A DNA stretch of 64,000 bases from Candidatus Bipolaricaulota bacterium (lineage in GTDB: Bacteria > Bipolaricaulota > Bipolaricaulia > UBA7950 > UBA9294). Position numbers and translations under genes: made by a program. The notes beneath the pieces are model-generated. The model ran no database searches. It was not told the DNA's origin and saw only the letters and a program-made list of their open reading frames with translations. Shown here in pieces: positions 1 through 64,000 of the stretch. The stretch covers positions 1 to 64,000 of the forward strand of contig JANQGM010000033.1 of NCBI GenBank assembly GCA_028277345.1, in the 5' to 3' direction. Position 1 is the first letter of the stretch. Each line of letters opens with the position of its first letter.

Positions 1-69
1 ACTAAAGGACGAACGCCTGCCGAGATCTTCTGGGGAGCCGTCGGCAAACAACATCACGAGGAGGTCTGA
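1..69 (+). pseudogene. C-terminal end of a transposase/integrase (rve-type), truncated by the window edge
   Basis: Frame 1 reads TKGRTPAEIFWGAVGKQHHEEV*; '(G)RTPAE.(F/Y)WG' resembles the C-terminal end of IS-type integrase-core transposases. Only 22 codons visible. Confidence 0.4.
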
Positions 70-73
70 TGTG

Positions 74-217
74 TCAACACCATTCCGAGACTGGACAGAC
101 TAGTGATACCGCTGCGCCAAGGAAAGCTCCATTCACGAGGACCAGCCCTGCCAGGAGAGCTGCCAGGAGTGAGATAGGCTTGGTAACCTTCTGAGGCTTC
201 AGCTCAGCACCGTTCAC
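74..217 (-). CDS. small hydrophobic protein, 47 aa (VNGAELKPQKVTKPISLLAALLAGLVLVNGAFLGAAVSLVCPVSEWC), GTG start
   Basis: Hand translation of reverse strand; strong SD (AAGGAGGG) just upstream of GTG; one hydrophobic segment. Too short for the supplied ORF track. Confidence 0.5.
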   Translation of the reverse strand: MNGAELKPQKVTKPISLLAALLAGLVLVNGAFLGAAVSLVCPVSEWC

Positions 218-262
218 AATTGACCCTCCTTCCGGATCAGTCGCTGCAATAGAGAACTGCAG

Positions 263-871
263 TCATCCCTCATTTCTGCTCAGGCGTCCCATGATCGCCT
301 GAGCATCAGGCACATCACGACTTGCAGTGCGTAGCCCAAGCCTCTTGAAGTCGCGATTGACTCTCCTCAGCAACTCGGTGTCACTTCGCTCTATCCTCAC
401 TTCGCGGCTATCCCAGCGTCGCAGCTGGATGAATAGCCCGACGAAGAGGGCCAGGTACAAGTAGCCCAGAACGGCCTGAAGTGCCGTAAGCAGTCTCCCC
501 GAATTCTCTGCTCTCGGATGAAGATCACCGTATCCAACCGAAGTGGTTGTAATCACGCTGAAGTAGAGCGCTGCCTCGAACGAATGGACTGGATCGCGTT
601 GGCTCTCGTCAACCAGGCCGTTCTCACAGTGCAGGAACGCGAATGAAAGGACAAGAAAGACCATCCCAACTGCGAGGACTGCAAGGAGTCTCCTCGGATC
701 TGCTACTCCCCTAACGGCAGACACGGCTGCACTACCTGCTATCCCGGTGTTTGCGACTGCCGCGAAGATGAATGCGAACTCGGGAGCCGCGTGCTTGATG
801 AAGAATCTAACAACAACCATCAGAACCGTGATGCCAAGTAGTCCCAGGGTCGCCTTCGTGGCCTGTCTCAT
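263..871 (-). CDS. two-pore-helix potassium channel family protein (Ion_trans_2)
   Basis: Selectivity-filter motif TTTSVGYGDLHP followed by a TM segment; hydrophobic N-terminal segments. Confidence 0.85.
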   Translation of the reverse strand: MRQATKATLGLLGITVLMVVVRFFIKHAAPEFAFIFAAVANTGIAGSAAVSAVRGVADPRRLLAVLAVGMVFLVLSFAFLHCENGLVDESQRDPVHSFEAALYFSVITTTSVGYGDLHPRAENSGRLLTALQAVLGYLYLALFVGLFIQLRRWDSREVRIERSDTELLRRVNRDFKRLGLRTASRDVPDAQAIMGRLSRNEG

Positions 872-1299
872 CGCCCTTCATCCACTCCACTTGTCTCCAA
901 GAGCTCATCTGCATACGCAATGAGAATCTCAGCGACTTCTCTGTTGTTGTACGAGACTACATTCTCGGGAGTTGGCTCGCCCGGCACGTGTTCGCCCTCA
1001 TACCGGACATGTGCTGAGTCTGCAATCTCGAACTGGATGTCAGGGTGCCGCTGTAGGCGGTGAATTGCTCGTGAAACTGAATGAAGCATTCTCAGGGACT
1101 CTGTGTTTGCATCAGGGCCAACAATCAACCGAAGGGAAACTCCCCTTGCGGCTGCGCGCCGGAGCGCTCGGGCTACCGTGCGGTTTGCCCAGATCTCCGC
1201 CTCAAGACCTCCAGCCACCACAACAAAGCTCTCCTTGGCTAATCTGAGGAGTTCTAGGATGTTCCTCCTACCAGATCTAGCAAATAGACCTCGACGCAA
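868..1299 (-). CDS. phospholipase D-like domain protein without a recognisable HKD motif (TTG start)
   Basis: Stop overlaps the start of the downstream channel gene by 4 nt; 'AKESFVVVAGGLEAEIW...LRRAAARGVSLRLIVGPD' resembles PLD-like folds; catalytic HxK not visible. Confidence 0.5.
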   Translation of the reverse strand: MRRGLFARSGRRNILELLRLAKESFVVVAGGLEAEIWANRTVARALRRAAARGVSLRLIVGPDANTESLRMLHSVSRAIHRLQRHPDIQFEIADSAHVRYEGEHVPGEPTPENVVSYNNREVAEILIAYADELLETSGVDEGR

Positions 1300-1557
1300 T
1301 AGGCCCCCTTCGTATCACATCCTGTAGTGCGATGAGTGTAGTGAGGTTCAGCTAGATGGGCAAATCGGAAAGAAGAGCATACCGGCAATGGCATCGGGGG
1401 CAGGTCTTCGATTTCGGCATTGGTGAAGAAGAGGTCATGACCTTCGGTTCCATTGTTCCGACAGAATCGGGAGACATATTCCCTTCTCATTACGGAGAAT
1501 TGAAGGAATCAAATCTGTGCTCAGGAATTTCGCCACAAGAGGCGCGAGATTTCGAAT

Positions 1558-1647
1558 CTACTCTTTGCTTCGCTCCCAAATGTATTCCTTGAAGCACTCG
1601 ATGAACCATCGCTCTCCAGACTGAAGTCTGGCAAGCCGATCGCATGC
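1558..1647 (-). pseudogene. truncated C-terminal copy of the neighbouring HTH regulator
   Basis: Reverse strand reads ACDRLARLQSGERWFIECFKEYIWERSKE*, matching ACDRLARLQSSGKWFIEFFKKYMQEQGKA* of the 1839-2165 CDS. Confidence 0.85.
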
Positions 1648-1838
1648 GAGTGTTTCGGGGGCAGGTCTTTGATCTTGGTGTTCGCTAAAGCAGGCTAGAG
1701 TTTTTAGTGATTAGAGCTTGATTTCTGACATTCACTCCCGGAGAGAACCTGAATCAGTAGATACATAATCCATTTCGGTTTATAGAAGATTAGGAGTTCA
1801 GGCCGAGCATCTAAGTCTTTCCGTACAGGTTGGAGAAC

Positions 1839-2165
1839 CTACGCTTTGCCCTGCTCTTGCATGTACTTCTTGAAGAACTCGATGAACCATTTTCCTGAAG
1901 ACTGCAGCCTGGCAAGCCGGTCGCATGCAAGAGGATTCGGCATTGCTTCGGAACGTTCCCAGCGGTAGATCGTTTTCGACGAGACCCCAAGCTCACGAGA
2001 CAGTCTCTCTCTTGAGAAATTGATCACCTTGGATCGATAGACGAGGAGTGCGGGACCAACTGAGTCCTTGGCCTGGCGGATGAAGCTAGCCGCCTCTTCA
2101 AAAGAGACCATCTTTGCTGCTTCCTCTAAGGATTCGCGGTCTTTCAGGTCATTGGCCGAACTCAT
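1839..2165 (-). CDS. helix-turn-helix transcriptional regulator
   Basis: HTH segment 'SRERLSRELGVSSKTIYRWERSEAMPNP'; divergent from the 2310 gene. Confidence 0.75.
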   Translation of the reverse strand: MSSANDLKDRESLEEAAKMVSFEEAASFIRQAKDSVGPALLVYRSKVINFSRERLSRELGVSSKTIYRWERSEAMPNPLACDRLARLQSSGKWFIEFFKKYMQEQGKA

Positions 2166-2218
2166 GCCTCAGTTTACGAAGACCCCCTGGACGTGACAAC
2201 TGCGGCCGTTTTGAAATG

Positions 2219-2242
2219 GACATATGTCTAGACATATGTCTA
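2219..2242. promoter_or_regulatory. palindromic operator candidate GACATATGTCTAGACATATGTCTA
   Basis: ACATATGTCTAGACATATGT is a perfect palindrome made of two ACATATGT units, between divergent HTH and membrane-protein genes. Confidence 0.7.
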
Positions 2243-2257
2243 AATTTCTCTTATAAT
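2229..2257 (+). promoter_or_regulatory. sigma70-type promoter: -35 TAGACA (2229-2234), 17-nt spacer, -10 TATAAT (2252-2257)
   Basis: Direct match to consensus with ideal spacing; -35 lies inside the palindrome. Confidence 0.75.
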
Positions 2258-2309
2258 CCCTTCACGAGTCATTGCCCTTTTCCGATTGGAAGAGAAGGAG
2301 GACGGTATC

Positions 2310-2858
2310 ATGCGTCTCAAGACATTGAGCAACTTCTTGCTGACTGTGCTTCTACTAGCCATCATCGTTTCAATAGGCGGTTATGTACGTCCTTGCACTG
2401 GGAAGCCTGTTAGTCACGAAGCCATAAGCCTCAGAATCATTGTGGAGAGACCTACATTGAATGCCTCTTGTGAACCTCCATCAGCGGATTCTCTTTTCCT
2501 CAATGAACGCGTGAATCTTGTTGCAACGATATCGACACACGATATGCCCATTCCGGACAGCAGATTCTGCTGGGACTTGGATGGAGATGGGAACACGGAC
2601 GCCATCGGTTCGCGCGTTGATCACGCACAAATCACAAGAACGTCCGGAAGGCGTCGAGTGATGCTGATTCTTCTCGATCCGGAAGGCGGCGCTCCTTCTG
2701 CTATACGAGTAATCGATCTATCCGTTCTTCCTCATACGCAGCCTGTGTACTGCGAGAACACTCACACAAAGAGGACCTACGACTTCTTCGCGACAGGCTT
2801 CCTGTGGATCGCACTCTGCCTCATCGCCGCTGGATTCTTCGCCCTCCGCGTTGAGTAA
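2310..2858 (+). CDS. membrane-anchored protein with PKD-like 'CWDLDGDGNTDA' segment, N-terminal signal and C-terminal TM
   Basis: ATG at 2310 preceded by AAGGAGGA; hydrophobic N-terminus and C-terminal TM (FFATGFLWIALCLIAAGFFALRVE). Confidence 0.65.
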   Translation: MRLKTLSNFLLTVLLLAIIVSIGGYVRPCTGKPVSHEAISLRIIVERPTLNASCEPPSADSLFLNERVNLVATISTHDMPIPDSRFCWDLDGDGNTDAIGSRVDHAQITRTSGRRRVMLILLDPEGGAPSAIRVIDLSVLPHTQPVYCENTHTKRTYDFFATGFLWIALCLIAAGFFALRVE

Positions 2859-2968
2859 TTGCCCGCAGGCACTCAAGGACACATACCTGGCTACTTCTGA
2901 GCTGACATGAAAGTCAGGTATGTTCTCCAGAAAGTCCACGAAGAAATGGAGGAGATTGCGCAACTCCT

Positions 2969-3601
2969 CTACCCATCTCCAATATCGCCAGTCAGTTCAG
3001 TTGAAGTGCGAATCACAGGAGCCTCAATATCGTACTCCCATCTCTCTCCATACAGAGACTCGTATGAGATGGTGTAGGTAGGCTCGGTGAACAGTGCGTA
3101 GAATTTCCGCTGGACCTCAATATCAGCGTATTCACTTGGCAAATGAACGATTGTATACACCTCGCCTGGCGCAATAGCGTGTGGAAGCGCTCTCGCTGTG
3201 ACAACATTCTCTTTCGCAATTGAATGCTCCTGGAGCATGTGTTCCAGAACGAGAATAAGCGCCTCAGGGCCTATCTCCGTGCCATCAAGATCGATTACGA
3301 AGCCGGGAGCGAGCGCTGTTCCCAGACCGTCGTTCTTGAGGTAGATCCCTACACCAAAATCGTCATCAGGACCTGGCGATGCAAAAACAGAGAGTTGCAG
3401 GAATGGGCGTACAGAGAGCCTCTCATGTCTGCGAGTGCATACTCCATCGTACACTTGGAAGCCCACAGAGATTGCAGCAACGGCCATCGCCGCAATTGCG
3501 ACTACTGTGGCAGCAGATTTCCGCCCAAGCAGCCCGGAGCGTTTCGTTTCCGGCCTTGATGTGTCCTTTTTCGGATGCATCTTCCGTTTCGCGTTCGCCA
3601 T
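2969..3601 (-). CDS. hypothetical protein with a single N-terminal TM segment
   Basis: 210 aa ORF; basic N-terminus then AATVVAIAAMAVAAISVGF hydrophobic segment. Confidence 0.55.
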   Translation of the reverse strand: MANAKRKMHPKKDTSRPETKRSGLLGRKSAATVVAIAAMAVAAISVGFQVYDGVCTRRHERLSVRPFLQLSVFASPGPDDDFGVGIYLKNDGLGTALAPGFVIDLDGTEIGPEALILVLEHMLQEHSIAKENVVTARALPHAIAPGEVYTIVHLPSEYADIEVQRKFYALFTEPTYTISYESLYGERWEYDIEAPVIRTSTELTGDIGDG

Positions 3602-3690
3602 GTTGGAACTCCTTTAGTCCTTTTTTCGTCGCTTCCCTGAGGATTCCGGAGATATAATACTAAACTCACTTCTTCAATATCATCTCTTCT

Positions 3691-3750
3691 GGGAATCGGG
3701 GGACACAAACCCCATTTCAAGCCTGGGGAATCGGGGGGACACAAACCCCC
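3691..3750. repeat. two REP-like repeats (G)GGGAATCGGGGG(G)ACACAAACCCC(C), each able to form a hairpin
   Basis: Copies at 3691-3713 and 3725-3750, immediately upstream of the RAYT left inverted repeat. Confidence 0.7.
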
Positions 3751-3754
3751 TTCG

Positions 3755-4671
3755 GGGTCAGGCCTTTATTTTTGAATATCTATCTGCTAGACTGATCTCA
3801 ACATGGCTCGACCATTGCGAATCGAATACGAAGGAGCGCTTTATCACATCACCTCTCATGGCAATGCTCGAAACCAGATCTACAGCAATGATCAGGATCG
3901 CCTCCTCTTCCTGAAAACCCTTGAGAAGGTAGTGTCCCGATATGCCTGGATCTGTCACGCGTATTGCCTGATGGACAACCACTATCACCTTTTGATCGAA
4001 ACACCTAGTCCCAATTTGTCAAGAGGGATGCAGTTGCTCAACGGGATCTACACCCAAAGCTTCAATCGTAGGCACAAGAGATCCGGTCACGTTTTTCAAG
4101 GACGCTTTAAAGCCATTCTCGTTGAAAAAGAATCGCACCTTCTTGAGCTGGCCAGGTACATCGTCTTGAACCCAGTTCGTGCCAAGATCGTTCGCTCAGC
4201 ACGCGACTGGTTGTGGAGCAGCTATCGAGCAACAACCGGAGAAGATCAGTCACCAGACTTTCTCACTGTAGACTGGATTCTCTCGCAATTTGACGAGCAA
4301 CAAGAGCCTGCCGTACGCGCATACAAGCGCTTCGTGAGCGAGGGGAGAGGCATTGAAGTTTGGGATCGTCTGCGTTCGGGAAGCGTACTTGGAAGCGACA
4401 ATTTCGTAGAGCGAATCGAGCCCCTTCTTCATAGCCTACCAACCGATCCACATATACTCCGCAAAGAGCTTGATGTTGCTCGACCAAGTCTTGACAGCCT
4501 ATTCTCAGATGTACAGGACAAGAAAACTCGCAACCAGAAAATCTACGAAGCCGTGCGGCAGTATCACTACACTCTACAAGCAGTTGGGGAGCATCTGGGA
4601 TTGCACTACTCGACTATCAGCGTGATTGCAGGTAGAGAAGCTTCTCGCATTCAAAAATAAAGGCCTGACCC
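3755..4671 (+). mobile_element. REP-associated tyrosine transposase element bounded by 23-bp perfect inverted repeats
   Basis: Left GGGTCAGGCCTTTATTTTTGAAT (3755-3777), right ATTCAAAAATAAAGGCCTGACCC (4649-4671), exact reverse complements. Confidence 0.85.
3803..4660 (+). CDS. REP-associated tyrosine transposase (Y1_Tnp/RAYT family)
   Basis: MARPLRIEYEGALYHITSHGN...CLMDNHYHLLIETP...GRFKAILVEKE; HxH and Tyr motifs typical of Y1 transposases. Confidence 0.92.
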   Translation: MARPLRIEYEGALYHITSHGNARNQIYSNDQDRLLFLKTLEKVVSRYAWICHAYCLMDNHYHLLIETPSPNLSRGMQLLNGIYTQSFNRRHKRSGHVFQGRFKAILVEKESHLLELARYIVLNPVRAKIVRSARDWLWSSYRATTGEDQSPDFLTVDWILSQFDEQQEPAVRAYKRFVSEGRGIEVWDRLRSGSVLGSDNFVERIEPLLHSLPTDPHILRKELDVARPSLDSLFSDVQDKKTRNQKIYEAVRQYHYTLQAVGEHLGLHYSTISVIAGREASRIQK

Positions 4672-4777
4672 TATATACTATATACTCTCAGCGTTGATTA
4701 GACGACTGACAGAAATTGGATTGCATCCAGCTTTATATGCCGGGATACATGAGGACCAGTTTCAGGGTCATGTTTCG

Positions 4778-5033
4778 TAGGTAGGTCTTTGATTTCAGCA
4801 TTAGCTGCAGATGAGTCATGAGCTTTGGCTCCTTCACTCCGCTCAGTCACTCGATCAAGTCTTCGCAGCCTGTTCTCAGACGTACAGGACAAGGACACGC
4901 AACCAGAGAATCTAAGCTGTACGGCAGTATCATTTCTGCAAGTCGTTTGAGCGCATCAGGAGCTTCGCTACTCAACCATTAGCGTGATCGCAAGCGAAAT
5001 AGCTTCTAAAATCCAGAAACAACGGCCTGACTC
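4778..5033 (+). mobile_element. decayed, internally deleted RAYT element derivative
   Basis: 4849-5033 is a mutated copy of 4480-4670 (transposase C-terminus plus right repeat: aacaacGGCCTGACtC); 4778-4802 resembles the left end (GTAGGTCTTTGATTTCAGCATT). Confidence 0.65.
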
Positions 5034-5099
5034 TGTAAATGCTACTAGTACCTAGCAGGTCAGGGGATAAACGTTAAACGCATTAAAAGAGGGGTAAGA

Positions 5100-5690
5100 A
5101 TGAATATCGAGATACGCAAATTGACACCTGCCCTAGCGGAAGCGTATGTACACTTTTTTGATTCGACACCGCACGCTGACAATATGGATGAACACAAATG
5201 CTACTGTGTGTGGTGGTGCAACGATGACTCTGAAGGCAAAGATTTCTTCTCGCTGGAGAAAAGAAGGGATTGGACAATCCGATATATCAGGGGAAACAAC
5301 ATACAGGGCTATCTCGCCTTTTGTGGTGATGACATCGTGGGATGGTGCAACGCCAATACGAAAGCGGATTGCCTGAAATGCTACTGCTGGCGTCGATTTA
5401 TGGGTTCCATACCTACGGAGGAATCCTCCTTGAGCATAAAAGTGAAATCCATATTCTGCTTTGCGATCGCACCGAAGATGCAGAGAAAGGGCATCGCCAA
5501 GCGTTTTGTGGAGCGTGTCTGTAAAGATGCGGCTCAAGATGGTTTTGACTTTGTGGAGGCATATCCGAACAAAGAATTCATAGATGAAGCTCAGGATTTC
5601 ATGGGGCCTGCCGAGCTGTATCGAAAAAGCGGTTTTGCTGTGCATCATGAAACAGAGCAGAAACTTGTTATGCGGAAACAGCTGAAATAA
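5100..5690 (+). CDS. GNAT family N-acetyltransferase
   Basis: 'FCFAIAPKMQRKGIAKRFVERVCKDAAQDGFDFVEAYP' acetyl-CoA-binding motif; AT-richer than surroundings. Confidence 0.75.
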   Translation: MNIEIRKLTPALAEAYVHFFDSTPHADNMDEHKCYCVWWCNDDSEGKDFFSLEKRRDWTIRYIRGNNIQGYLAFCGDDIVGWCNANTKADCLKCYCWRRFMGSIPTEESSLSIKVKSIFCFAIAPKMQRKGIAKRFVERVCKDAAQDGFDFVEAYPNKEFIDEAQDFMGPAELYRKSGFAVHHETEQKLVMRKQLK

Positions 5691-5873
5691 GTTGGTATTC
5701 TATGTCCCCTTTGCGCCAAGAGGATCGGCACACAACGTTTGTGATCAGGTCTTTGTTTTGGCATTTGCTGGAGCAGATTTAGCGTTCGAAGCTTCAAATC
5801 TCCAGATCGCTAAATATGGTTTTCTGCTCATAAGTTCCACCTTCCCAGCCAGGGACAATGGCAGGCAGCACAC

Positions 5874-6815
5874 GTGGGAGAATTCATGAAGCGTCTCACC
5901 GAGCAGGGATACGAACGGGCGAAGCAGTTCATGCTGAACCAAGCACGCCCCCTGGAGCGTACCCTCTTCGAGTTTCATTTTGAGGATGGGGCCGGAGAGG
6001 CCGTTGCCACTGCTCTGGAAGGGTTCCGCAACTCGGATGGTGGGTTCGGTCATGGACTTGAACCGGACAGCCAGGCACCCTCGTCCTATCCCCTGCACAC
6101 CGCCTACGCCCTGCGAACGTTAGCGGAAGTCGAGCCGGATGCCGAGGAAGACCTCGTTCCGCCCGCCATCGACTATCTGATGAAGACGCTCGACCTCAAG
6201 ACACTAACCTGGCACCCGGTCGCTGACGATGTCAACGAACACCCTCATGCCCCGTGGTGGCACGACGAGGGCGACAGCCTCGCCAAGACGTTCGATGATT
6301 TCCGAGTCATTCCGCGCGCCCTTATCGTCGCATTACTGCACCACTACGCAGCACTGGTCCCTACAGAACTCCTCGCTGAGGTCATGGATTCACTCACCCA
6401 AACCATCACTGAGCTCGGCACACTCGGGAGTGGAGGTGGAAGCGACCTCGAATACTTCCTCTATCTGTCTCAAGTTCCCGGTCTGCCAGGACCCATGCGC
6501 GACCTTCTCGTGGAACGCCTGGTGCATGATGTCCCCCGCGTTGTCGAGCGAGATCCTGAGAAATGGTCGACCTATTGCCTGACGCCTCTGCGTGCCGCAC
6601 CCACTCCAACCTCGATTGGGGCATCCCAGATCCGAGACATCAGCGAAGCCTACCTCGACTGGCTGATCGATCAACAGACTGAGGAAGGGTGCTGGAATCC
6701 GACCTGGACATGGTTTGGCAACTACCCGGAGACCTGGCCTATCGCCGCACGCCAATGGAAAGGCATCATCACCCTCGAACACCTTCTCTACCTTCGAGCC
6801 TACGACCGGATTTAG
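5874..6815 (+). CDS. alpha-toroid (prenyltransferase/squalene-cyclase-like) hypothetical protein
   Basis: 'NSDGGFGHGLEPD' and 'EEGCWNPTW' repeat-like motifs typical of the alpha/alpha toroid fold. Start may be 5886. Confidence 0.55.
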   Translation: MGEFMKRLTEQGYERAKQFMLNQARPLERTLFEFHFEDGAGEAVATALEGFRNSDGGFGHGLEPDSQAPSSYPLHTAYALRTLAEVEPDAEEDLVPPAIDYLMKTLDLKTLTWHPVADDVNEHPHAPWWHDEGDSLAKTFDDFRVIPRALIVALLHHYAALVPTELLAEVMDSLTQTITELGTLGSGGGSDLEYFLYLSQVPGLPGPMRDLLVERLVHDVPRVVERDPEKWSTYCLTPLRAAPTPTSIGASQIRDISEAYLDWLIDQQTEEGCWNPTWTWFGNYPETWPIAARQWKGIITLEHLLYLRAYDRI

Positions 6816-6833
6816 ACACTCTATTTCGGCGAA

Positions 6834-7292
6834 TCAGCCGAGGTAATCTCTGAGAATCTCGATGTCCTTCAGATCCTTGGACCTTCTTACCCTTTCCTTC
6901 CACGCAAGTAGTCGGGATGGAGAGATAAACGGGATGCCATCAATCACGATCTCATCCCCCTTCAAATCCGAAAGATTCGGTCGCCGATCGGGGCTATCCC
7001 AATCCAGCATGATCTCACAGTCGCCACACGCTAGTGCATAGGTTCCGTCGTCGAAGGTCTTCCTCTGCCATGCAGGATTCGCTTCGAATCGCTGAAAGGT
7101 CTCAGGTGAAACGATGATGTCGACATCGCCAGCCTCGCGCAGTTCGAGTGCTGCCAGGACTCCCGATCCAACGACAATGAACGTGTCCGAATCGAGGTTT
7201 AGGTTGTCCACCACCTGCATGAGCTTTTGCCTGTTCATGGTGACAGTGTATCGCGAGTTCACCCTCATCGCTTCCCGTTTGACGACGTCCAC
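6834..7292 (-). CDS. nucleotidyltransferase-like protein
   Basis: 'IVVGSGVLAALELREAGDVDIIV' resembles the GS...DxD core of minimal nucleotidyltransferases. Confidence 0.5.
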   Translation of the reverse strand: MDVVKREAMRVNSRYTVTMNRQKLMQVVDNLNLDSDTFIVVGSGVLAALELREAGDVDIIVSPETFQRFEANPAWQRKTFDDGTYALACGDCEIMLDWDSPDRRPNLSDLKGDEIVIDGIPFISPSRLLAWKERVRRSKDLKDIEILRDYLG

Positions 7293-7313
7293 TCGCTTCG
7301 CTAGGCTAGTCTC

Positions 7314-9266
7314 ATGATGACTCGACGTGCTCTACTCCTGTTGGCTGTTGTCGGTGCAGCGATTGCCGCAACGTCCATTCTCTCGCTTGGTACCCAGATC
7401 ACTTCGGTCGATTGGGACTCGAATCTTGGCGTGGTGATCGTGAAGCTTGATTCGTTCCCCACCTGGGGTGGATGGAAGATGTACGTTGACAATGCCGAGA
7501 TTGCCATGGAGGGCGGGAATGGGAATCCGGTTGTGCGTCCAAATGCGCCAATTTCCCAGAATCCGTCTGGTCTGTTGATCGGGACGACCCCTTGGGTGAG
7601 TGCACTTCCCGCCGGCGCGTTCCCGAACAAGGGCAGCTTACGATTCGATATCCCTGGGCAAGGCGCCACAAACACTTTCCCCTATGACATTTCGGCGCAC
7701 TATGGCCAACCGAGCACTCCGAGCCACGGACTGGGTCGCCAGGTCGGCGGCACGATCCACCAGCATGAGGAGTGGGAAGGCGACATCCTCGTGACCAGCT
7801 CAGTCTTCGTTCCCGCGGGCGTGTCGCTGACGATCACACCGGGCACAAAGGTGAGGTTCACGCCTTATCGCGGCTACACAAATCCCGGCGGCAGGCTCTC
7901 CATGCGTGTGGAAGGAACGCTTCGCGTGCTGGGTACGGCCAACGATCCCGTCTGGTTCACGTCGGATGCCGTGCAGCCACGAAACGGCGACTGGAGCATG
8001 CTTCGCTTGGTCAATGCTTCCGCTCAAACGGAGATTCGCTTTGCCATCTTCGAGTTCGCGCAGCAGGGATTGAACATGTGGAACTCAAGCCCGGCCGTGT
8101 CGGACGTCATCGTGCGGTGGAACAATTGGGAAGGCATCTATCTTGAGTCGTACTGCAAGCCAACTATCGAGCGCGCCCGAATCTATCAGAACGGCTACAA
8201 CGGCATCGCCATGGAGCAGTACAATGACGCGACCATACGCGACTGTTATATAGCGGATTCGGGCACCCATGGCATTCACGTCGATGCGTCAACAGCCCGC
8301 GTTGAGACGTGCATCATTTCGAACAACGCCGCTGCCGGGCTTTCGGTGGATAACCACGGAACCCTCGTGGCCGAGGCCTGCCGAATTGAGAACAACTCCA
8401 CGGGCATCCAGTGCGGCGAAGGTAGCAATTCGCTCAATCTGGATGGCAGCACGGTATTCTCCGGCAACGGCCAGGACGTGCGCTGCCAGGCCGGGCAGCA
8501 ATATCCGATCCAGTCCTTCAAGACGGCGCCCACCTCAATCAACTTCCTGTTGGCCGATCTAAGACCCTACAACCTGGGCTACACGCCAAGCGATCCCCTG
8601 CTCGATCAGTTCCCCTACGTCTATCCACTTGAAGATGCAACCCGAAAGGTGATCAACCGGATCGGCAACGGTCTCGGGCTTACGTGGAGCGTGGCCTGGG
8701 ATGGCGAAGCGATTTGGACGGCCACACTGTGGGGCAACGTCTACCGGCTTCATCCCGAATCCGGCGGCATCCTCAACCAGTGGCAGTATCCGGGGCCGCA
8801 GGCATGGGGAATGACGTTCGACGGCACGCACCTGTGGATCAACGACTTCGCCGAAAAGAAGGTCTACCAGATGACCACGAATGGGCAGGTCCTTTCAAGC
8901 TTCCTGATTCCGGATACCACCGGCGGAGCCAAAGGTATCACATGGGATGGCGAAGCCCTCTGCATCATGGGATGGACGAGCCCGACGATCTATCGCGTCA
9001 ATCGGTCCGGCCAAGAGATCAACCGGATCACGCTCCAAGGTGGAGGCGGCGGAATCGCGTGGGATGGATCCGCCTTCTGGATCCCTGGCGGCAAGGGCAT
9101 CCAACGAATCTCACCTCAAGGCAACGTCCTGGGCTACATTCACGCGTGCAGCGAAGGCACGTGGGATCTTGCTTGGGATGGTAGTTTTCTTTGGGCGACG
9201 CAGCGAACGAATGAGAACTGGTTTGACAACAAGCTCTTCCAGATCAGCATTGTGAAGCTGCTGTAG
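7314..9266 (+). CDS. secreted right-handed beta-helix protein with C-terminal beta-propeller-like repeats
   Basis: Signal peptide; PbH1-like repeats (IRDCYIADSGTHGIHVDASTARVETCIISNNAAAGLSV); C-terminal repeats of 'WDG..(L/I)W'. Confidence 0.7.
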   Translation: MMTRRALLLLAVVGAAIAATSILSLGTQITSVDWDSNLGVVIVKLDSFPTWGGWKMYVDNAEIAMEGGNGNPVVRPNAPISQNPSGLLIGTTPWVSALPAGAFPNKGSLRFDIPGQGATNTFPYDISAHYGQPSTPSHGLGRQVGGTIHQHEEWEGDILVTSSVFVPAGVSLTITPGTKVRFTPYRGYTNPGGRLSMRVEGTLRVLGTANDPVWFTSDAVQPRNGDWSMLRLVNASAQTEIRFAIFEFAQQGLNMWNSSPAVSDVIVRWNNWEGIYLESYCKPTIERARIYQNGYNGIAMEQYNDATIRDCYIADSGTHGIHVDASTARVETCIISNNAAAGLSVDNHGTLVAEACRIENNSTGIQCGEGSNSLNLDGSTVFSGNGQDVRCQAGQQYPIQSFKTAPTSINFLLADLRPYNLGYTPSDPLLDQFPYVYPLEDATRKVINRIGNGLGLTWSVAWDGEAIWTATLWGNVYRLHPESGGILNQWQYPGPQAWGMTFDGTHLWINDFAEKKVYQMTTNGQVLSSFLIPDTTGGAKGITWDGEALCIMGWTSPTIYRVNRSGQEINRITLQGGGGGIAWDGSAFWIPGGKGIQRISPQGNVLGYIHACSEGTWDLAWDGSFLWATQRTNENWFDNKLFQISIVKLL

Positions 9267-9346
9267 CCGGCCAAACCAGCATTCGGTGATAAGCATCGTA
9301 TTGAACCATTTCACGTCACGTACCGACGTACTATCAAGCGCCTCAT

Positions 9347-9829
9347 TTGGTAGCAAACGTCGCAACGCAGGAAAGGACGTGGAGGATGGAAACCAACCGG
9401 GCGACGGAGCATATGATGAACGGCCTCGTGTGTTCAGAATCCGTACTTCTGGCAACCTGTCAGGAGTTTGACCTGGAAGTGGATGAGAACGTCATACCAA
9501 AGATTGCCTACGCCTTTGCTGGTGGAATTGGGAACACGGGCAGTGTCTGTGGCGCAGTCGTGGGCGCCGTGATGGCGATCGGCCTGATCAAGGATCGCGG
9601 CGAGTCGATGGAAGGGATGATGGGCGTCATTGGCCTGGCCGAAGAGTTTCGCAAGCGTTTCGAGGCTGAGATGGATACCATCAGCTGTCGAGAACTCACC
9701 GGCATCGACTTGACGCAAGAAGAGGCGCGCAACGAACTCATGAATTCCGACATTCCTCAGACGGTCTGCTTCCCCGCCGTCGCCGCCGCCCATCGCCTGG
9801 TCGTCGATCTATTGAAGGAAGGTGCTTGA
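9347..9829 (+). CDS. C_GCAxxG_C_C family protein (putative redox-active); start may be internal
   Basis: 'SVCGAVVGAVMAIGL' with flanking Cys residues (LVCSESVLLATC, DTISCRELTG, TVCFPAV). Confidence 0.7.
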   Translation: MVANVATQERTWRMETNRATEHMMNGLVCSESVLLATCQEFDLEVDENVIPKIAYAFAGGIGNTGSVCGAVVGAVMAIGLIKDRGESMEGMMGVIGLAEEFRKRFEAEMDTISCRELTGIDLTQEEARNELMNSDIPQTVCFPAVAAAHRLVVDLLKEGA

Positions 9830-9887
9830 GTCGACAGGCATAGCTCATCACCCGTTCGGTGCGAGCAAGAAGCCACAAAGCCCGTCT

Positions 9888-11243
9888 CTATCCCTCTTTC
9901 TGAAGGACAAAATCGATCCATTCATGAGCGGTAACTCCTAACTCTTCGCCTCGCTGAATGAGGTTCGTGTGGCTGGATGTCCAGGATCCAATGAGTCCGC
10001 CCTGTTGGTTGTAAATGAGCGTGTACCAAAGGCAGGCCGCCAGCCATTCCTTGACCGGGGTATGTTCCTCGCCCAAACAGGCGTACACCCGCACGATGCT
10101 GTTTCGTGGGTCGAACCCAAGATCGATGTGCCCGAGATCCAGGAGAAGGAACTGCAGGGGCACACGCAGCAACCACTTGTCCAGTCCGAGTGCATAGCCA
10201 AACAACAACTGACCCAACCGTTTCTTTTCACTGTGCGTATTGCGTGTCGGAATCTCCAATCGCCCGGTTCCAATACCGTGAATCCAGCTTTCGATGTAGC
10301 GAAAGGTGTTGTGATGACAGTCGGAGGCTGTATGAATTCCCGATGCGATATGGCAGCAGGTCTTGTACAGTTCCTGCTTCCCCTCATCCTCAACCAACTC
10401 GTCAAGCGCCTCACGATAGGCGGTTGGATCCCAGGGTCTGAGGGTCGGCAACTCCGCGAGTTCGGAGATTTCTGCATCGAGACGTGGACCGCGCCCATTC
10501 TTGCCGTAGAACACGTCCTGCCCCATGGCCTCCAAGTCCTGGTTTGTGGAGGCCTCCAATAGCGATTGCGGATCCGTTCCCGTGTATCCGAACTCGGTGA
10601 AGACGCTGAGGTTCAGAAGCACACGATCCAGCATCTTCCTCTGGAGTGTGTTCAAATCCGCAACTGCGCCGAGCCATTCGTAGGTTCGAACAACAAATCC
10701 CGCTGCCTTAGGGTACGCCTTTAGCACGCCTTTGCTTGGTTCCCCGGAAAGATACGCGTTGATCACAGCATGAATCGTTCGCAAGCTCTCCAGTTGCCCC
10801 GGCTGGCTGGTTTTGGGCTGGATTCCGAGTCCCGAGCACAGACATCCGTTCTTGAATGAGGAGGACTCCAGGCCTCCCCGGGCAATGGCAAACAGAAGCT
10901 CGTCGATGGTCGCCGGAAGACCACTATCACAGGGGACCAATCCGGAAATGTGACAGCGAAGCAGACGGATGCCATCGGACAGCGGTCCCAACTCAGCCTG
11001 CATGACGTTCAGATGCACAACGGTATCGTCCCATGCATCTTCGTTCCATCGCCCTTCCTCATCCGGAAAGGTCCAAGGAATCATGGACCATTGGCTAATG
11101 AGGTTGCCGTCCTCATCCGAGTAGAGCGTGCTCACCATCTCGCTCTCCCGGACGGTTTTCGAAGAGGTTTCGCCGGTATACACGGCCTCATAGCCCGGTG
11201 ACACCTGATCGTAGGGAATCAACTCGTCTTTTTTCTTTGCCAT
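9888..11243 (-). CDS. hypothetical protein
   Basis: ATG at 11243 (MAKKKDELIPYDQ) with upstream GGGAG; long uninterrupted ORF; no family recognised. Confidence 0.55.
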   Translation of the reverse strand: MAKKKDELIPYDQVSPGYEAVYTGETSSKTVRESEMVSTLYSDEDGNLISQWSMIPWTFPDEEGRWNEDAWDDTVVHLNVMQAELGPLSDGIRLLRCHISGLVPCDSGLPATIDELLFAIARGGLESSSFKNGCLCSGLGIQPKTSQPGQLESLRTIHAVINAYLSGEPSKGVLKAYPKAAGFVVRTYEWLGAVADLNTLQRKMLDRVLLNLSVFTEFGYTGTDPQSLLEASTNQDLEAMGQDVFYGKNGRGPRLDAEISELAELPTLRPWDPTAYREALDELVEDEGKQELYKTCCHIASGIHTASDCHHNTFRYIESWIHGIGTGRLEIPTRNTHSEKKRLGQLLFGYALGLDKWLLRVPLQFLLLDLGHIDLGFDPRNSIVRVYACLGEEHTPVKEWLAACLWYTLIYNQQGGLIGSWTSSHTNLIQRGEELGVTAHEWIDFVLQKEG

Positions 11244-11765
11244 GATCGCTCCCTTCACAGATCCTACCCAGATCAACCCACAGTGTGAATCGGCTCTCGT
11301 TTCCATGATCAGCGCTCGCAAAATCGTCTGCCCGCGATGGATCAACCGCTTGATATACGGAATGCTCAAGCCTTTTTAGCTTTCGCCAAGATGTGCAGCC
11401 CTATTGACACGAAGCCAGGCTTGAATCAATTGCGCAAAACACCATCACACTCAACAGACATTCTGAGCTTCAGCCATCAAGTTTCGTCCACTTCGCACGT
11501 TGTGCGGATCTCCGGATTTGCAGATCTGTTTCATTTAAATTAGGAATTGGAGATATATTACTGTAAGATTGGAGTAGTTGTCGCTAGCGACGTGGTGATT
11601 TCATGTAGTCATCTTCAGGTACGCAGACGCAAACCTGCTGCCCATTCATTTCGCCGGACGTGTCTGCGCAGACGGGTGTTGAACTGACCTCATCGACAGT
11701 GGAATGTCCTGCATGGGTTGGTGAAGACTGTCCGTCACGGTTCTAAACTCCACAAGGAGGACATC

Positions 11766-12848
11766 ATGGCAGATACCGGTAATTCGACACAACGAATGCC
11801 ACGAGGGGCAATTCCATCGCCTCGTTGGGCGCTTGCAGCAGCAAACCCACACGTTCCAGATCCAAGCATATCGCTACCGCAAAGCTATCTGGCGTGGCCC
11901 ACCAAGCTGTCATATTGGGGCAACAACAAGCATGATGATTGCGTTTCCGCTGAGGAAGCTTTCGCGAAGATTACTGCGCTCCCGTATATCTATATTTCTG
12001 AATCGACCCTGATTGGCTGGGCAAGCCAACACGGGTATCTGGAGGGAGCCTCTATTTACGGTGTTTTGAAGACGATGCATGATGAAGGCCTCGCCATCAC
12101 AGGAGGCACTGTCTTTGACGGACCGTTTCGCACGGTCAATTGGACTGATGCGTCGACCTTGCAAAGCGCCATCTTCAGTCATGGCCCCGTGAAGATCGGC
12201 ATTGGGGCGGACGACCTCCAAGACCATACGCACGGTCATGTCAAGTCTGGGAAGAACGGGTGGGCATTGTATGGCTACCCGTCAGGTCTCGAAGAAGATC
12301 ACTGTGTGAGCTTATGCGGCTACGGGAATCTTGCGGACTTGGAGAAGTTATTCAAGGATCAGGGGGTCAAGGTCAGCGTCCCCAAGGGAATGCCTACTGG
12401 CATGTGCTATGCTATGTTCACCTGGAAATCGATTGGGATCATCGACGAACAGTCGATGCTCAATATGACCTATGAGGCATGGGTTCGAAATCCGGTGACA
12501 ATCCTCTCAGAGCTACCCACGGTCAGTAAACTCAAGCTCAAAAACGATGGCGGCTTTGTGGTGGACATTCATGCGCTCTATCGGGGCCCTGGAATCCCTC
12601 ACTATTCGGACAAAGCGAATCATCACAATTTCCCGATCGCCCAGACGAGGACGATGAACCTCTCCGAGAAATGCGAAGACCCTGCTATTCAGACTGGCGA
12701 CATCGTGCAGATGAAGGTCTGGGTCGAAGCCGGACATGACAACACGTACAGCGGCCTTTTCCGCTATGATCCCAAAGGACCGGCGCAATCCTTCAAGATT
12801 TCGGGATCCACGCTCAACAACTCTCTGGAATACCTGGGGCCGGCATAG
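11766..12848 (+). CDS. papain-like (C1-type) cysteine peptidase-like protein with Pro-rich N-terminal motif
   Basis: AAGGAGG then ATG at 11766; 'NNKHDDCVSAEEAFAKI' (Cys) and 'EDHCVSLCGYG' (His) resemble papain-fold active-site blocks. Confidence 0.5.
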   Translation: MADTGNSTQRMPRGAIPSPRWALAAANPHVPDPSISLPQSYLAWPTKLSYWGNNKHDDCVSAEEAFAKITALPYIYISESTLIGWASQHGYLEGASIYGVLKTMHDEGLAITGGTVFDGPFRTVNWTDASTLQSAIFSHGPVKIGIGADDLQDHTHGHVKSGKNGWALYGYPSGLEEDHCVSLCGYGNLADLEKLFKDQGVKVSVPKGMPTGMCYAMFTWKSIGIIDEQSMLNMTYEAWVRNPVTILSELPTVSKLKLKNDGGFVVDIHALYRGPGIPHYSDKANHHNFPIAQTRTMNLSEKCEDPAIQTGDIVQMKVWVEAGHDNTYSGLFRYDPKGPAQSFKISGSTLNNSLEYLGPA

Positions 12849-12892
12849 GGCGAGTGACTCCGACTATCTGAGCCAGATCTTTGGGTAGGAGA

Positions 12893-13693
12893 ATGAACGA
12901 GAAGATGCCGCGCGGCGCAATACCGACACCTCGGAGCGTGCTGGCAGCCTCAGAGCCCTATCATATCGGGCTCAGCAACGAGAAGTACGCGCCGAGCGGC
13001 CATTTTCCTTCGCCCAATCATGAACTGGCATCAGCGCGCCCCTTTCGAGCCAGTGGCCCAACTCCCGAATCATGGACGGCCTGGCCCATTCGCATCGGGA
13101 CCTGGAAGAGCAAAACGCTGGCGACCTCGAACTGGGCAGAGGAGGCCTTTGCCAAGGCCTGCGCAGAACCTAGGATTTTCATCCCGCCCGAGGTCGTCGA
13201 AGCCACCGCTCGGGCGTGTGGTTCTTCGAACTTCTCCGCGTTCATGCAGCAGCATGGTTTCAGGATAGGCGCCAAGGCGTATCTGAGCGGACCCTATTTC
13301 TCGATCGACTGGACAAACGCGAAGACCTTGAACAGCGCGATCGCGACGGTTGGCCCAGTCAAGATCGTAGGGGCCTGTCGTGAATTCACGCAGGCGTATG
13401 CCCTCAAGTCCTCGCTCAAGCTCAGCGAGGGATCTGAACTCAACTCCACGCATGCCCCGCTATCAAGAATCTGCGCTAGTGTGTTTGGCTATGGCCCAAC
13501 ATCGATGCTGCTTGAATCATTCAACCGGCATGGAATGAGAGTTGATTTCTCACCTCGGACATCCGACAAGGCAGGCTACGTCATCTTCGTTGGGGGAACT
13601 ATCGGCCTAGTCGATAGAAACTGGCTGTTGAGCAGCACAAGCGAGGCATGGGTTCGAGATCCAATCACGATCATTGAGGCGGCAGGCGAATAG
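12893..13693 (+). CDS. paralogue of the preceding protein, apparent pseudoenzyme
   Basis: Shares MPRGAIPTPRSVLAAS, EEAFAKACAEPRIFI, SIDWTNAKTLNSAI..GPVKI, FGYG, SSTSEAWVRDPITI with 11766-12848, but SNWAEEAFAK replaces DDCVSAEEAFAK. Confidence 0.6.
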   Translation: MNEKMPRGAIPTPRSVLAASEPYHIGLSNEKYAPSGHFPSPNHELASARPFRASGPTPESWTAWPIRIGTWKSKTLATSNWAEEAFAKACAEPRIFIPPEVVEATARACGSSNFSAFMQQHGFRIGAKAYLSGPYFSIDWTNAKTLNSAIATVGPVKIVGACREFTQAYALKSSLKLSEGSELNSTHAPLSRICASVFGYGPTSMLLESFNRHGMRVDFSPRTSDKAGYVIFVGGTIGLVDRNWLLSSTSEAWVRDPITIIEAAGE

Positions 13694-13783
13694 ATTAGGC
13701 CATTTCGTATCAATTTCGCCAAGCAGGATGCAATCGGGTCTTGTCTTTTGTTCGCACTCGGAGAAGGGGGAACTATGAGTTAG

Positions 13784-13975
13784 TTACGGAATTCTCCTCA
13801 CTCGCCCGACTTCGCCGGTTTCCAGGCGAACCTTGATCCCATGCGGATGACTGGCCGAGTTCGTCAGAATGTCTTTCACGACCCCGCGGGTGAGCTGTCC
13901 GCATCGCTGGTGGTGCTTCTGGACGATCTCAACTTCTAAGCCGGGCTTGATCGCGCTTCGTTTTGTGCCTTCCAT
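13784..13975 (-). CDS. YwbE family protein
   Basis: MEGTKRSAIKPGLEVEIVQKHHQRCGQLTRGVVKDILTNSASHPHGIKVRLETGEVGRVRRIP matches the YwbE (DUF2196) pattern. Confidence 0.85.
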   Translation of the reverse strand: MEGTKRSAIKPGLEVEIVQKHHQRCGQLTRGVVKDILTNSASHPHGIKVRLETGEVGRVRRIP

Positions 13976-13985
13976 TGGAGTCCTC

Positions 13986-14504
13986 TCAGTCCTGTTTCGT
14001 TGTGAAGAAGGCATCGTGAAGCGACACCGTCCCACAAGGCAACTCTCCCGCAAAAGAGAGCGCGAAGAACGCCTCCCTCGGCACATCTTCAACACTGAGT
14101 CCATCGACGTGCTCGAACCCGAATCGTCCGTAGTACTCAGGATGTCCGACCACACAGCATCCGGACGCCTTCATGGCTTTCAGGCGCGACAGCCCTTCGC
14201 GAATCAGAGCTGACCCCACACCCTGCCGATGATGCTCCGGCGACACGGACACGGGACCGAGGCCGAACCAGTTCGCCGTTCCATCCGATAAGCTCACCGG
14301 AGAAAAGGCAACGTGTCCGATCAGGCGCCCATCCAGCTCTGCGACCAACGACAGCGTCAGCGCTCCGGCTTCGCGCAACCCAAGAATCATGAGGTGCTCA
14401 GTATCATCGCTGATCTCCAACGTACGAAAGGCAGCCGCCGTCACCTCGGTGATCGCATCGATATCTGCGCTTGTCTCTTCTCGAATAAGGATGTTTGGAT
14501 TCAT
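13986..14504 (-). CDS. GNAT family N-acetyltransferase (YhbS-like)
   Basis: 'LGPVSVSPEHHRQGVGSALIREGL...VVGHPEYYGRFGFE'. Confidence 0.85.
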   Translation of the reverse strand: MNPNILIREETSADIDAITEVTAAAFRTLEISDDTEHLMILGLREAGALTLSLVAELDGRLIGHVAFSPVSLSDGTANWFGLGPVSVSPEHHRQGVGSALIREGLSRLKAMKASGCCVVGHPEYYGRFGFEHVDGLSVEDVPREAFFALSFAGELPCGTVSLHDAFFTTKQD

Positions 14505-14610
14505 ACTCGCTCTCCCTCACGCATAGTACGCTCCGCTTGCTTGAGGATCTAGAACTTGCACATGCCTGAGTCTCCGATTCTCACCATCGTTCTGTTAGAC
14601 TCTTTTCATC

Positions 14611-14979
14611 ATGCCCCATACCCCAGACCCTACTGAAGCGATCCGAAAAGCCGCCGCTGACTTTCCAGAGGTCGCCAAGGGAACGTCCTGCAATCAGAGC
14701 TCGTTCAAGACAGGCAAGGGCAGCTTCCTGTTCATCGGTCCCGGCCCAAAGGGCGTGGGCTTCAAGGCAATGTTCAAGCTGAACGATTCGCTGCCCCAGG
14801 CACAGGAGCTGGCCGACGCCGAGCCAGAACGCTTCGAGGTGGGTAAGACGGGCTGGGTGACCACCCGGTTCACAGTTGAAGAACCCCTCCCCAAGAAGAT
14901 CTGGGAGAGGTGGCTGGCTGAATCCTATGCCATTGCCCTGGGGACAGGTAGGAAGGCCGCCTCAAGCAACGAGGCCTAA
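14611..14979 (+). CDS. MmcQ/YjbR family protein
   Basis: Small ORF with 'FPEVAKGTSCNQSSFKTGKGSFLFIGPG...GWVTTRFTVEEPLPKKIWERWLAESY'. Confidence 0.7.
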   Translation: MPHTPDPTEAIRKAAADFPEVAKGTSCNQSSFKTGKGSFLFIGPGPKGVGFKAMFKLNDSLPQAQELADAEPERFEVGKTGWVTTRFTVEEPLPKKIWERWLAESYAIALGTGRKAASSNEA

Positions 14980-15027
14980 GCAACATCCGATTGAAGCCAC
15001 GGCCCAACCTGGGCTAGACTCTCCGAC

Positions 15028-15663
15028 ATGAATCGTCCAGAGATCTCCATTCGACCGGCTCGCCCAAGCCGTGATGAAGGCGTGCACTTCGCACGCTACA
15101 TGAATCTCGCAGCAGAGGGCGGATTCCGCAAGATGTTTGGCAGGCGGTTTGAGGAGATCGTCTCCTCGGCCTACTTGGAGCCGAATCACGACCTTTCCTA
15201 CGAAACGGCCCTGTTCGCTGAAGCAAGCGACCAGATTGTGGGGATGATCTCCGGCTATACGGCCGAGCAGTATCGAGGATTCGATAAATCAGTGGTCGAT
15301 CGACTGGCCGGACGCAGCCGCCTCCGCATCTCACTCATCTACGCAATGATCGCTCCGATGATGCGCTTTCTGCACACCTATAACGATGGCGACTTCTATG
15401 TGGAGTTTCTCTCCGTCGACGACACCTTTCGTGGACAGGGCATCGGCTACCGGCTCCTCGCTGCAATGGAAGCATGTGGGCAGAAAAGCGGCTCCTCGCA
15501 CTTCGCGATCGACGTGGCACGCAAAAACGATGGCGCACGCCGGCTCTATGAACGATATGGGTTCGTCGCGCATGATTACTGGCCGCGCACCCGCCTCATG
15601 AGGCCGACTGTCCTACGACTGACCAAGCCACTCCTCGAATCGGAAATCCAATACAGCGAGTGA
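15028..15663 (+). CDS. GNAT family N-acetyltransferase
   Basis: 'FLSVDDTFRGQGIGYRLLAAMEACGQ...VARKNDGARRLYERYGF'. Confidence 0.85.
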   Translation: MNRPEISIRPARPSRDEGVHFARYMNLAAEGGFRKMFGRRFEEIVSSAYLEPNHDLSYETALFAEASDQIVGMISGYTAEQYRGFDKSVVDRLAGRSRLRISLIYAMIAPMMRFLHTYNDGDFYVEFLSVDDTFRGQGIGYRLLAAMEACGQKSGSSHFAIDVARKNDGARRLYERYGFVAHDYWPRTRLMRPTVLRLTKPLLESEIQYSE

Positions 15664-16995
15664 CTAGTGAACAAAGATACAGCACGACTCGTCAGCGCTG
15701 ACGATCTTGACATCTCCCCACGTGTAATAGAGGGTCAATTCGATTCCTTCGAACTCGTCGTAATCTGCAAAGGCTTCTAACGACCAAGCAAGTTTTTCCG
15801 TGATTTCATGCGTGTAAAGAAACCGGAATTCTCGCAGGTCGAACAGTGGCGAACCGGTGGAAGGACCGAAGTAGGCGTACACGCCAAGTCGGTTAGTCGA
15901 GCAGCAGCTTTCGCCTCCCGTTTCGATCCCGACAGCAAACTCAGTTCCATACATGGGTTTGATGCAGTCGAAGAATAGCGGGTACCCGTGAGAGAATCCT
16001 TGATTAGCCTGATGGATGCGAACGTCTTCACCAATGTAGAAGTCGGTTTGATTGCCCAGAGCGGATGCAATGAAGGTGACATCTCCCAGCTGACACACAA
16101 GCCCCAAGCCATCAAGACGAATTGCAGTCACGGATGCTGCCGACTGATCGATTCCAAGATACGGTGTGATGCACCAAGCTTCTCCCAAGTTGAAGCCCAA
16201 AGAGATATCGAAGATTTTCTCGTTTTTCATGTACCAGATATCAACTAGCTCGATGGTGAGCCAGGTAAATGGGGTCCTCAGATCCTCTGTCCAAACGTGA
16301 AAAGCTCTGAAGCCAAGGGGATCGAAGGTCAATCGTGTTCCCACGTCCGCACAGCCAATCGGGAACAGGACAAATACATCGGCGTTCGTAAAGGTCATCG
16401 CACACGTAACATCCTCAAGCATGATGAGAGTGCAACCCTGAAGCCTGCTGAGGACGACGTCCATTCCGTTCCATACGACCCAAGGAACGAAAGGGTGAAG
16501 ATTGAAGCTAACTTCTCCGTAGATATCGACAACGCCTTCTTGGGCGTGGAAACCAAAGGCCGAGCCAGTGCCCGAATCGTGCAACACACCGGAATCCCCA
16601 ACCAGCATGGCGAACACGCCCCATAGGTTCACCCCGCCAAGCTCTAGCTGCACAACGGTATCCCAGGTCTGCACCATCTCGCCAGGCATGAGGTTGCCGC
16701 CACCGATGGCATAGAACTCGAACCACGAGAAGATATCGAACGCACCGAGCGATCCGGCAGAAAAGATTTCCAGATCCTCCCAACCGTCGGATTCCAAATC
16801 GATGAATAGGCCCGTCGTCCATTGGCTGAAGCTCAGCTCGATGCCGATCTCAGTATCAAAGATGAAACCTTCGAATCCGCCATTCTCAAAATCGAAGTAG
16901 GTCTCGTGCATGAAGAAACCGGAAATGGAAAGCCCCGAGCACAACACACTGATGCTCAACACCGCAAGTAGTACAACCAGCCCTTTGCTCGGCAC
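15664..16995 (-). CDS. secreted hypothetical protein (possible beta-rich surface protein)
   Basis: Signal peptide VPSKGLVVLLAVLSISVLCSG after GGGAGGAGC SD and GTG at 16995; aromatic-rich beta pattern. Track start is 17058. Confidence 0.55.
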   Translation of the reverse strand: MPSKGLVVLLAVLSISVLCSGLSISGFFMHETYFDFENGGFEGFIFDTEIGIELSFSQWTTGLFIDLESDGWEDLEIFSAGSLGAFDIFSWFEFYAIGGGNLMPGEMVQTWDTVVQLELGGVNLWGVFAMLVGDSGVLHDSGTGSAFGFHAQEGVVDIYGEVSFNLHPFVPWVVWNGMDVVLSRLQGCTLIMLEDVTCAMTFTNADVFVLFPIGCADVGTRLTFDPLGFRAFHVWTEDLRTPFTWLTIELVDIWYMKNEKIFDISLGFNLGEAWCITPYLGIDQSAASVTAIRLDGLGLVCQLGDVTFIASALGNQTDFYIGEDVRIHQANQGFSHGYPLFFDCIKPMYGTEFAVGIETGGESCCSTNRLGVYAYFGPSTGSPLFDLREFRFLYTHEITEKLAWSLEAFADYDEFEGIELTLYYTWGDVKIVSADESCCIFVH

Positions 16996-17383
16996 CGCTC
17001 CTCCCCCATTCGTCAGCTTGCCTAGCTCATGCATGATCAAGCCACTTCTACTACACACGAAAACGGCCGGAGAATCAAGCCCGATGATTGAAGCAGAGGT
17101 TCAGAGCCCCGAATGCGCATGGAACGGCCTAATCCCGGCACAAGCTTTCAGTGGGCGTTCTCTTGAGCATTCATCGGCTGCCAAGGCACCTGGCCGACGA
17201 TAATTCGATTGAGGCCCAGCAGCGCGAGCTGCTCCTCTGAGAGAGAACTCTGAACCTAAGCCTGCGTTTCTGAAACATACCAGTGACCTCCATGGCTCAA
17301 GCAAGCGGCGATGTGAAGTCGTTCGAGTCGCGCCTGCTTGCGTGGGCAATGGCAAAGCGCTCAGAACGCGCAAAGGAGTTCAC

Positions 17384-19336
17384 ATGATCCACGAGCCCAC
17401 GTCTCATCCGAAATCGGCAGTCCGAGTCTCCACCTGCCTGATGGTGTTCCTCGCGCTTGCCCTGTTGTCCCTTCACGGCCGTTCGGACGTATCAGACAAC
17501 GTCGCGTTGCCCAGCATGATGGAGTACGAATCCCTCACTGTATCGCTCGAGCAGCTCCTTGAGGACCATGGCATTCCGGGAGCCGCCGCCGCCATCATCT
17601 CAAGCGACGGGACCCTCTACCTCCATTGCATCGGCATGGCGGACATCGAGCGCGGCCTCCCCGTCGACCCTCAGACGCTCTTCCGGGCCGGCTCAATCTC
17701 AAAGAGCTTCGTGGCCCTGGCCGTTCTTAACTTGGTCGAAGAAGGAAAACTTGATCTGTGGGACCCGGTGAGCTCGATCCTCCCCGACCTTGAGATCGAG
17801 AACCCCTGGGAGCCGTCACATCCCTTGCGTGTCGTTCATCTGCTGGAGCACACCTCGGGACTGCGCGATCCTCATTTCAATGATTATTACTTGAGTGAGG
17901 AACCCGGCCCTCCTCTGTTGGAAGGACTCCAAGTCAGCGAGAACTATCTGAAGCTTCGCTGGAGACCGGGGCAGTATCAATCCTATTCCAGCGCCGGATA
18001 CATGATATCCGGAATCATCATCGAAGTGCTCACGGACAAGCGGTTCGAAGACTACGTAAAGTCTGAGATCCTTGATCCTATCGGCATGACACACGCCACG
18101 TTCGACTGGATTTCGGACCGCTCATCGCACTTGGCGCAGGGCTATCGTGCCGGCGGCAGGGAGGTTCCATTCTGGCAAACGTATTCCCGTCCGGCCGGGT
18201 CGCTCAACACCTCCATCGCGGAGCTCTCGCAATTTGTCCAAGTCATGCTCAATCGCGGACGGATTGAGGATGTGCAGGCACTCCCGTCGAAACTGATCGA
18301 TCGAATGGAGACATCGGCCACGGATCCCGGGACGCTCGCTGGACTCCGCGGAACAGCCGGTCTCGGTTTGGGGGTCTCAAGCCGGAAAGGATTCCGTTGG
18401 TATAGCCACTTCGGTTCAATCATGGGCTTCGCCGGAGCCTATGGCTACTGCCGCGAACTGGGCATCGGTTGTGTCCTGCTGACGAACACATGGGACGCCA
18501 CCTCGGAGGCCGTTCTCACGCGGCTCTGGAATACCCTAAGGGATCATGCCGTGGGCGATGCGGAGCCGCCGACACTCGATACATCATTGGCAACGAACCT
18601 CCCTTCTCAAGCCTTCGACGAGATCGCCGGAACCTATCGATGGCGCAATCCGCCTCAGCCTTTTTCCACTTGGATCGATGGGATCCTCAACTACATGGTT
18701 GTTGAGATCGAAGGAGACGGCGTGCGCGTACGCAACGTCTTCTTCGGAGACGATACGCTGCTCAGCCCGGTGACCACGCAACTCTTCCGCCACGAGCACG
18801 GCCGGGCCCCTTCCGTCGCTTTTCTTCCCATGCCCGGAGAGTCGATGGCGCTGATCCAAGGAAGCGACTTCTACGAGAAAACGCCGGGGTGGATGCCGTG
18901 GCTGCATGGCGGCCTCTTTGCCGCGGCATGGGTCATCATGCTATCCAGCCTCGGATATGCGCTGGTGTGGATCCCCATCGATCTGGTCAAGCGAATCTCC
19001 GGACGCGGTAAGCGATCGTCCTATCTTCGAATGCGCGTGGCGCCTCTCGCTGCCGTTCTCGTCCTCATTGTCGCGTTCACGCTTGTGGGCATGCAGGCCG
19101 AGCGCTCGCTTGCGCTGCTTGGGCAAAAGACGGCGGCCAATGTCCTGTTTTGCATCGCCACGTGGGGATTCGCGCTTCTTTCCGCACTGAGCCTCCTGTT
19201 CGCCATTCGCAGTTTCTCCCGAACCGTGAAGCCGTTTGCGCGTATCTACGCCCTTGCGCTCTCACTCTGTTGCGTTGGGATAACGGCCTACTTGGGCTAT
19301 TGGGGCATCATCGGCGTTCGGCTATGGGCCTACTAG
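17384..19336 (+). CDS. beta-lactamase-related serine hydrolase with C-terminal TM region
   Basis: SxxK in 'FRAGSISKSFVALAVL', YSSAGYM motif; C-terminal hydrophobic helices; SD AAAGGAG before ATG 17384. Confidence 0.85.
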   Translation: MIHEPTSHPKSAVRVSTCLMVFLALALLSLHGRSDVSDNVALPSMMEYESLTVSLEQLLEDHGIPGAAAAIISSDGTLYLHCIGMADIERGLPVDPQTLFRAGSISKSFVALAVLNLVEEGKLDLWDPVSSILPDLEIENPWEPSHPLRVVHLLEHTSGLRDPHFNDYYLSEEPGPPLLEGLQVSENYLKLRWRPGQYQSYSSAGYMISGIIIEVLTDKRFEDYVKSEILDPIGMTHATFDWISDRSSHLAQGYRAGGREVPFWQTYSRPAGSLNTSIAELSQFVQVMLNRGRIEDVQALPSKLIDRMETSATDPGTLAGLRGTAGLGLGVSSRKGFRWYSHFGSIMGFAGAYGYCRELGIGCVLLTNTWDATSEAVLTRLWNTLRDHAVGDAEPPTLDTSLATNLPSQAFDEIAGTYRWRNPPQPFSTWIDGILNYMVVEIEGDGVRVRNVFFGDDTLLSPVTTQLFRHEHGRAPSVAFLPMPGESMALIQGSDFYEKTPGWMPWLHGGLFAAAWVIMLSSLGYALVWIPIDLVKRISGRGKRSSYLRMRVAPLAAVLVLIVAFTLVGMQAERSLALLGQKTAANVLFCIATWGFALLSALSLLFAIRSFSRTVKPFARIYALALSLCCVGITAYLGYWGIIGVRLWAY

Positions 19337-19606
19337 CCGCGCCGAGAGGAGTCGCCCCCTTGATCACGTGCTGCGTTCATTCGGATCATCGAGCGCTTGG
19401 CCTCCCGCGGGCGGACGTCCTCACCATCGTTGTGCTGAAGCCGACGTGCCCATTCGCCAATCGGATGCAAGTGTTCTGCGGCTGAGCGCGACGGCCATCC
19501 AACAGAAAGGGCGGTTGAAGCTGTAGGGCGAGGGAACTCGTTTGTTCCGTCCAAACGGCCGCTTCACACGGACAGCGCCTTTCCGCTATCCGGACGATGG
19601 TCCGCT

Positions 19607-20785
19607 TCATCCGCCGGAAGCCAGCCGTTTCGCTTCTCGCAGTCGCTTCTCGAAGCCCCGTAGATAGACATGGTTGGGAACCGGTTGCTGGTTCTCGATG
19701 CAAATCGCTGTTCGCAGGCACTCGGCTGCATCGCTTGGCCGTCCCTGATCCATAGAGAAGATGCCTTTGTAGCCGTGAATGAGCGATTCACCGGCATTGC
19801 GCTGAAGATACCAATCGAGCACGTCGATGGCTCGATCCAGTTTTCCGGATTCCCTCAACGCCAGGGCGTGTCTCAGGAGGACGGACCCGGGAGGTATCGC
19901 GTCAAATCCCCACGCAGAAGATAGGGCCGCATAGTACGCCTCGATGTCTTCCAGCGTTGTCTCCTCTCCGAGTTGCATGCGGTAGTTGGGAAACAAGGCG
20001 CGAAGCCCACGGCTCAGCGCAGTGGGAATCGACCAACTGTGTCCTTCGCCCTCGAACTCGAGGTGCGTGACCGTCAAGTCAGGAATCGGGCGCTCGTGCA
20101 AGTTCTTCACCAGCGCCTTGGTGGAGGTATAAACCGAGCCAGGGTTCACGTCCTCGGAGCCGGGATTTTCATCCGCCCCCAGCGTAATCACCAGTCGCTT
20201 GGGACACTCAAATGACGCGCCTTCGAACTGCTTGATCACCCGCTCATCGTCCCACCAAACGGCGGGCCCGATACAGAGATAGGCTTGGAAAAGCTCAGGC
20301 TGGGTCAAGGCCGAATGCAGCGCGCACAGGCCGCCGAACGACCATCCCACAACGGCGCGGCTGTCCGCAAGGCGATACTCTCGTTCCAGCAGCGGGAATA
20401 ACTCATCGCGTAGAAATCTAAGAAACCGATCCGTGTGTCCCGCCGTTGGGAAGATGGGATCCTCAGAGGGATCGGGGGTAGGAACGTAGTCCGGATCTCG
20501 GTCGATGTTCTCGATCCCCACAACGAACATCTCCGGAAGCGCCATATCGATGGCCTGATACTGCGAGAAGAATTGAACGTGCGCACGGGCCAGCTCGAAG
20601 ATCCATTCGCCATCCAGGACAACCAGCAGCGGATAGTGTCTCCCCGTTGCGTACGAATAGCTGGCAGGCTGCTGTACGTAGATCCGGCGGTCTTGCTCCA
20701 GGATGTCTGAGTGGATCGTCAACGTCTCCGGCCCGAACGGCGTCCCGTTGAGTCTCTGCAGAACCTTCATCATCCGTGTCCTCAC
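19607..20785 (-). CDS. alpha/beta hydrolase, esterase D/IroE-like, with C-terminal helical repeats
   Basis: 'AVVGWSFGGLCALHSAL' nucleophile elbow, 'EGEGHSWSIP'. Confidence 0.8.
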   Translation of the reverse strand: MRTRMMKVLQRLNGTPFGPETLTIHSDILEQDRRIYVQQPASYSYATGRHYPLLVVLDGEWIFELARAHVQFFSQYQAIDMALPEMFVVGIENIDRDPDYVPTPDPSEDPIFPTAGHTDRFLRFLRDELFPLLEREYRLADSRAVVGWSFGGLCALHSALTQPELFQAYLCIGPAVWWDDERVIKQFEGASFECPKRLVITLGADENPGSEDVNPGSVYTSTKALVKNLHERPIPDLTVTHLEFEGEGHSWSIPTALSRGLRALFPNYRMQLGEETTLEDIEAYYAALSSAWGFDAIPPGSVLLRHALALRESGKLDRAIDVLDWYLQRNAGESLIHGYKGIFSMDQGRPSDAAECLRTAICIENQQPVPNHVYLRGFEKRLREAKRLASGG

Positions 20786-20907
20786 TTTCCGTGCCCTTTA
20801 CCGCAGGGACCTAGTTCGCCTTTCGTCCTCCTGCATGGGTGGTCAATGACAGACATTTGGTTCAAAGGCGTCGCTTGCGCAAGCGTACACTCAAGTGGGG
20901 TGAGGTT

Positions 20908-22074
20908 ATGACGCGGAGGGTGCTATCACATCTTTATCTGTTAGCCATCGTTTGGATTGCCGTCGCATCGATCGCCTGTGCCGGCAATGTCACGATTCCA
21001 GACCCAGCGCTTCGAACGGCGATTCAGTCAGCGCTCGGCCTCGGCGCCCATGCATCCATCTCTAGCGAGGCGGCTGAGACGCTGACAATGCTGCTCGCCG
21101 GGAGAATGGGCATTCAGTCGTTGCGCGGGCTCGAAGCATTCGTGAATCTCGCCTACCTGCAACTGCATGAGAACGAGATCTCTGATTTAACGCCGCTGAA
21201 GGGCTTGACGTCGTTGCAGAGCCTCACGCTCTACGGGAATCGGATTTCCGATGTATCGCCCCTATCTGAACTGCAGAACCTCACGTCTCTAGCCCTGCAC
21301 GGAAATCGGATCGTCACGATCGGCCCACTGCGGGACTTGACCTCGCTCGAAAGCCTTTCGGCAGGGAACCTCATTGAGGACCTCTCCCCATTAAGATCGC
21401 TCCCCAGACTACGCCGTCTTGTCGCCTTTGTTCGGCCCTCGACGGAGCTTTCCCCCCTCGTCCAGCTGACACAGCTTCAGTCGTTGCTTCTGAGCAGCGG
21501 GCAACCGCTGTCCGGGCACCTGACTTTTGACCCGGCGTTGCTCTCAAACTGCCGAGCGCTTAGCGTGTTGCAGCTTCACGGCTATAGACTGAGTGAGCTT
21601 GCTGAGTTGGCGCGTGCCGTGCCATCGCTTTCCGAGCTATCGATTCAATACGGATCCATTGACGATCCGTCCGATTTGGAATCGTTCCCAGCCCTTCGCT
21701 CTCTCAACCTGGATGGGAGCCTGCCAGCCTCCGATCTTTCGTTGAGCAGGTTTCAGATTCCCTCTTCGGTGACGGTCCTGTCCCTTCAGAACAACGGACT
21801 GAACGAGGTCGCCGCGTTGACTGCGAAAACACAACTAACCAGTCTCAACGTGTCTCGAAACCAACTCAGTCATGTAAGTGACCTGGCAACCATGACGAAC
21901 TTGCGCGTGCTGGATCTCAGCTTCAATCCCATTGCCGATCTCAGCCCGCTGTCGTCGCTGACGAATCTAAAGAGTCTGACGCTGGTTGGCGTTCCCTTCG
22001 ACCAAACAGAGGGCTCGCCATCGAACAGCCTCATCCGCGAACTGAGACATCGCGGCGTCAACATCATCTACTGA
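20908..22074 (+). CDS. secreted leucine-rich repeat (internalin-like) protein
   Basis: Signal peptide and LRRs (LHENEISDLTPLKGLTSLQSLTLYGNRISDVSPLSELQNLTSLALHGNRI). Confidence 0.9.
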   Translation: MTRRVLSHLYLLAIVWIAVASIACAGNVTIPDPALRTAIQSALGLGAHASISSEAAETLTMLLAGRMGIQSLRGLEAFVNLAYLQLHENEISDLTPLKGLTSLQSLTLYGNRISDVSPLSELQNLTSLALHGNRIVTIGPLRDLTSLESLSAGNLIEDLSPLRSLPRLRRLVAFVRPSTELSPLVQLTQLQSLLLSSGQPLSGHLTFDPALLSNCRALSVLQLHGYRLSELAELARAVPSLSELSIQYGSIDDPSDLESFPALRSLNLDGSLPASDLSLSRFQIPSSVTVLSLQNNGLNEVAALTAKTQLTSLNVSRNQLSHVSDLATMTNLRVLDLSFNPIADLSPLSSLTNLKSLTLVGVPFDQTEGSPSNSLIRELRHRGVNIIY

Positions 22075-22152
22075 GCACGGGGAGCACCCATAGACAACGA
22101 GGAGCAGGGATATCCCCACTCCTCGCAACACCTTGTTCTTAAAACGGCGCCG

Positions 22153-22308
22153 TTATCTCAACACAACCGCCAAATAATAGGGCCAAACGACGAGACCCAG
22201 GATGACCTTCCACCAGACAAGCTGGGCGAATCCAATCGTAAATAGCCAGCCTGCGAACCAGAACCCGCCCATGACACTGCCGCCACACCGATTTCGTTTA
22301 TCGCTCAT
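22153..22308 (-). CDS. small membrane protein, 51 aa (MSDKRNRCGGSVMGGFWFAGWLFTIGFAQLVWWKVILGLVVWPYYLAVVLR)
   Basis: Hand translation; AGGAGGG SD upstream of ATG; two hydrophobic segments. Absent from the ORF track. Confidence 0.7.
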   Translation of the reverse strand: MSDKRNRCGGSVMGGFWFAGWLFTIGFAQLVWWKVILGLVVWPYYLAVVLR

Positions 22309-22592
22309 GCGATCCCTCCTTCGCGTCTCTTCTTAGTCTAGTTTGAGTATGTCGCATAATCAGCGCCATGTGGTTCACTCAGTCCCATTGGCGCGTCTGG
22401 ATTGTCTCTTTGGAGCGGAGCATGTCGAAGGTGTCGATGGGACGTTCGCCTTCGCCACCCGAAGGCGAAGGCTGACTTTCGGAACCCTCGGCCCAGGCCT
22501 TTCCTTCGCGAATGGCTGCTCCTTCGTTCTCATCGATCCACATGTATGCTATGCTTATCACCTTGAGCGCTCTTGAAAGGAAGGAAACGAAA

Positions 22593-22781
22593 ATGACAGA
22601 AGGCGATGTTGCAGCGTATTTCCAGGCACATGCACTGTTCGTGGCGATTCCGTTAGTCCTTGTCGCGATCGCCTACATCATCTATCGAATCCGGAAAGAG
22701 CGCAATCGAAGATTGCGGCGGAGAGAACTTGAGCGAACGAATCCGGAGATCTACGAGACATCGTGGTACACGAAGCGCTAA
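22593..22781 (+). CDS. small single-TM protein
   Basis: MTEGDVAAYFQAHALFVAIPLVLVAIAYIIYRIRKERNRRLRRRELERTNPEIYETSWYTKR; GGAAGGAA upstream of ATG. Confidence 0.6.
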   Translation: MTEGDVAAYFQAHALFVAIPLVLVAIAYIIYRIRKERNRRLRRRELERTNPEIYETSWYTKR

Positions 22782-23092
22782 GCTCGTAAGCCAGTCGTGA
22801 TACTCGTTGAACCAAAAAGATATCCATCAAGGATCTACCGATAACACGAACGTTTGTGTAGCCCGCGTCCGCCGCGATGATCCCACTTCCCGATGGATCA
22901 ATGGAATGCCACGAGCCTTCCGATCGCCGTGCCCTACTCCACTCCGCACCTCTCGTTGCATGGAGATGCGTGAAGGGCCGGCGCGGCCAAGTGCACACAC
23001 GATCGTCGATCTGAAAGAGCCGCTGACATTGAATGCGGACCTTGAGCATCGGACAATACACGCCCATGGAACGATTACAGCAAGGAGACTCC

Positions 23093-23488
23093 ATGAAAGT
23101 CACATTCCCTGGCGGGAAGCGCGTTCGCGCCGAGTATCGTGGAATGGCAATCGAAACCGATCAACCCACAACCGCAGGCGGAGAAGGGGCCGCCCCAAGC
23201 CCCTTTGACTTGTTTCTTGCATCCTTGGCGACGTGCGCCGGCACCTACGTCCTTGCGTTTTGCCAGGGCCGAGACATCTCGACAGAGGGCATCGAACTCA
23301 CGATGGAAGCCGACCGCAACCCGGAAACGAAACTCATCGAGCAGATTGAGATTTCAGTTTCGCTTCCTCATTCATTTCCCGATAAGTATGTGGGAGCGTG
23401 TGTGAAATCAGCTGAGCGTTGCGCCGTCAAGCGCCATCTTCAGAGCCCCCCAGAGATTCGCTTGTCTGCCGAAAAGCGCGAAGACTAA
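23093..23488 (+). CDS. OsmC family protein
   Basis: 'GEGAAPSPFDLFLASLATCAGTYVLAFCQGRDI...VKSAERCAVKRHL' with both conserved Cys; AAGGAG SD. Confidence 0.9.
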   Translation: MKVTFPGGKRVRAEYRGMAIETDQPTTAGGEGAAPSPFDLFLASLATCAGTYVLAFCQGRDISTEGIELTMEADRNPETKLIEQIEISVSLPHSFPDKYVGACVKSAERCAVKRHLQSPPEIRLSAEKRED

Positions 23489-23582
23489 GCCGGGTATTCT
23501 ACGTGCGATCTGCGCGCCAACGCGTGAAGACAGTGGGACAACCGATGGTCGATCCTGAAGCTCCTCGGATACGCGAGGGGAG

Positions 23583-24143
23583 TCAGCTTCCCGAGGCATC
23601 GGCCCTGGCTTCACTCGCGCCTTCGCCAACCTGGGGATCGCTCCATGCGCTGACAAGGCGTTCAGGCTCATCGAGGTTGTCGTGTTGATGTGATAGTTCC
23701 AGAATGTGCGCATCATCCTCTCCGACAAGAATCCACCCCCACGCTTTGCCCACGATCTGGACATAAACTGACGATCTACCCGGTCGACGATCGCTGTTGA
23801 TCGCCTGCTTCACATAGGCCTGTTGCCAGTAGACGCAAACCGTGTATTGATCCTGTGCCCACAAAGGAAAGCGTTCGGTATCCCGATGTACGGTTTCACT
23901 GCCCGTGAGCCATTGGGGAGGGTAGAAGTCCGCTCTGAGCTTCTCGGTCGTAACCGCGGACATAAACGCACCTCCCCGCGCGACTAGTGTTTCTTCGATC
24001 GAACCCACTGAGTGCGCGGCTCGATCATCCTCAACGTCACGACGGCCTGATGTGTCGCCACATCCAACCAAGCACACGAAAAGCGCGAGAAGCACCAAGG
24101 CCTTGCTCCTCTCCATCCAGGGCTTTGTGTCGATCAACGTCAC
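23583..24143 (-). CDS. lipoprotein of unknown function
   Basis: Lipobox-like 'LALFVCLVGCGD' near the N-terminus. Confidence 0.5.
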   Translation of the reverse strand: MTLIDTKPWMERSKALVLLALFVCLVGCGDTSGRRDVEDDRAAHSVGSIEETLVARGGAFMSAVTTEKLRADFYPPQWLTGSETVHRDTERFPLWAQDQYTVCVYWQQAYVKQAINSDRRPGRSSVYVQIVGKAWGWILVGEDDAHILELSHQHDNLDEPERLVSAWSDPQVGEGASEARADASGS

Positions 24144-24426
24144 GTCCTTTTCCTGTCCTGTTCTTTGGACTCAGCTGCCACACGCGTCCTTCTTTCCCGC
24201 AGCATACCACTATCTCCAATCAAGCTCCGATCCAGCGTAGCGTGGAGAGGCCATGGCGTCTCCCCATTTGGAGTGGACTACCCCTTTTTCATGATCTTTT
24301 CACATTGACCGGCCAGGTTCCTAAGGGACCGGACACGAATATCCGCAGCAGCGTCCTTTGTTCAACAAGAAGGCGGTGCTCATGCGTCTTGTCGACAACC
24401 GTTCCTCGTACTAGAATGAATTCATA

Positions 24427-25770
24427 ATGAAGCGTTTATCCGCACTTACCCTTCTCTTCGTCGTCGTATTCACCCTGCTCGCTGGGGCGCAAGACGCTTG
24501 GATTCTTACCATGAATCGTGACATCGGCCCTTGGACCGTGTCTTATCTACAGCGAGGAATCGACACAGCAAGCCAGGCCGGTGCATCTGTCCTTGTGCTC
24601 ACCTTCGCGACGCCGGGAGGGCTGCTCGATTCGGCCGTTGAGGCGCGGCGCTTGCTCCTTGAGGTCGAGTTTCCAACCGTCGCCTATGTCGATGCTGAAG
24701 CGCTATCCGCCGGCGCGATGCTCGCCTTGGCCTGCGACACCATCCTGTTTGCTCCAGGAGGCGTCCTGGGTGCAGCGACGCCCGTCGTGCAGGTCGATAA
24801 CGAATTTCGCGAGGCATCCGAGAAAACCATTTCTGCCATTCGAACGCTGTTCAGAGCGTCTGCGGAGATTACCGGGCGTCCGCCTGAGGTCGCCGAGGCC
24901 ATGGTCGATCGCGACATCATTATTCCCAGTCTGATCGAGGCAGGGAAGCTGCTCACTCTGAGTTCCTCAGATGCCGCAACCTGGGGCTACTCGGAGGGCG
25001 AGGTCCCTTCGATCGACGCCTGGCTCACTGAGCAGGGATACGTGGATATCGAGCGGTTGGAGGTACGCTGGTTCGACCGCGCCGTAGATCTTCTGACATC
25101 GCCCATTCTAGCCGGCATTCTGATCGGCCTCGGACTGCTAGGCCTGATTGTCGAAATGCTTGCCCCTGGATTCGGCGTTCCCGGCCTTATTGGAATCCTC
25201 TGCTTGGGCGCCTTCTTCTGGGCTCACATTCTTGTAGGGTTTGCCGGCTGGGAATCTATCGCGTTCCTGCTTGGCGGTGTAATCGCCGTTCTCTTAGAGA
25301 TCTTCGTCTTCACCGCCGTGGACTTCGGTTTGACAGGGCTCCTTGGCTTGGTGTTGATCGGCTTTGGTTTTTATTCCGCCATGGTCGGCCCATTGACATC
25401 GCCGGCGCAGACGCTTCAAGCCGTCGCCATCGTCACCATAAGCGTGGTGGCGAGTCTTGTGCTTGGGATTGTTCTACTCACGCGCCTTCCCAAATCCCGT
25501 CTACGTTTGGGAGGTATGATTCTATCCACGGCCATTTCAGGACGTGTCTTCGGACAAGAGGTCTCGAATCGCAACGTTGTGTCCTGGGTTGGCCGAAGCG
25601 GAACTGCTGTAACGGACTTGCGCCCCATCGGTGTGGGCGAGTTCTCAGGCGAACGAACGGATGTCATCTGCGAAGAAGGGCACTTGCCAAAGGGCACGCC
25701 CATCGTTGTCATCATCGATCAGGGTTACCGGCGGGTCGTCCATCGGCATACGCCGTCGAAGGAGGGGTAG
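24427..25770 (+). CDS. nfeD: NfeD family membrane-bound serine protease (ClpP-class)
   Basis: '[40 protein letters not shown]' plus multiple TM segments and C-terminal NfeD domain; upstream of floA. Confidence 0.88.
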
Positions 25771-25771
25771 T

Positions 25772-26758
25772 ATGGGCATGATTGGCTACATCGTGATTGC
25801 GGTTGCAGCACTGCTATTCATTTGGTTGTTCTTTTACTTTGTTCCGCTTGGACTCTGGGTATCGGCGCTGGCGGCCGGTGTCCCTATCGGTCCCATCACG
25901 CTGATCGGAATGCGCTTGAGGAAGGTCAATCCTCATCGCGTCATTCTCCCCATGATCGCCGCATGGAAAGCAGGGCTAAGGCTCTCGGTCTCAGACCTGG
26001 AAGCCCACTATCTTGCCGGTGGAAACGTCGAACGCGTGGCGCGGGCGCTGATCAGCGCCGACAAGGCCAGCATCGAGCTTGATTTTCAGCGCGCCGCTGC
26101 CATTGACTTGGCCGGTCGCGACGTGTACGACGCGGTCGCAATGTCCGTCAATCCCCGCGTGATTGAAACCCCGCGTGTGGGCGCCGTCGCAGCTGACGGC
26201 ATTCAGCTCTTCGCCATCGCCAAGGTGACCGTTCGCGCCAACATTGAGCGGCTCGTCGGTGGTGCGACCGAAGAGACCGTCATCGCTCGTGTCGGCGAAG
26301 GCATCGTTTCCGCCATCGGATCCGCTTCCTCACACAAGGGCGTATTGGAGAATCCTGACAATATCTCCAAACTCGTCCTTGAGAAGGGACTGGACGCCGG
26401 GACCGCCTTCGAGCTTCTATCCATCGATATCGCCGATGTCGATGTCGGGAAGAACATCGGCGCGCAACTGCAAACCGACCAAGCCGAGGCCGATCTGAAG
26501 GTAGCGAGGGCCAAGGCCGAAGAGCGGCGCGCAATGGCCGTGGCCCGAGAGCAGGAAATGTCCGCTCTGGTTCGAGAGCGCCGCGCGCTCGTTGTGGAGG
26601 CGGAAGCCGAGATTCCGCGTGCCATGGCCGAGGCGTTTCGCGAAGGCAACCTAGGAATCATGGACTACTATCGCATGAAGAACGTTCAAGCCGACACCAA
26701 GATGCGAGAAGGCTTTGCCGAATCAGACACCGCAGCTGACCAAGGTGTGGAGTCTTAA
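25772..26758 (+). CDS. floA: flotillin-like protein FloA
   Basis: '[33 protein letters not shown]' and '[56 protein letters not shown]'. Confidence 0.95.
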
Positions 26759-26913
26759 TGCTCAAACGACCGAGCGTCGCCGCCATTCTGAAGAAGGTTC
26801 TCGTGGAGGATCCGCGCTTGGCCATCGCGTTCGTTGAGACGCTTGGACCTCCGCCGGGACTGGCCCGCCCCACCCCATCGGAGATTGGGACGACAGAGAC
26901 TGACGAATCCTGA
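26758..26913 (+). CDS. small protein, 51 aa, coupled to floA (TAATG overlap)
   Basis: [51 protein letters not shown]; start overlaps floA stop. Not in ORF track. Confidence 0.5.
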   Translation: MLKRPSVAAILKKVLVEDPRLAIAFVETLGPPPGLARPTPSEIGTTETDES

Positions 26914-27067
26914 ACTGCCGCATTGCTGCCCGGGCATCGAGGGGATGCGAAAGCAGCCGCTCGGGCGGCAATTGCGCATCGGTCCTGAGCCAAGCATACT
27001 TGTGGAGTGCGTACGATCGCCGATGTCCCAAAGACGTCGGTCCTTCTTTTGGAGCGTGGAGAACAAC

Positions 27068-28342
27068 ATGACAAGCGTGCCCTTTGACTTGATCTGCACA
27101 GGATGCGGTGCGACGTACGATCCTCCACGCCTTCACTGCGATCGATGTGATGCGTTGCTGCGCTCGCGTCATGCTTCAGTTACGTTCGATCCTCATGATC
27201 GACCCGACTTGTTCGCCTTTCAGGATTGGATTCCCCCGTCGAAAGCGTGCCAAATCCCTATAGGATCATCGGTCTATCGCTCCGTGGGATTGGCGGATGC
27301 GTTGGGGCTGTCGAATCTGGCCATCGCCTTCAGCGGCTACGCGCCGTCCATTGGCGCCGCCAACCCCACGGGATCCTTCAAGGACTTCGAGGCCATTCCA
27401 ACGATGCTCTATTACCGCGAGCACGGGATCGACGCCTTGATCCTCGCTTCAGCAGGAAACACGGCACGCGCCTTCGCCTATGCCGCGATCCAGCTTGATT
27501 ACCCCGTCATCATCGTCGTTCCCGAACGTGCTGTGCCACAACTGTCCATTCCTTGCCCGCCAACGGATGCCGTCTGTTTGATCGCCCTTGAAGCGTGCGA
27601 TGACTACGCGACCGCCATTCGAGAAGCTGCTCGAATCGGAACGGTACTGGGGGTGGCCAATGAAGGTGGCGCACGCAATGTCGCCCGACGAGACGGCATG
27701 TCCACGGCCATTCTGGAATACGCAAGAACGCTGAACGCCCTGCCCGACCACTACGTGCAGGCAATCGGAAGCGGAACCGGCGCGATTGCAACGTGGGAAG
27801 CCACACAGCGCTTGCTTGACGCAGGCCTTGGAGACCACTTGCCGACGCTGCATCTCTCACAAAACGCGCCCTTCACGCCCATCCATGACGCATGGTCCAA
27901 GGGAACTCCCATTCGGCCCGATGACCACGTCGAAGAACAGCTTGAGCGAATCGAGCGAATCGACGCCCACGTTCTAGCGAACCGGACGCCGCCCTACGAT
28001 GTTCCCGGAGGAGTTCGCGATGCACTGACCGCGACCAACGGCCGGACCTACGCGATCTCCAATGCCGAAGCACGAGAGGCCGCCGACCTCTTCCTGCGTT
28101 CGGAGGGCCTTCCGATCGGTCCCGCCGCCAGCGTTGCCGCCGCATCGCTGCGACACGCTGTCCGCACAGGCGCCATCGCCAGCAGCGATGCCGTCATGCT
28201 GCACATCACTGGAAACAGCGATCTTCTTCTGAAACAGGACTTCCAGATGCATCCTATCGTTCCTCGATGGATCGTTCGCCCTGAGGCGTTGACCGATAAC
28301 CGCATTCTTGAAGAGAAGATTCGGCTAGCGCACTGGTTATAA
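27068..28342 (+). CDS. PLP-dependent enzyme, cysteate synthase/threonine synthase-like
   Basis: N-terminal Cys pairs 'CTGCG..CDRC'; 'NLAIAFSGYAPSIGAANPTGSFKDFEAIPTM...LILASAGNTARAFAYAA..VIIVVPE' resembles archaeal cysteate synthase as I recall it. Confidence 0.75.
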   Translation: MTSVPFDLICTGCGATYDPPRLHCDRCDALLRSRHASVTFDPHDRPDLFAFQDWIPPSKACQIPIGSSVYRSVGLADALGLSNLAIAFSGYAPSIGAANPTGSFKDFEAIPTMLYYREHGIDALILASAGNTARAFAYAAIQLDYPVIIVVPERAVPQLSIPCPPTDAVCLIALEACDDYATAIREAARIGTVLGVANEGGARNVARRDGMSTAILEYARTLNALPDHYVQAIGSGTGAIATWEATQRLLDAGLGDHLPTLHLSQNAPFTPIHDAWSKGTPIRPDDHVEEQLERIERIDAHVLANRTPPYDVPGGVRDALTATNGRTYAISNAEAREAADLFLRSEGLPIGPAASVAAASLRHAVRTGAIASSDAVMLHITGNSDLLLKQDFQMHPIVPRWIVRPEALTDNRILEEKIRLAHWL

Positions 28343-28446
28343 ACTCACGTCTATGCAGATACCAAACTTCCGTTTCGCTTCATCATGGATTTAGAAGAAG
28401 TTGATAACACTTCGAGCGATAATTGGATCCGCCGTCAGATCGTAGA

Positions 28447-28482
28447 TTGGGGCAGATGAAATGAGGTTTTCATCTGCCCCAA
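28447..28482. terminator. 15-bp perfect-stem hairpin between convergent genes
   Basis: TTGGGGCAGATGAAA-TGAGGT-TTTCATCTGCCCCAA; no clear U-tract. Confidence 0.55.
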
Positions 28483-28514
28483 CTATAAAATGCTCAAACG
28501 CAGCAACTATCGAA

Positions 28515-28949
28515 CTAGATGTCCTCCGTCACGCCAGGAAGCGTAGACTTCATTGCATTTGTGTAATTCCTCACGTATCTCCTACGCTGACTACGCGACA
28601 TCGAACTAGTGTGGTTTCTGTAGATCTGTGAAGGCGTCGGCACACCCACGCCGCCAGAAGGAAAAGAAATCAATCGATATCGATCCCAGTCATCCCGATC
28701 ATCGATTTCTTGTGCAATGTTTCGGCGATGCTGGGTAGTAGTCAGGCTGGTATCCCGGCTGTAACGATTTCGAGCCATCGAGTTTATTGCATTGTTCCCG
28801 TTATTATACCGCTCACTGTTCGACCAGCCTGTGCGGAAACCCAGCGAACGAGCATTCCAAACACTGCGATTTCCGCCAAATGCTGAAATCCCAACTGCAA
28901 TGACCAACAATGCCGCCATCGCGACCATCATTCTTCGGCTTCTGAGCAT
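28515..28949 (-). CDS. hypothetical secreted protein
   Basis: 144 aa ORF with N-terminal signal-like segment; no family recognised. Confidence 0.45.
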   Translation of the reverse strand: MLRSRRMMVAMAALLVIAVGISAFGGNRSVWNARSLGFRTGWSNSERYNNGNNAINSMARNRYSRDTSLTTTQHRRNIAQEIDDRDDWDRYRLISFPSGGVGVPTPSQIYRNHTSSMSRSQRRRYVRNYTNAMKSTLPGVTEDI

Positions 28950-29208
28950 ACTTCACCATCCTTAAGATTAGATGTCAGGAGTATACATCATCGATCACCA
29001 TGTGACACATATTTTAGCAGAAACAGTTCCATGATTTCTTTATATTTATTATATAACCGATGAATATATCATTATTTTAATTATTTCCTATATCAAACAC
29101 ACCCATACATGTTTCAGTACGAAACGGGTTGATTATCGCAATTAGTTGCTTGATGATGCATCATCAAATACGTCAAGAGGACGTGAATCTATGAACTGAA
29201 GGAGTGGG

Positions 29209-29361
29209 ATGCAGCAGGACAAAGAAACAAAGAACCAACTTGCGTATCGCACACTAGGCGAGGATTGGATCTCCGTGATCATTGGATTGGCGATCGTCCT
29301 CGTCGTTTTCCTGTTCTCTATCACCTCGATTCCGTGGCCGCTGTTTGGGGTGTTCGCATGA
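29209..29361 (+). CDS. small membrane protein, 50 aa, overlapping the start of the exporter gene
   Basis: MQQDKETKNQLAYRTLGEDWISVIIGLAIVLVVFLFSITSIPWPLFGVFA*; ATGA overlap with the next ATG; GGAG upstream. Not in ORF track. Confidence 0.65.
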   Translation: MQQDKETKNQLAYRTLGEDWISVIIGLAIVLVVFLFSITSIPWPLFGVFA

Positions 29362-30425
29362 TCGATCGACCAAACGCTTCCAAGCGCCTCGGCTTGTGGA
29401 TTGGCTTGGTTATGATCGGCATCGCGGCGATCGTGATCGCGGAGCTGGACGCGGGAATCTCAGCCTGGTTCAAGGGACAAGGGCTTGGGAAAAACCCGTT
29501 GGAGTACCCGCTCATCGCCGTGGCGCTGGGCTTGCTCGTCAACGGGATCCTGCGCGCCACTCGCACGCATGCCACCCTCGAACCGGCCATGAAGACGGAG
29601 CTGTTTCTCAAGATCGGCCTTATCCTCATGGGCGCGCGGCTGGACATCACTCAGATACTCAGCCAAGGCGCTGGCGGGCTGATTCAGGCCCTCATCATGG
29701 TGACGTCCGTCTTCTTCTTCACCTGGTGGATCGGCACCAAGCTCCGAGTCAACGAACAGCTAAAAGCGGTCATGGCGTCCGCTGTTTCCATCTGCGGCGT
29801 TTCCGCCGCCATCGCCGCCGCAGGCGCCGTCGTGGCGAAAAAGAAAGAGATCACCTACGTCACCGCCCTCGTCATCTTCACAGCCATTCCGCTGATGGTC
29901 GCCATGCCGTGGATTGCTCAAGCCCTCGGCCTGCCCGCTGATATTGCGGGAGCGTGGTTTGGTGGCAATATCGACACGACGGCCGCCGTCGTCGGCGCCG
30001 GCACTATCCATGGAGAGTCAGCTCAAGCCGTCGCGACCGTGGTGAAGATGTCCCAGAACGCGCTGATCGGCATCGCCACCTTCCTCCTCGCGCTTTATTT
30101 TATCGTTCGTGTCGAGAAGAAGCCGGACGAGAAACCGAGCGCCTTCATGATCTGGCACCGCTTCCCGAAGTTCGTCTTGGGCTTCGTGTTCGTCTCCATC
30201 CTAGCGTCGTTTGGCATCTTCAGCACTGAGATCGTCAGCGCCTTGAAGACGCTCTCCAAATGGGCGTTTGCGATGGCCTTCTTCTCCATCGGCCTTGAAC
30301 TCTCTGTCCGGGAGCTTGGCAAGATGGGGTGGCGACCGCTCGTGGTGTACGGTGCAGCCACCGTCTTCAATACCGTGTTGGCCCTCGGCGTCGCCTGGGT
30401 TGTCTTCGGCACACTCGGATTCTGA
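29358..30425 (+). CDS. YeiH/UPF0324 family putative sulfate exporter
   Basis: Polytopic; 'MGARLDITQI...SAVSICGVSAAIAAAGAV..AKKKEI..VTALVIFTAIPLMVAMPW'. Confidence 0.85.
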   Translation: MIDRPNASKRLGLWIGLVMIGIAAIVIAELDAGISAWFKGQGLGKNPLEYPLIAVALGLLVNGILRATRTHATLEPAMKTELFLKIGLILMGARLDITQILSQGAGGLIQALIMVTSVFFFTWWIGTKLRVNEQLKAVMASAVSICGVSAAIAAAGAVVAKKKEITYVTALVIFTAIPLMVAMPWIAQALGLPADIAGAWFGGNIDTTAAVVGAGTIHGESAQAVATVVKMSQNALIGIATFLLALYFIVRVEKKPDEKPSAFMIWHRFPKFVLGFVFVSILASFGIFSTEIVSALKTLSKWAFAMAFFSIGLELSVRELGKMGWRPLVVYGAATVFNTVLALGVAWVVFGTLGF

Positions 30426-30431
30426 ATTCGC

Positions 30432-31439
30432 CTATCCGTAACGAATGCGGGGATCGGCAATCGCGAGGCCAAGGTCGGCCAAGAGATTGCCCACAACCAG
30501 CACAACCGAGTAAAAGAGCATGGTCGCCCCCAACAACGCGGGATCCTGATGCGAAACCGCTCGATAGACCCAATTCCCGTAGGTGCGTATACCGAACATA
30601 CTGCTTACCAGAAACGCATTGACAAGCACCGTGGGCAGCATCATTCCGATGGTGCTGATCAGCGGATTCAAGGCATTGCGAAGAATGTGTTTGCGATAGA
30701 TGCGCGTCCCGCGAAGCCCTTTCCCGCGGGCGGTGACGATGTAGTTCTCTCCAAGCGTCTCCCGAATGCTGGATCGAAATACCTTGACGGCCACGACAAA
30801 GACCGGAATTCCAACCATGATCCATAGCGGGAGCATATGCAGGACACAACTCACGAATTTCCCCCACGACATGGAACATCCCGCATACGCATAACCGCAG
30901 AGTCCCCACATTGTAGAGCGAGCCATGAGGGAATCTCCGACGCGGCCGTAGAAGGCCAAGAAGGCGCCCGCCATGTAAAAACCCGGCATGGCCAGCATGG
31001 GCATGCCAATCACATTGACAGCCCCATAGAGCCACGCCCCACGTCGCGATGCCGACACCATGCCCACGGGAATGGCGACAAGCCAGGCAATGAGAACGGC
31101 AACGCCCGAGATCAGCAGCGTGTTGGTGATCGGACCGCCCATTCGGAAGAACTCGTTGCGAATGGGGGCCTGCAAATAGAGCGAGTATCCGAAATCCCCA
31201 CGGAACAGAACCCGTCCGTACCATCTCACGAATTGCACCGTCCAATGTTTGTTCAGACCATAGGCCTCACCCAAGGCCTCGTGGGTCTCGTCAACCGGCA
31301 GCCCGGCCAAGGCGATACCGATTTTCATCGGCGTGAAGAAATCGCCCGGCAGGATTAGCATAATCACGAAATTGAAGAAGGCGGCCCAGGAAATGATCAA
31401 AAAAGCAAGCAAGGTGCGCTTGAGTAAATACTTCAACAC
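30432..31439 (-). CDS. ABC transporter permease, DppB/OppB-like
   Basis: Polytopic; EAA-like loop 'VFRSSIRETLGENYIVTARGKGLRGTRIYRKHILRNALNPLIS'. Confidence 0.88.
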   Translation of the reverse strand: MLKYLLKRTLLAFLIISWAAFFNFVIMLILPGDFFTPMKIGIALAGLPVDETHEALGEAYGLNKHWTVQFVRWYGRVLFRGDFGYSLYLQAPIRNEFFRMGGPITNTLLISGVAVLIAWLVAIPVGMVSASRRGAWLYGAVNVIGMPMLAMPGFYMAGAFLAFYGRVGDSLMARSTMWGLCGYAYAGCSMSWGKFVSCVLHMLPLWIMVGIPVFVVAVKVFRSSIRETLGENYIVTARGKGLRGTRIYRKHILRNALNPLISTIGMMLPTVLVNAFLVSSMFGIRTYGNWVYRAVSHQDPALLGATMLFYSVVLVVGNLLADLGLAIADPRIRYG

Positions 31440-31560
31440 GATTGACTCCGTTCAGGCCGACTCGTCGTGACAGAGGGTGTTTCCGCTCTTTTCGATCGAT
31501 TTCCATACATAGTATCATAAGGAAATGTGAAAACTCGATCATGCGAACCTAGGAGGACTC

Positions 31561-31944
31561 ATGAATCAACAGCCAGCTTCCGTTCCCAAAGAAACCCTTG
31601 AGGAACGGCGCTCCCGTGAGATCGTGAAGGCAGCCGCCCGGAATCTCGCTCGAGGAAGCGGATGGATGAAGTTTCTCGCCATTCTCACGATCATCAGCTC
31701 GATCACAAGCCTCATCTTTCAGTGGTGGACCGTCTTCTATCTCTGGATCACGCTATGGACAGCCTTCCTGCTGTTTCACTCGGCGTCGCTTGTCGGACAG
31801 GCTGCTGAATTCGGAGAAGCGACGAAATTGAACGAAGCAATGGATCGGCTCCGTCTCTATTTCAAGATCTCGGGGATCGTCGCGGTCATCGGCTTACTCG
31901 TCGGCCTTTTCACCCTGATTGTCACAGCCCCTTGGATAGGCTAG
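31561..31944 (+). CDS. small multi-TM (2TM-domain) membrane protein
   Basis: Hydrophobic segments and RBS; no specific family. Confidence 0.55.
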   Translation: MNQQPASVPKETLEERRSREIVKAAARNLARGSGWMKFLAILTIISSITSLIFQWWTVFYLWITLWTAFLLFHSASLVGQAAEFGEATKLNEAMDRLRLYFKISGIVAVIGLLVGLFTLIVTAPWIG

Positions 31945-32045
31945 AGAGCCGACCTCCTGCCAGCTGAAGAGTCCGTATCCCGCTCTTTCCATAGTCTTCG
32001 ACAGCCTGCATTCAGTCCGTAGCCATCGTGGATGGAGCATCGCGA

Positions 32046-32744
32046 TCAATCCGTCTTGCTGCGCATCGCTTGAATGGCCGCCCGCCACTCAAACCCTTCG
32101 GGAGCAATCGTGATCGCCTTTTCCATCACCAGCAAGAGGCCGATCACGCACCCCTTCTGAGCCATTTGCTTGAACTCGGAGTCGATGAAAAACAGCCCCG
32201 CATAGGAGAGAACGGATGCCAGCAACAGAAACGTATTCCAATAGAACACCCAGTGCGGAATCGACGACCGCAACTCAACCAGGAAGAAGAGGGCAAAGAA
32301 GAACATCGTTCCAAACAAGATGCCCATGCCGATCGAATGCCAGAGATGGTTCAAGTCATTCGGCGTGATGGCAACGAAGAAACCGATGCTCCCAACGAAC
32401 GCGAGAAACGCTTTCACCGATCGATTCCGGAGTGCCCGATTGACCACATAGCGAACTCCAATCAGCAAGATGGCGACGCCACTGGCGATCAATCCCGCGG
32501 AAAAAACGAGGCGAGAGAGCAGATTGCCTCGTCCCTCTTCGGTCAGGATTTGGCCGAACCGGCTAAACGGCGTATGCCAGAAGCTGAAGGGATCGCGGTA
32601 GAAGAAGAGCGCCACAATGAGCATGACGGGAATGATGAGACAGACGAAAAAGAACAGCTTGCTGATCTCGGGGTCATACGACGGCCTCCGGTCCCCGGAC
32701 GGCGTCGGACCGAATTCTTCCTTGACGTTCGGAACGAGATTCAT
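32046..32744 (-). CDS. polytopic membrane protein, DUF998-like
   Basis: Six or so hydrophobic segments; 'FRDPFSFWHTPFSRFGQ'. Confidence 0.5.
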   Translation of the reverse strand: MNLVPNVKEEFGPTPSGDRRPSYDPEISKLFFFVCLIIPVMLIVALFFYRDPFSFWHTPFSRFGQILTEEGRGNLLSRLVFSAGLIASGVAILLIGVRYVVNRALRNRSVKAFLAFVGSIGFFVAITPNDLNHLWHSIGMGILFGTMFFFALFFLVELRSSIPHWVFYWNTFLLLASVLSYAGLFFIDSEFKQMAQKGCVIGLLLVMEKAITIAPEGFEWRAAIQAMRSKTD

Positions 32745-32870
32745 GGTTCCCCCCTACCTCGCTTCGTACTGACTCCAGCTACATCCACAGTTTACCATAC
32801 CTCGCCGCGGGATCGACGGCCAACACGCGCAGCGAGCGGCTTCAGATCACGAAAATGACGGAGGCAGATC

Positions 32871-33440
32871 GTGAGAATCCGAAAGGCAATCGCAAACGAC
32901 GTTGCCGGCATTCGTCGGTTGCTTGATGAGCAGAATACGTTTAACACGGAGCTTCAACCCACGGTGTTCCGGAGAAGCTCAGTGCCAAGCCTGCGCGTCG
33001 AATCCATCTTCGACGATGAAGCATCGCAGATGTGGGTCGCTGAATGCCAAGGGCGACTGGTGGGATTCATCGAGTTTCCCATCCGGGAAACCAAGAACCT
33101 CCCCGTTCTGGTCCCGCGAACGTACGTATACATTCAGGAGCTCATCGTGTCCGAAGCATGGCAATCCCGCGGCGTTGGGACTGAATTGATGGAGGCCGCT
33201 CGGTCGTGGACACGCGATCACGGAATACGATCTCTGCGCACATCGGTGGTTCCCCATAATGAGTCCGCTCTCGCCTTCTATCGACGGCAGGGGTTCGACG
33301 ATCTTTATGGTAACCATCGAAGCCTCCCTATAAGGCATCCCTGCAGAGGTATGAGCGACGCGGGGCACCCTCGACCGCGAACCGATGAGGCCCTTCTCTC
33401 CTCTACTGTCTCGCAGGCAAAGAAGCTGCCATGCGTGTGA
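32871..33440 (+). CDS. GNAT family N-acetyltransferase
   Basis: 'VYIQELIVSEAWQSRGVGTELMEAARSWTRDHGIRSLRTSVVPHNESALAFYRRQGF'. Confidence 0.85.
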   Translation: MRIRKAIANDVAGIRRLLDEQNTFNTELQPTVFRRSSVPSLRVESIFDDEASQMWVAECQGRLVGFIEFPIRETKNLPVLVPRTYVYIQELIVSEAWQSRGVGTELMEAARSWTRDHGIRSLRTSVVPHNESALAFYRRQGFDDLYGNHRSLPIRHPCRGMSDAGHPRPRTDEALLSSTVSQAKKLPCV

Positions 33441-33485
33441 GAGGTTTTACAGTCACCTACACTCATCCCACAGAGGAGTACCGCA

Positions 33486-34744
33486 ATGACTGAGAACGGG
33501 TGGGCAAAACGCTTCTTCACCATTTGGATCGGCCAGCAGCTCTCGTGGATTGGAAGCCGCGCTGGAGGTTTCGCCTTGGTGTGGTGGCTGACTCAGGAAA
33601 CTGGCTCAGCCCAAGTCTTAGCCACAGCCACCTTGGGATTGATTCTGCCAACTGTCCTCCTTGGGCCAATCGCAGGCGCCTATGTCGATCGGTGGAATCG
33701 TCGACTCACCATTCTTCTCGCCGATACCTTCATCGCCCTGGTTTCGCTTCTATTAGCCTACCTGTTCTGGACCGAGAAGATGCAGATTTGGCATGTCTAC
33801 GTGGTGATCGTTGCCCGAGCCATTGGTGGCGCCTTTCATGGTCCTGCGATTACGGCATCCACAACGATGCTTGTGCCGGAGCATGCTCTGACGCGGATCG
33901 CCGGCCTCAATCAAAGCATGAACGGGGCTCTCCATGTCACGGGACCTCTGTTGGGAGCCCTTCTGATCAGCCTTCTTCCCGTTCACGGTGTCATGCTCAT
34001 CGATGTCGGAACCGCCATCTTCGCGCTCCTTCCCCTTTTGTTCTTGCGCATTCCGCAACCTGAGCCGACCACGACTGCCGGGCGAGAACGGCTCAGGACC
34101 TCCATCATGATTGCATGTCAATGGGTATGGATGCATCGCGGCGTCTTCTACATTGTTGCCTTGGCCGGATTGATGAACTTCATCATCAATCCGTGTTTGT
34201 TCTCCTCCCACTGCTGGTAACACAGCACTTCAGCGGAACGGCCCTTCATCTCGGCTGGCTGCAATCGGCGTCTGGCATCGGGCTTATCGCTGGAGGCTTC
34301 TTGCTTTCCGTTTGGGGCGGATTTCGCCGCAAGGTCGTCACTACGTATGTAGGTGGCGGTCTACAAGGATTGGCGCTGGTGGTGTTAGGAGCCACGCCGT
34401 CTCATCTCTTTCCGGTCGCTGTCGCCGCCATGGTCGCCAACGGACTCCTCAACGCGCTATACAACGGCCCCATGGTGGCCCTTGCGCAGGCGGTTGTTCC
34501 CGCCGGCATGCAGGGACGCGTGTTTACACTGATGAATAGCGTTGCGCAGGGCGTTTACCCGATCAGCCTCGCCGTGGTCGGCCCGGTTGTGGGGTGGATT
34601 GGCATTCGGAGCTGGTACATTGGCGGAGGCGTCATCGTCTTCGCGGTCTGCATGCTGGCCCTCTTCATCCCCTCGATCGCTCACCTGGAAGAGACCCTCT
34701 CTCGCGGGGAGAAAACGCCTGGCGATGATTCAGCGAGTGCCTAA
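33486..34744 (+). pseudogene. MFS transporter split by an apparent -1 frameshift near 34190
   Basis: Frame 0 ORF 33486-34220 ends '...LMNFIINPCLFSSHCW*'; frame 2 continues 'VFVLLPLLVTQHFSGTALHLGWLQSASGIG...' as a normal MFS C-half. Confidence 0.8.
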
Positions 34745-34801
34745 CCCTATCGGCTTCTTCAGTACAATGGGCGCATCAGAGATCCCAAGGAGTGTGCTTC
34801 G

Positions 34802-36268
34802 ATGGCTGATGACAAGGCAGCGCAAACCGCTCAATCCAACGCCGACCCCAAAGAAAAGGTGAGAACCTTACTGGGGATCGAACCTGTCGAAACTCAGCAT
34901 GAGATTGACCTTGGCGGGAAGACCATCCACTATACGGCGCGATCCGGGGCCATGCCTCTTGTGGATGTGTTCGGAGAGACCGAAGCCGAGCTTTTCTTTA
35001 CCGCCTATGAGCTAGCCAACGTTGACGATCCTTCAACGCGTCCTCTGACGTTTGTGTTCAATGGAGGACCGGGGTCCGCTTCCGTTTGGCTTCATATGGG
35101 CGCGCTTGGCCCCAAACGAGTGGTAATGGAGCCCGAGGGATGGATGCCGTCTCCGCCGTTTCGGTATGAAAACAACGTCCATACCTGGCTCGATCGTACG
35201 GATCTGGTATTCATCGACCCCGTTGGAACGGGCTATTCACGCGCCGCCAAAGAGGAGTTGGACAAGAAGTTCATGAGTTACAAAGGCGATATCGAATCCG
35301 TCGGGGAATTCATCCGCCTCTACCTCACCCGGTATCGACGATGGATGTCGCCCCTCTATCTCGCTGGGGAAAGCTATGGGACGACCCGCGCCGCCGCCCT
35401 TTCGGGGCATCTCGTCGATCGAGGCATCGCCTTCAACGGGATTGTTCTGATTTCTACCGTTCTCGACTTCCTATCGATTCGCTTCGTGGAATCCAACGAT
35501 CTTCCTTTTCAGCTGTTCGTTCCCACCTACGCCGCGACAGCATGGTATCACAAGAAATTGCCGGATGAACTCCAGGCATTATCGCTTGAGGACTTGATGA
35601 ATCGAGTGCGCGCCTTCTCGGAGACCGAACTCACCTGTGCATTGACCAAAGGGGATCAGCTGAGCGACGTGAATCGAGCAAACGTCGCTCAAGCACTAGC
35701 CGATTACACGGGTCTGCAGGAAACGTACGTTCAGGGAACGAATCTGAGAATCAACATTCATCGATTCTGTAAGGAATTGCTACGAGGGCAACGACGAAGC
35801 GTCGGACGACTCGATTCGCGATTCAAGGGGATGGAAGCATCCGATGCGACCGCTCAGCCTGAGTTCGATCCGTCACTCGTGGCGATCACTCCCCCCTACA
35901 CCGCTGTCATGAATCACTATGCCCGGACGGAGTTGGGGATTGAAACCGATCTCGTTTACGAAACCTTGAGTTTCGATGTCAACCAGAAGTGGGAATGGGA
36001 GAAGGGGATGATGCCAGCGACAGGAGAGATCCTTCGTTCGGCCCTGGCCAAAAACCCGCACATGAAGGTCTTCGTTGGCCAGGGCTACTACGATTTAGCC
36101 ACGCCGACCTTTGCGACCGAGTACATGATCAGCCACATGAACGTCGATCCCGAGATTCGCAAGAACATTGTCACGAAGTACTACGAAGCCGGGCATATGT
36201 TCTACTTGGATATCGATTCGCTATCTGCTTTCAAATCGGATATTGACGCGTTCATTCACGAGAGTTAG
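34802..36268 (+). CDS. peptidase S10 (serine carboxypeptidase-like)
   Basis: 'VFNGGPGSASVWLHMGALGPKRV', 'GTGYSRA', 'AGESYGTTRAAALSGHL'. Confidence 0.9.
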   Translation: MADDKAAQTAQSNADPKEKVRTLLGIEPVETQHEIDLGGKTIHYTARSGAMPLVDVFGETEAELFFTAYELANVDDPSTRPLTFVFNGGPGSASVWLHMGALGPKRVVMEPEGWMPSPPFRYENNVHTWLDRTDLVFIDPVGTGYSRAAKEELDKKFMSYKGDIESVGEFIRLYLTRYRRWMSPLYLAGESYGTTRAAALSGHLVDRGIAFNGIVLISTVLDFLSIRFVESNDLPFQLFVPTYAATAWYHKKLPDELQALSLEDLMNRVRAFSETELTCALTKGDQLSDVNRANVAQALADYTGLQETYVQGTNLRINIHRFCKELLRGQRRSVGRLDSRFKGMEASDATAQPEFDPSLVAITPPYTAVMNHYARTELGIETDLVYETLSFDVNQKWEWEKGMMPATGEILRSALAKNPHMKVFVGQGYYDLATPTFATEYMISHMNVDPEIRKNIVTKYYEAGHMFYLDIDSLSAFKSDIDAFIHES

Positions 36269-36276
36269 GCACATCA

Positions 36277-36309
36277 CGAAAGCGGCGGACGGCACATCCG
36301 CCGCTTTCG
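36277..36309 (+). terminator. Rho-independent terminator
   Basis: CGAAAGCGGCGGA-cggcaca-TCCGCCGCTTTCG, 13-bp stem then pyrimidine-rich CCTCTTCCTTT. Confidence 0.75.
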
Positions 36310-36338
36310 CCTCTTCCTTTATCCCCTTCACGTAGGGT

Positions 36339-36638
36339 ATGCTTCGATCTATGACACCTTCCGATGACCTGCGAACTCGTCGTCTGACACTTCTGAAACA
36401 AATTCTCGTCGCTGGACATCGGTGTCCATCGTGTGGGGATCGGTTGATCTCCAAGCCATTGCCGGAGATCGCGGCCGACTGGTCCTATTCCATGGATCGA
36501 TGGACCGCGCGGCTTCTCCGGAATCGCCCCGCTCCGAATTCGCACAACACCAAGAACGCGACACCTCGTTACTGCGAGCGTTGTCGGCTATGGTTCTCGG
36601 GCCGATGGAGCTACTGGCACGAGAACGCCTCGATCTAA
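36339..36638 (+). CDS. small zinc-ribbon protein
   Basis: CPSCG ... YCERC pairs; paralogous to 37319-37603. Confidence 0.65.
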   Translation: MLRSMTPSDDLRTRRLTLLKQILVAGHRCPSCGDRLISKPLPEIAADWSYSMDRWTARLLRNRPAPNSHNTKNATPRYCERCRLWFSGRWSYWHENASI

Positions 36639-37270
36639 TGACCGCCCAGAAACACCTCGTCTACCATGCCTCGACCGTTACTGGATTGCAGCGTCTCGAA
36701 CCTCGTCGTTCGACGCACGGGATCTCATGGGTGTACGCCATGCGTGAGGCGGCTCATGCCGTCGCTTTTCTAGGTCACATCGACGATTTGCACATCGCAA
36801 AAACAACCCATAACGGAAAGCTTGTTCTTACTGAGAGACATCCGGATGCCCTCGGCCTCTATCTTGGACTCACGGGCTCGCTTTATTCCCTTTCGGACGC
36901 CACATTCGAATCCGGGCACACGGACTGGGAGTGTGAAGTGGTTTCAGCTGTTGCCGTTTCCGTACTTCACGAGGAGCTGATCCCTGATGCGTTTGAGGCC
37001 CTTCTCGACTGGGAACGTACGCGACACGCAACCCTCTTCCGCTATCCGAACCGCCCCGCCGACGTGCCGAAGGATGATGTGGATCTCGTTGAGAAGGCGG
37101 CGGTTTTCGCGAGCTGGGAGGGAAACGCAGACGACATCCGTCGTCGGATCCGCCAGTATCATCCGCATCTCATGCCGGAATTTGAGGCATTGCTCGGATC
37201 GCCGCGCATCCCTCAGCTCAGTATGAAGTATGGGATTCCTCATGAGCGAAGCCGATTGTCCTCACCCTGA
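36638..37270 (+). CDS. uncharacterised family; possible ADP-ribosyltransferase-like fold
   Basis: TAATG overlap with the zinc-ribbon gene; 'LVYHASTVTGLQRLEPRRSTHGISWVYAMREAAHAVAFLG' shares the H-x-S ... Y pattern of a widespread hypothetical family. Confidence 0.5.
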   Translation: MTAQKHLVYHASTVTGLQRLEPRRSTHGISWVYAMREAAHAVAFLGHIDDLHIAKTTHNGKLVLTERHPDALGLYLGLTGSLYSLSDATFESGHTDWECEVVSAVAVSVLHEELIPDAFEALLDWERTRHATLFRYPNRPADVPKDDVDLVEKAAVFASWEGNADDIRRRIRQYHPHLMPEFEALLGSPRIPQLSMKYGIPHERSRLSSP

Positions 37271-37318
37271 TCTAAAGCTCGGTTTGCCGAAATCGACCGG
37301 CGATGTATCCTCACATTA

Positions 37319-37603
37319 ATGACAACAAATGATCGCCTTCGATCACAGCCGATTCAAAGGATGGAGAGGTTCTTCGTTCGAGTTGGGATTTGTCCAAGTT
37401 GCAAACGTCGGCTATCCCAGGTTCAGCTCTCCGACGTCGCTCATTCATGGACCTGGTCAACAACTCGCTACTCCGCACGAACCGTCGACGGAGGACTCAA
37501 CGCCCGGAAGAGCCATCTTGTTGATGATGGTGTGACTCTGTATTGCCAGCGCTGCAAAATCTGGTATCGAGCTGGGCGGAAGTACTGGAGGAAGTCATCA
37601 TGA
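37319..37603 (+). CDS. small zinc-ribbon protein, paralogue of 36339-36638
   Basis: 'GICPSCKRRLSQVQLSDVAHSWTWSTTRYSARTV...LYCQRCKIWYRAGRKYWRK' aligns to the first copy. Confidence 0.65.
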   Translation: MTTNDRLRSQPIQRMERFFVRVGICPSCKRRLSQVQLSDVAHSWTWSTTRYSARTVDGGLNARKSHLVDDGVTLYCQRCKIWYRAGRKYWRKSS

Positions 37604-37842
37604 ATCTTGCACTCGCGCTAACGTTTGTGTTTGGCTTCGCCTGCGGCCTTCTCTGCATCGCGATCATGCCTCAGCTTGAAGCATTTGCTCGGATCATCGC
37701 GCATCCCTCAGCTCAGCATGAAGTACGGAATCCCTGCCTATCGAACGGCTCCGAGGTCCAGGGCCGGGCCTCCCTCCGAGGACTGAGCCTTCGGGACGTG
37801 TATGCGAGGATCTGCGAGAGCGTGGATAGTTTCCGCTGCTGA
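37600..37842 (+). CDS. chimeric small membrane ORF: N-terminal TM fused to a frame-shifted remnant of the 36638-37270 family
   Basis: ATGA overlap with 37603 stop; N-terminus like 37950 ORF; 37676-37735 is a duplicate of 37182-37240. Confidence 0.5.
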   Translation: MNLALALTFVFGFACGLLCIAIMPQLEAFARIIAHPSAQHEVRNPCLSNGSEVQGRASLRGLSLRDVYARICESVDSFRC

Positions 37843-37949
37843 AGCAACTCGGATTGCGCGTGAACGGTCGGGCCGTTTCTTTCGGCGATGAGGGTCTTTG
37901 TTTTCTAGGTTAATGGGTCATATCCTCAGTCAAGCTGAAGGGAGGCAAC

Positions 37950-38369
37950 ATGATTATTGCTCTCGCCATTTCTGCGTTCTTTGGGGTTGCATGCGGCGTT
38001 CTAATCATCGGGATCATGCCGATCCATGTAAGTCTTCTCTTCTATGCATGCGGCCTCATCCCGGGAATCGTGCTCGCTCGTCTCACGCCGGGCTGGAAGT
38101 CCGCGATACAGCTTCCCGTTGCCTTCACAACGGGAGCGGGGATCGGCGCGCTTGCGGGATGGATCTTCCATCCACAACTGATCATCTCGTTTTATCATCG
38201 CATCGACGTCATCATCTGGGCGGCAGGCTTGGCTGCTCTTGGAGGCGCCCTATTCATCATTGCCGATGCCCTCACGCTCAGCGCTCCCAAGAAGAAAGCG
38301 AGCAAAGCGGAGCTTCAATCCTTCAAGGAATCGCTTGAACGTGTTCGGCTCAAGCAAAAACGAGAGTAG
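37950..38369 (+). CDS. small polytopic membrane protein
   Basis: MIIALAISAFFGVACGVLIIGIMPI..., several TM segments; SD GGGAGG. Confidence 0.65.
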   Translation: MIIALAISAFFGVACGVLIIGIMPIHVSLLFYACGLIPGIVLARLTPGWKSAIQLPVAFTTGAGIGALAGWIFHPQLIISFYHRIDVIIWAAGLAALGGALFIIADALTLSAPKKKASKAELQSFKESLERVRLKQKRE

Positions 38370-38377
38370 GCGCTCGT

Positions 38378-39457
38378 CTAGTTCGTCACTCCCGCACGAT
38401 CGAGAATCGCACGCACCGCCCAGGGCTGATCGGCCAGTCTTCCTGGGAGAAAGGCTGGAGGAGCACCAGCATCGTAGACGGCGTTGACTGGGTTTCTCTG
38501 GGGATCGAGATTGACGCGCACCCAGGGTACGCCGCCCGCCACGGCGGCAGTGATCATGTCCGCGGCATGCTTATTGTGCCACCATGCCGGACCACCTCCC
38601 AACCATCCCTCCGGATGATGGTACAACACCATGTCGGCGAGGGTGTCCGGCGGTTGAGCATGATCCCAGGTCGCTTGAAGGCGCAGGTACTGGCCGCGGA
38701 AACCCCCGATAAAGCAGACGGCCTCACGCTCTTCCCACCACGCTAGATTCTCAGGAGAATCATCTTGCCAAATGGGCAACCGCCCGAAAAGGGTCTCCAC
38801 GGTCGTTGGTTTCTGGAGATCGCCCGCGAGGAAACGTGCCCCATGGCACGTCACAAAGCTGTCAGACGGGCCCTCCCCATCGATGAGGTAGCGCACGGGA
38901 AGCTCCGGATACCTACCCAGGCACCCCGCCGCCATGGTGATCCCATACGACTGGCTCTTCACACCGATGTTGTTCGAATCGACGCTGTCAAGATCTGCGA
39001 TGAATCGGATGACCGCCGCCAACCCGTCTTGATGCCGAAAGCCGTTGTAGTCTTCGTCTCCTTCGGATCGCAGGTCATCGTTTGCAATCGAGTCCATTCT
39101 CCCTTCGGCATTGAAGCAGACGACAATCAGTCCCGCCTCAGCCAGCATCCGCGCATCACGCCCGAAGACTTCCATGCGACCGGGATTAATGCCCCCGGGG
39201 ACAAGGATAACGGCGGGGAACCGTTGCCCCGACCCTAGGTTTGCAACAGGCCTTCTCAATTGCCCATAGATGCGATTTCCCGTCGGACCGGGAACTTCAA
39301 ACGGTTCGACGACCGTCTCGTACGAACGCCCTGGATCAGCCTGCTCTCCAGGACTCCCGACAGACAGCCCAAGGCCCACCATAATCATGAATGCCCAGAG
39401 GCGAGTTGTACGCCTCCACGTTTGGATTGTCATGCCCCTCCACCTCCTGCGCCTCAT
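38378..39457 (-). CDS. alpha/beta hydrolase-like secreted protein
   Basis: 'FPAVILVPGGINPGRM...GVKSQSYGITMAAGCLGRYPEL'; N-terminal signal-like segment. Confidence 0.7.
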   Translation of the reverse strand: MRRRRWRGMTIQTWRRTTRLWAFMIMVGLGLSVGSPGEQADPGRSYETVVEPFEVPGPTGNRIYGQLRRPVANLGSGQRFPAVILVPGGINPGRMEVFGRDARMLAEAGLIVVCFNAEGRMDSIANDDLRSEGDEDYNGFRHQDGLAAVIRFIADLDSVDSNNIGVKSQSYGITMAAGCLGRYPELPVRYLIDGEGPSDSFVTCHGARFLAGDLQKPTTVETLFGRLPIWQDDSPENLAWWEEREAVCFIGGFRGQYLRLQATWDHAQPPDTLADMVLYHHPEGWLGGGPAWWHNKHAADMITAAVAGGVPWVRVNLDPQRNPVNAVYDAGAPPAFLPGRLADQPWAVRAILDRAGVTN

Positions 39458-39577
39458 TCAACCGTATCCCGATCGTTCTGCCAAGCGGCGCACAGCACGA
39501 GCTACGTTGAGGCCCTGAGCATGGCCTGCATTGCGAACCATCGCCGCGTTCACGATCATCGCACCTGGGAGGACGAC

Positions 39578-40941
39578 ATGAGCGATCTAGCCCGCGTATT
39601 CGACCATATCGACCAATGCAAGAGCGACTATCTCGAACGATTGTTTGACTACCTACGGCAACCGAGCATCAGTGCTCACCACATCGGGGTCGATGAAACG
39701 GCGAACTACTTGGTCGACCTCCTCGCGACCATTGGATTGGCGACCGAAGCCGTTTCCACCCCGGACACCCAATGATCCTCGGCCGGCGCGCTGAGCATTC
39801 CGACCGACCCACCGTACTGCTGTACGGTCATTACGATGTTCAACCTCCTGATCCTCTTGAAGCGTGGATCTCGCCGCCCTTCGAGCCCACTGTGAGAGAC
39901 GGGCGCATCTATGCCCGTGGCGCCGGGGATAACAAGGGCCAGCACTTCGCCAACCTCCTTGCGCTTGAAGCGATCTTGACGTGCAACGAGCGGTTGCCCT
40001 GCAACGTGATCGTCCTGCTGGAAGGCGAAGAGGAGGTAGGGAGCCCGCACATCGCCTCCTTTGTACGAGATCATGCGGCTTCGTTGCGAGCCGATCTGGC
40101 CATCACGTCGGATGGGCCGGTCCACGAGAATGGCCAGTCCTGCATCGTCTTCGGCGTTCGCGGTGTCGCCAGCTTCGAGCTCCGGGCACATGGGGCCAAT
40201 CGTGATCTTCACTCCGGCAACTGGGGAGGCGTGGCTCCCAATCCCCTTTGGACGCTCGTTCACCTTCTGTCCAGCATGAAGAACGTGGATGGAGAGATCA
40301 CGATCGAGGGGTTTTACGACGGCGTCACCAAGCCCACGGTACGCGAACGCACTGCCTTGGACCGCCTGCCATACGATCCCGAGAAGATCAGACGTGAGCT
40401 TGGGTTGGCTCGTCTCGATGCGCCCCAAGAGCGCGCCATCGCCGACCGGCTTGCCGTTTGGCCGACACTGACGATCAATGGGCTCCACGGCGGCTATGGT
40501 GGACCCGGAGGGAAGACGATGCTCCCTCACGAAGCCATTGCTAAATGCGATATTCGACTGGTGGGAAACCAATCGTGCGATGGGGTTCTTCAGAAGGTCC
40601 GTCGCCATGTTCAGGCCCATGCGCCTAGTGTGGAGTTTGTGCCGATGGGAGGAATGGAACCCTCCAAGACCCCGTTGGACTCACCCTTCGCCCTCCCGCT
40701 TCACGACGCCATTGTCGAAGCTCAAGGGGAAGTCCCTCTACTCATCCCCGCACTCGGTGGAACGCTGCCTGACTACGTTTTCACCCAGATTCTCGGCATC
40801 CCCTCGTTCACAATTCCCTATGCCAACCCGGATGAGGCCAATCATGCGCCGAATGAGAATCTGGAGCTCAAGCGCTTCTTCAACGGAATTCGAACCGGCG
40901 CCGCGCTGTTGCATCATCTTGGGAAACTGGCCACCAGCTAG
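39578..40941 (+). pseudogene. M20 family dipeptidase split by an apparent 1-nt frameshift near 39762
   Basis: ORF 39578-39775 (N-term) and 39772-40941 (C-term 'VLLYGHYDVQPPDPLEAW...YARGAGDNKGQ...LEGEEEVGS'); reading GGA CAC CCA ATG gives the expected 'GHP.(V/I)LG' joint. Confidence 0.85.
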
Positions 40942-41273
40942 CCTCGATTGCGCCTGCACATCCACTCACGAAGACCATGGTGAAGGGCAAGAAGTGGATG
41001 ATGAAACAACATGCGCGGCCCCGCCATCCACATCACTGAACGAATGGCTGCGCGATGGGCGCCATCGTAGCAGTGAATCGAACAACAGCGGCAGGTTGGC
41101 TTGTCCGTCCCATGAGAACACGCGTCAATGCGCGTTCGCGCATAGGCCCACAACTCTCGACAGGAATCACACAGCCCCTGTGTGCGATGCGTGTGCCGAC
41201 AGTAGATGCCAATCATCGCTTGGACCGTCGCCATCTCGCGGGCCCATCGACGATCCTCCAGCCGCGCCCTCAT
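40938..41273 (-). CDS. nitrous oxide-stimulated promoter family protein (YgbA_NO)
   Basis: 'AMIGIYCRHTHRTQGLCDSCRELWAYARTRIDACSHGTDKPTCRCCSIHCYDGAHRAAIRSVMWMAGPRMLFHHPLLALHH' matches the YgbA Cys pattern. Confidence 0.85.
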   Translation of the reverse strand: MRARLEDRRWAREMATVQAMIGIYCRHTHRTQGLCDSCRELWAYARTRIDACSHGTDKPTCRCCSIHCYDGAHRAAIRSVMWMAGPRMLFHHPLLALHHGLREWMCRRNRG

Positions 41274-42085
41274 CCGTCACTGCGCCGATAGAGCCCGTTG
41301 GCTCGATCCGCGGAGGTGACAATACCCCGGATCAACGCCGATCCGAATCCACGGTGCTCCATCTCGTTGAGACCGGCAATGGTAATCCCCAATGGCGTCG
41401 TCACAGTATCAATGAGCTCTTCGGGATGACTCCCTGACGCGAGGATGAGTTCGGCCGCTCCCTTGGCGGTCTGCGCTGCAAGCCGAATCGCTTCGTCAGC
41501 ATGGAAGCCGACTTGCACACCGCCCTGAGACGCCGCCCGGATGGCGCGAAGGAAGAAGGCAATCCCGCAGGCACAGAGCGCCGTTGCCGGAGTCATTTGC
41601 TCTTCTTCGATGAATTCCACGCGTCCCAGCGTGGAGAACAACTCCGAGATACCTTGCCTGACGGAACTCGGTGTGGCCGGTTCACAGGCCAAGCATGTCA
41701 TGGAGGCGCCGACGGCCACGCCGACATTGGGCATGGCTCGAAGAATGGACACATTCTCGGATAGGCGCGCGCGAATGCTTGCGATCGTCACATCCGAAAC
41801 CGTTGACACAATCGTGTGCACTTTCGGATCCACTGCGGCTGAGATTTCATCGAGCACCGCATCCAATTGCTTGGGACGTACGGCAATGAGGACGTACTCT
41901 GCCTCACGGATCGCAACCACATTGTCGCGCCCCACGCGAAATCCGTGTTCGCGCAAAGCGGGGGCTCCATCTTCCGTTCGTTTCGTGAGATGGATTCTGT
42001 CCGGCTCAAGGAACCCCGATGCTGTCAAGCCCCGAGCGATTGCCGTTCCGAGATTTCCACCACCAATAATCGTTAGCCGCTTCAT
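41270..42085 (-). CDS. proC: pyrroline-5-carboxylate reductase
   Basis: 'IIGGGNLGTAIARGL', 'ILRAMPNVGVAVGASMT', 'AAQTAKGAAELILASGSHPEELIDTVTTPLGITIAGLNEME'. Confidence 0.93.
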   Translation of the reverse strand: MKRLTIIGGGNLGTAIARGLTASGFLEPDRIHLTKRTEDGAPALREHGFRVGRDNVVAIREAEYVLIAVRPKQLDAVLDEISAAVDPKVHTIVSTVSDVTIASIRARLSENVSILRAMPNVGVAVGASMTCLACEPATPSSVRQGISELFSTLGRVEFIEEEQMTPATALCACGIAFFLRAIRAASQGGVQVGFHADEAIRLAAQTAKGAAELILASGSHPEELIDTVTTPLGITIAGLNEMEHRGFGSALIRGIVTSADRANGLYRRSDG

Positions 42086-42245
42086 GTTCGTTCCTTTCTG
42101 TTGTCGTGCCCCTAGAGTAGCCGATTCGTCGTTGGCACGACGTCAAGTCCTGCAAGATGTTGTGCTTGCACAGAAAGAACCCTGCAGTCGAACGGTTGGA
42201 ACCAGAGATGTACAGCACGGCCCCGCTTCCAGCGCAGAGGCGCCA

Positions 42246-42632
42246 CTACTTCGTTCGGTCCTGCAATGCCGCCTTAACCGTATCGCTTGCATGAAACGAT
42301 CCGTAGATCGAAATGGATCGAATGGCCTTGCGCGCCAGCTCAGGGCTGATGTCCTTACCCAGCGTCAACCCGCCGACAATGTGCAAATCCAGAACCTTCC
42401 CTTCGGAAAGAGAATCCTCCAGGTCATGGGCATCGAGCCTCATGACGCCGATCACGAACGATTTCTTGAATCCCGTTTGAACGACATCATCCCTGTATTG
42501 CCCCAAGTGCGATCGCACAGCAGCGCGGATGAACTCGCTTCGCGTCGCGAACAAGCCCTTGTCAATCAGCCGATCGATCTGCCCTAAATCGACAACGCCC
42601 AGCCCGATCGTGATCCTCTCGGATTCGCTCAC
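42246..42632 (-). CDS. ribbon-helix-helix (CopG-like) transcriptional regulator with C-terminal domain (GTG start)
   Basis: 'ITIGLGVVDLGQIDRLIDKGLFATRSEFIRAAVRSHLGQYRDD'. Confidence 0.7.
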   Translation of the reverse strand: MSESERITIGLGVVDLGQIDRLIDKGLFATRSEFIRAAVRSHLGQYRDDVVQTGFKKSFVIGVMRLDAHDLEDSLSEGKVLDLHIVGGLTLGKDISPELARKAIRSISIYGSFHASDTVKAALQDRTK

Positions 42633-42642
42633 ATCAACCCCT

Positions 42643-42756
42643 TCATGACTCGTCGGAAGCCGGTTCCAGGTGAATGAGGACCTCGCCTTCATCAACTGAC
42701 ACATTCAACCGGCCGATAGGGCGGATTCCGATACTTAGCGCAAGCTTGTTTGACAT
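42643..42756 (-). CDS. 37-aa small protein upstream of the RHH gene
   Basis: MSNKLALSIGIRPIGRLNVSVDEGEVLIHLEPASDES*; GGAGTCCGTATG context; ends 10 nt before the RHH GTG. Below ORF-track cutoff. Confidence 0.5.
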   Translation of the reverse strand: MSNKLALSIGIRPIGRLNVSVDEGEVLIHLEPASDES

Positions 42757-42782
42757 ACGGACTCCTAGCATTTCTGATTATC

Positions 42783-42799
42783 GATATCAATTTGATATC
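42783..42799. promoter_or_regulatory. palindrome GATATCAA-T-TTGATATC, candidate RHH operator
   Basis: 8-bp perfect inverted repeat ~27 nt upstream of the 37-aa ORF in an AT-rich promoter region. Confidence 0.55.
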
Positions 42800-42916
42800 A
42801 TTCTGATGCATTAATAGCATAATTTGGGTTCAACTGCAAGTTCCATCCGCTCCCTTGGAGCGTTGCTTTCAATCCCTCCTACGAATTCGTAAGCTTGACT
42901 CACAAAGGAGGTCACG

Positions 42917-44047
42917 ATGCGCAATCGCTCATGGCTCGTTATTCACCTGCTGATGGTTCTCATGCTCCTTCTGGTCGGATGCTCTTCGCCATCTCCTTCG
43001 CCGGAATCGACCTCCTCAAGCGACACGCCCCTCGCATCGGCTGAGGATGCGCAAGCGAGCGCAAGCAACGTCAATAAGATCGATCCGGAACGGCCTGTCG
43101 TTGTCACCGTAGGCGGCGTTCCTGCTTATGTCGACGACTTTGAGAACGCCAAGAATTCCCTGCTCAATCAATACGCTCAAACGTATGCCCAGTTCGGGAT
43201 GGATCTGTTGACCGTTCTGGCCGGAGCGGATGGCCGGATGTTCGAATTGGGAATCGAAGCTGAAGCCGCGCTCCAGCTCATCCAACTCATTCTTACCCAA
43301 GACGAGGCGAATCGCCGAAATATCACGCTTAACGAAAGCGACGTGCGTGCGGAATTTGACCGGCAATACGGAGAATTCCTGTCAAGCCGTGGCTGGACCG
43401 AAGCGGAACTTGAGCAATTCTTGGCAGACCAAGGACTTGACTTGGTCACGTTCCGAGCCGATGTGACACGCTACATTGAACATCAGCTATTGGCGATGGC
43501 CGTTCAAGAAGCCGTGGCAGGGGCCATCGACCTCACCGGTGACGACGTGGCCGCCTATTTCGAAGAGCACAAGTCGGAATTCGCCATGACCTACACAGGT
43601 CCCGGCGATCTGGACCTCTCCAGTGTCGAATCCGATGTCCGCGATGCCCTACGCGAGAGCATCGCACGCGAACGCGCCGAAACATGGTATGAGGAACTGT
43701 ACAACGCAACAGAGCTCGTCTTCAGCGATCCACTTCTCGGCGCGATGGTCATTCAGATGACGGATTTGGATGAAGCCATCGCCGTTCTCGAAGCCGAGCG
43801 CGATGCCGGCTCCGTCGAAGATGCGCACCTCCCTTTCGTCCTGGCCACCTTCTACGAGCAGAAGGCATCCACACTGGATGATGGAAAAGTAGTTGAGGGC
43901 GATGCCGAAATCATCGCCGCCTATCGCGAGAAGGCGTTGCATGCATTCCGGGAAGCACAGGCATCGCTGGGGAACGACCCTGCCATCGACTCCAAGATTC
44001 TCGAGCTAGAAGCCTTGCTCCCTTCAAACTCTGAGACCGCTCCTTAG
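42917..44047 (+). CDS. SurA/trigger-factor-like N-terminal domain lipoprotein lacking a parvulin domain
   Basis: Lipobox LLLVGCSS; 'NQYAQTYAQFGMDLLTVLAGADGRMFELGIEAEAALQLIQ' parallels the 46641 paralogue. Confidence 0.75.
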   Translation: MRNRSWLVIHLLMVLMLLLVGCSSPSPSPESTSSSDTPLASAEDAQASASNVNKIDPERPVVVTVGGVPAYVDDFENAKNSLLNQYAQTYAQFGMDLLTVLAGADGRMFELGIEAEAALQLIQLILTQDEANRRNITLNESDVRAEFDRQYGEFLSSRGWTEAELEQFLADQGLDLVTFRADVTRYIEHQLLAMAVQEAVAGAIDLTGDDVAAYFEEHKSEFAMTYTGPGDLDLSSVESDVRDALRESIARERAETWYEELYNATELVFSDPLLGAMVIQMTDLDEAIAVLEAERDAGSVEDAHLPFVLATFYEQKASTLDDGKVVEGDAEIIAAYREKALHAFREAQASLGNDPAIDSKILELEALLPSNSETAP

Positions 44048-44273
44048 ACATCTCCAGACATCTCCCCAAAAGGCCGATGCCCCCTTCCAGCCCTCGGCCC
44101 GCGCCTTCCGGCATCCGCGGCTCGCTCTGCCAAGTGCCAGCCGATGTCCGGAATGGCTACGCCTTACTCTGAATCGACGGAATGGAGATTGCATGATGGC
44201 TTTCTGAGCATTCATCGTGGGTTCATCTTCCAGCGTCATGCTTTCGCATCTTGCACGGAAAGGATGACATACC

Positions 44274-44846
44274 ATGAAAACGAATGGACGAAAGACACTT
44301 GGCCTGCTGATCGCCATCGTAAGCGCATTCTCCATGGCCGCTTTTTCTCAACCCGGAGGAATGGGAGGCGGAGAGGGCCATGAACCTCCCGTCTTGGATA
44401 TCGCCGGCGCCGCGGCAGCGCTCGGTTTGGACGAAGGCGCTTTGCAAAGTGCCTTCGGAGAACCCGGAAGCGGCCGTCCCGATTTCGCGGCCATTGCTGC
44501 CAATTTCGGAGTTCCCGAGGACGCACTCCTCGAAGCACTCGGCGTTTCCGCCGAAAGGGATGGGCAACGCGAGGGAGAGGGGCCCAAGGATCGCAGCGAG
44601 GAGCGTCCCGCCATTGACTTCGCTGCCGCGGCCGGAGTCTTGGGAATCTCTGAAGACGATCTCCTGGCAGCGCTCGGCGATCCCGGGCAAGGCCGTCCCG
44701 ATCTAGCCGCGGCTGCCGAGACGCTCGGAATCAGCGAGGATGCGCTGATCGAAGCACTCGGACTCCCCGAACCTGGCGAGAACCGTGGGGGCGAAGGCGC
44801 GGAGAAAGGCCAGGGCGGCCCACCGCGAGGAGGACCGCGCCACTAA
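44274..44846 (+). CDS. secreted repeat protein (four LGISEDALxEALG-type repeats)
   Basis: Signal peptide; internal repeats DFAAAAGVLGISEDDLLAALGDPGQGRPD / LAAAAETLGISEDALIEALGLP. Confidence 0.65.
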   Translation: MKTNGRKTLGLLIAIVSAFSMAAFSQPGGMGGGEGHEPPVLDIAGAAAALGLDEGALQSAFGEPGSGRPDFAAIAANFGVPEDALLEALGVSAERDGQREGEGPKDRSEERPAIDFAAAAGVLGISEDDLLAALGDPGQGRPDLAAAAETLGISEDALIEALGLPEPGENRGGEGAEKGQGGPPRGGPRH

Positions 44847-44863
44847 ACGTCCGATCACCTCAG

Positions 44864-44891
44864 AAGAAGGCTCCGACATCGGAGCCTTCTT
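44864..44891. terminator. bidirectional Rho-independent terminator
   Basis: AAGAAGGCTCCGA-CA-TCGGAGCCTTCTT between convergent genes; A-rich/T-rich flanks. Confidence 0.8.
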
Positions 44892-44909
44892 CACGTCTTA
44901 AGGAGGCTG

Positions 44910-45542
44910 CTAGTTACATCCACCCTGTCCGCCGTCGATAACAACGATCAGCATGCTCATCGTGTCCGAGAAACCCTCGTTATCCGTCACTGTCAGCGTT
45001 GCCGTATAGGTTCCTTCGGCAGCATAGGTATGGATCACGGAGACCCCGGATCCCGTACTTCCATCGCCGTACGTCCAGATGTAGGTCGAGATCGTTCCAT
45101 TGGGATCGCTCGACGCAGCGGCATTAAACGCAACCGTCAGCGGGGTTCCTCCAGAAGACGGGGAGGCTGTAAAGCTCGCCTCAGGAAGGTTGCTCGGCTC
45201 GATCACCCAGATCGTTTGCGCCGTACTCGACTGCTTCCCCTGTGAGTCCGTCACAGTCAAGCGAATCGTGAACTGTCCTTCGTTCGTGTAGGTATGGGTC
45301 GCCGAAACGCCCGATCCGAACGAACCGTCCCCAAAATCCCAATTGAAGGTAAGTACATCCCCTTCAGGATCAATCGAAGACGCCCCATTGACCTCGATCA
45401 ACAGAGGCGCGGGGCCCGTTGTCGGGGATACGTTGAAACTGGCAATCGGCGCTCCGTTGAACAACGCACAGCCTGAAATTGCGGCAACCATTATGAATAG
45501 GGCCATTCCCAGAGAAAGAATCCGTAATCGACGCACGTTCAT
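44910..45542 (-). CDS. lipoprotein with two PKD domains
   Basis: 'AAISGCALF' lipobox; two 'W(D/T)(F)YGDGS.GSGVS..HTY..EG.(F/Y)T..LTVTD' units. Confidence 0.85.
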   Translation of the reverse strand: MNVRRLRILSLGMALFIMVAAISGCALFNGAPIASFNVSPTTGPAPLLIEVNGASSIDPEGDVLTFNWDFGDGSFGSGVSATHTYTNEGQFTIRLTVTDSQGKQSSTAQTIWVIEPSNLPEASFTASPSSGGTPLTVAFNAAASSDPNGTISTYIWTYGDGSTGSGVSVIHTYAAEGTYTATLTVTDNEGFSDTMSMLIVVIDGGQGGCN

Positions 45543-45724
45543 CACCTCTCCGCAACGGTATCGCATCGCGAACCGATATACAAGTAATTTGATACCAGTA
45601 TTCCAATTTAAGAGACCCACGCCAGGACAGCCACGCCCTCCCACAGGGACGCCTAGCCACCGATCCCATGGGACACGAAGAATCGTTCCTTGCTTCGCAC
45701 CGTCAGCTTCGTTAGGGTGGAGGC

Positions 45725-46258
45725 ATGAGGTCTTCACATCAGTACACACGCGCGCGGCCCACGGTCATTCGCGTTCATGACCGCATGCAACGCAACTTCC
45801 ACTACACGTTGACGGAACGTGAGGGGGCGGCCTTTTCGCCACGGTTTAATCCCGATTTGACGCCTCAGAACATGCTCGAATTGGGCGTTTTCGGAGGCAA
45901 GTACTTGACCGACTGCCGCTCCGAATTTCCGCCAAGTTGGTTCACCAAAGCGAAGTTGTCTCCGAAACACCCCGATCCGTCGATGAATTGCTTCGGCGTT
46001 CTCGCCTCGCAAAACCTGCAGGCATGGCAGGCCAAGGGATGGATTCACCCCGACGATCCGCGCGGTTGGTTTCAATGGTATTGTCGCTACTATTTGGGCA
46101 GGCGGTGCGAAGACGACGAGCGTCAAATGGTACGATGGCGATCCATGCGGCGCCACATCGCTCAACTCCAGAACCACTGCATGCCCGGGGATGCGTCGTG
46201 CCGTCCAAGACAACGCCAAGCCTTGCTCCATTGGGCCTATGACAGCCGTCAACTCTAA
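45725..46258 (+). CDS. conserved hypothetical protein
   Basis: Dense aromatic/charged pattern 'FNPDLTPQNMLELGVFGGKYLTDCRSEFP..WF'; looks like a widely conserved hypothetical. Confidence 0.65.
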   Translation: MRSSHQYTRARPTVIRVHDRMQRNFHYTLTEREGAAFSPRFNPDLTPQNMLELGVFGGKYLTDCRSEFPPSWFTKAKLSPKHPDPSMNCFGVLASQNLQAWQAKGWIHPDDPRGWFQWYCRYYLGRRCEDDERQMVRWRSMRRHIAQLQNHCMPGDASCRPRQRQALLHWAYDSRQL

Positions 46259-46499
46259 GGCATGAGCTCATACTGAACGCCGCACCCCCGGCTTCACAAG
46301 CTCCTGACAGAGCCTTCATAGCGTTCATCGCCGAAAACCGGCTGAAAAAGGAGCTTGCTTGCACAAGCGACCGCCCTATCGTGAAAGCGCTCACATCGGA
46401 ACCACGCCATGATCACCGAGGGCACAAATCGTGATCATGGCTCCTTCACACGTCCGGCGTACGGTAAAGGACCTGCACCAACCTCCGCAGGATTCGTCA

Positions 46500-46536
46500 A
46501 GAGGAACGCCATGGCGCGCACGCTAGGCGTTCCTCT
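46500..46536 (+). terminator. hairpin AGAGGAACGCC...GGCGTTCCTCT followed by CCCTTTTAG
   Basis: 11-bp perfect stem, loop of 15 nt. Confidence 0.5.
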
Positions 46537-46640
46537 CCCTTTTAGGGCGCCTGCCGCAAACGCCTCTGGGCTTCGCTGACAAGCAGGCTTTGCTTCTGTC
46601 CCATCGGATCGTATCCTTTGGGCACGCTAAGGAGGCGGTT

Positions 46641-48134
46641 ATGCGCATTCGTTCAACGGTCATCCTCTTCACAGTTATTATCCTTGGGCTACTTCTTCTC
46701 TCCGGCTGCCGCCAAGAGACACCGCCTGTGGCCGGCACAGACGACGACCCCGTCGCTTCGCACTCGCCGGAGTCGACCCCTGAAACGGAGACGACGCCTT
46801 CCGATGTCAGTGCTGAGGACGAGTCGAGTCCTGACGAGGAGATCATCGCCACAGTGAACAGCGTGCGTGTGTTGGCCAACGCTTTCGAGCGCTCCAAACA
46901 GCAGGTTCTCTCGCGCTATCAGCAGATTTACTCTCAGTTTGGGCAAGACGTCCGCGCCTTGTTGGGAGGCGCCCAAGGTCGCCTTTTCGAGCTTCGCATC
47001 GAGGATGAAGCCCTTGAGTTGGCGACCACCCGGGCACTCGTCACCGAAGTCCTCGAACAAAATGGACTTGCGATATCGGATGAGGCCGCCCAAGAGAGGT
47101 TCCAGAGTCAGTACACGGACTTTCTCTCAATGCTCAGTCTTTCAGATGACGAGTTCCGAGCCTCGTTCGACACAGGAGGCGTTCCCGGCCTGCAAACCGG
47201 AGGCCTCACCTACGACCAGTTCATCGATTACGCAAAACAGTCGGTTCGTGAAGAAATGGAGATCAACGCAGTCCAAGCCCATCTGGCCGGCGACATCCAG
47301 GCCTCGGATGAAGAGCTTCTTGACTTCTTCGAAGAGCATCGCGCGAACTATGACACGCCCGAACAGGTCCGCGCATCACATATCCTTGTTGAGACCGAAG
47401 ACTTGGCACAACAACTCCTCTCTGAGTTGGACGCCGGCGCGGATTTTTCCGAGCTTGCCCGTGAACATTCGATCGATCCGGGTTCAGGCTCTCGCGGCGG
47501 CGATCTGAACTGGTTCGGACGCGGCCAGATGGTCGAACCGTTTGAGATCGCCGCGTTCAGCACGCCTGTGGGCGAACGTTCGGACATCGTAACCACACAG
47601 TACGGATATCACATCATTTTGGTCATGGACTATCAGGCCGCAGCGACGACGTCGTTTGAGGAAGCCGTTGACCAAGTGCGCGACGACTACGAATCCAATG
47701 TTCGCGCAGAAAGCTTTAGCGCGTGGGTTAACGCCACGCGCCCAGAGGCAATCATCGTGATCGAAGATCCCATGCTGAACGCCTTTCGAATTCTACAGAG
47801 TGGGGACGCCGAGGCCTCCCTCGCCGCTTTCTTGGAGCTCCGGGATACCGGGGGTACGGACGATCCCTATTTGGAGTATGTGATCGGCTCGGTCTATGAA
47901 ACGCTGATGGAAGAAGCCCGATCGAAGAAACTGGGCATCGAAGGGCATGAATCCCTCACCCCAAGCCAACAGGAAGAGATCATTCAACTCCAAGCCCAAA
48001 TGGATGAGTATCTGGAACTCGCCTTGACCACCTATCGCGAGGCCTTGGTGCAATTGGATGACGATCCGGAACTAAAAGCACGCATTCAGGCGCTCGATCC
48101 GCCGGAAGCCCCGGCCGCCCCCGAAGACGAATAA
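46641..48134 (+). CDS. SurA-like peptidylprolyl isomerase lipoprotein with parvulin domain
   Basis: LLLSGCR lipobox; 'VRASHILVETEDLAQQLLSELDAGADFSELAREHSIDPGSGSRGGDLNWFGRGQMVEPFEIAAF...TQYGYHIILV'. Confidence 0.92.
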   Translation: MRIRSTVILFTVIILGLLLLSGCRQETPPVAGTDDDPVASHSPESTPETETTPSDVSAEDESSPDEEIIATVNSVRVLANAFERSKQQVLSRYQQIYSQFGQDVRALLGGAQGRLFELRIEDEALELATTRALVTEVLEQNGLAISDEAAQERFQSQYTDFLSMLSLSDDEFRASFDTGGVPGLQTGGLTYDQFIDYAKQSVREEMEINAVQAHLAGDIQASDEELLDFFEEHRANYDTPEQVRASHILVETEDLAQQLLSELDAGADFSELAREHSIDPGSGSRGGDLNWFGRGQMVEPFEIAAFSTPVGERSDIVTTQYGYHIILVMDYQAAATTSFEEAVDQVRDDYESNVRAESFSAWVNATRPEAIIVIEDPMLNAFRILQSGDAEASLAAFLELRDTGGTDDPYLEYVIGSVYETLMEEARSKKLGIEGHESLTPSQQEEIIQLQAQMDEYLELALTTYREALVQLDDDPELKARIQALDPPEAPAAPEDE

Positions 48135-48444
48135 GCGGCCTCGCGGGCCAAGGCTTCCTGCATGAGCACCGAGAGACCAGGCGATGACGAAGCCGCCGCC
48201 ATCGCCTGGCCCTCCCCTCGCAAGCGCGTGCGCCTCCACAACTGTTCCACTGCTGCGTCCGGTCACGTGGCTGTAGCACGGGATGACGCGTTTGCTGTTG
48301 CGTGCTAGCCCTTCACCCATCGAGAGGGGTTGCGTTGTGTCGGTCGCCTAAACCGATGACGTCGAGGAGTACGGAGACTCCAAAGACAACGTCCGGAAGG
48401 ATGTTTACCTTCGAGCCCTATCGGTCAGCGGCAATTGCGCTAGG

Positions 48445-49179
48445 TTAGGTGGCGGATTCTTTCCGGCAAATGCAGATCAGCCGTTCGGAGATCGCTGATA
48501 CCGGGCGGCGGGTGAAATCCGAATAGCATGCCGTGATCGGCAGTGCCAACTCCTCAAGAAGGGGCGCTAAATCCTCCAACTCCAAGGCGCGCTGGAAGTG
48601 CGTTTCGACGTCTCCGTTCGGGAATCGAAAAACCGTGGTCGCGATTCGGTCGTCCGTGCTGTAGCCCAATTCCATCTGCAGCGTGCCCGAATCAAGCTTA
48701 CGAACCATCGTTTCGCCGTCATGGGCCGCATAGACGACGGGACGATTGAAGTCGAAAATAAATACGGCGCCCGGCCGGAGCGCCTTTGAGACAAAGGTCA
48801 GCACGGTTTCGATGTCGCGCTCATTCATCAGGTAATTGACAGAGTCAAAGAAACAAAGCACGACATCGAGATCGTGGTGGACATCGGAATGCAGCTCGCG
48901 CATGTCTCCCACAGAGAAAACGGCATCCGTGTTTTCGCGGCACTTTTCCCTGGCGATCGAAATCATCTCCGCTGAACGATCGACGCCGTGCACGTGATAG
49001 CCACATTCAGCAAGGCGTCGGGCGAGGATGCCTGTTCCACAGGCGAGTTCCAGAATCCGACCCGAATCAATGCCGTACTGCACGAGTGAAGACTGCACGA
49101 ATCCGAGACTGGATTCAGCGAAGCCACCCCACCCTTCATCGTAGTGTTGCGCCAATCTAGAATAGGGGACCCTGTCCAT
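48445..49179 (-). CDS. class I SAM-dependent methyltransferase
   Basis: 'RILELACGTGILARRLAECGYHVHGVDRSAEMI', 'LDVVLCFFDSVNYL'. Confidence 0.9.
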   Translation of the reverse strand: MDRVPYSRLAQHYDEGWGGFAESSLGFVQSSLVQYGIDSGRILELACGTGILARRLAECGYHVHGVDRSAEMISIAREKCRENTDAVFSVGDMRELHSDVHHDLDVVLCFFDSVNYLMNERDIETVLTFVSKALRPGAVFIFDFNRPVVYAAHDGETMVRKLDSGTLQMELGYSTDDRIATTVFRFPNGDVETHFQRALELEDLAPLLEELALPITACYSDFTRRPVSAISERLICICRKESAT

Positions 49180-49208
49180 GGCCTACTCTACTGCAGCCCA
49201 CCCCAGGA

Positions 49209-50093
49209 TCAAAGCGGCGGATCGAAGAGCGACAGTGGCTCAGCACTCGGAGCGAGCCGCGGCATCACCCGCGTCGCGAGACCCAACCGTTCACACAGCG
49301 CATGGGAGCGCGCATAAAGATCGTCAGCATGGGGAGACGGACAGGAGTAGTCGGCTCCATACGTGCGTTGATATCGCTGCTTCAGTCCCGGAAACAGCTG
49401 ATCCAATTGCCGATAGAAGTACTCCCGCTGCCGGTCACGCATGGACATGCCGAACCATGGAATGACGACCCGCGCACCGTGCTGGTGGGCGGCCTCGATA
49501 ATGGCCGATACATTGTTCCAGTTGTCTTCAATAAATGGCAAGGTCGGCATCAGGGAAACCCGAGTTTCGATCCCCGCATCACTCAATGCCTTCATCGCGC
49601 GAAGGCGCGATGACGACGGGGGCGCCTGCGGTTCGACGCGGCGCGCCAGATCATCCTCTATCGTCGTGATGGTGAAGGACACGGCCGCCGATACGCGCGC
49701 GATCCGCTTCAGAACGTCGATGTCGCGCAGGACAAGGTCCGATTTCGTGATCACGTGCACGCCAAACCCATAGTCGGCGATCGTTTCTAGCGCCCGCCGA
49801 GTAAGTCCCACCTCACGTTCGACCGGCATGTAAGGATCGTTCATCGACCCTGTCCCGATGATGCCGATCTTGCGCTTGCGGCTCAGCGCGTCGCGCAGCA
49901 GGTCGATCGCATTGGATTTGACCAACACCTCGCTGTCGAAACGATCGATGCCGTAGCAGCGGCTGCGCGAATCGCAATAGATACACCGATGCTGGCACCC
50001 ACGATACAGGTTCATCCCATAATCCAATCCGAAGATGGTGTCCACTTGGGAGACACGCGAAAGGATCGTCTTAGCAACGATTTCCCTGATCAT
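49209..50093 (-). CDS. radical SAM protein (spore photoproduct lyase-like)
   Basis: 'YRGCQHRCIYCDSRSRCYG' CxxxCxxC, 'IGIIGTGSMNDPYMPVE'. Confidence 0.88.
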   Translation of the reverse strand: MIREIVAKTILSRVSQVDTIFGLDYGMNLYRGCQHRCIYCDSRSRCYGIDRFDSEVLVKSNAIDLLRDALSRKRKIGIIGTGSMNDPYMPVEREVGLTRRALETIADYGFGVHVITKSDLVLRDIDVLKRIARVSAAVSFTITTIEDDLARRVEPQAPPSSSRLRAMKALSDAGIETRVSLMPTLPFIEDNWNNVSAIIEAAHQHGARVVIPWFGMSMRDRQREYFYRQLDQLFPGLKQRYQRTYGADYSCPSPHADDLYARSHALCERLGLATRVMPRLAPSAEPLSLFDPPL

Positions 50094-50214
50094 ATCAACA
50101 TCCTATCGAACTTCGGCTGAAGGCGCGAGAAGAAGTGGACTTCTTCGTCCTCAATTTCGTGTACAATCCCCTCGCCGAGGAGGATGGGGGCTCGCAGGAT
50201 GAGAGGAGAAATCC

Positions 50215-51054
50215 GTGAAACATCTGAGAATCCTGGGACTACTCGTCGCCCTAGGCCTGCTCTTCAGTGCGGCGGCCGTCGCCAATACACCGCCCGTTGC
50301 CGTTTTTGAAGTCAGCGCTTCCCCGGACGGGTCGCAAACAACGCTCGTTCTCGATGCCTCGAGATCGCATGATCCGGACGGATCGATCGTCGCCTATCAA
50401 TGGATCTATGGGGATGGTTTCTCGGGATCTGGCGTAACGAAAACGCACACATTCCCAGCGATCAAGACCTACACGATTACGCTTCTTGTGAGAGATGACG
50501 CCGGCGCCTCCCATATCGCGACTCAAACTGTGGATCTGTCGTCTCCCCTTCCATCGGCTCAAGAGACCCCAGAGCAGACGCCGATTCAAACGACGCCGGC
50601 GCCCGTCGTCGTTCCTCTCAATATCTCGATCGGCAACCGAACAGGTGAACGCGCACCCGGCTTCTCGCTTCCCAACCGAAGCGGAGAGCTGGTCTCTCTG
50701 TCCGATTTTCTCGGCCGCCCTGTCTTGATCGAGTTTTGGTCCAGTTCATGCTCGGCGTGCCAGGCCTCCCTGCCACATCTGGAATCGCTTCGGGAAACCT
50801 ATTCAGATCGCGGCCTCGTCGTCATCACGATCACCATCAACCGCAACGTCGAGGGAGAATGGCAGTACCTTGAGCAACACGGATTTACCGATTTCGTTGC
50901 CTTGCGGGAGGCCGACTTGAACAACCGCCCCACCAAGGAAGCCTATGGGGTCTCCGTCATCCCAACCGCGTATTTGATCGACCAACGCGGCGTCATCTAC
51001 TACAAGGGGCACATCAACTTCGTGCAACCCGATCTCATCGAAGAGCTTCTGTAG
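50215..51054 (+). CDS. secreted PKD domain - TlpA/thioredoxin-like fusion protein
   Basis: PKD 'YQWIYGDGFSGSGVTKTHTF' then 'APGFSLPNRSGELVSLSDFLGRPVLIEFWSSSCSACQASLPHLESL' (CSAC). Confidence 0.85.
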   Translation: MKHLRILGLLVALGLLFSAAAVANTPPVAVFEVSASPDGSQTTLVLDASRSHDPDGSIVAYQWIYGDGFSGSGVTKTHTFPAIKTYTITLLVRDDAGASHIATQTVDLSSPLPSAQETPEQTPIQTTPAPVVVPLNISIGNRTGERAPGFSLPNRSGELVSLSDFLGRPVLIEFWSSSCSACQASLPHLESLRETYSDRGLVVITITINRNVEGEWQYLEQHGFTDFVALREADLNNRPTKEAYGVSVIPTAYLIDQRGVIYYKGHINFVQPDLIEELL

Positions 51055-51236
51055 AAGAAGTCCCTGATAGTCGCCGGACTCTCGCCGGTCGTCACATCTC
51101 TGATGTGATGTGAGCATGCGCGAAATCGCACATGGGATCTCCATTTTTCTTTCACTGGCGGTTGACAACGTGCGCGTAGACTCGCTCCAACTCTCTTTGC
51201 CGAAGACATCGGTACTCAAACCAAGGAGGCGGCTAC

Positions 51237-51935
51237 GTGTTCCCAACTCCGGGTGGTGTTTCGCGCACGTTACGTACGATCGTTGTTCTCGCTGTTCTGA
51301 TGTCCTCGATCTCGTTTAGCCTCGTCGCAGAGGCCTCGTCTCTCCATCGAACCTATCGGTGGCAATATGCGGGCCGATGGTGGAGTCTGGATTTCGACTT
51401 CCCTGCCTCCGCCTACCTTCAACAACAAGCCACAGCACGGATGCTCAACGTATCCGACTATTCTCGCTATGCCAGTGACCCGAGAGACGACGCCGTGTTG
51501 GCATCGTTCATCGAGAAATTGGAGACGCTGTCCGCAGAACTCACTGTGTGGGACCGTCTGAACCTCGTCATCGCACTCGTTCAGTCCATCCCCTATGCCA
51601 GCGAGCCCTGCGAATATCCCCGGTATCCCGTTGAGATGCTGGTCGATCAACATGGAGACTGCGAGGATGCGGCTATCCTGACAGCGGCGCTGGTCAAGCT
51701 GCTGGGTTTTGACGTCGTTCTGCTCGCCTATCTCGAAGAACAGCACATGGCCGTGGGCATCCGCGTCACGCCGCCCAATCCGAGCGCCTTGACGGCCTAT
51801 CTTTGGAATGGGCACCTCTACTATTACCTGGAGCCGACCAGCCCCGGATGGGAAATCGGGCAACGGCCCGCCATGTATCGTTCGGATCCCATCGTCATTC
51901 ATCTCCCCGCAACGCTGGCCTCGTCATCGAAGTAG
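51237..51935 (+). CDS. transglutaminase-like domain protein, secreted
   Basis: 'VDQHGDCEDAAILTAALVKLLGFDVVLLAY'; signal peptide; AAGGAGG SD before GTG. Confidence 0.75.
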   Translation: MFPTPGGVSRTLRTIVVLAVLMSSISFSLVAEASSLHRTYRWQYAGRWWSLDFDFPASAYLQQQATARMLNVSDYSRYASDPRDDAVLASFIEKLETLSAELTVWDRLNLVIALVQSIPYASEPCEYPRYPVEMLVDQHGDCEDAAILTAALVKLLGFDVVLLAYLEEQHMAVGIRVTPPNPSALTAYLWNGHLYYYLEPTSPGWEIGQRPAMYRSDPIVIHLPATLASSSK

Positions 51936-51975
51936 TTGGTCCGACCGACAACGAAGGCTACACTGGATCAGGGTG

Positions 51976-52386
51976 ATGACGATGCGTCGAATGAAACAGG
52001 GTTGCTTCAGCCTACTGGCCGTCGGATTGCTTGTCTTGAGCGGGTGTTCAATGCTCACGCTCGTCTTGGACGAATCGGACGGCGGAACGATTCAACGCAT
52101 GACGGTTGGCGAGCTCCTGCGCATCGAACTCGAAGGGAATGCCTCGACCGGTTACGAGTGGGCGAGGATCGAGCCGGCCTCCTTCGCCGGATCTCCGCTT
52201 GATATCGAGAAGGAAGGCGACGTTCAGCCCAACGACCACCAGCCCGTCGGAGGGGCTGGAACGTACTGCTTCCGGTATCGTGCCATGCGGCCGGGCACGA
52301 TTGCCCTCGTCTTCGAGTACCGAAGGCCCTGGGAGCCGGACACACCCATCGAATCCTATGCAGTGACAATCTGGGTGACCGACTAG
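51976..52386 (+). CDS. chagasin/I42-family protease inhibitor lipoprotein
   Basis: 'LVLSGCS' lipobox; 'IELEGNASTGYEWARIEPA' (NPTTGY-W-type loop), 'GAGTYCFRYRAMRPGTIALVFEYRRPWEP'. Confidence 0.85.
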   Translation: MTMRRMKQGCFSLLAVGLLVLSGCSMLTLVLDESDGGTIQRMTVGELLRIELEGNASTGYEWARIEPASFAGSPLDIEKEGDVQPNDHQPVGGAGTYCFRYRAMRPGTIALVFEYRRPWEPDTPIESYAVTIWVTD

Positions 52387-52441
52387 ACGGCGTCGGTTTG
52401 TGGTTGGCAATCGCGGATCGACGCGCTATCCTCACCGCATC

Positions 52442-53227
52442 ATGGATTCCTTTTTCACGAACAAACCCCTCATTGGGATGCTCCATCTGCCACCCCTGGC
52501 CGGAAGTGTCGGATACCGCCGCACTGGAACCAAACCTATCGTCGATGCCGCGCTTCGCGATCTCTATGCGCTGGAAAGCGGCGGTGTCGATGCCATCTTT
52601 GTCGAGAACCTCTCCGACGCTCCGTATGCCAAGACCGCTCCGGTGGAAACCGTCGCCATGATGGCCACCGTTGTGCACACGCTGATGGAACGCGCGCACC
52701 TTCCCATCGGCGTCAACGTTCTTCGCAATGATGGCCTCGCTGCCTTAGCCATCGCCGCAGCCACCGGCGCCTCGTTCGTCCGGGTCAACGTCTTCTGCGG
52801 CGTCGCCTTCACGGACCAAGGAATGGTGGAAGGGCAAGCGCGCGACTTACATTGGCTCAAGCGTGACCTAGGCACGGACACGCTCCTGCTGGCCGATATC
52901 CACGTGAAGCATGCCGCCCATCTCACGTCGCTGGAGGAAGCCGCGTTGGATGCGGAACGCAATCATCCGGATGCGCTGATCGTGTCAGGTATCGGAACCG
53001 GACGGCGAACGTCTCCCGATGATCTTCAAGCCGTCAAGGCGGTCACATCGCTGCCCGTTCTGATCGGAAGCGGCGTTCGAATCGACAATGTTGCCACCTA
53101 TCGCGAAGCCGACGGCTTCATCGTTGGGACGGTCCTCAAGGAGGACTGTCGCGTCGATGCGCCCGTGGATGTTGAACGCGTCAAGGCCATGGCCGATGCA
53201 GTCGCCAGCTTGCGCAAACCCGAATGA
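52442..53227 (+). CDS. BtpA/SgcQ family protein
   Basis: 'LIGMLHLPPLAGSVGY', 'GVDAIFVENLSDAPY', 'RVNVFCGVAFTDQGMVEGQARDL', 'VLIGSGVRIDNV'. Confidence 0.9.
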   Translation: MDSFFTNKPLIGMLHLPPLAGSVGYRRTGTKPIVDAALRDLYALESGGVDAIFVENLSDAPYAKTAPVETVAMMATVVHTLMERAHLPIGVNVLRNDGLAALAIAAATGASFVRVNVFCGVAFTDQGMVEGQARDLHWLKRDLGTDTLLLADIHVKHAAHLTSLEEAALDAERNHPDALIVSGIGTGRRTSPDDLQAVKAVTSLPVLIGSGVRIDNVATYREADGFIVGTVLKEDCRVDAPVDVERVKAMADAVASLRKPE

Positions 53228-54099
53228 GCCACCTCCTCGTTCTCGGCGATCTCAATCTGGACATTCATGCGAACGTTACCTCGCGGGTTGAGCCAGGAGA
53301 CGAGGCCCGTGATGTCGTCACCGTCCAACCAGGAGGTTCGGCGGGCACGTTCGCCCGCACGGCGGCCGAAATGGGCGCGCACGTCGTCTTCGTGGGATCG
53401 GTTGGCCGCGACTTGGTTGGAGATCTCCTCGAAGCATCGCTCCAGCAACACAACATTGACGCCCGCCTCTTTCGAGATCGAGAACGGCCGTCAGGCGCGG
53501 TACTCGCGTATCAACAGGGAGGAGAGCGCAACATGGTATGTGCTCGAGGAGCCAACGACGGGCTGACCGATCGATGGGTCGATGAACACTTTCCAGCCCA
53601 CATCGAACACCTTCACGTCTCAGGTTACGCGCTTCTATCGCCGCACCAACGCCCCGCCGCGTTTCGAGCCCTTGACATCGCGACACAACGCTCGGTCTCC
53701 GTTTCCGTCGACCCACCGCCCGCCAACCTTCTCCGTTCGATGGGGGCGGCGGCCTTTCTCTCGCTTCTTCCCAACACCACCTGGCTGTTTCCCAATGAAT
53801 CTGAAGGGAGCGTGCTGAGCGGGCAAGAGGATCCCGAGGCCATGGTCGACGCGCTATCCGCCCGTTTCCCCCTCGGCGCCTTGACGCGAGGGAACAAGGG
53901 AGCCATCGGCTGGAGCGCTACACAGCGTGATGTCCAAGCGATCGAAGCCCTTGCCTCCGTCGATTCAACGGGTGCGGGCGATGTGTTCGCGGGAACGTTC
54001 GTTTGCACCTATCTGGCCTCCGAAGACCTTCAACGCGCCAACCACGACGCCTGCGCCGCCGCCGCCGCCATGCTGCGTGCTCGCCTGGCCAACGGTTGA
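53224..54099 (+). CDS. PfkB family carbohydrate kinase
   Basis: 'GGSAGTFARTAAEMGAHVVFVGSVGRDLVGD', 'VDSTGAGDVFAGTFVCTYL'; 4-nt overlap with btpA-like gene. Confidence 0.92.
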   Translation: MSHLLVLGDLNLDIHANVTSRVEPGDEARDVVTVQPGGSAGTFARTAAEMGAHVVFVGSVGRDLVGDLLEASLQQHNIDARLFRDRERPSGAVLAYQQGGERNMVCARGANDGLTDRWVDEHFPAHIEHLHVSGYALLSPHQRPAAFRALDIATQRSVSVSVDPPPANLLRSMGAAAFLSLLPNTTWLFPNESEGSVLSGQEDPEAMVDALSARFPLGALTRGNKGAIGWSATQRDVQAIEALASVDSTGAGDVFAGTFVCTYLASEDLQRANHDACAAAAAMLRARLANG

Positions 54100-54153
54100 A
54101 TCCGCGCAGTCCTCGGTCTATTCTGAGATGAACAATGAAAGAGGAGGGGCTCC

Positions 54154-55122
54154 ATGAACGATTCCACTGCCATGCTTGTCGGCGTCGCCGTCCTCGTGGT
54201 GCTAGTCGCATCGCTCATGTTCTTCTTGATTCCTGAACCGTCGCAGCGTGCCATCATCGCCACCGATCGCCTTGACCTCGCGGTGCTCAGCTTGAAGAAC
54301 GGCTCAACATGGGAGGGAGCTGATGAGACCATTCGCGGACGCATCGAAGGAGCCCTCGTCAATGCGCCGGGGATCAACGTGTTCTCGCGCGCCCAGCTTG
54401 ATTCGCTACTGGCCGAACAGATGATGTCCGATGCCGGGTTGATCAATGCGGATACCGCCATTGAGATCGGGTCGCTAACCGGCGTCAGCAAGCTGGTGAC
54501 CGGCACCGTTTTCGCCGTCGACACGCGCGCCGACGCAGCCACCGTTTGCCTGTCTTGGGAGAACGGCGCCTGCGCGCAAGAGGGGGCGGGAACCCGCTAC
54601 TCCGTCCAGATCCTGTCCCAAATCACGATCGTCAATACCTCCACAGGGCTGATCGAGCGATCGATCGATGCGTCCGGCGCTGATGCCATCACCCTTCCGA
54701 TCGACACGGCGTTTGGCGGATTCGATTCCTTGCTCGCCTCAGCGGCGTCTCAGATTGCCGAAACCGTGACCGCATCGCTGTCGGAGGCCTATACTCGCGA
54801 GCTCCGCTATGGGCTCTACAAGAGCGTCGATGAGAAGCGCGGCGGATTTGTCGGACGGAACGAAGCCTCACGGTTTTCGGCATCCGATGGCACCGCCTAT
54901 TTGATCGTTCATGTCACGCGAGCCCAATCGGGCGAGTTGTTTGACATCGAATGGTCGAACGCGTCAGCCACCTTCAGCCAGCAGGTCGAGGATGTCGTTT
55001 CCCAAGGCGACTGGCGGCTGTACTCGTTGGACCTCTCTTTGCTGCCACCCGGTCGCTACTTCGTACGCGGTCACTTCAACGCAATCGAAGTCTTCGACGT
55101 CGCCTTTACGGTCGTCCCCTAG
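54154..55122 (+). CDS. CsgG/FlgO-like lipoprotein-type domain protein, membrane anchored
   Basis: 'INVFSRAQLDSLLAEQMMSDAGLINADTAIEIGSLTGVSKLVTGTV' CsgG-like pattern. Confidence 0.65.
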   Translation: MNDSTAMLVGVAVLVVLVASLMFFLIPEPSQRAIIATDRLDLAVLSLKNGSTWEGADETIRGRIEGALVNAPGINVFSRAQLDSLLAEQMMSDAGLINADTAIEIGSLTGVSKLVTGTVFAVDTRADAATVCLSWENGACAQEGAGTRYSVQILSQITIVNTSTGLIERSIDASGADAITLPIDTAFGGFDSLLASAASQIAETVTASLSEAYTRELRYGLYKSVDEKRGGFVGRNEASRFSASDGTAYLIVHVTRAQSGELFDIEWSNASATFSQQVEDVVSQGDWRLYSLDLSLLPPGRYFVRGHFNAIEVFDVAFTVVP

Positions 55123-55146
55123 CCAGCGAGCAGAGAGGAGCCTCGC

Positions 55147-55842
55147 ATGTCTCCGCTTCGTATCTTAGGATGGGTCGCTCTCGCCTCCGCGCTTGCGATT
55201 GTTGGGGTTGGCCTTCTGATGCGCCGGCCGACGCCGATGCACATCCCTGAGCTCATCGCTGACGCCCCCTGGCTGATCGGCCCGCATCCCGACGCCTTCT
55301 CATACGATGGATCCGCCGTGAAACGGATCTCAGGAGAAGGCCTGCTTCAACTGGACCCTGAGACTGGGAACGGCGCCCTGGTTGTGTCGCTTCGACCTGA
55401 CGCATCGTGGACCGTCCCCGAGGAGTTCCCACTCAGCCTTGAAACCGCCATTGCCTTTGACCTGCCTCTGGAAACCGCGCCCAATCTTTGGATGGATCAG
55501 CTGATTCATGGCGACACCGCGATCGGTGATGCCCGCCTGCCGGCCACCTTCGCGCTCTTCGCTGGCGATGGCCGGCTCCGCCTCCAAGCGGCTTCTGAAA
55601 CGATCGAGGTCGATGTCTTCTGGTCGTTGGCGCATGCGTTGCGGCAAGCGGATGGCGCCATTCGAAATCAGGGCCTGGTCTTCTCGCCGCTGCTTCGCGA
55701 TCGCAATGGCTTTTCGAATCCCGACCAATTGGAGCTTGCGCTTCTCGTCTATCCCGAAGGGAATCGGGATGAGATCCTTCTGCACCTCGTCTTCTCAAGC
55801 GTCGAACCGCCGAGCGCTTGGACCGCCCTCACTGTAGACTAG
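55147..55842 (+). CDS. hypothetical single-TM protein
   Basis: N-terminal TM; GC-rich coding pattern; follows CsgG-like gene in the same direction. Confidence 0.5.
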   Translation: MSPLRILGWVALASALAIVGVGLLMRRPTPMHIPELIADAPWLIGPHPDAFSYDGSAVKRISGEGLLQLDPETGNGALVVSLRPDASWTVPEEFPLSLETAIAFDLPLETAPNLWMDQLIHGDTAIGDARLPATFALFAGDGRLRLQAASETIEVDVFWSLAHALRQADGAIRNQGLVFSPLLRDRNGFSNPDQLELALLVYPEGNRDEILLHLVFSSVEPPSAWTALTVD

Positions 55843-56639
55843 GCGTCTGATGTCGCATCATCCGAAGCGGGTCGATCTCCAGGCTCAAGCATGGCATCGA
55901 TTCGCGCGTGCACGTCTTCGATTTGCCGCTTGTCCTTGGTCGAGCGAAAGAGATTGAGCAACGACGAGCGAGATCCCATCAGGTCCGCGACCCGCGTCAG
56001 CCCTTCAAGCGAACCGACTAGAAGCAATCGATCGCCGGGAAGAATCCGGTCTCGCCCCGTCGGAAAGATCAGCTTCTCCGATGACGCGCGATGCAGCCCA
56101 CTGACCACGCAGCCGACGGGGAAACGTCGATCCGACCGAAGCTCATCCAGCGTATGTCCCGAGGCATAGGAGCCTTCTTCGATCGTGACAAAGACGATGA
56201 GCCCCTGCCCCGCCGCGACGGACGCGATCTGCTGAACTTGAGGGTGCTCGATTTCCAGCGTCATCTGGTCCAAGTAGAGCCCGGCCACATCGACGATCGT
56301 CGTCACGCCGGCCAACTCGAAGGCCTCACGGTATTTGGGGTTCCGCATACGCGAGATGATCCGGCGCACACCGGCGCTTTGAGAGAGCAGGGCAAAGGCG
56401 AGGTTGTCCGCCGACTCGCGCATCAGGGCAACGGCAACGTCCGCTCGCGCAATCTCCGCCTCCTCCAGCACCGCGATGTCCGTCGCATTCCCACAAATGG
56501 CCGAAACCCCCAACTGTGAGCTGGCCACTTCGCACAAGTCACGATTCAGGTCGACCAAGGTCACGTCATGACGCCCCTTGGACAGCTGACTGGCCAGACG
56601 GCGCCCCGTGATGCCTGCTCCCGCGATTAAGATTCTCAT
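55839..56639 (-). CDS. Trk/Ktr K+ uptake NAD-binding subunit (TrkA-N/TrkA-C)
   Basis: 'MRILIAGAGITGRRLASQLSKGRHDVTLVDLNRDLCEVASSQLGVSAICGNATDIAVLEEAEI'. Confidence 0.92.
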   Translation of the reverse strand: MRILIAGAGITGRRLASQLSKGRHDVTLVDLNRDLCEVASSQLGVSAICGNATDIAVLEEAEIARADVAVALMRESADNLAFALLSQSAGVRRIISRMRNPKYREAFELAGVTTIVDVAGLYLDQMTLEIEHPQVQQIASVAAGQGLIVFVTIEEGSYASGHTLDELRSDRRFPVGCVVSGLHRASSEKLIFPTGRDRILPGDRLLLVGSLEGLTRVADLMGSRSSLLNLFRSTKDKRQIEDVHARIDAMLEPGDRPASDDATSDA

Positions 56640-56642
56640 CCC

Positions 56643-58109
56643 CTACCTCCACGTCTTCCGCGTAAACAAGAGCAAGAGCGGAAGGATCTCCAGTCGCCCG
56701 GCGATCATCGCCAGCGCGTAGATCAGCTTGAGCCAATGGCTCAGCGATTCAGTCACATCGGGTTGCAAATAGTGTGGTCCCACATTGCCCAGTGCCGAGG
56801 CCATCGCTGACAGCGAGCCCCATCCTTCGAGATTCCCAATGAGGGTCGTTGCCATCCATCCGATTCCCAAGAACGCCCCCCATGCCACAGAAACAGCGAC
56901 CGCCCGCTCGATCTCAACCGGCTCCAATCGACGCCCTCCCATGCGAAGCGGCAGAATTTCCCGTTGAGACGCACGGAGTGTTCTCAACCGGTGGCGCAGC
57001 AGTTTTCCAAGAACCGACACCCGGTACACCTTCAGCCCCCCCGCCGTTGATCCCACACACCCGCCGACCAACATCAGGAGAAACAGCGCTTGCTGCGTTC
57101 CCGCGCTGATCCAACTCGCCGAGAAGTCGTGAAGCGTGAATCCCGATGTCGTGGCCACGGATACCACATGGAAGAGGGAATGACGAATGTGCGTATGCCA
57201 GCCAACGTCAGTTACGCGCGCACGATCAGCCAATGCGACAAGGCCTGTGAAAACGACGAGCAATCCGATCCAGATCAGGGTTTCCGTGTGGCCGGCCACC
57301 GCCCGCCACCGACGCCGCATCAGATTCCAGAACACCAAGAAGCTGGTGCCTCCGAGAAACATGAAGCCGAGAATCGTATATTCGATCGCCACTGCATGCG
57401 GGTATCCGGCTTGAGCGAAGTGCCCGATGCTCGCATCGTAGATTGAGAATCCGCCGGTGGACAGCGTCGTCAAGGCATGCGTTGAGGCCTCGAACAACGA
57501 CAACCCCTCAACCCACAGCGCAACCCCGCACAACACGGTCAATCCAATGTAAATCGTCCAAAGGATGCGCAGGGATCCAAAGACACCGGGGGAAAACCGC
57601 GCCGTCGCCGCCTTGTGCGCTTCGGCCACCATCAACCCATGCCGCGCCCCGGATTCTCGAACCGCGAACAGCAAGAGCGTGAAGATGCCCAGCCCGCCGA
57701 TCCACTGGGTCAGCGCTCGCCAAAACAGGATGCTCTTGGGCAACCATTGCAGCCCCGTGAAGACAGTGGCCCCGGTGGTCGTGAGCCCGCTGGCGGCCTC
57801 GTACACCGCATCGAGGTACGGCACGTCCAATGCGAGCCAATAGGGAACTGCGCCAAGCAGTGACAAGGCCAGCCAGCCCAGCGTGCCCACAGCCATCGAC
57901 AGCCGCGTCGTCATGGCGTGCGGCTTGAGGAGTAGGACGAAAACCAACCCCAAACCAAGGCTGAGGAGGGCGGGGATCGCGTAAATCCGCACAGGAAATT
58001 CGACCGTCTCGTTATAGATGGCGCTCATCACCAATGGCGCCGCCTGAAGAACCGAGAAGGCGATCAGAATGACGCCCAGATAGTAGAAGATGGTTCGAAC
58101 GTTTCTCAT
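56643..58109 (-). CDS. TrkH/KtrB family potassium uptake protein
   Basis: '[12 protein letters not shown]', '[15 protein letters not shown]', '[13 protein letters not shown]', '[15 protein letters not shown]' pore loops. Confidence 0.95.
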
Positions 58110-58211
58110 GTTGCCTCGCCTTCAGATTCTAGTCGCCTCACCTGGGCGAAAGAACTCCCTTTGTCACTGCGAAGGGCTACACTGTTCCCCATCTCGCAGC
58201 TGACAGGAGGG

Positions 58212-58577
58212 ATGATGCGAAGCCATCGCCAAGAAGTGTGGTTTCAGGTTCCAACGCGAAGGGCGTTCATCAACATCACACGCGATGTGCAGGCCGCCGT
58301 ACGGGAGAGCGGCATCCAGGAGGGATTGTGCCGCGTCAATGCCATGCACATCACGGCATCCGTCTTCATCAATGACGACGAACCGGGGCTCCACCGCGAC
58401 GACGAACGCTCGCTCGAAGACCTCGCCCCGCATGGGCCATCGACCGGCACGATCACAACCTCACCGGAGAAGACATATGGAGACGGCCATCTCAAGCGGC
58501 AAATCATGGGGCGAAGCGTCATGATCGCCATCACGAACGCCCAATTGGATTTCGGGCCCTGGGAACAAACCTTCTAG
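58212..58577 (+). CDS. YjbQ family (secondary thiamine-phosphate synthase enzyme)
   Basis: '[44 protein letters not shown]' and C-terminal 'DFGPWEQTF'; GGAGGG SD. Confidence 0.9.
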
Positions 58578-58620
58578 GGTGAGTTCGATGGACGGCGAAA
58601 AAAGAGAGTCCTGGTCAAGA

Positions 58621-61608
58621 TCATCGGCGCATAGACGACGGCACCAACGGCAACACGAAGGTCGTCGCATTCTCAAGGCTGATCCAGATGAAGAAGGCGC
58701 CTTCAGCATTCTCATCGAGCGATGTCTCGATTCTCAGTTCGTCCCCGCCTCGGATGATGGATAGCTCAGGAACGGACACCGTTCCGCCTCCTCCAGCCCC
58801 GCCAGGCCCCGCCGTCATCAGAATCGATGGCCGCTCGGACGCCGTCGCACCGGGAATGGAAACCGAGATCGTCTCGTGAGACGCAACGGACGACATCCTC
58901 TGGCCGGCCTCATCCAGCAGGCGTTCGATGGAGAGCGCGTTGGGCTGCCCCGGGGTTCCCGCAATGCGGTGCCCCCATGCATCTTTCCCATACGTCAGGA
59001 TGCTTGGCGATGTCTGCCAGTTGCCGTCGTAATCCCCGCGCCAGAGATCGATCCGTTCCATCGTCGCCCCGCTCATGGCATCGCCTGCCGGCCATCCCAT
59101 CCGGCTCGGGTACTGCGCATTGGCTGAATCCACGACCATTCCGCTCGGGTCCATCAGCATAAGAACGGCGCCATGATCCGGAAGCTCGAAGAATGGTGTC
59201 GTTCGATCTCCGTACACCGCATCGGCGGTAAGATTCTCGATGGCATCATCGTGCCCGCGTTCCAAGACGAAGAACCCGTCCGTCGCTCCCTCATCGGCCC
59301 ATCGCGGGTCGGAGACCGCCCAAAGCCCGTCACCAAGGTCCGTGAAATGGACCTCGGAGCCGTTTTCCCGGGATGACATCGGGTCGATTACACCGGACAG
59401 ATCGATGCGTTGCCAGTAAGCGGCCGGAGGAATGCCCACGCCCTTCTCGTACCAAGCCAACTGCCAGCCCGAAAGGTCGACGGACGATCCTCCGAGGTTG
59501 GCCAACTCAATCCACTCGCGCGTTCCATCGCGCGGATTCCCCGCCCATGCAACCTCGCTGATCACAAGTCGAGGCGCGCCTGTCGATGCTGCCGCCCCTC
59601 CGCCTCCGTCGATGTCCCCACCACTTTCTCCACCTCCGGCAAGCTTCAATGACACAGTCGCATCTGCGTTCAGCCGGCGGCCGGCGGACGTAAAGCCCGT
59701 CAATTCGGCGCGATTCACCAGCGGTCCCGGAAGATCGGAGTCCAGCACGATGTACGTCACGACGGCTTCGCGCGCTTGCCCGGGCAGCAGGCGCGACGAG
59801 AGGAGGGGGATCTGGCCGAAGCGATCATCGACCAGCGAAAGACCCTCCAGCTCCTGACTTCCCGCATTCCGCAACACATACCGGTAGTCCACGCGCTCGC
59901 CGACAGTTGCCAAAGCCGCTGAAAGCGTCACCTCAAGCTGAAGCAGGTCGGTTTCCGCTGATCTTGGAGTTTGAAATTGAAAACGATCCGTCCCACGAAC
60001 GGTGCGCTCGGCGTCATCCTGTCCCGTCACCACGACGTCCACGACATGTGGGCTTCCGTCATCGCTCCATGGAACCTTCCATTCCGCGCTTCCGCGCGTT
60101 CGCGACCACGGCGCAAGCGTCGGACTGTCAAGCGGGAGGCGCGCCTCCTCATTCAACCAAGCCGACAATCGGGAAAGTGGCGATCCCCCCGAATTCAATA
60201 CTGTTACCCGAACCGTCAGCACCTGTCCTTCCTGGGGCGTATCGAACGGTGACAGGGGAAATCCCCTCTCGTCGAAGAGATCGATCTGAACGGTGATCGA
60301 TCCGGTCTCGCTCGGAGGGGATGCCGTCGGAGCATCCATCGGGCTTACGATGACGAGGACATCGTCCCAAACGTCGTCTCCACAATTGTCCGTGGCACGA
60401 AACCGAAACCACAGTTCGAGGGGTTCGGCGACAGCCGGAGCGTCGAACGACACCTCCTGAGGCAGCGATCCTTCGGAAAGCTCGACAGGAATCCCCTCGA
60501 TCTGCTCCCACGCCTGATGCGCAATCCAGCCGTCGCTGTCCTGAGCAATGGCTGCGAGGTCCACCCGCGCTCCCGCGGTTACATCCATAGAATCGGGGAG
60601 ATGAAGCGTGGGGGCCGCGTTGACATTGCGCACCACAACATCGATGCCGTCCGTGGACGTCGCTCCCCAATCATCCGTCACCGTCAACGTCAAGCGAACG
60701 CGTTCGTCCTCGCATCCCGGGGTGGAGGGCACGAGATAGACGGGATCCATGACATCGTTCGACGGCAGAAATGCGCCGCTGGCGCCGCCGTCATCCCAAC
60801 GCATTTCCGAGATCCAGCCGTCGGGATCCGAAACCGAGGCCCCTCCCAACGCGATTCTCGCGCCTTCTTCTGCCTCAAGATCGGTACCCGCATCCAGGAG
60901 AGGAGGCGCATTCACACGGACACGCAGCGAATCGCTCGATGTTCCGCCATCAGAATCCGTCACCGTTAGCGTCAGCTCAACGACACCACTGATCGCGGGA
61001 GGAGTGTAGGTCGGATGAAGAACGGCCGGATCGTTGAAGGCGCCTCCCACTCCGAGGTCCGACCAAGTGTAGCTCGCGATACCTCCGCCGCCGTCCGACG
61101 CCGAGGCATCGATGAGCGAAACCGCTGATCCCAAATCGACAATGAGATCGGGACCTGCATCCACATTGGGCAACACGTTCACCGCGCCGGTGATGCTGGC
61201 GAGAATGCCGGTCGCATCGAGGAGCTGCGCTGTGACACTGAGCGTCGCCGACGAGGCTTGCTCAAGGTCCATCCGAAGCTCGATGTCCATCGTTCCGTTG
61301 GCATGAATCGGTGAGAGATCGATCAATCCATTGGCCGGATAGGCGTCCCATGCGCCGCCATCCACACGCACCTCGGCGCCCCACTGGTCAATGCCAACGG
61401 GAAGCGGGACGTAGAGGGTCGTATTGTCGAGGGGACTTGTCGCCGAATTGACGACAGCGAGCATGAGGGTCAGGGTTTCGCCTCGGGCGATCGGCGCCGG
61501 CGACAGGTCAAGTTGCAAATCGGGAGAACTCCCTGCCGCAGGCATCGACAGGCAGATCACGCAAAGCACGAGCAGGGCAACGCCCTGCCATCGAGTTCGT
61601 CGTTTCAT
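58621..61608 (-). CDS. large secreted protein with Ig/PKD-like repeats and a lamin-tail domain
   Basis: Signal peptide; 'DSDGGTSSDSLRVRVNAPPLLDAG' repeats; 'LVISEVAWAGNPRDGTREWIELANLGGSSVDLSGWQL'. Confidence 0.85.
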   Translation of the reverse strand: MKRRTRWQGVALLVLCVICLSMPAAGSSPDLQLDLSPAPIARGETLTLMLAVVNSATSPLDNTTLYVPLPVGIDQWGAEVRVDGGAWDAYPANGLIDLSPIHANGTMDIELRMDLEQASSATLSVTAQLLDATGILASITGAVNVLPNVDAGPDLIVDLGSAVSLIDASASDGGGGIASYTWSDLGVGGAFNDPAVLHPTYTPPAISGVVELTLTVTDSDGGTSSDSLRVRVNAPPLLDAGTDLEAEEGARIALGGASVSDPDGWISEMRWDDGGASGAFLPSNDVMDPVYLVPSTPGCEDERVRLTLTVTDDWGATSTDGIDVVVRNVNAAPTLHLPDSMDVTAGARVDLAAIAQDSDGWIAHQAWEQIEGIPVELSEGSLPQEVSFDAPAVAEPLELWFRFRATDNCGDDVWDDVLVIVSPMDAPTASPPSETGSITVQIDLFDERGFPLSPFDTPQEGQVLTVRVTVLNSGGSPLSRLSAWLNEEARLPLDSPTLAPWSRTRGSAEWKVPWSDDGSPHVVDVVVTGQDDAERTVRGTDRFQFQTPRSAETDLLQLEVTLSAALATVGERVDYRYVLRNAGSQELEGLSLVDDRFGQIPLLSSRLLPGQAREAVVTYIVLDSDLPGPLVNRAELTGFTSAGRRLNADATVSLKLAGGGESGGDIDGGGGAAASTGAPRLVISEVAWAGNPRDGTREWIELANLGGSSVDLSGWQLAWYEKGVGIPPAAYWQRIDLSGVIDPMSSRENGSEVHFTDLGDGLWAVSDPRWADEGATDGFFVLERGHDDAIENLTADAVYGDRTTPFFELPDHGAVLMLMDPSGMVVDSANAQYPSRMGWPAGDAMSGATMERIDLWRGDYDGNWQTSPSILTYGKDAWGHRIAGTPGQPNALSIERLLDEAGQRMSSVASHETISVSIPGATASERPSILMTAGPGGAGGGGTVSVPELSIIRGGDELRIETSLDENAEGAFFIWISLENATTFVLPLVPSSMRR

Positions 61609-61702
61609 ATCCCCTGAAGTATCCGAGGATTCGCCCGGCGTCATGCAGGCCATCGTTCCCCGCGAACGGAGGGTAGATCACGAAAAAAGGCGACAAACGC
61701 GC

Positions 61703-62248
61703 TTAGGCGAACAGTCGGCGCGATCGGTAGAAATACTCGACACCCGAGATGACGGAGAGCGCAATCGCAAGCACCAGCGCCCATGTCTTCGCGATTCCGC
61801 CTGCTGTGCCGAGATCGAACGTTCGACTGGCCAGCACGACCAAAACGAGAACAACGTGGGAAATCGTCTTGAGCTTCCCCAGGATACTGGCGGAAATGAT
61901 CTGTCCCTCATGGATGGCGACGATTCGCAATCCCGTCACCAAGAACTCTCTCGCAATCAGCGCCATGACCGCGGCTGCCGACAACTCGCCCAGTTGGACA
62001 AAGGCGATCAGGGCGCCGCTGATGAGCAACTTATCGGCGATCGGATCCGCGAATTGGCCGAACACGGACGTTTGCTTGAAGCTGCGCGCGATATAGCCGT
62101 CAACGGCATCCGAGACCGCCGCGAGGAAGAAGAGAATCACAGCAAACAAGCGCCCCCACGCCGAATCGGACAGAATCAGATACATGAGAAGGGGCACCGA
62201 GAAGACTCGGGCAATGGTGATTTGGTTGGCCACCGTCTTAAACATCAA
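61703..62248 (-). CDS. pgsA: CDP-diacylglycerol--glycerol-3-phosphate 3-phosphatidyltransferase
   Basis: 'NQITIARVFSVPLLMYLI', 'DAVDGYIARSFKQTSVFGQFADPIADKLLI' CDP-alcohol phosphotransferase motif. Confidence 0.92.
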   Translation of the reverse strand: MMFKTVANQITIARVFSVPLLMYLILSDSAWGRLFAVILFFLAAVSDAVDGYIARSFKQTSVFGQFADPIADKLLISGALIAFVQLGELSAAAVMALIAREFLVTGLRIVAIHEGQIISASILGKLKTISHVVLVLVVLASRTFDLGTAGGIAKTWALVLAIALSVISGVEYFYRSRRLFA

Positions 62249-63015
62249 CTCGCTCCGCGACCCGCAGCCTGAACGATCTGAAGGAAGGACTCGGGCTCCA
62301 ACGACGCGCCCCCCACCAGTGCGCCATCGATGTCGGGTTGCCGCTGAAGCTCGGCGGCATTGTTCGGCTTGACGCTTCCGCCGTAGAGAATGCGCATCCC
62401 CTCGGCGAGCGATGCCGTGTACTGATCCGCCACCCAGTTTCGGATAAAGCGAATCGCGTCTTGCGCCTGATCCGGACTTGCCGTTTCGCCGGTTCCAATC
62501 GCCCAGACCGGCTCATAGGCGATGAGTACGTCGGATGCTTCGGTTGCGGCGACCTCCGCGAACCCCTCGGTCAACTGATGCGCGAGCACAGCCGTCGTCT
62601 GCTCGGCGGCGCGTTGCTCCGACCGCTCTCCGACACAGAAGATCGGCGTCAATCCTCCAGCGATGGCGGCACGGAGTTTGGCATTAACCGTCGCATCCGA
62701 ATCTCCGAAGACATGTCGCCGTTCCGAATGGCCGACAAGCACGTAGGCACATCCACATGCGTCGAGCATGCCTGCGGAGATCGCGCCCGTGAAGGCCCCC
62801 GATGGCGAAGTATGCAGATCCTGCGCACCCAGCCTCACCCCCGTGTCCGCCAGCAATCGGCCGGCGAGGTCGAGGCTCGTATAGGGAGGAATCACCAGCA
62901 GGTCGCACGCCAACTCCGCATCGACCTGAGGCAGCAGTGCCTCGATGAACGCGCGCGTCTCAGCAGGCGTCTTGTTCATCTTCCAGTTCCCGGCAATCAT
63001 CGGACGACGAGTCAT
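62245..63015 (-). CDS. tpiA: triosephosphate isomerase
   Basis: 'RPMIAGNWKMNKT', 'VLVGHSERRH', 'IAYEPVWAIGTG', 'RILYGGSVKPNNAAEL', 'DGALVGGASL'. Confidence 0.98.
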   Translation of the reverse strand: MTRRPMIAGNWKMNKTPAETRAFIEALLPQVDAELACDLLVIPPYTSLDLAGRLLADTGVRLGAQDLHTSPSGAFTGAISAGMLDACGCAYVLVGHSERRHVFGDSDATVNAKLRAAIAGGLTPIFCVGERSEQRAAEQTTAVLAHQLTEGFAEVAATEASDVLIAYEPVWAIGTGETASPDQAQDAIRFIRNWVADQYTASLAEGMRILYGGSVKPNNAAELQRQPDIDGALVGGASLEPESFLQIVQAAGRGAS

Positions 63016-63122
63016 CTTTCACCTCGCGCAAAGTATACGAAGCATGAACCCGTGAATCACAATTGACAACCCTCAGAGCGCGCCCTACCATCATTCCCAG
63101 TGAATGAACTCGAGGAGGAATT

Positions 63123-63872
63123 ATGCTTCCAGGAATTGGAGCCATCGTTGTCATCGTCGTCCTATTTTTGGCCAACGCGATCAAGATCGTTCGGGAATAC
63201 GAACGCGGTGTTATCTTCCGTTTGGGTCGGCTTGTCGGCGCCAAGGGTCCGGGAATCTTCCTCATCATTCCCGTGATCGACAAGATGGTGAAAGTCAGTC
63301 TGCGCACCATTACGCTCGACGTTCCTCCCCAAGAGGTGATCACCAAGGACAACGTCTCGACCCAAGTGAATGCGGTGTTGTTCTTCCGCGTTCTGGACCC
63401 CTCCGATGCCGTTGTTCAAGTGCAGAACTTCATGGAAGCCACCCGTCAAATCGCCATGACAACGTTGCGAAGCGTGTTGGGCGGCTTCGAGCTTGACCAA
63501 GTGCTTGGCGAACGCGAGCGCATCAATATGCAGCTTCAGCAGATCGTCGATGAGCAGACGGATCCCTGGGGCATCAAGGTCACCAACATGGAGATCAAGG
63601 ATGTCAAGTTGCCGTCAGACATGCAGCGCGCCATCGCCCGCCAGGCCGAAGCCGAACGCGATCGCCGCGCCAAGGTCATCAATGCCGAGGGTGAGTTGCA
63701 GGCCGCCACAAAACTGGGCGAAGCCGCGGCCATCATCGAGCGCAACCCTTCCGCGCTGCAACTTCGCTACCTCCAGACGCTCAACGACATCTCGGCGGAG
63801 AACGCGTCAACCATCGTCTTCCCCGTTCCCATTGAGTTGTTCAACTGGTTGCAGCCCAAGAAGGAAGACTAG
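63123..63872 (+). CDS. SPFH/band 7 slipin family protein
   Basis: '[41 protein letters not shown]', '[23 protein letters not shown]'. Confidence 0.93.
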
Positions 63873-63883
63873 GAACAGATCGC

Positions 63884-64000
63884 ATGCACGACTATGACAT
63901 CGTCGTCGTCGGGGCCGGGCATGCTGGCTGTGAGGCCGCTCTTGCCGCCAGCCGCCTCGGAGCCTCGACGGCGTTGCTTACCATCAACCTGGATGAGATC
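63884..64000 (+). CDS. mnmG: tRNA uridine-5-carboxymethylaminomethyl synthesis enzyme MnmG, 5' end (truncated by window)
   Basis: [39 protein letters not shown] is the canonical MnmG N-terminus. Confidence 0.93.

Follow-up and report, generated by a model that had tools for sequence, protein, structure and literature searches.

A predicted papain-fold cysteine peptidase and its active-site-altered paralogue encoded side by side in a bacterial genome

Regulation by pseudoproteases is familiar mainly from eukaryotes, for example from Plasmodium SERA5. This papain-like protein carries Ser in place of the catalytic Cys and has a non-enzymatic regulatory role, while the cutting is done by an active cysteine-type SERA relative (PMC4671257, PMC5500368, PMC8167364). 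Short papain-like peptidases of the C1A group are also known in tailed phages (PMC10380794), and in Thermoanaerobacterium phage THSA-485A the gene annotated as papain directly adjoins one for a glycoside hydrolase 25. A short C1 peptidase gene may also stand next to an inhibitor gene: on the Priestia megaterium plasmid NZ_CP085450.1, such a peptidase gene (L079:271-1317) directly precedes an annotated I42 (chagasin-type) inhibitor gene.

Here we describe two adjacent genes for papain-like proteins in a 64-kb stretch of bacterial DNA (the window, meaning the whole stretch analysed), taken from a 90%-complete assembly of 40 contigs. The gene for protein 1 (P0001, 360 aa) lies on the plus strand at 11766..12848, with an alternative start at 11796, and encodes a papain-fold protein with Cys and His intact. 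The gene for protein 2 (P0002, 266 aa) follows on the same strand at 12893..13693 and encodes a putative papain-fold pseudoenzyme. Both open reading frames, as well as the motif strings, the Cys and His blocks and the altered blocks quoted in the original prediction for this DNA, were found exactly as given there.

An AAGGAGG ribosome-binding site is located directly 5' of the P0001 start, and 44 bp separate the two co-directional genes. Because the neighbours on both sides (9888-11369 and 13784-14155) run on the opposite strand, we regard P0001 and P0002 as an isolated two-gene transcription unit. The adjoining, divergently oriented gene (9888-11369, minus strand) encodes a protein of 472-493 aa that matches nothing in Pfam and for which 32 other genomes of its family yielded no orthologue. 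In a search of congeners for an empty site, the flanking genes 9891-11306 and 13989-14504 proved to have no orthologues in the genus. The GC3 of both genes is within or slightly under the range of the other window genes (0.66 for P0002, which is host-like), and thus does not suggest contamination.

Homology between the two proteins extends over about 240 residues (tblastn E 2.4e-27), and both belong to one unnamed family of papain-fold proteins of about 230 residues. When GTDB contigs were scanned with a single sequence, one relative was found, in Pseudovibrio, while a three-row alignment retrieved 23 IMG/VR contigs and a 22-row alignment retrieved 43. The family comprises members on these 43 contigs (39 distinct proteins) and in the one Pseudovibrio genome, giving a deduplicated set of 42 full-length members with both window proteins counted. 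For P0001 and P0002, neither Pfam nor NCBIfam gave any match at thresholds as loose as E 10. Across the family, PF00112 (Peptidase C1) matched 4 of 22 members with a best E of 0.0086, which does not reach the Pfam cut-off.

Among bacteria, the family is rare within the set that we searched. The other 99 of 100 genomes of the window's phylum hold no further copy, tblastn against plasmid and phage records gave no relative, and around 400 Pseudomonadota genomes plus around 385 genomes of the same class yielded only the Pseudovibrio protein and one remnant. As this bacterial census is a sample, 'rare' and 'unique pair' are valid for the searched set only. The remnant, a decayed member with a 69-codon frame (L007:1501-1710, genome G132), joins the N-terminal arm LPRGAIPSPRWALAAARPF directly to the C-terminal tail EAWVRDPTTIV, and its whole catalytic middle is missing.

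The family is carried mostly on tailed-phage contigs, where phage status is the assignment of the IMG/VR collection together with the families of the neighbouring genes. The 92 ORFs neighbouring the phage-contig members include endolysin, tape-measure, tail, tail-spike and structural families; most are unknown, and many have no PHROG match. On one contig (L033), a 224-residue ORF comes directly after the family gene, and an endolysin gene comes next. It could be argued from such neighbours, and from the phage-contig location of the relatives, that the pair is itself part of a prophage or of a phage-derived lysis or tail module. We consider this highly improbable: the remaining genes of the 64-kb window resemble ordinary chromosomal ones, and none around the pair is recognisable as a phage gene. 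A prophage at the locus was rejected on the same account. An anti-phage defence system was likewise rejected, as no PADLOC defence model matched P0001, P0002, their divergent neighbour, the Pseudovibrio relative or the gene next to that relative.

Many of the phage members have a Pro-rich linker and further domains. For example, one protein (L031:2678-4369, the same as L008) is fused to several GRLEIFARGGDGAVWHMWQTAPNNGWSGW-type repeats, for which Pfam gives FG-GAP_3 only and which we take to resemble PLL-type lectin repeats. Another (L068:7911-9656) holds two protease folds within one protein: a trypsin-like domain (PF13365, E 3.4e-9) is fused to the papain-like domain, with a Pro-rich linker and a hydrophobic stretch between them. 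A third phage member (L067) carries a PKD-like domain.

The nearest relative is the Pseudovibrio protein, at about 50% identity, and in the tree P0001 groups with it (support 99/87). This distant nearest relative, together with the absence of the family from the other genomes of the phylum, points to a horizontal origin. A transfer from phage to host would be the probable direction. P0002 is unplaced in the tree, as its branch of 2.68 changes per column is too long.

The papain-like assignment of the original prediction was borne out by structure prediction. In the single-chain AlphaFold2 models, residues ~12-248 of P0001 are mostly at pLDDT 73-98, with a core around 90, and P0002 reaches an overall pLDDT of 77.8. 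A Foldseek search with the P0001 model returned Cwp84, cathepsins, Der f 1 and falcipain at probability 1.00, with 101 PDB matches at E <= 0.001, and the P0002 model matched procathepsin K (5e-4) and procathepsin L. Similarly, a 34-row family profile found ficin, cathepsin and actinidin chains in the PDB at 7e-5 and weaker; against cathepsins and ficin, the Asp-His of the family is aligned with their catalytic His. These models and profile matches support a predicted C1 papain fold for both proteins.

Beyond this domain, P0001 has an orphan C-terminal extension (12513..12848, plus strand, residues 250-360), for which beta strands are predicted at low confidence (pLDDT <50). These 110 residues have no match in Pfam, the PDB, viral contigs, 399 Pseudomonadota genomes or the window's own phylum, and they are unrelated to the protein neighbouring the Pseudovibrio relative. 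A suspected likeness to the tails of thiol-activated cytolysins obtained no support.

Next to the domain, at the N-terminal end, lies the Pro-rich motif that the original prediction had noticed in both proteins, with a further related unit in protein 2. All of these are present as quoted: PRGAIPSPRWALAAANPH in P0001 (11799..11852, plus strand, residues 12-29), an extra upstream copy in P0002, MPRGAIPTPRSVLAASEPYH (copy 1; 12905..12964, plus strand, residues 5-24, predicted disordered), and a degenerate domain-proximal copy, PSGHFPSPNHELASARPF (copy 2; 12992..13045, plus strand, residues 34-51, mostly ordered), which lies 40 residues before Ser79. Copy 1 resembles the family motif better than copy 2. 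The P-x-G-A-x-P-S-P-R motif recurs, with variation, in nearly all members, so that its predicted presence in homologues holds across almost the whole family; G14 is found in 40 of 41 members, P19 in 38, and P17 and R20 in 35 each. Given the homology of P0001 and P0002 and this recurrence in about 40 further distinct homologues, the shared motif is not due to chance. Comparing the P0001 motif with copy 1, 13 of 20 residues are common, encoded by the same codon at 4 and by different codons at 9 of these 13 positions. This result suggests selection at the protein level and not a recent copy of the DNA.

What is the motif for? Found near the N-terminus, common to both proteins and doubled in P0002, it had been proposed to act as a targeting or docking signal or as a cleavable leader. 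This idea did not survive the family-wide comparison, and we now consider it very unlikely. The distance from motif to Cys is 39-45 residues in 33 of 34 aligned members, most often 40, which is also the spacing of the domain-proximal copy of P0002. The motif falls in the ordered part of the AlphaFold2 models. As originally noted, no signal peptide is evident: neither protein has a hydrophobic N-terminal stretch, the best 12-residue hydropathy being 0.66 (P0001) and 0.76 (P0002) compared to 2.4-3.0 in two phage members that have one. In L067 and L068, the motif stands behind a hydrophobic signal-like stretch and is still attached to the domain.

The motif also has a counterpart outside the family. 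Aligned with hhalign to nine short bacterial and phage C1A peptidases, the family gives a moderate match (E 3.5e-5 for one pair, probability 71.7) that starts at the motif (RGAIPSPRW against GFIPSPEDKRD), pairs Cys59 with the C1A Cys and ends by residue 148. The best PDB match of the C1A set is the xylellain chain 3ois, which includes the arm segment from residue 29. Like the short C1A group, the family has a P-S-P-x-D-x-R-D-like segment some 40 residues ahead of the Cys, and no Pfam (I29) prodomain is seen in P0001 or P0002. Being ordered, fixed in spacing, attached to the domain and aligned with this segment, the motif is, as judged from these alignments, an N-terminal arm of the domain and not a special leader, equivalent to the G-x-I-P-S-P-x-D-x-R-D segment of short C1A peptidases.

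The arm could instead be a short built-in propeptide that covers the cleft until it is removed, in which case the extra copy of P0002 would inhibit protein 1 in trans. It sits where short C1A peptidases have their N-terminal segment (present in 3ois from residue 29), which in xylellain presumably covers the cleft, and procathepsins are among the top Foldseek matches of both models. A dead enzyme, however, would have no cleft to protect, yet P0002 keeps its own domain-proximal copy, and we find this possibility unlikely.

We then compared the active sites of the two proteins. Six residues (Asn53, Cys59, Asp178, His179, Thr219 and Trp220) are invariant in 41 of 41 distinct members, P0002 excepted. 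In P0001 the predicted nucleophile Cys59 (11940..11942, plus strand) is at the start of helix 59-71, and Asp178 and His179 (His179 at 12300..12302, plus strand) are the first residues of strand 178-188. Having the Cys at a helix start and the His at a strand start applies to P0001 and not to P0002.

Two further positions depart from the papain pattern. Asn53 (11922..11924, plus strand), six residues before the Cys, takes the place of the papain oxyanion Gln19 and is matched in the profile alignment to the Gln that is invariant in short C1A peptidases. The oxyanion Gln itself is absent, with Asn in 41 of 41 members and Ser in P0002. Likewise, the N-S-W-G motif of the catalytic Asn is absent from the family; there is instead the invariant pair Thr219-Trp220 (12420..12425, plus strand; 41 of 41 each), near the place of papain Asn175 and followed by x-S/T. 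No counterpart of papain Asn175, the third catalytic residue, is identifiable, the second half of the domain being aligned too poorly to C1A. Nonetheless, the missing Asn-Ser-Trp does not exclude activity, since dyad-only and variant third residues occur in the superfamily (PMC10318531).

In P0002, the catalytic Cys position is occupied by Ser79 (13127..13129, plus strand), the Asn position is also Ser, and an ungapped alignment of the strand puts Ile193 (13469..13471, plus strand) where the catalytic His would be. Taken in order, the six invariant positions read Ser, Ser, Thr, a displaced His, Val and Gly. This His, residue 187, is the nearest in P0002; it is not part of the His-bearing strand but precedes it by 6 residues, in a loop (170-188) that is predicted to be disordered. 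The earlier statement that protein 2 has its Cys and His blocks replaced is therefore right in substance and can be refined to Ser79 and a nearest His that precedes the strand. While a Cys to Ser change alone may leave some activity (PMC10318531), P0002 appears to have lost the whole active-site set save the displaced His, with the fold residues mostly kept. At the level of sequence, the proposed pairing of an active with a pseudo form is thus upheld, the active-site set being intact in P0001 and altered in P0002. Among the 42 distinct members, P0002 is the sole active-site-altered case. A six-frame HMM search found exactly one member per phage locus and two in the window alone, and the relatives show no tandem or pseudo copies: the one copy at every phage locus has kept its active site intact.

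The main rival to a functional pair is relaxation of the duplicate, by which P0002 would be under relaxed selection and on its way to loss, with no role, and the pair would not be functional as a pair. The very long branch of P0002 agrees with this, and so does its presence in one genome only, where it may be drifting; a family gene is also decaying in another bacterium, as the L007 remnant indicates. Set against these points, the 266-codon frame is intact with its host-like GC3, and the motif of copy 1 is preserved despite synonymous change. Furthermore, P0002 retains 36 of the 57 columns that 85% or more of the family conserve, and its losses are not random but clustered at the active site: the chance of losing the five clear ones is ~0.005, or ~0.002 if the His is counted as lost. 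On balance, relaxation is a real possibility that we nevertheless find somewhat doubtful.

We consider it most likely that a phage-lineage peptidase was acquired horizontally and that its dead paralogue serves as a non-catalytic partner. More specifically, we tentatively favour, at slightly less than even confidence, a horizontally acquired, divergent short C1A-like ('xylellain-type') cysteine peptidase with a catalytically dead paralogue kept as its non-catalytic partner. The gene would have entered the lineage horizontally from a phage-associated pool. Protein 1 would cleave peptide or isopeptide bonds in the cytoplasm by means of Cys59 and His179. Protein 2 would have been retained as a partner without catalytic activity, binding either protein 1 or the substrate of protein 1, and it may hold protein 1 in check or guide it. 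Its flexible extra arm copy may pack against protein 1 in trans.

Such a partnership between protein 1 and protein 2 is what we infer from their sequences, by which an enzyme-plus-regulator module is plausible. A stronger proposal seems to us improbable: a bacterial protease-pseudoprotease operon captured from phage genes, with the inactive paralogue controlling the active one by supplying the extra arm copy in trans. Of the suggestion that the locus is an undescribed system, one part holds, as no second such pair turned up in the searched set, but there is no sign of a system apart from the two genes themselves.

Compared with the known short C1A peptidases (xylellain 3ois, bacterial 'C1 family peptidase' proteins and the papain-like gene of phage THSA-485A), the window family has the same papain fold, a G-x-I-P-S-P-type segment about 40 residues before the Cys, the Cys at a helix start and the His at a strand start, and no long I29-type prodomain. 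In contrast to them, it has an invariant Asn for the oxyanion Gln and an invariant Thr-Trp with no N-S-W-G, and the window proteins lack a Pfam match even at E 10. The 39 distinct phage-contig members represent an unnamed, phage-carried branch of the papain fold with an altered and strictly conserved active site, in which Asn stands for the oxyanion Gln and Thr-Trp replaces Asn-Ser-Trp.

The window adds to this branch one clean tandem case, in which the gene of an intact member adjoins that of a member whose active site has been lost. As in SERA5, a Cys to Ser member occurs beside an active relative in a papain-like family, and by this analogy P0001 and P0002 may be partners; in P0002, however, the loss extends to the His, Asn, Asp, Thr and Trp positions, and the two cases share neither recent common ancestry nor location. 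The C1/I42 arrangement of Priestia megaterium is similar in that a short C1 peptidase gene is directly followed by the gene of a putative regulator, but the partner there belongs to an unrelated inhibitor family, whereas in the window it is a putatively dead paralogue. If the two window proteins do not interact, they represent an ordinary duplicated gene; if they do, they would provide a compact prokaryotic model of pseudoprotease regulation.
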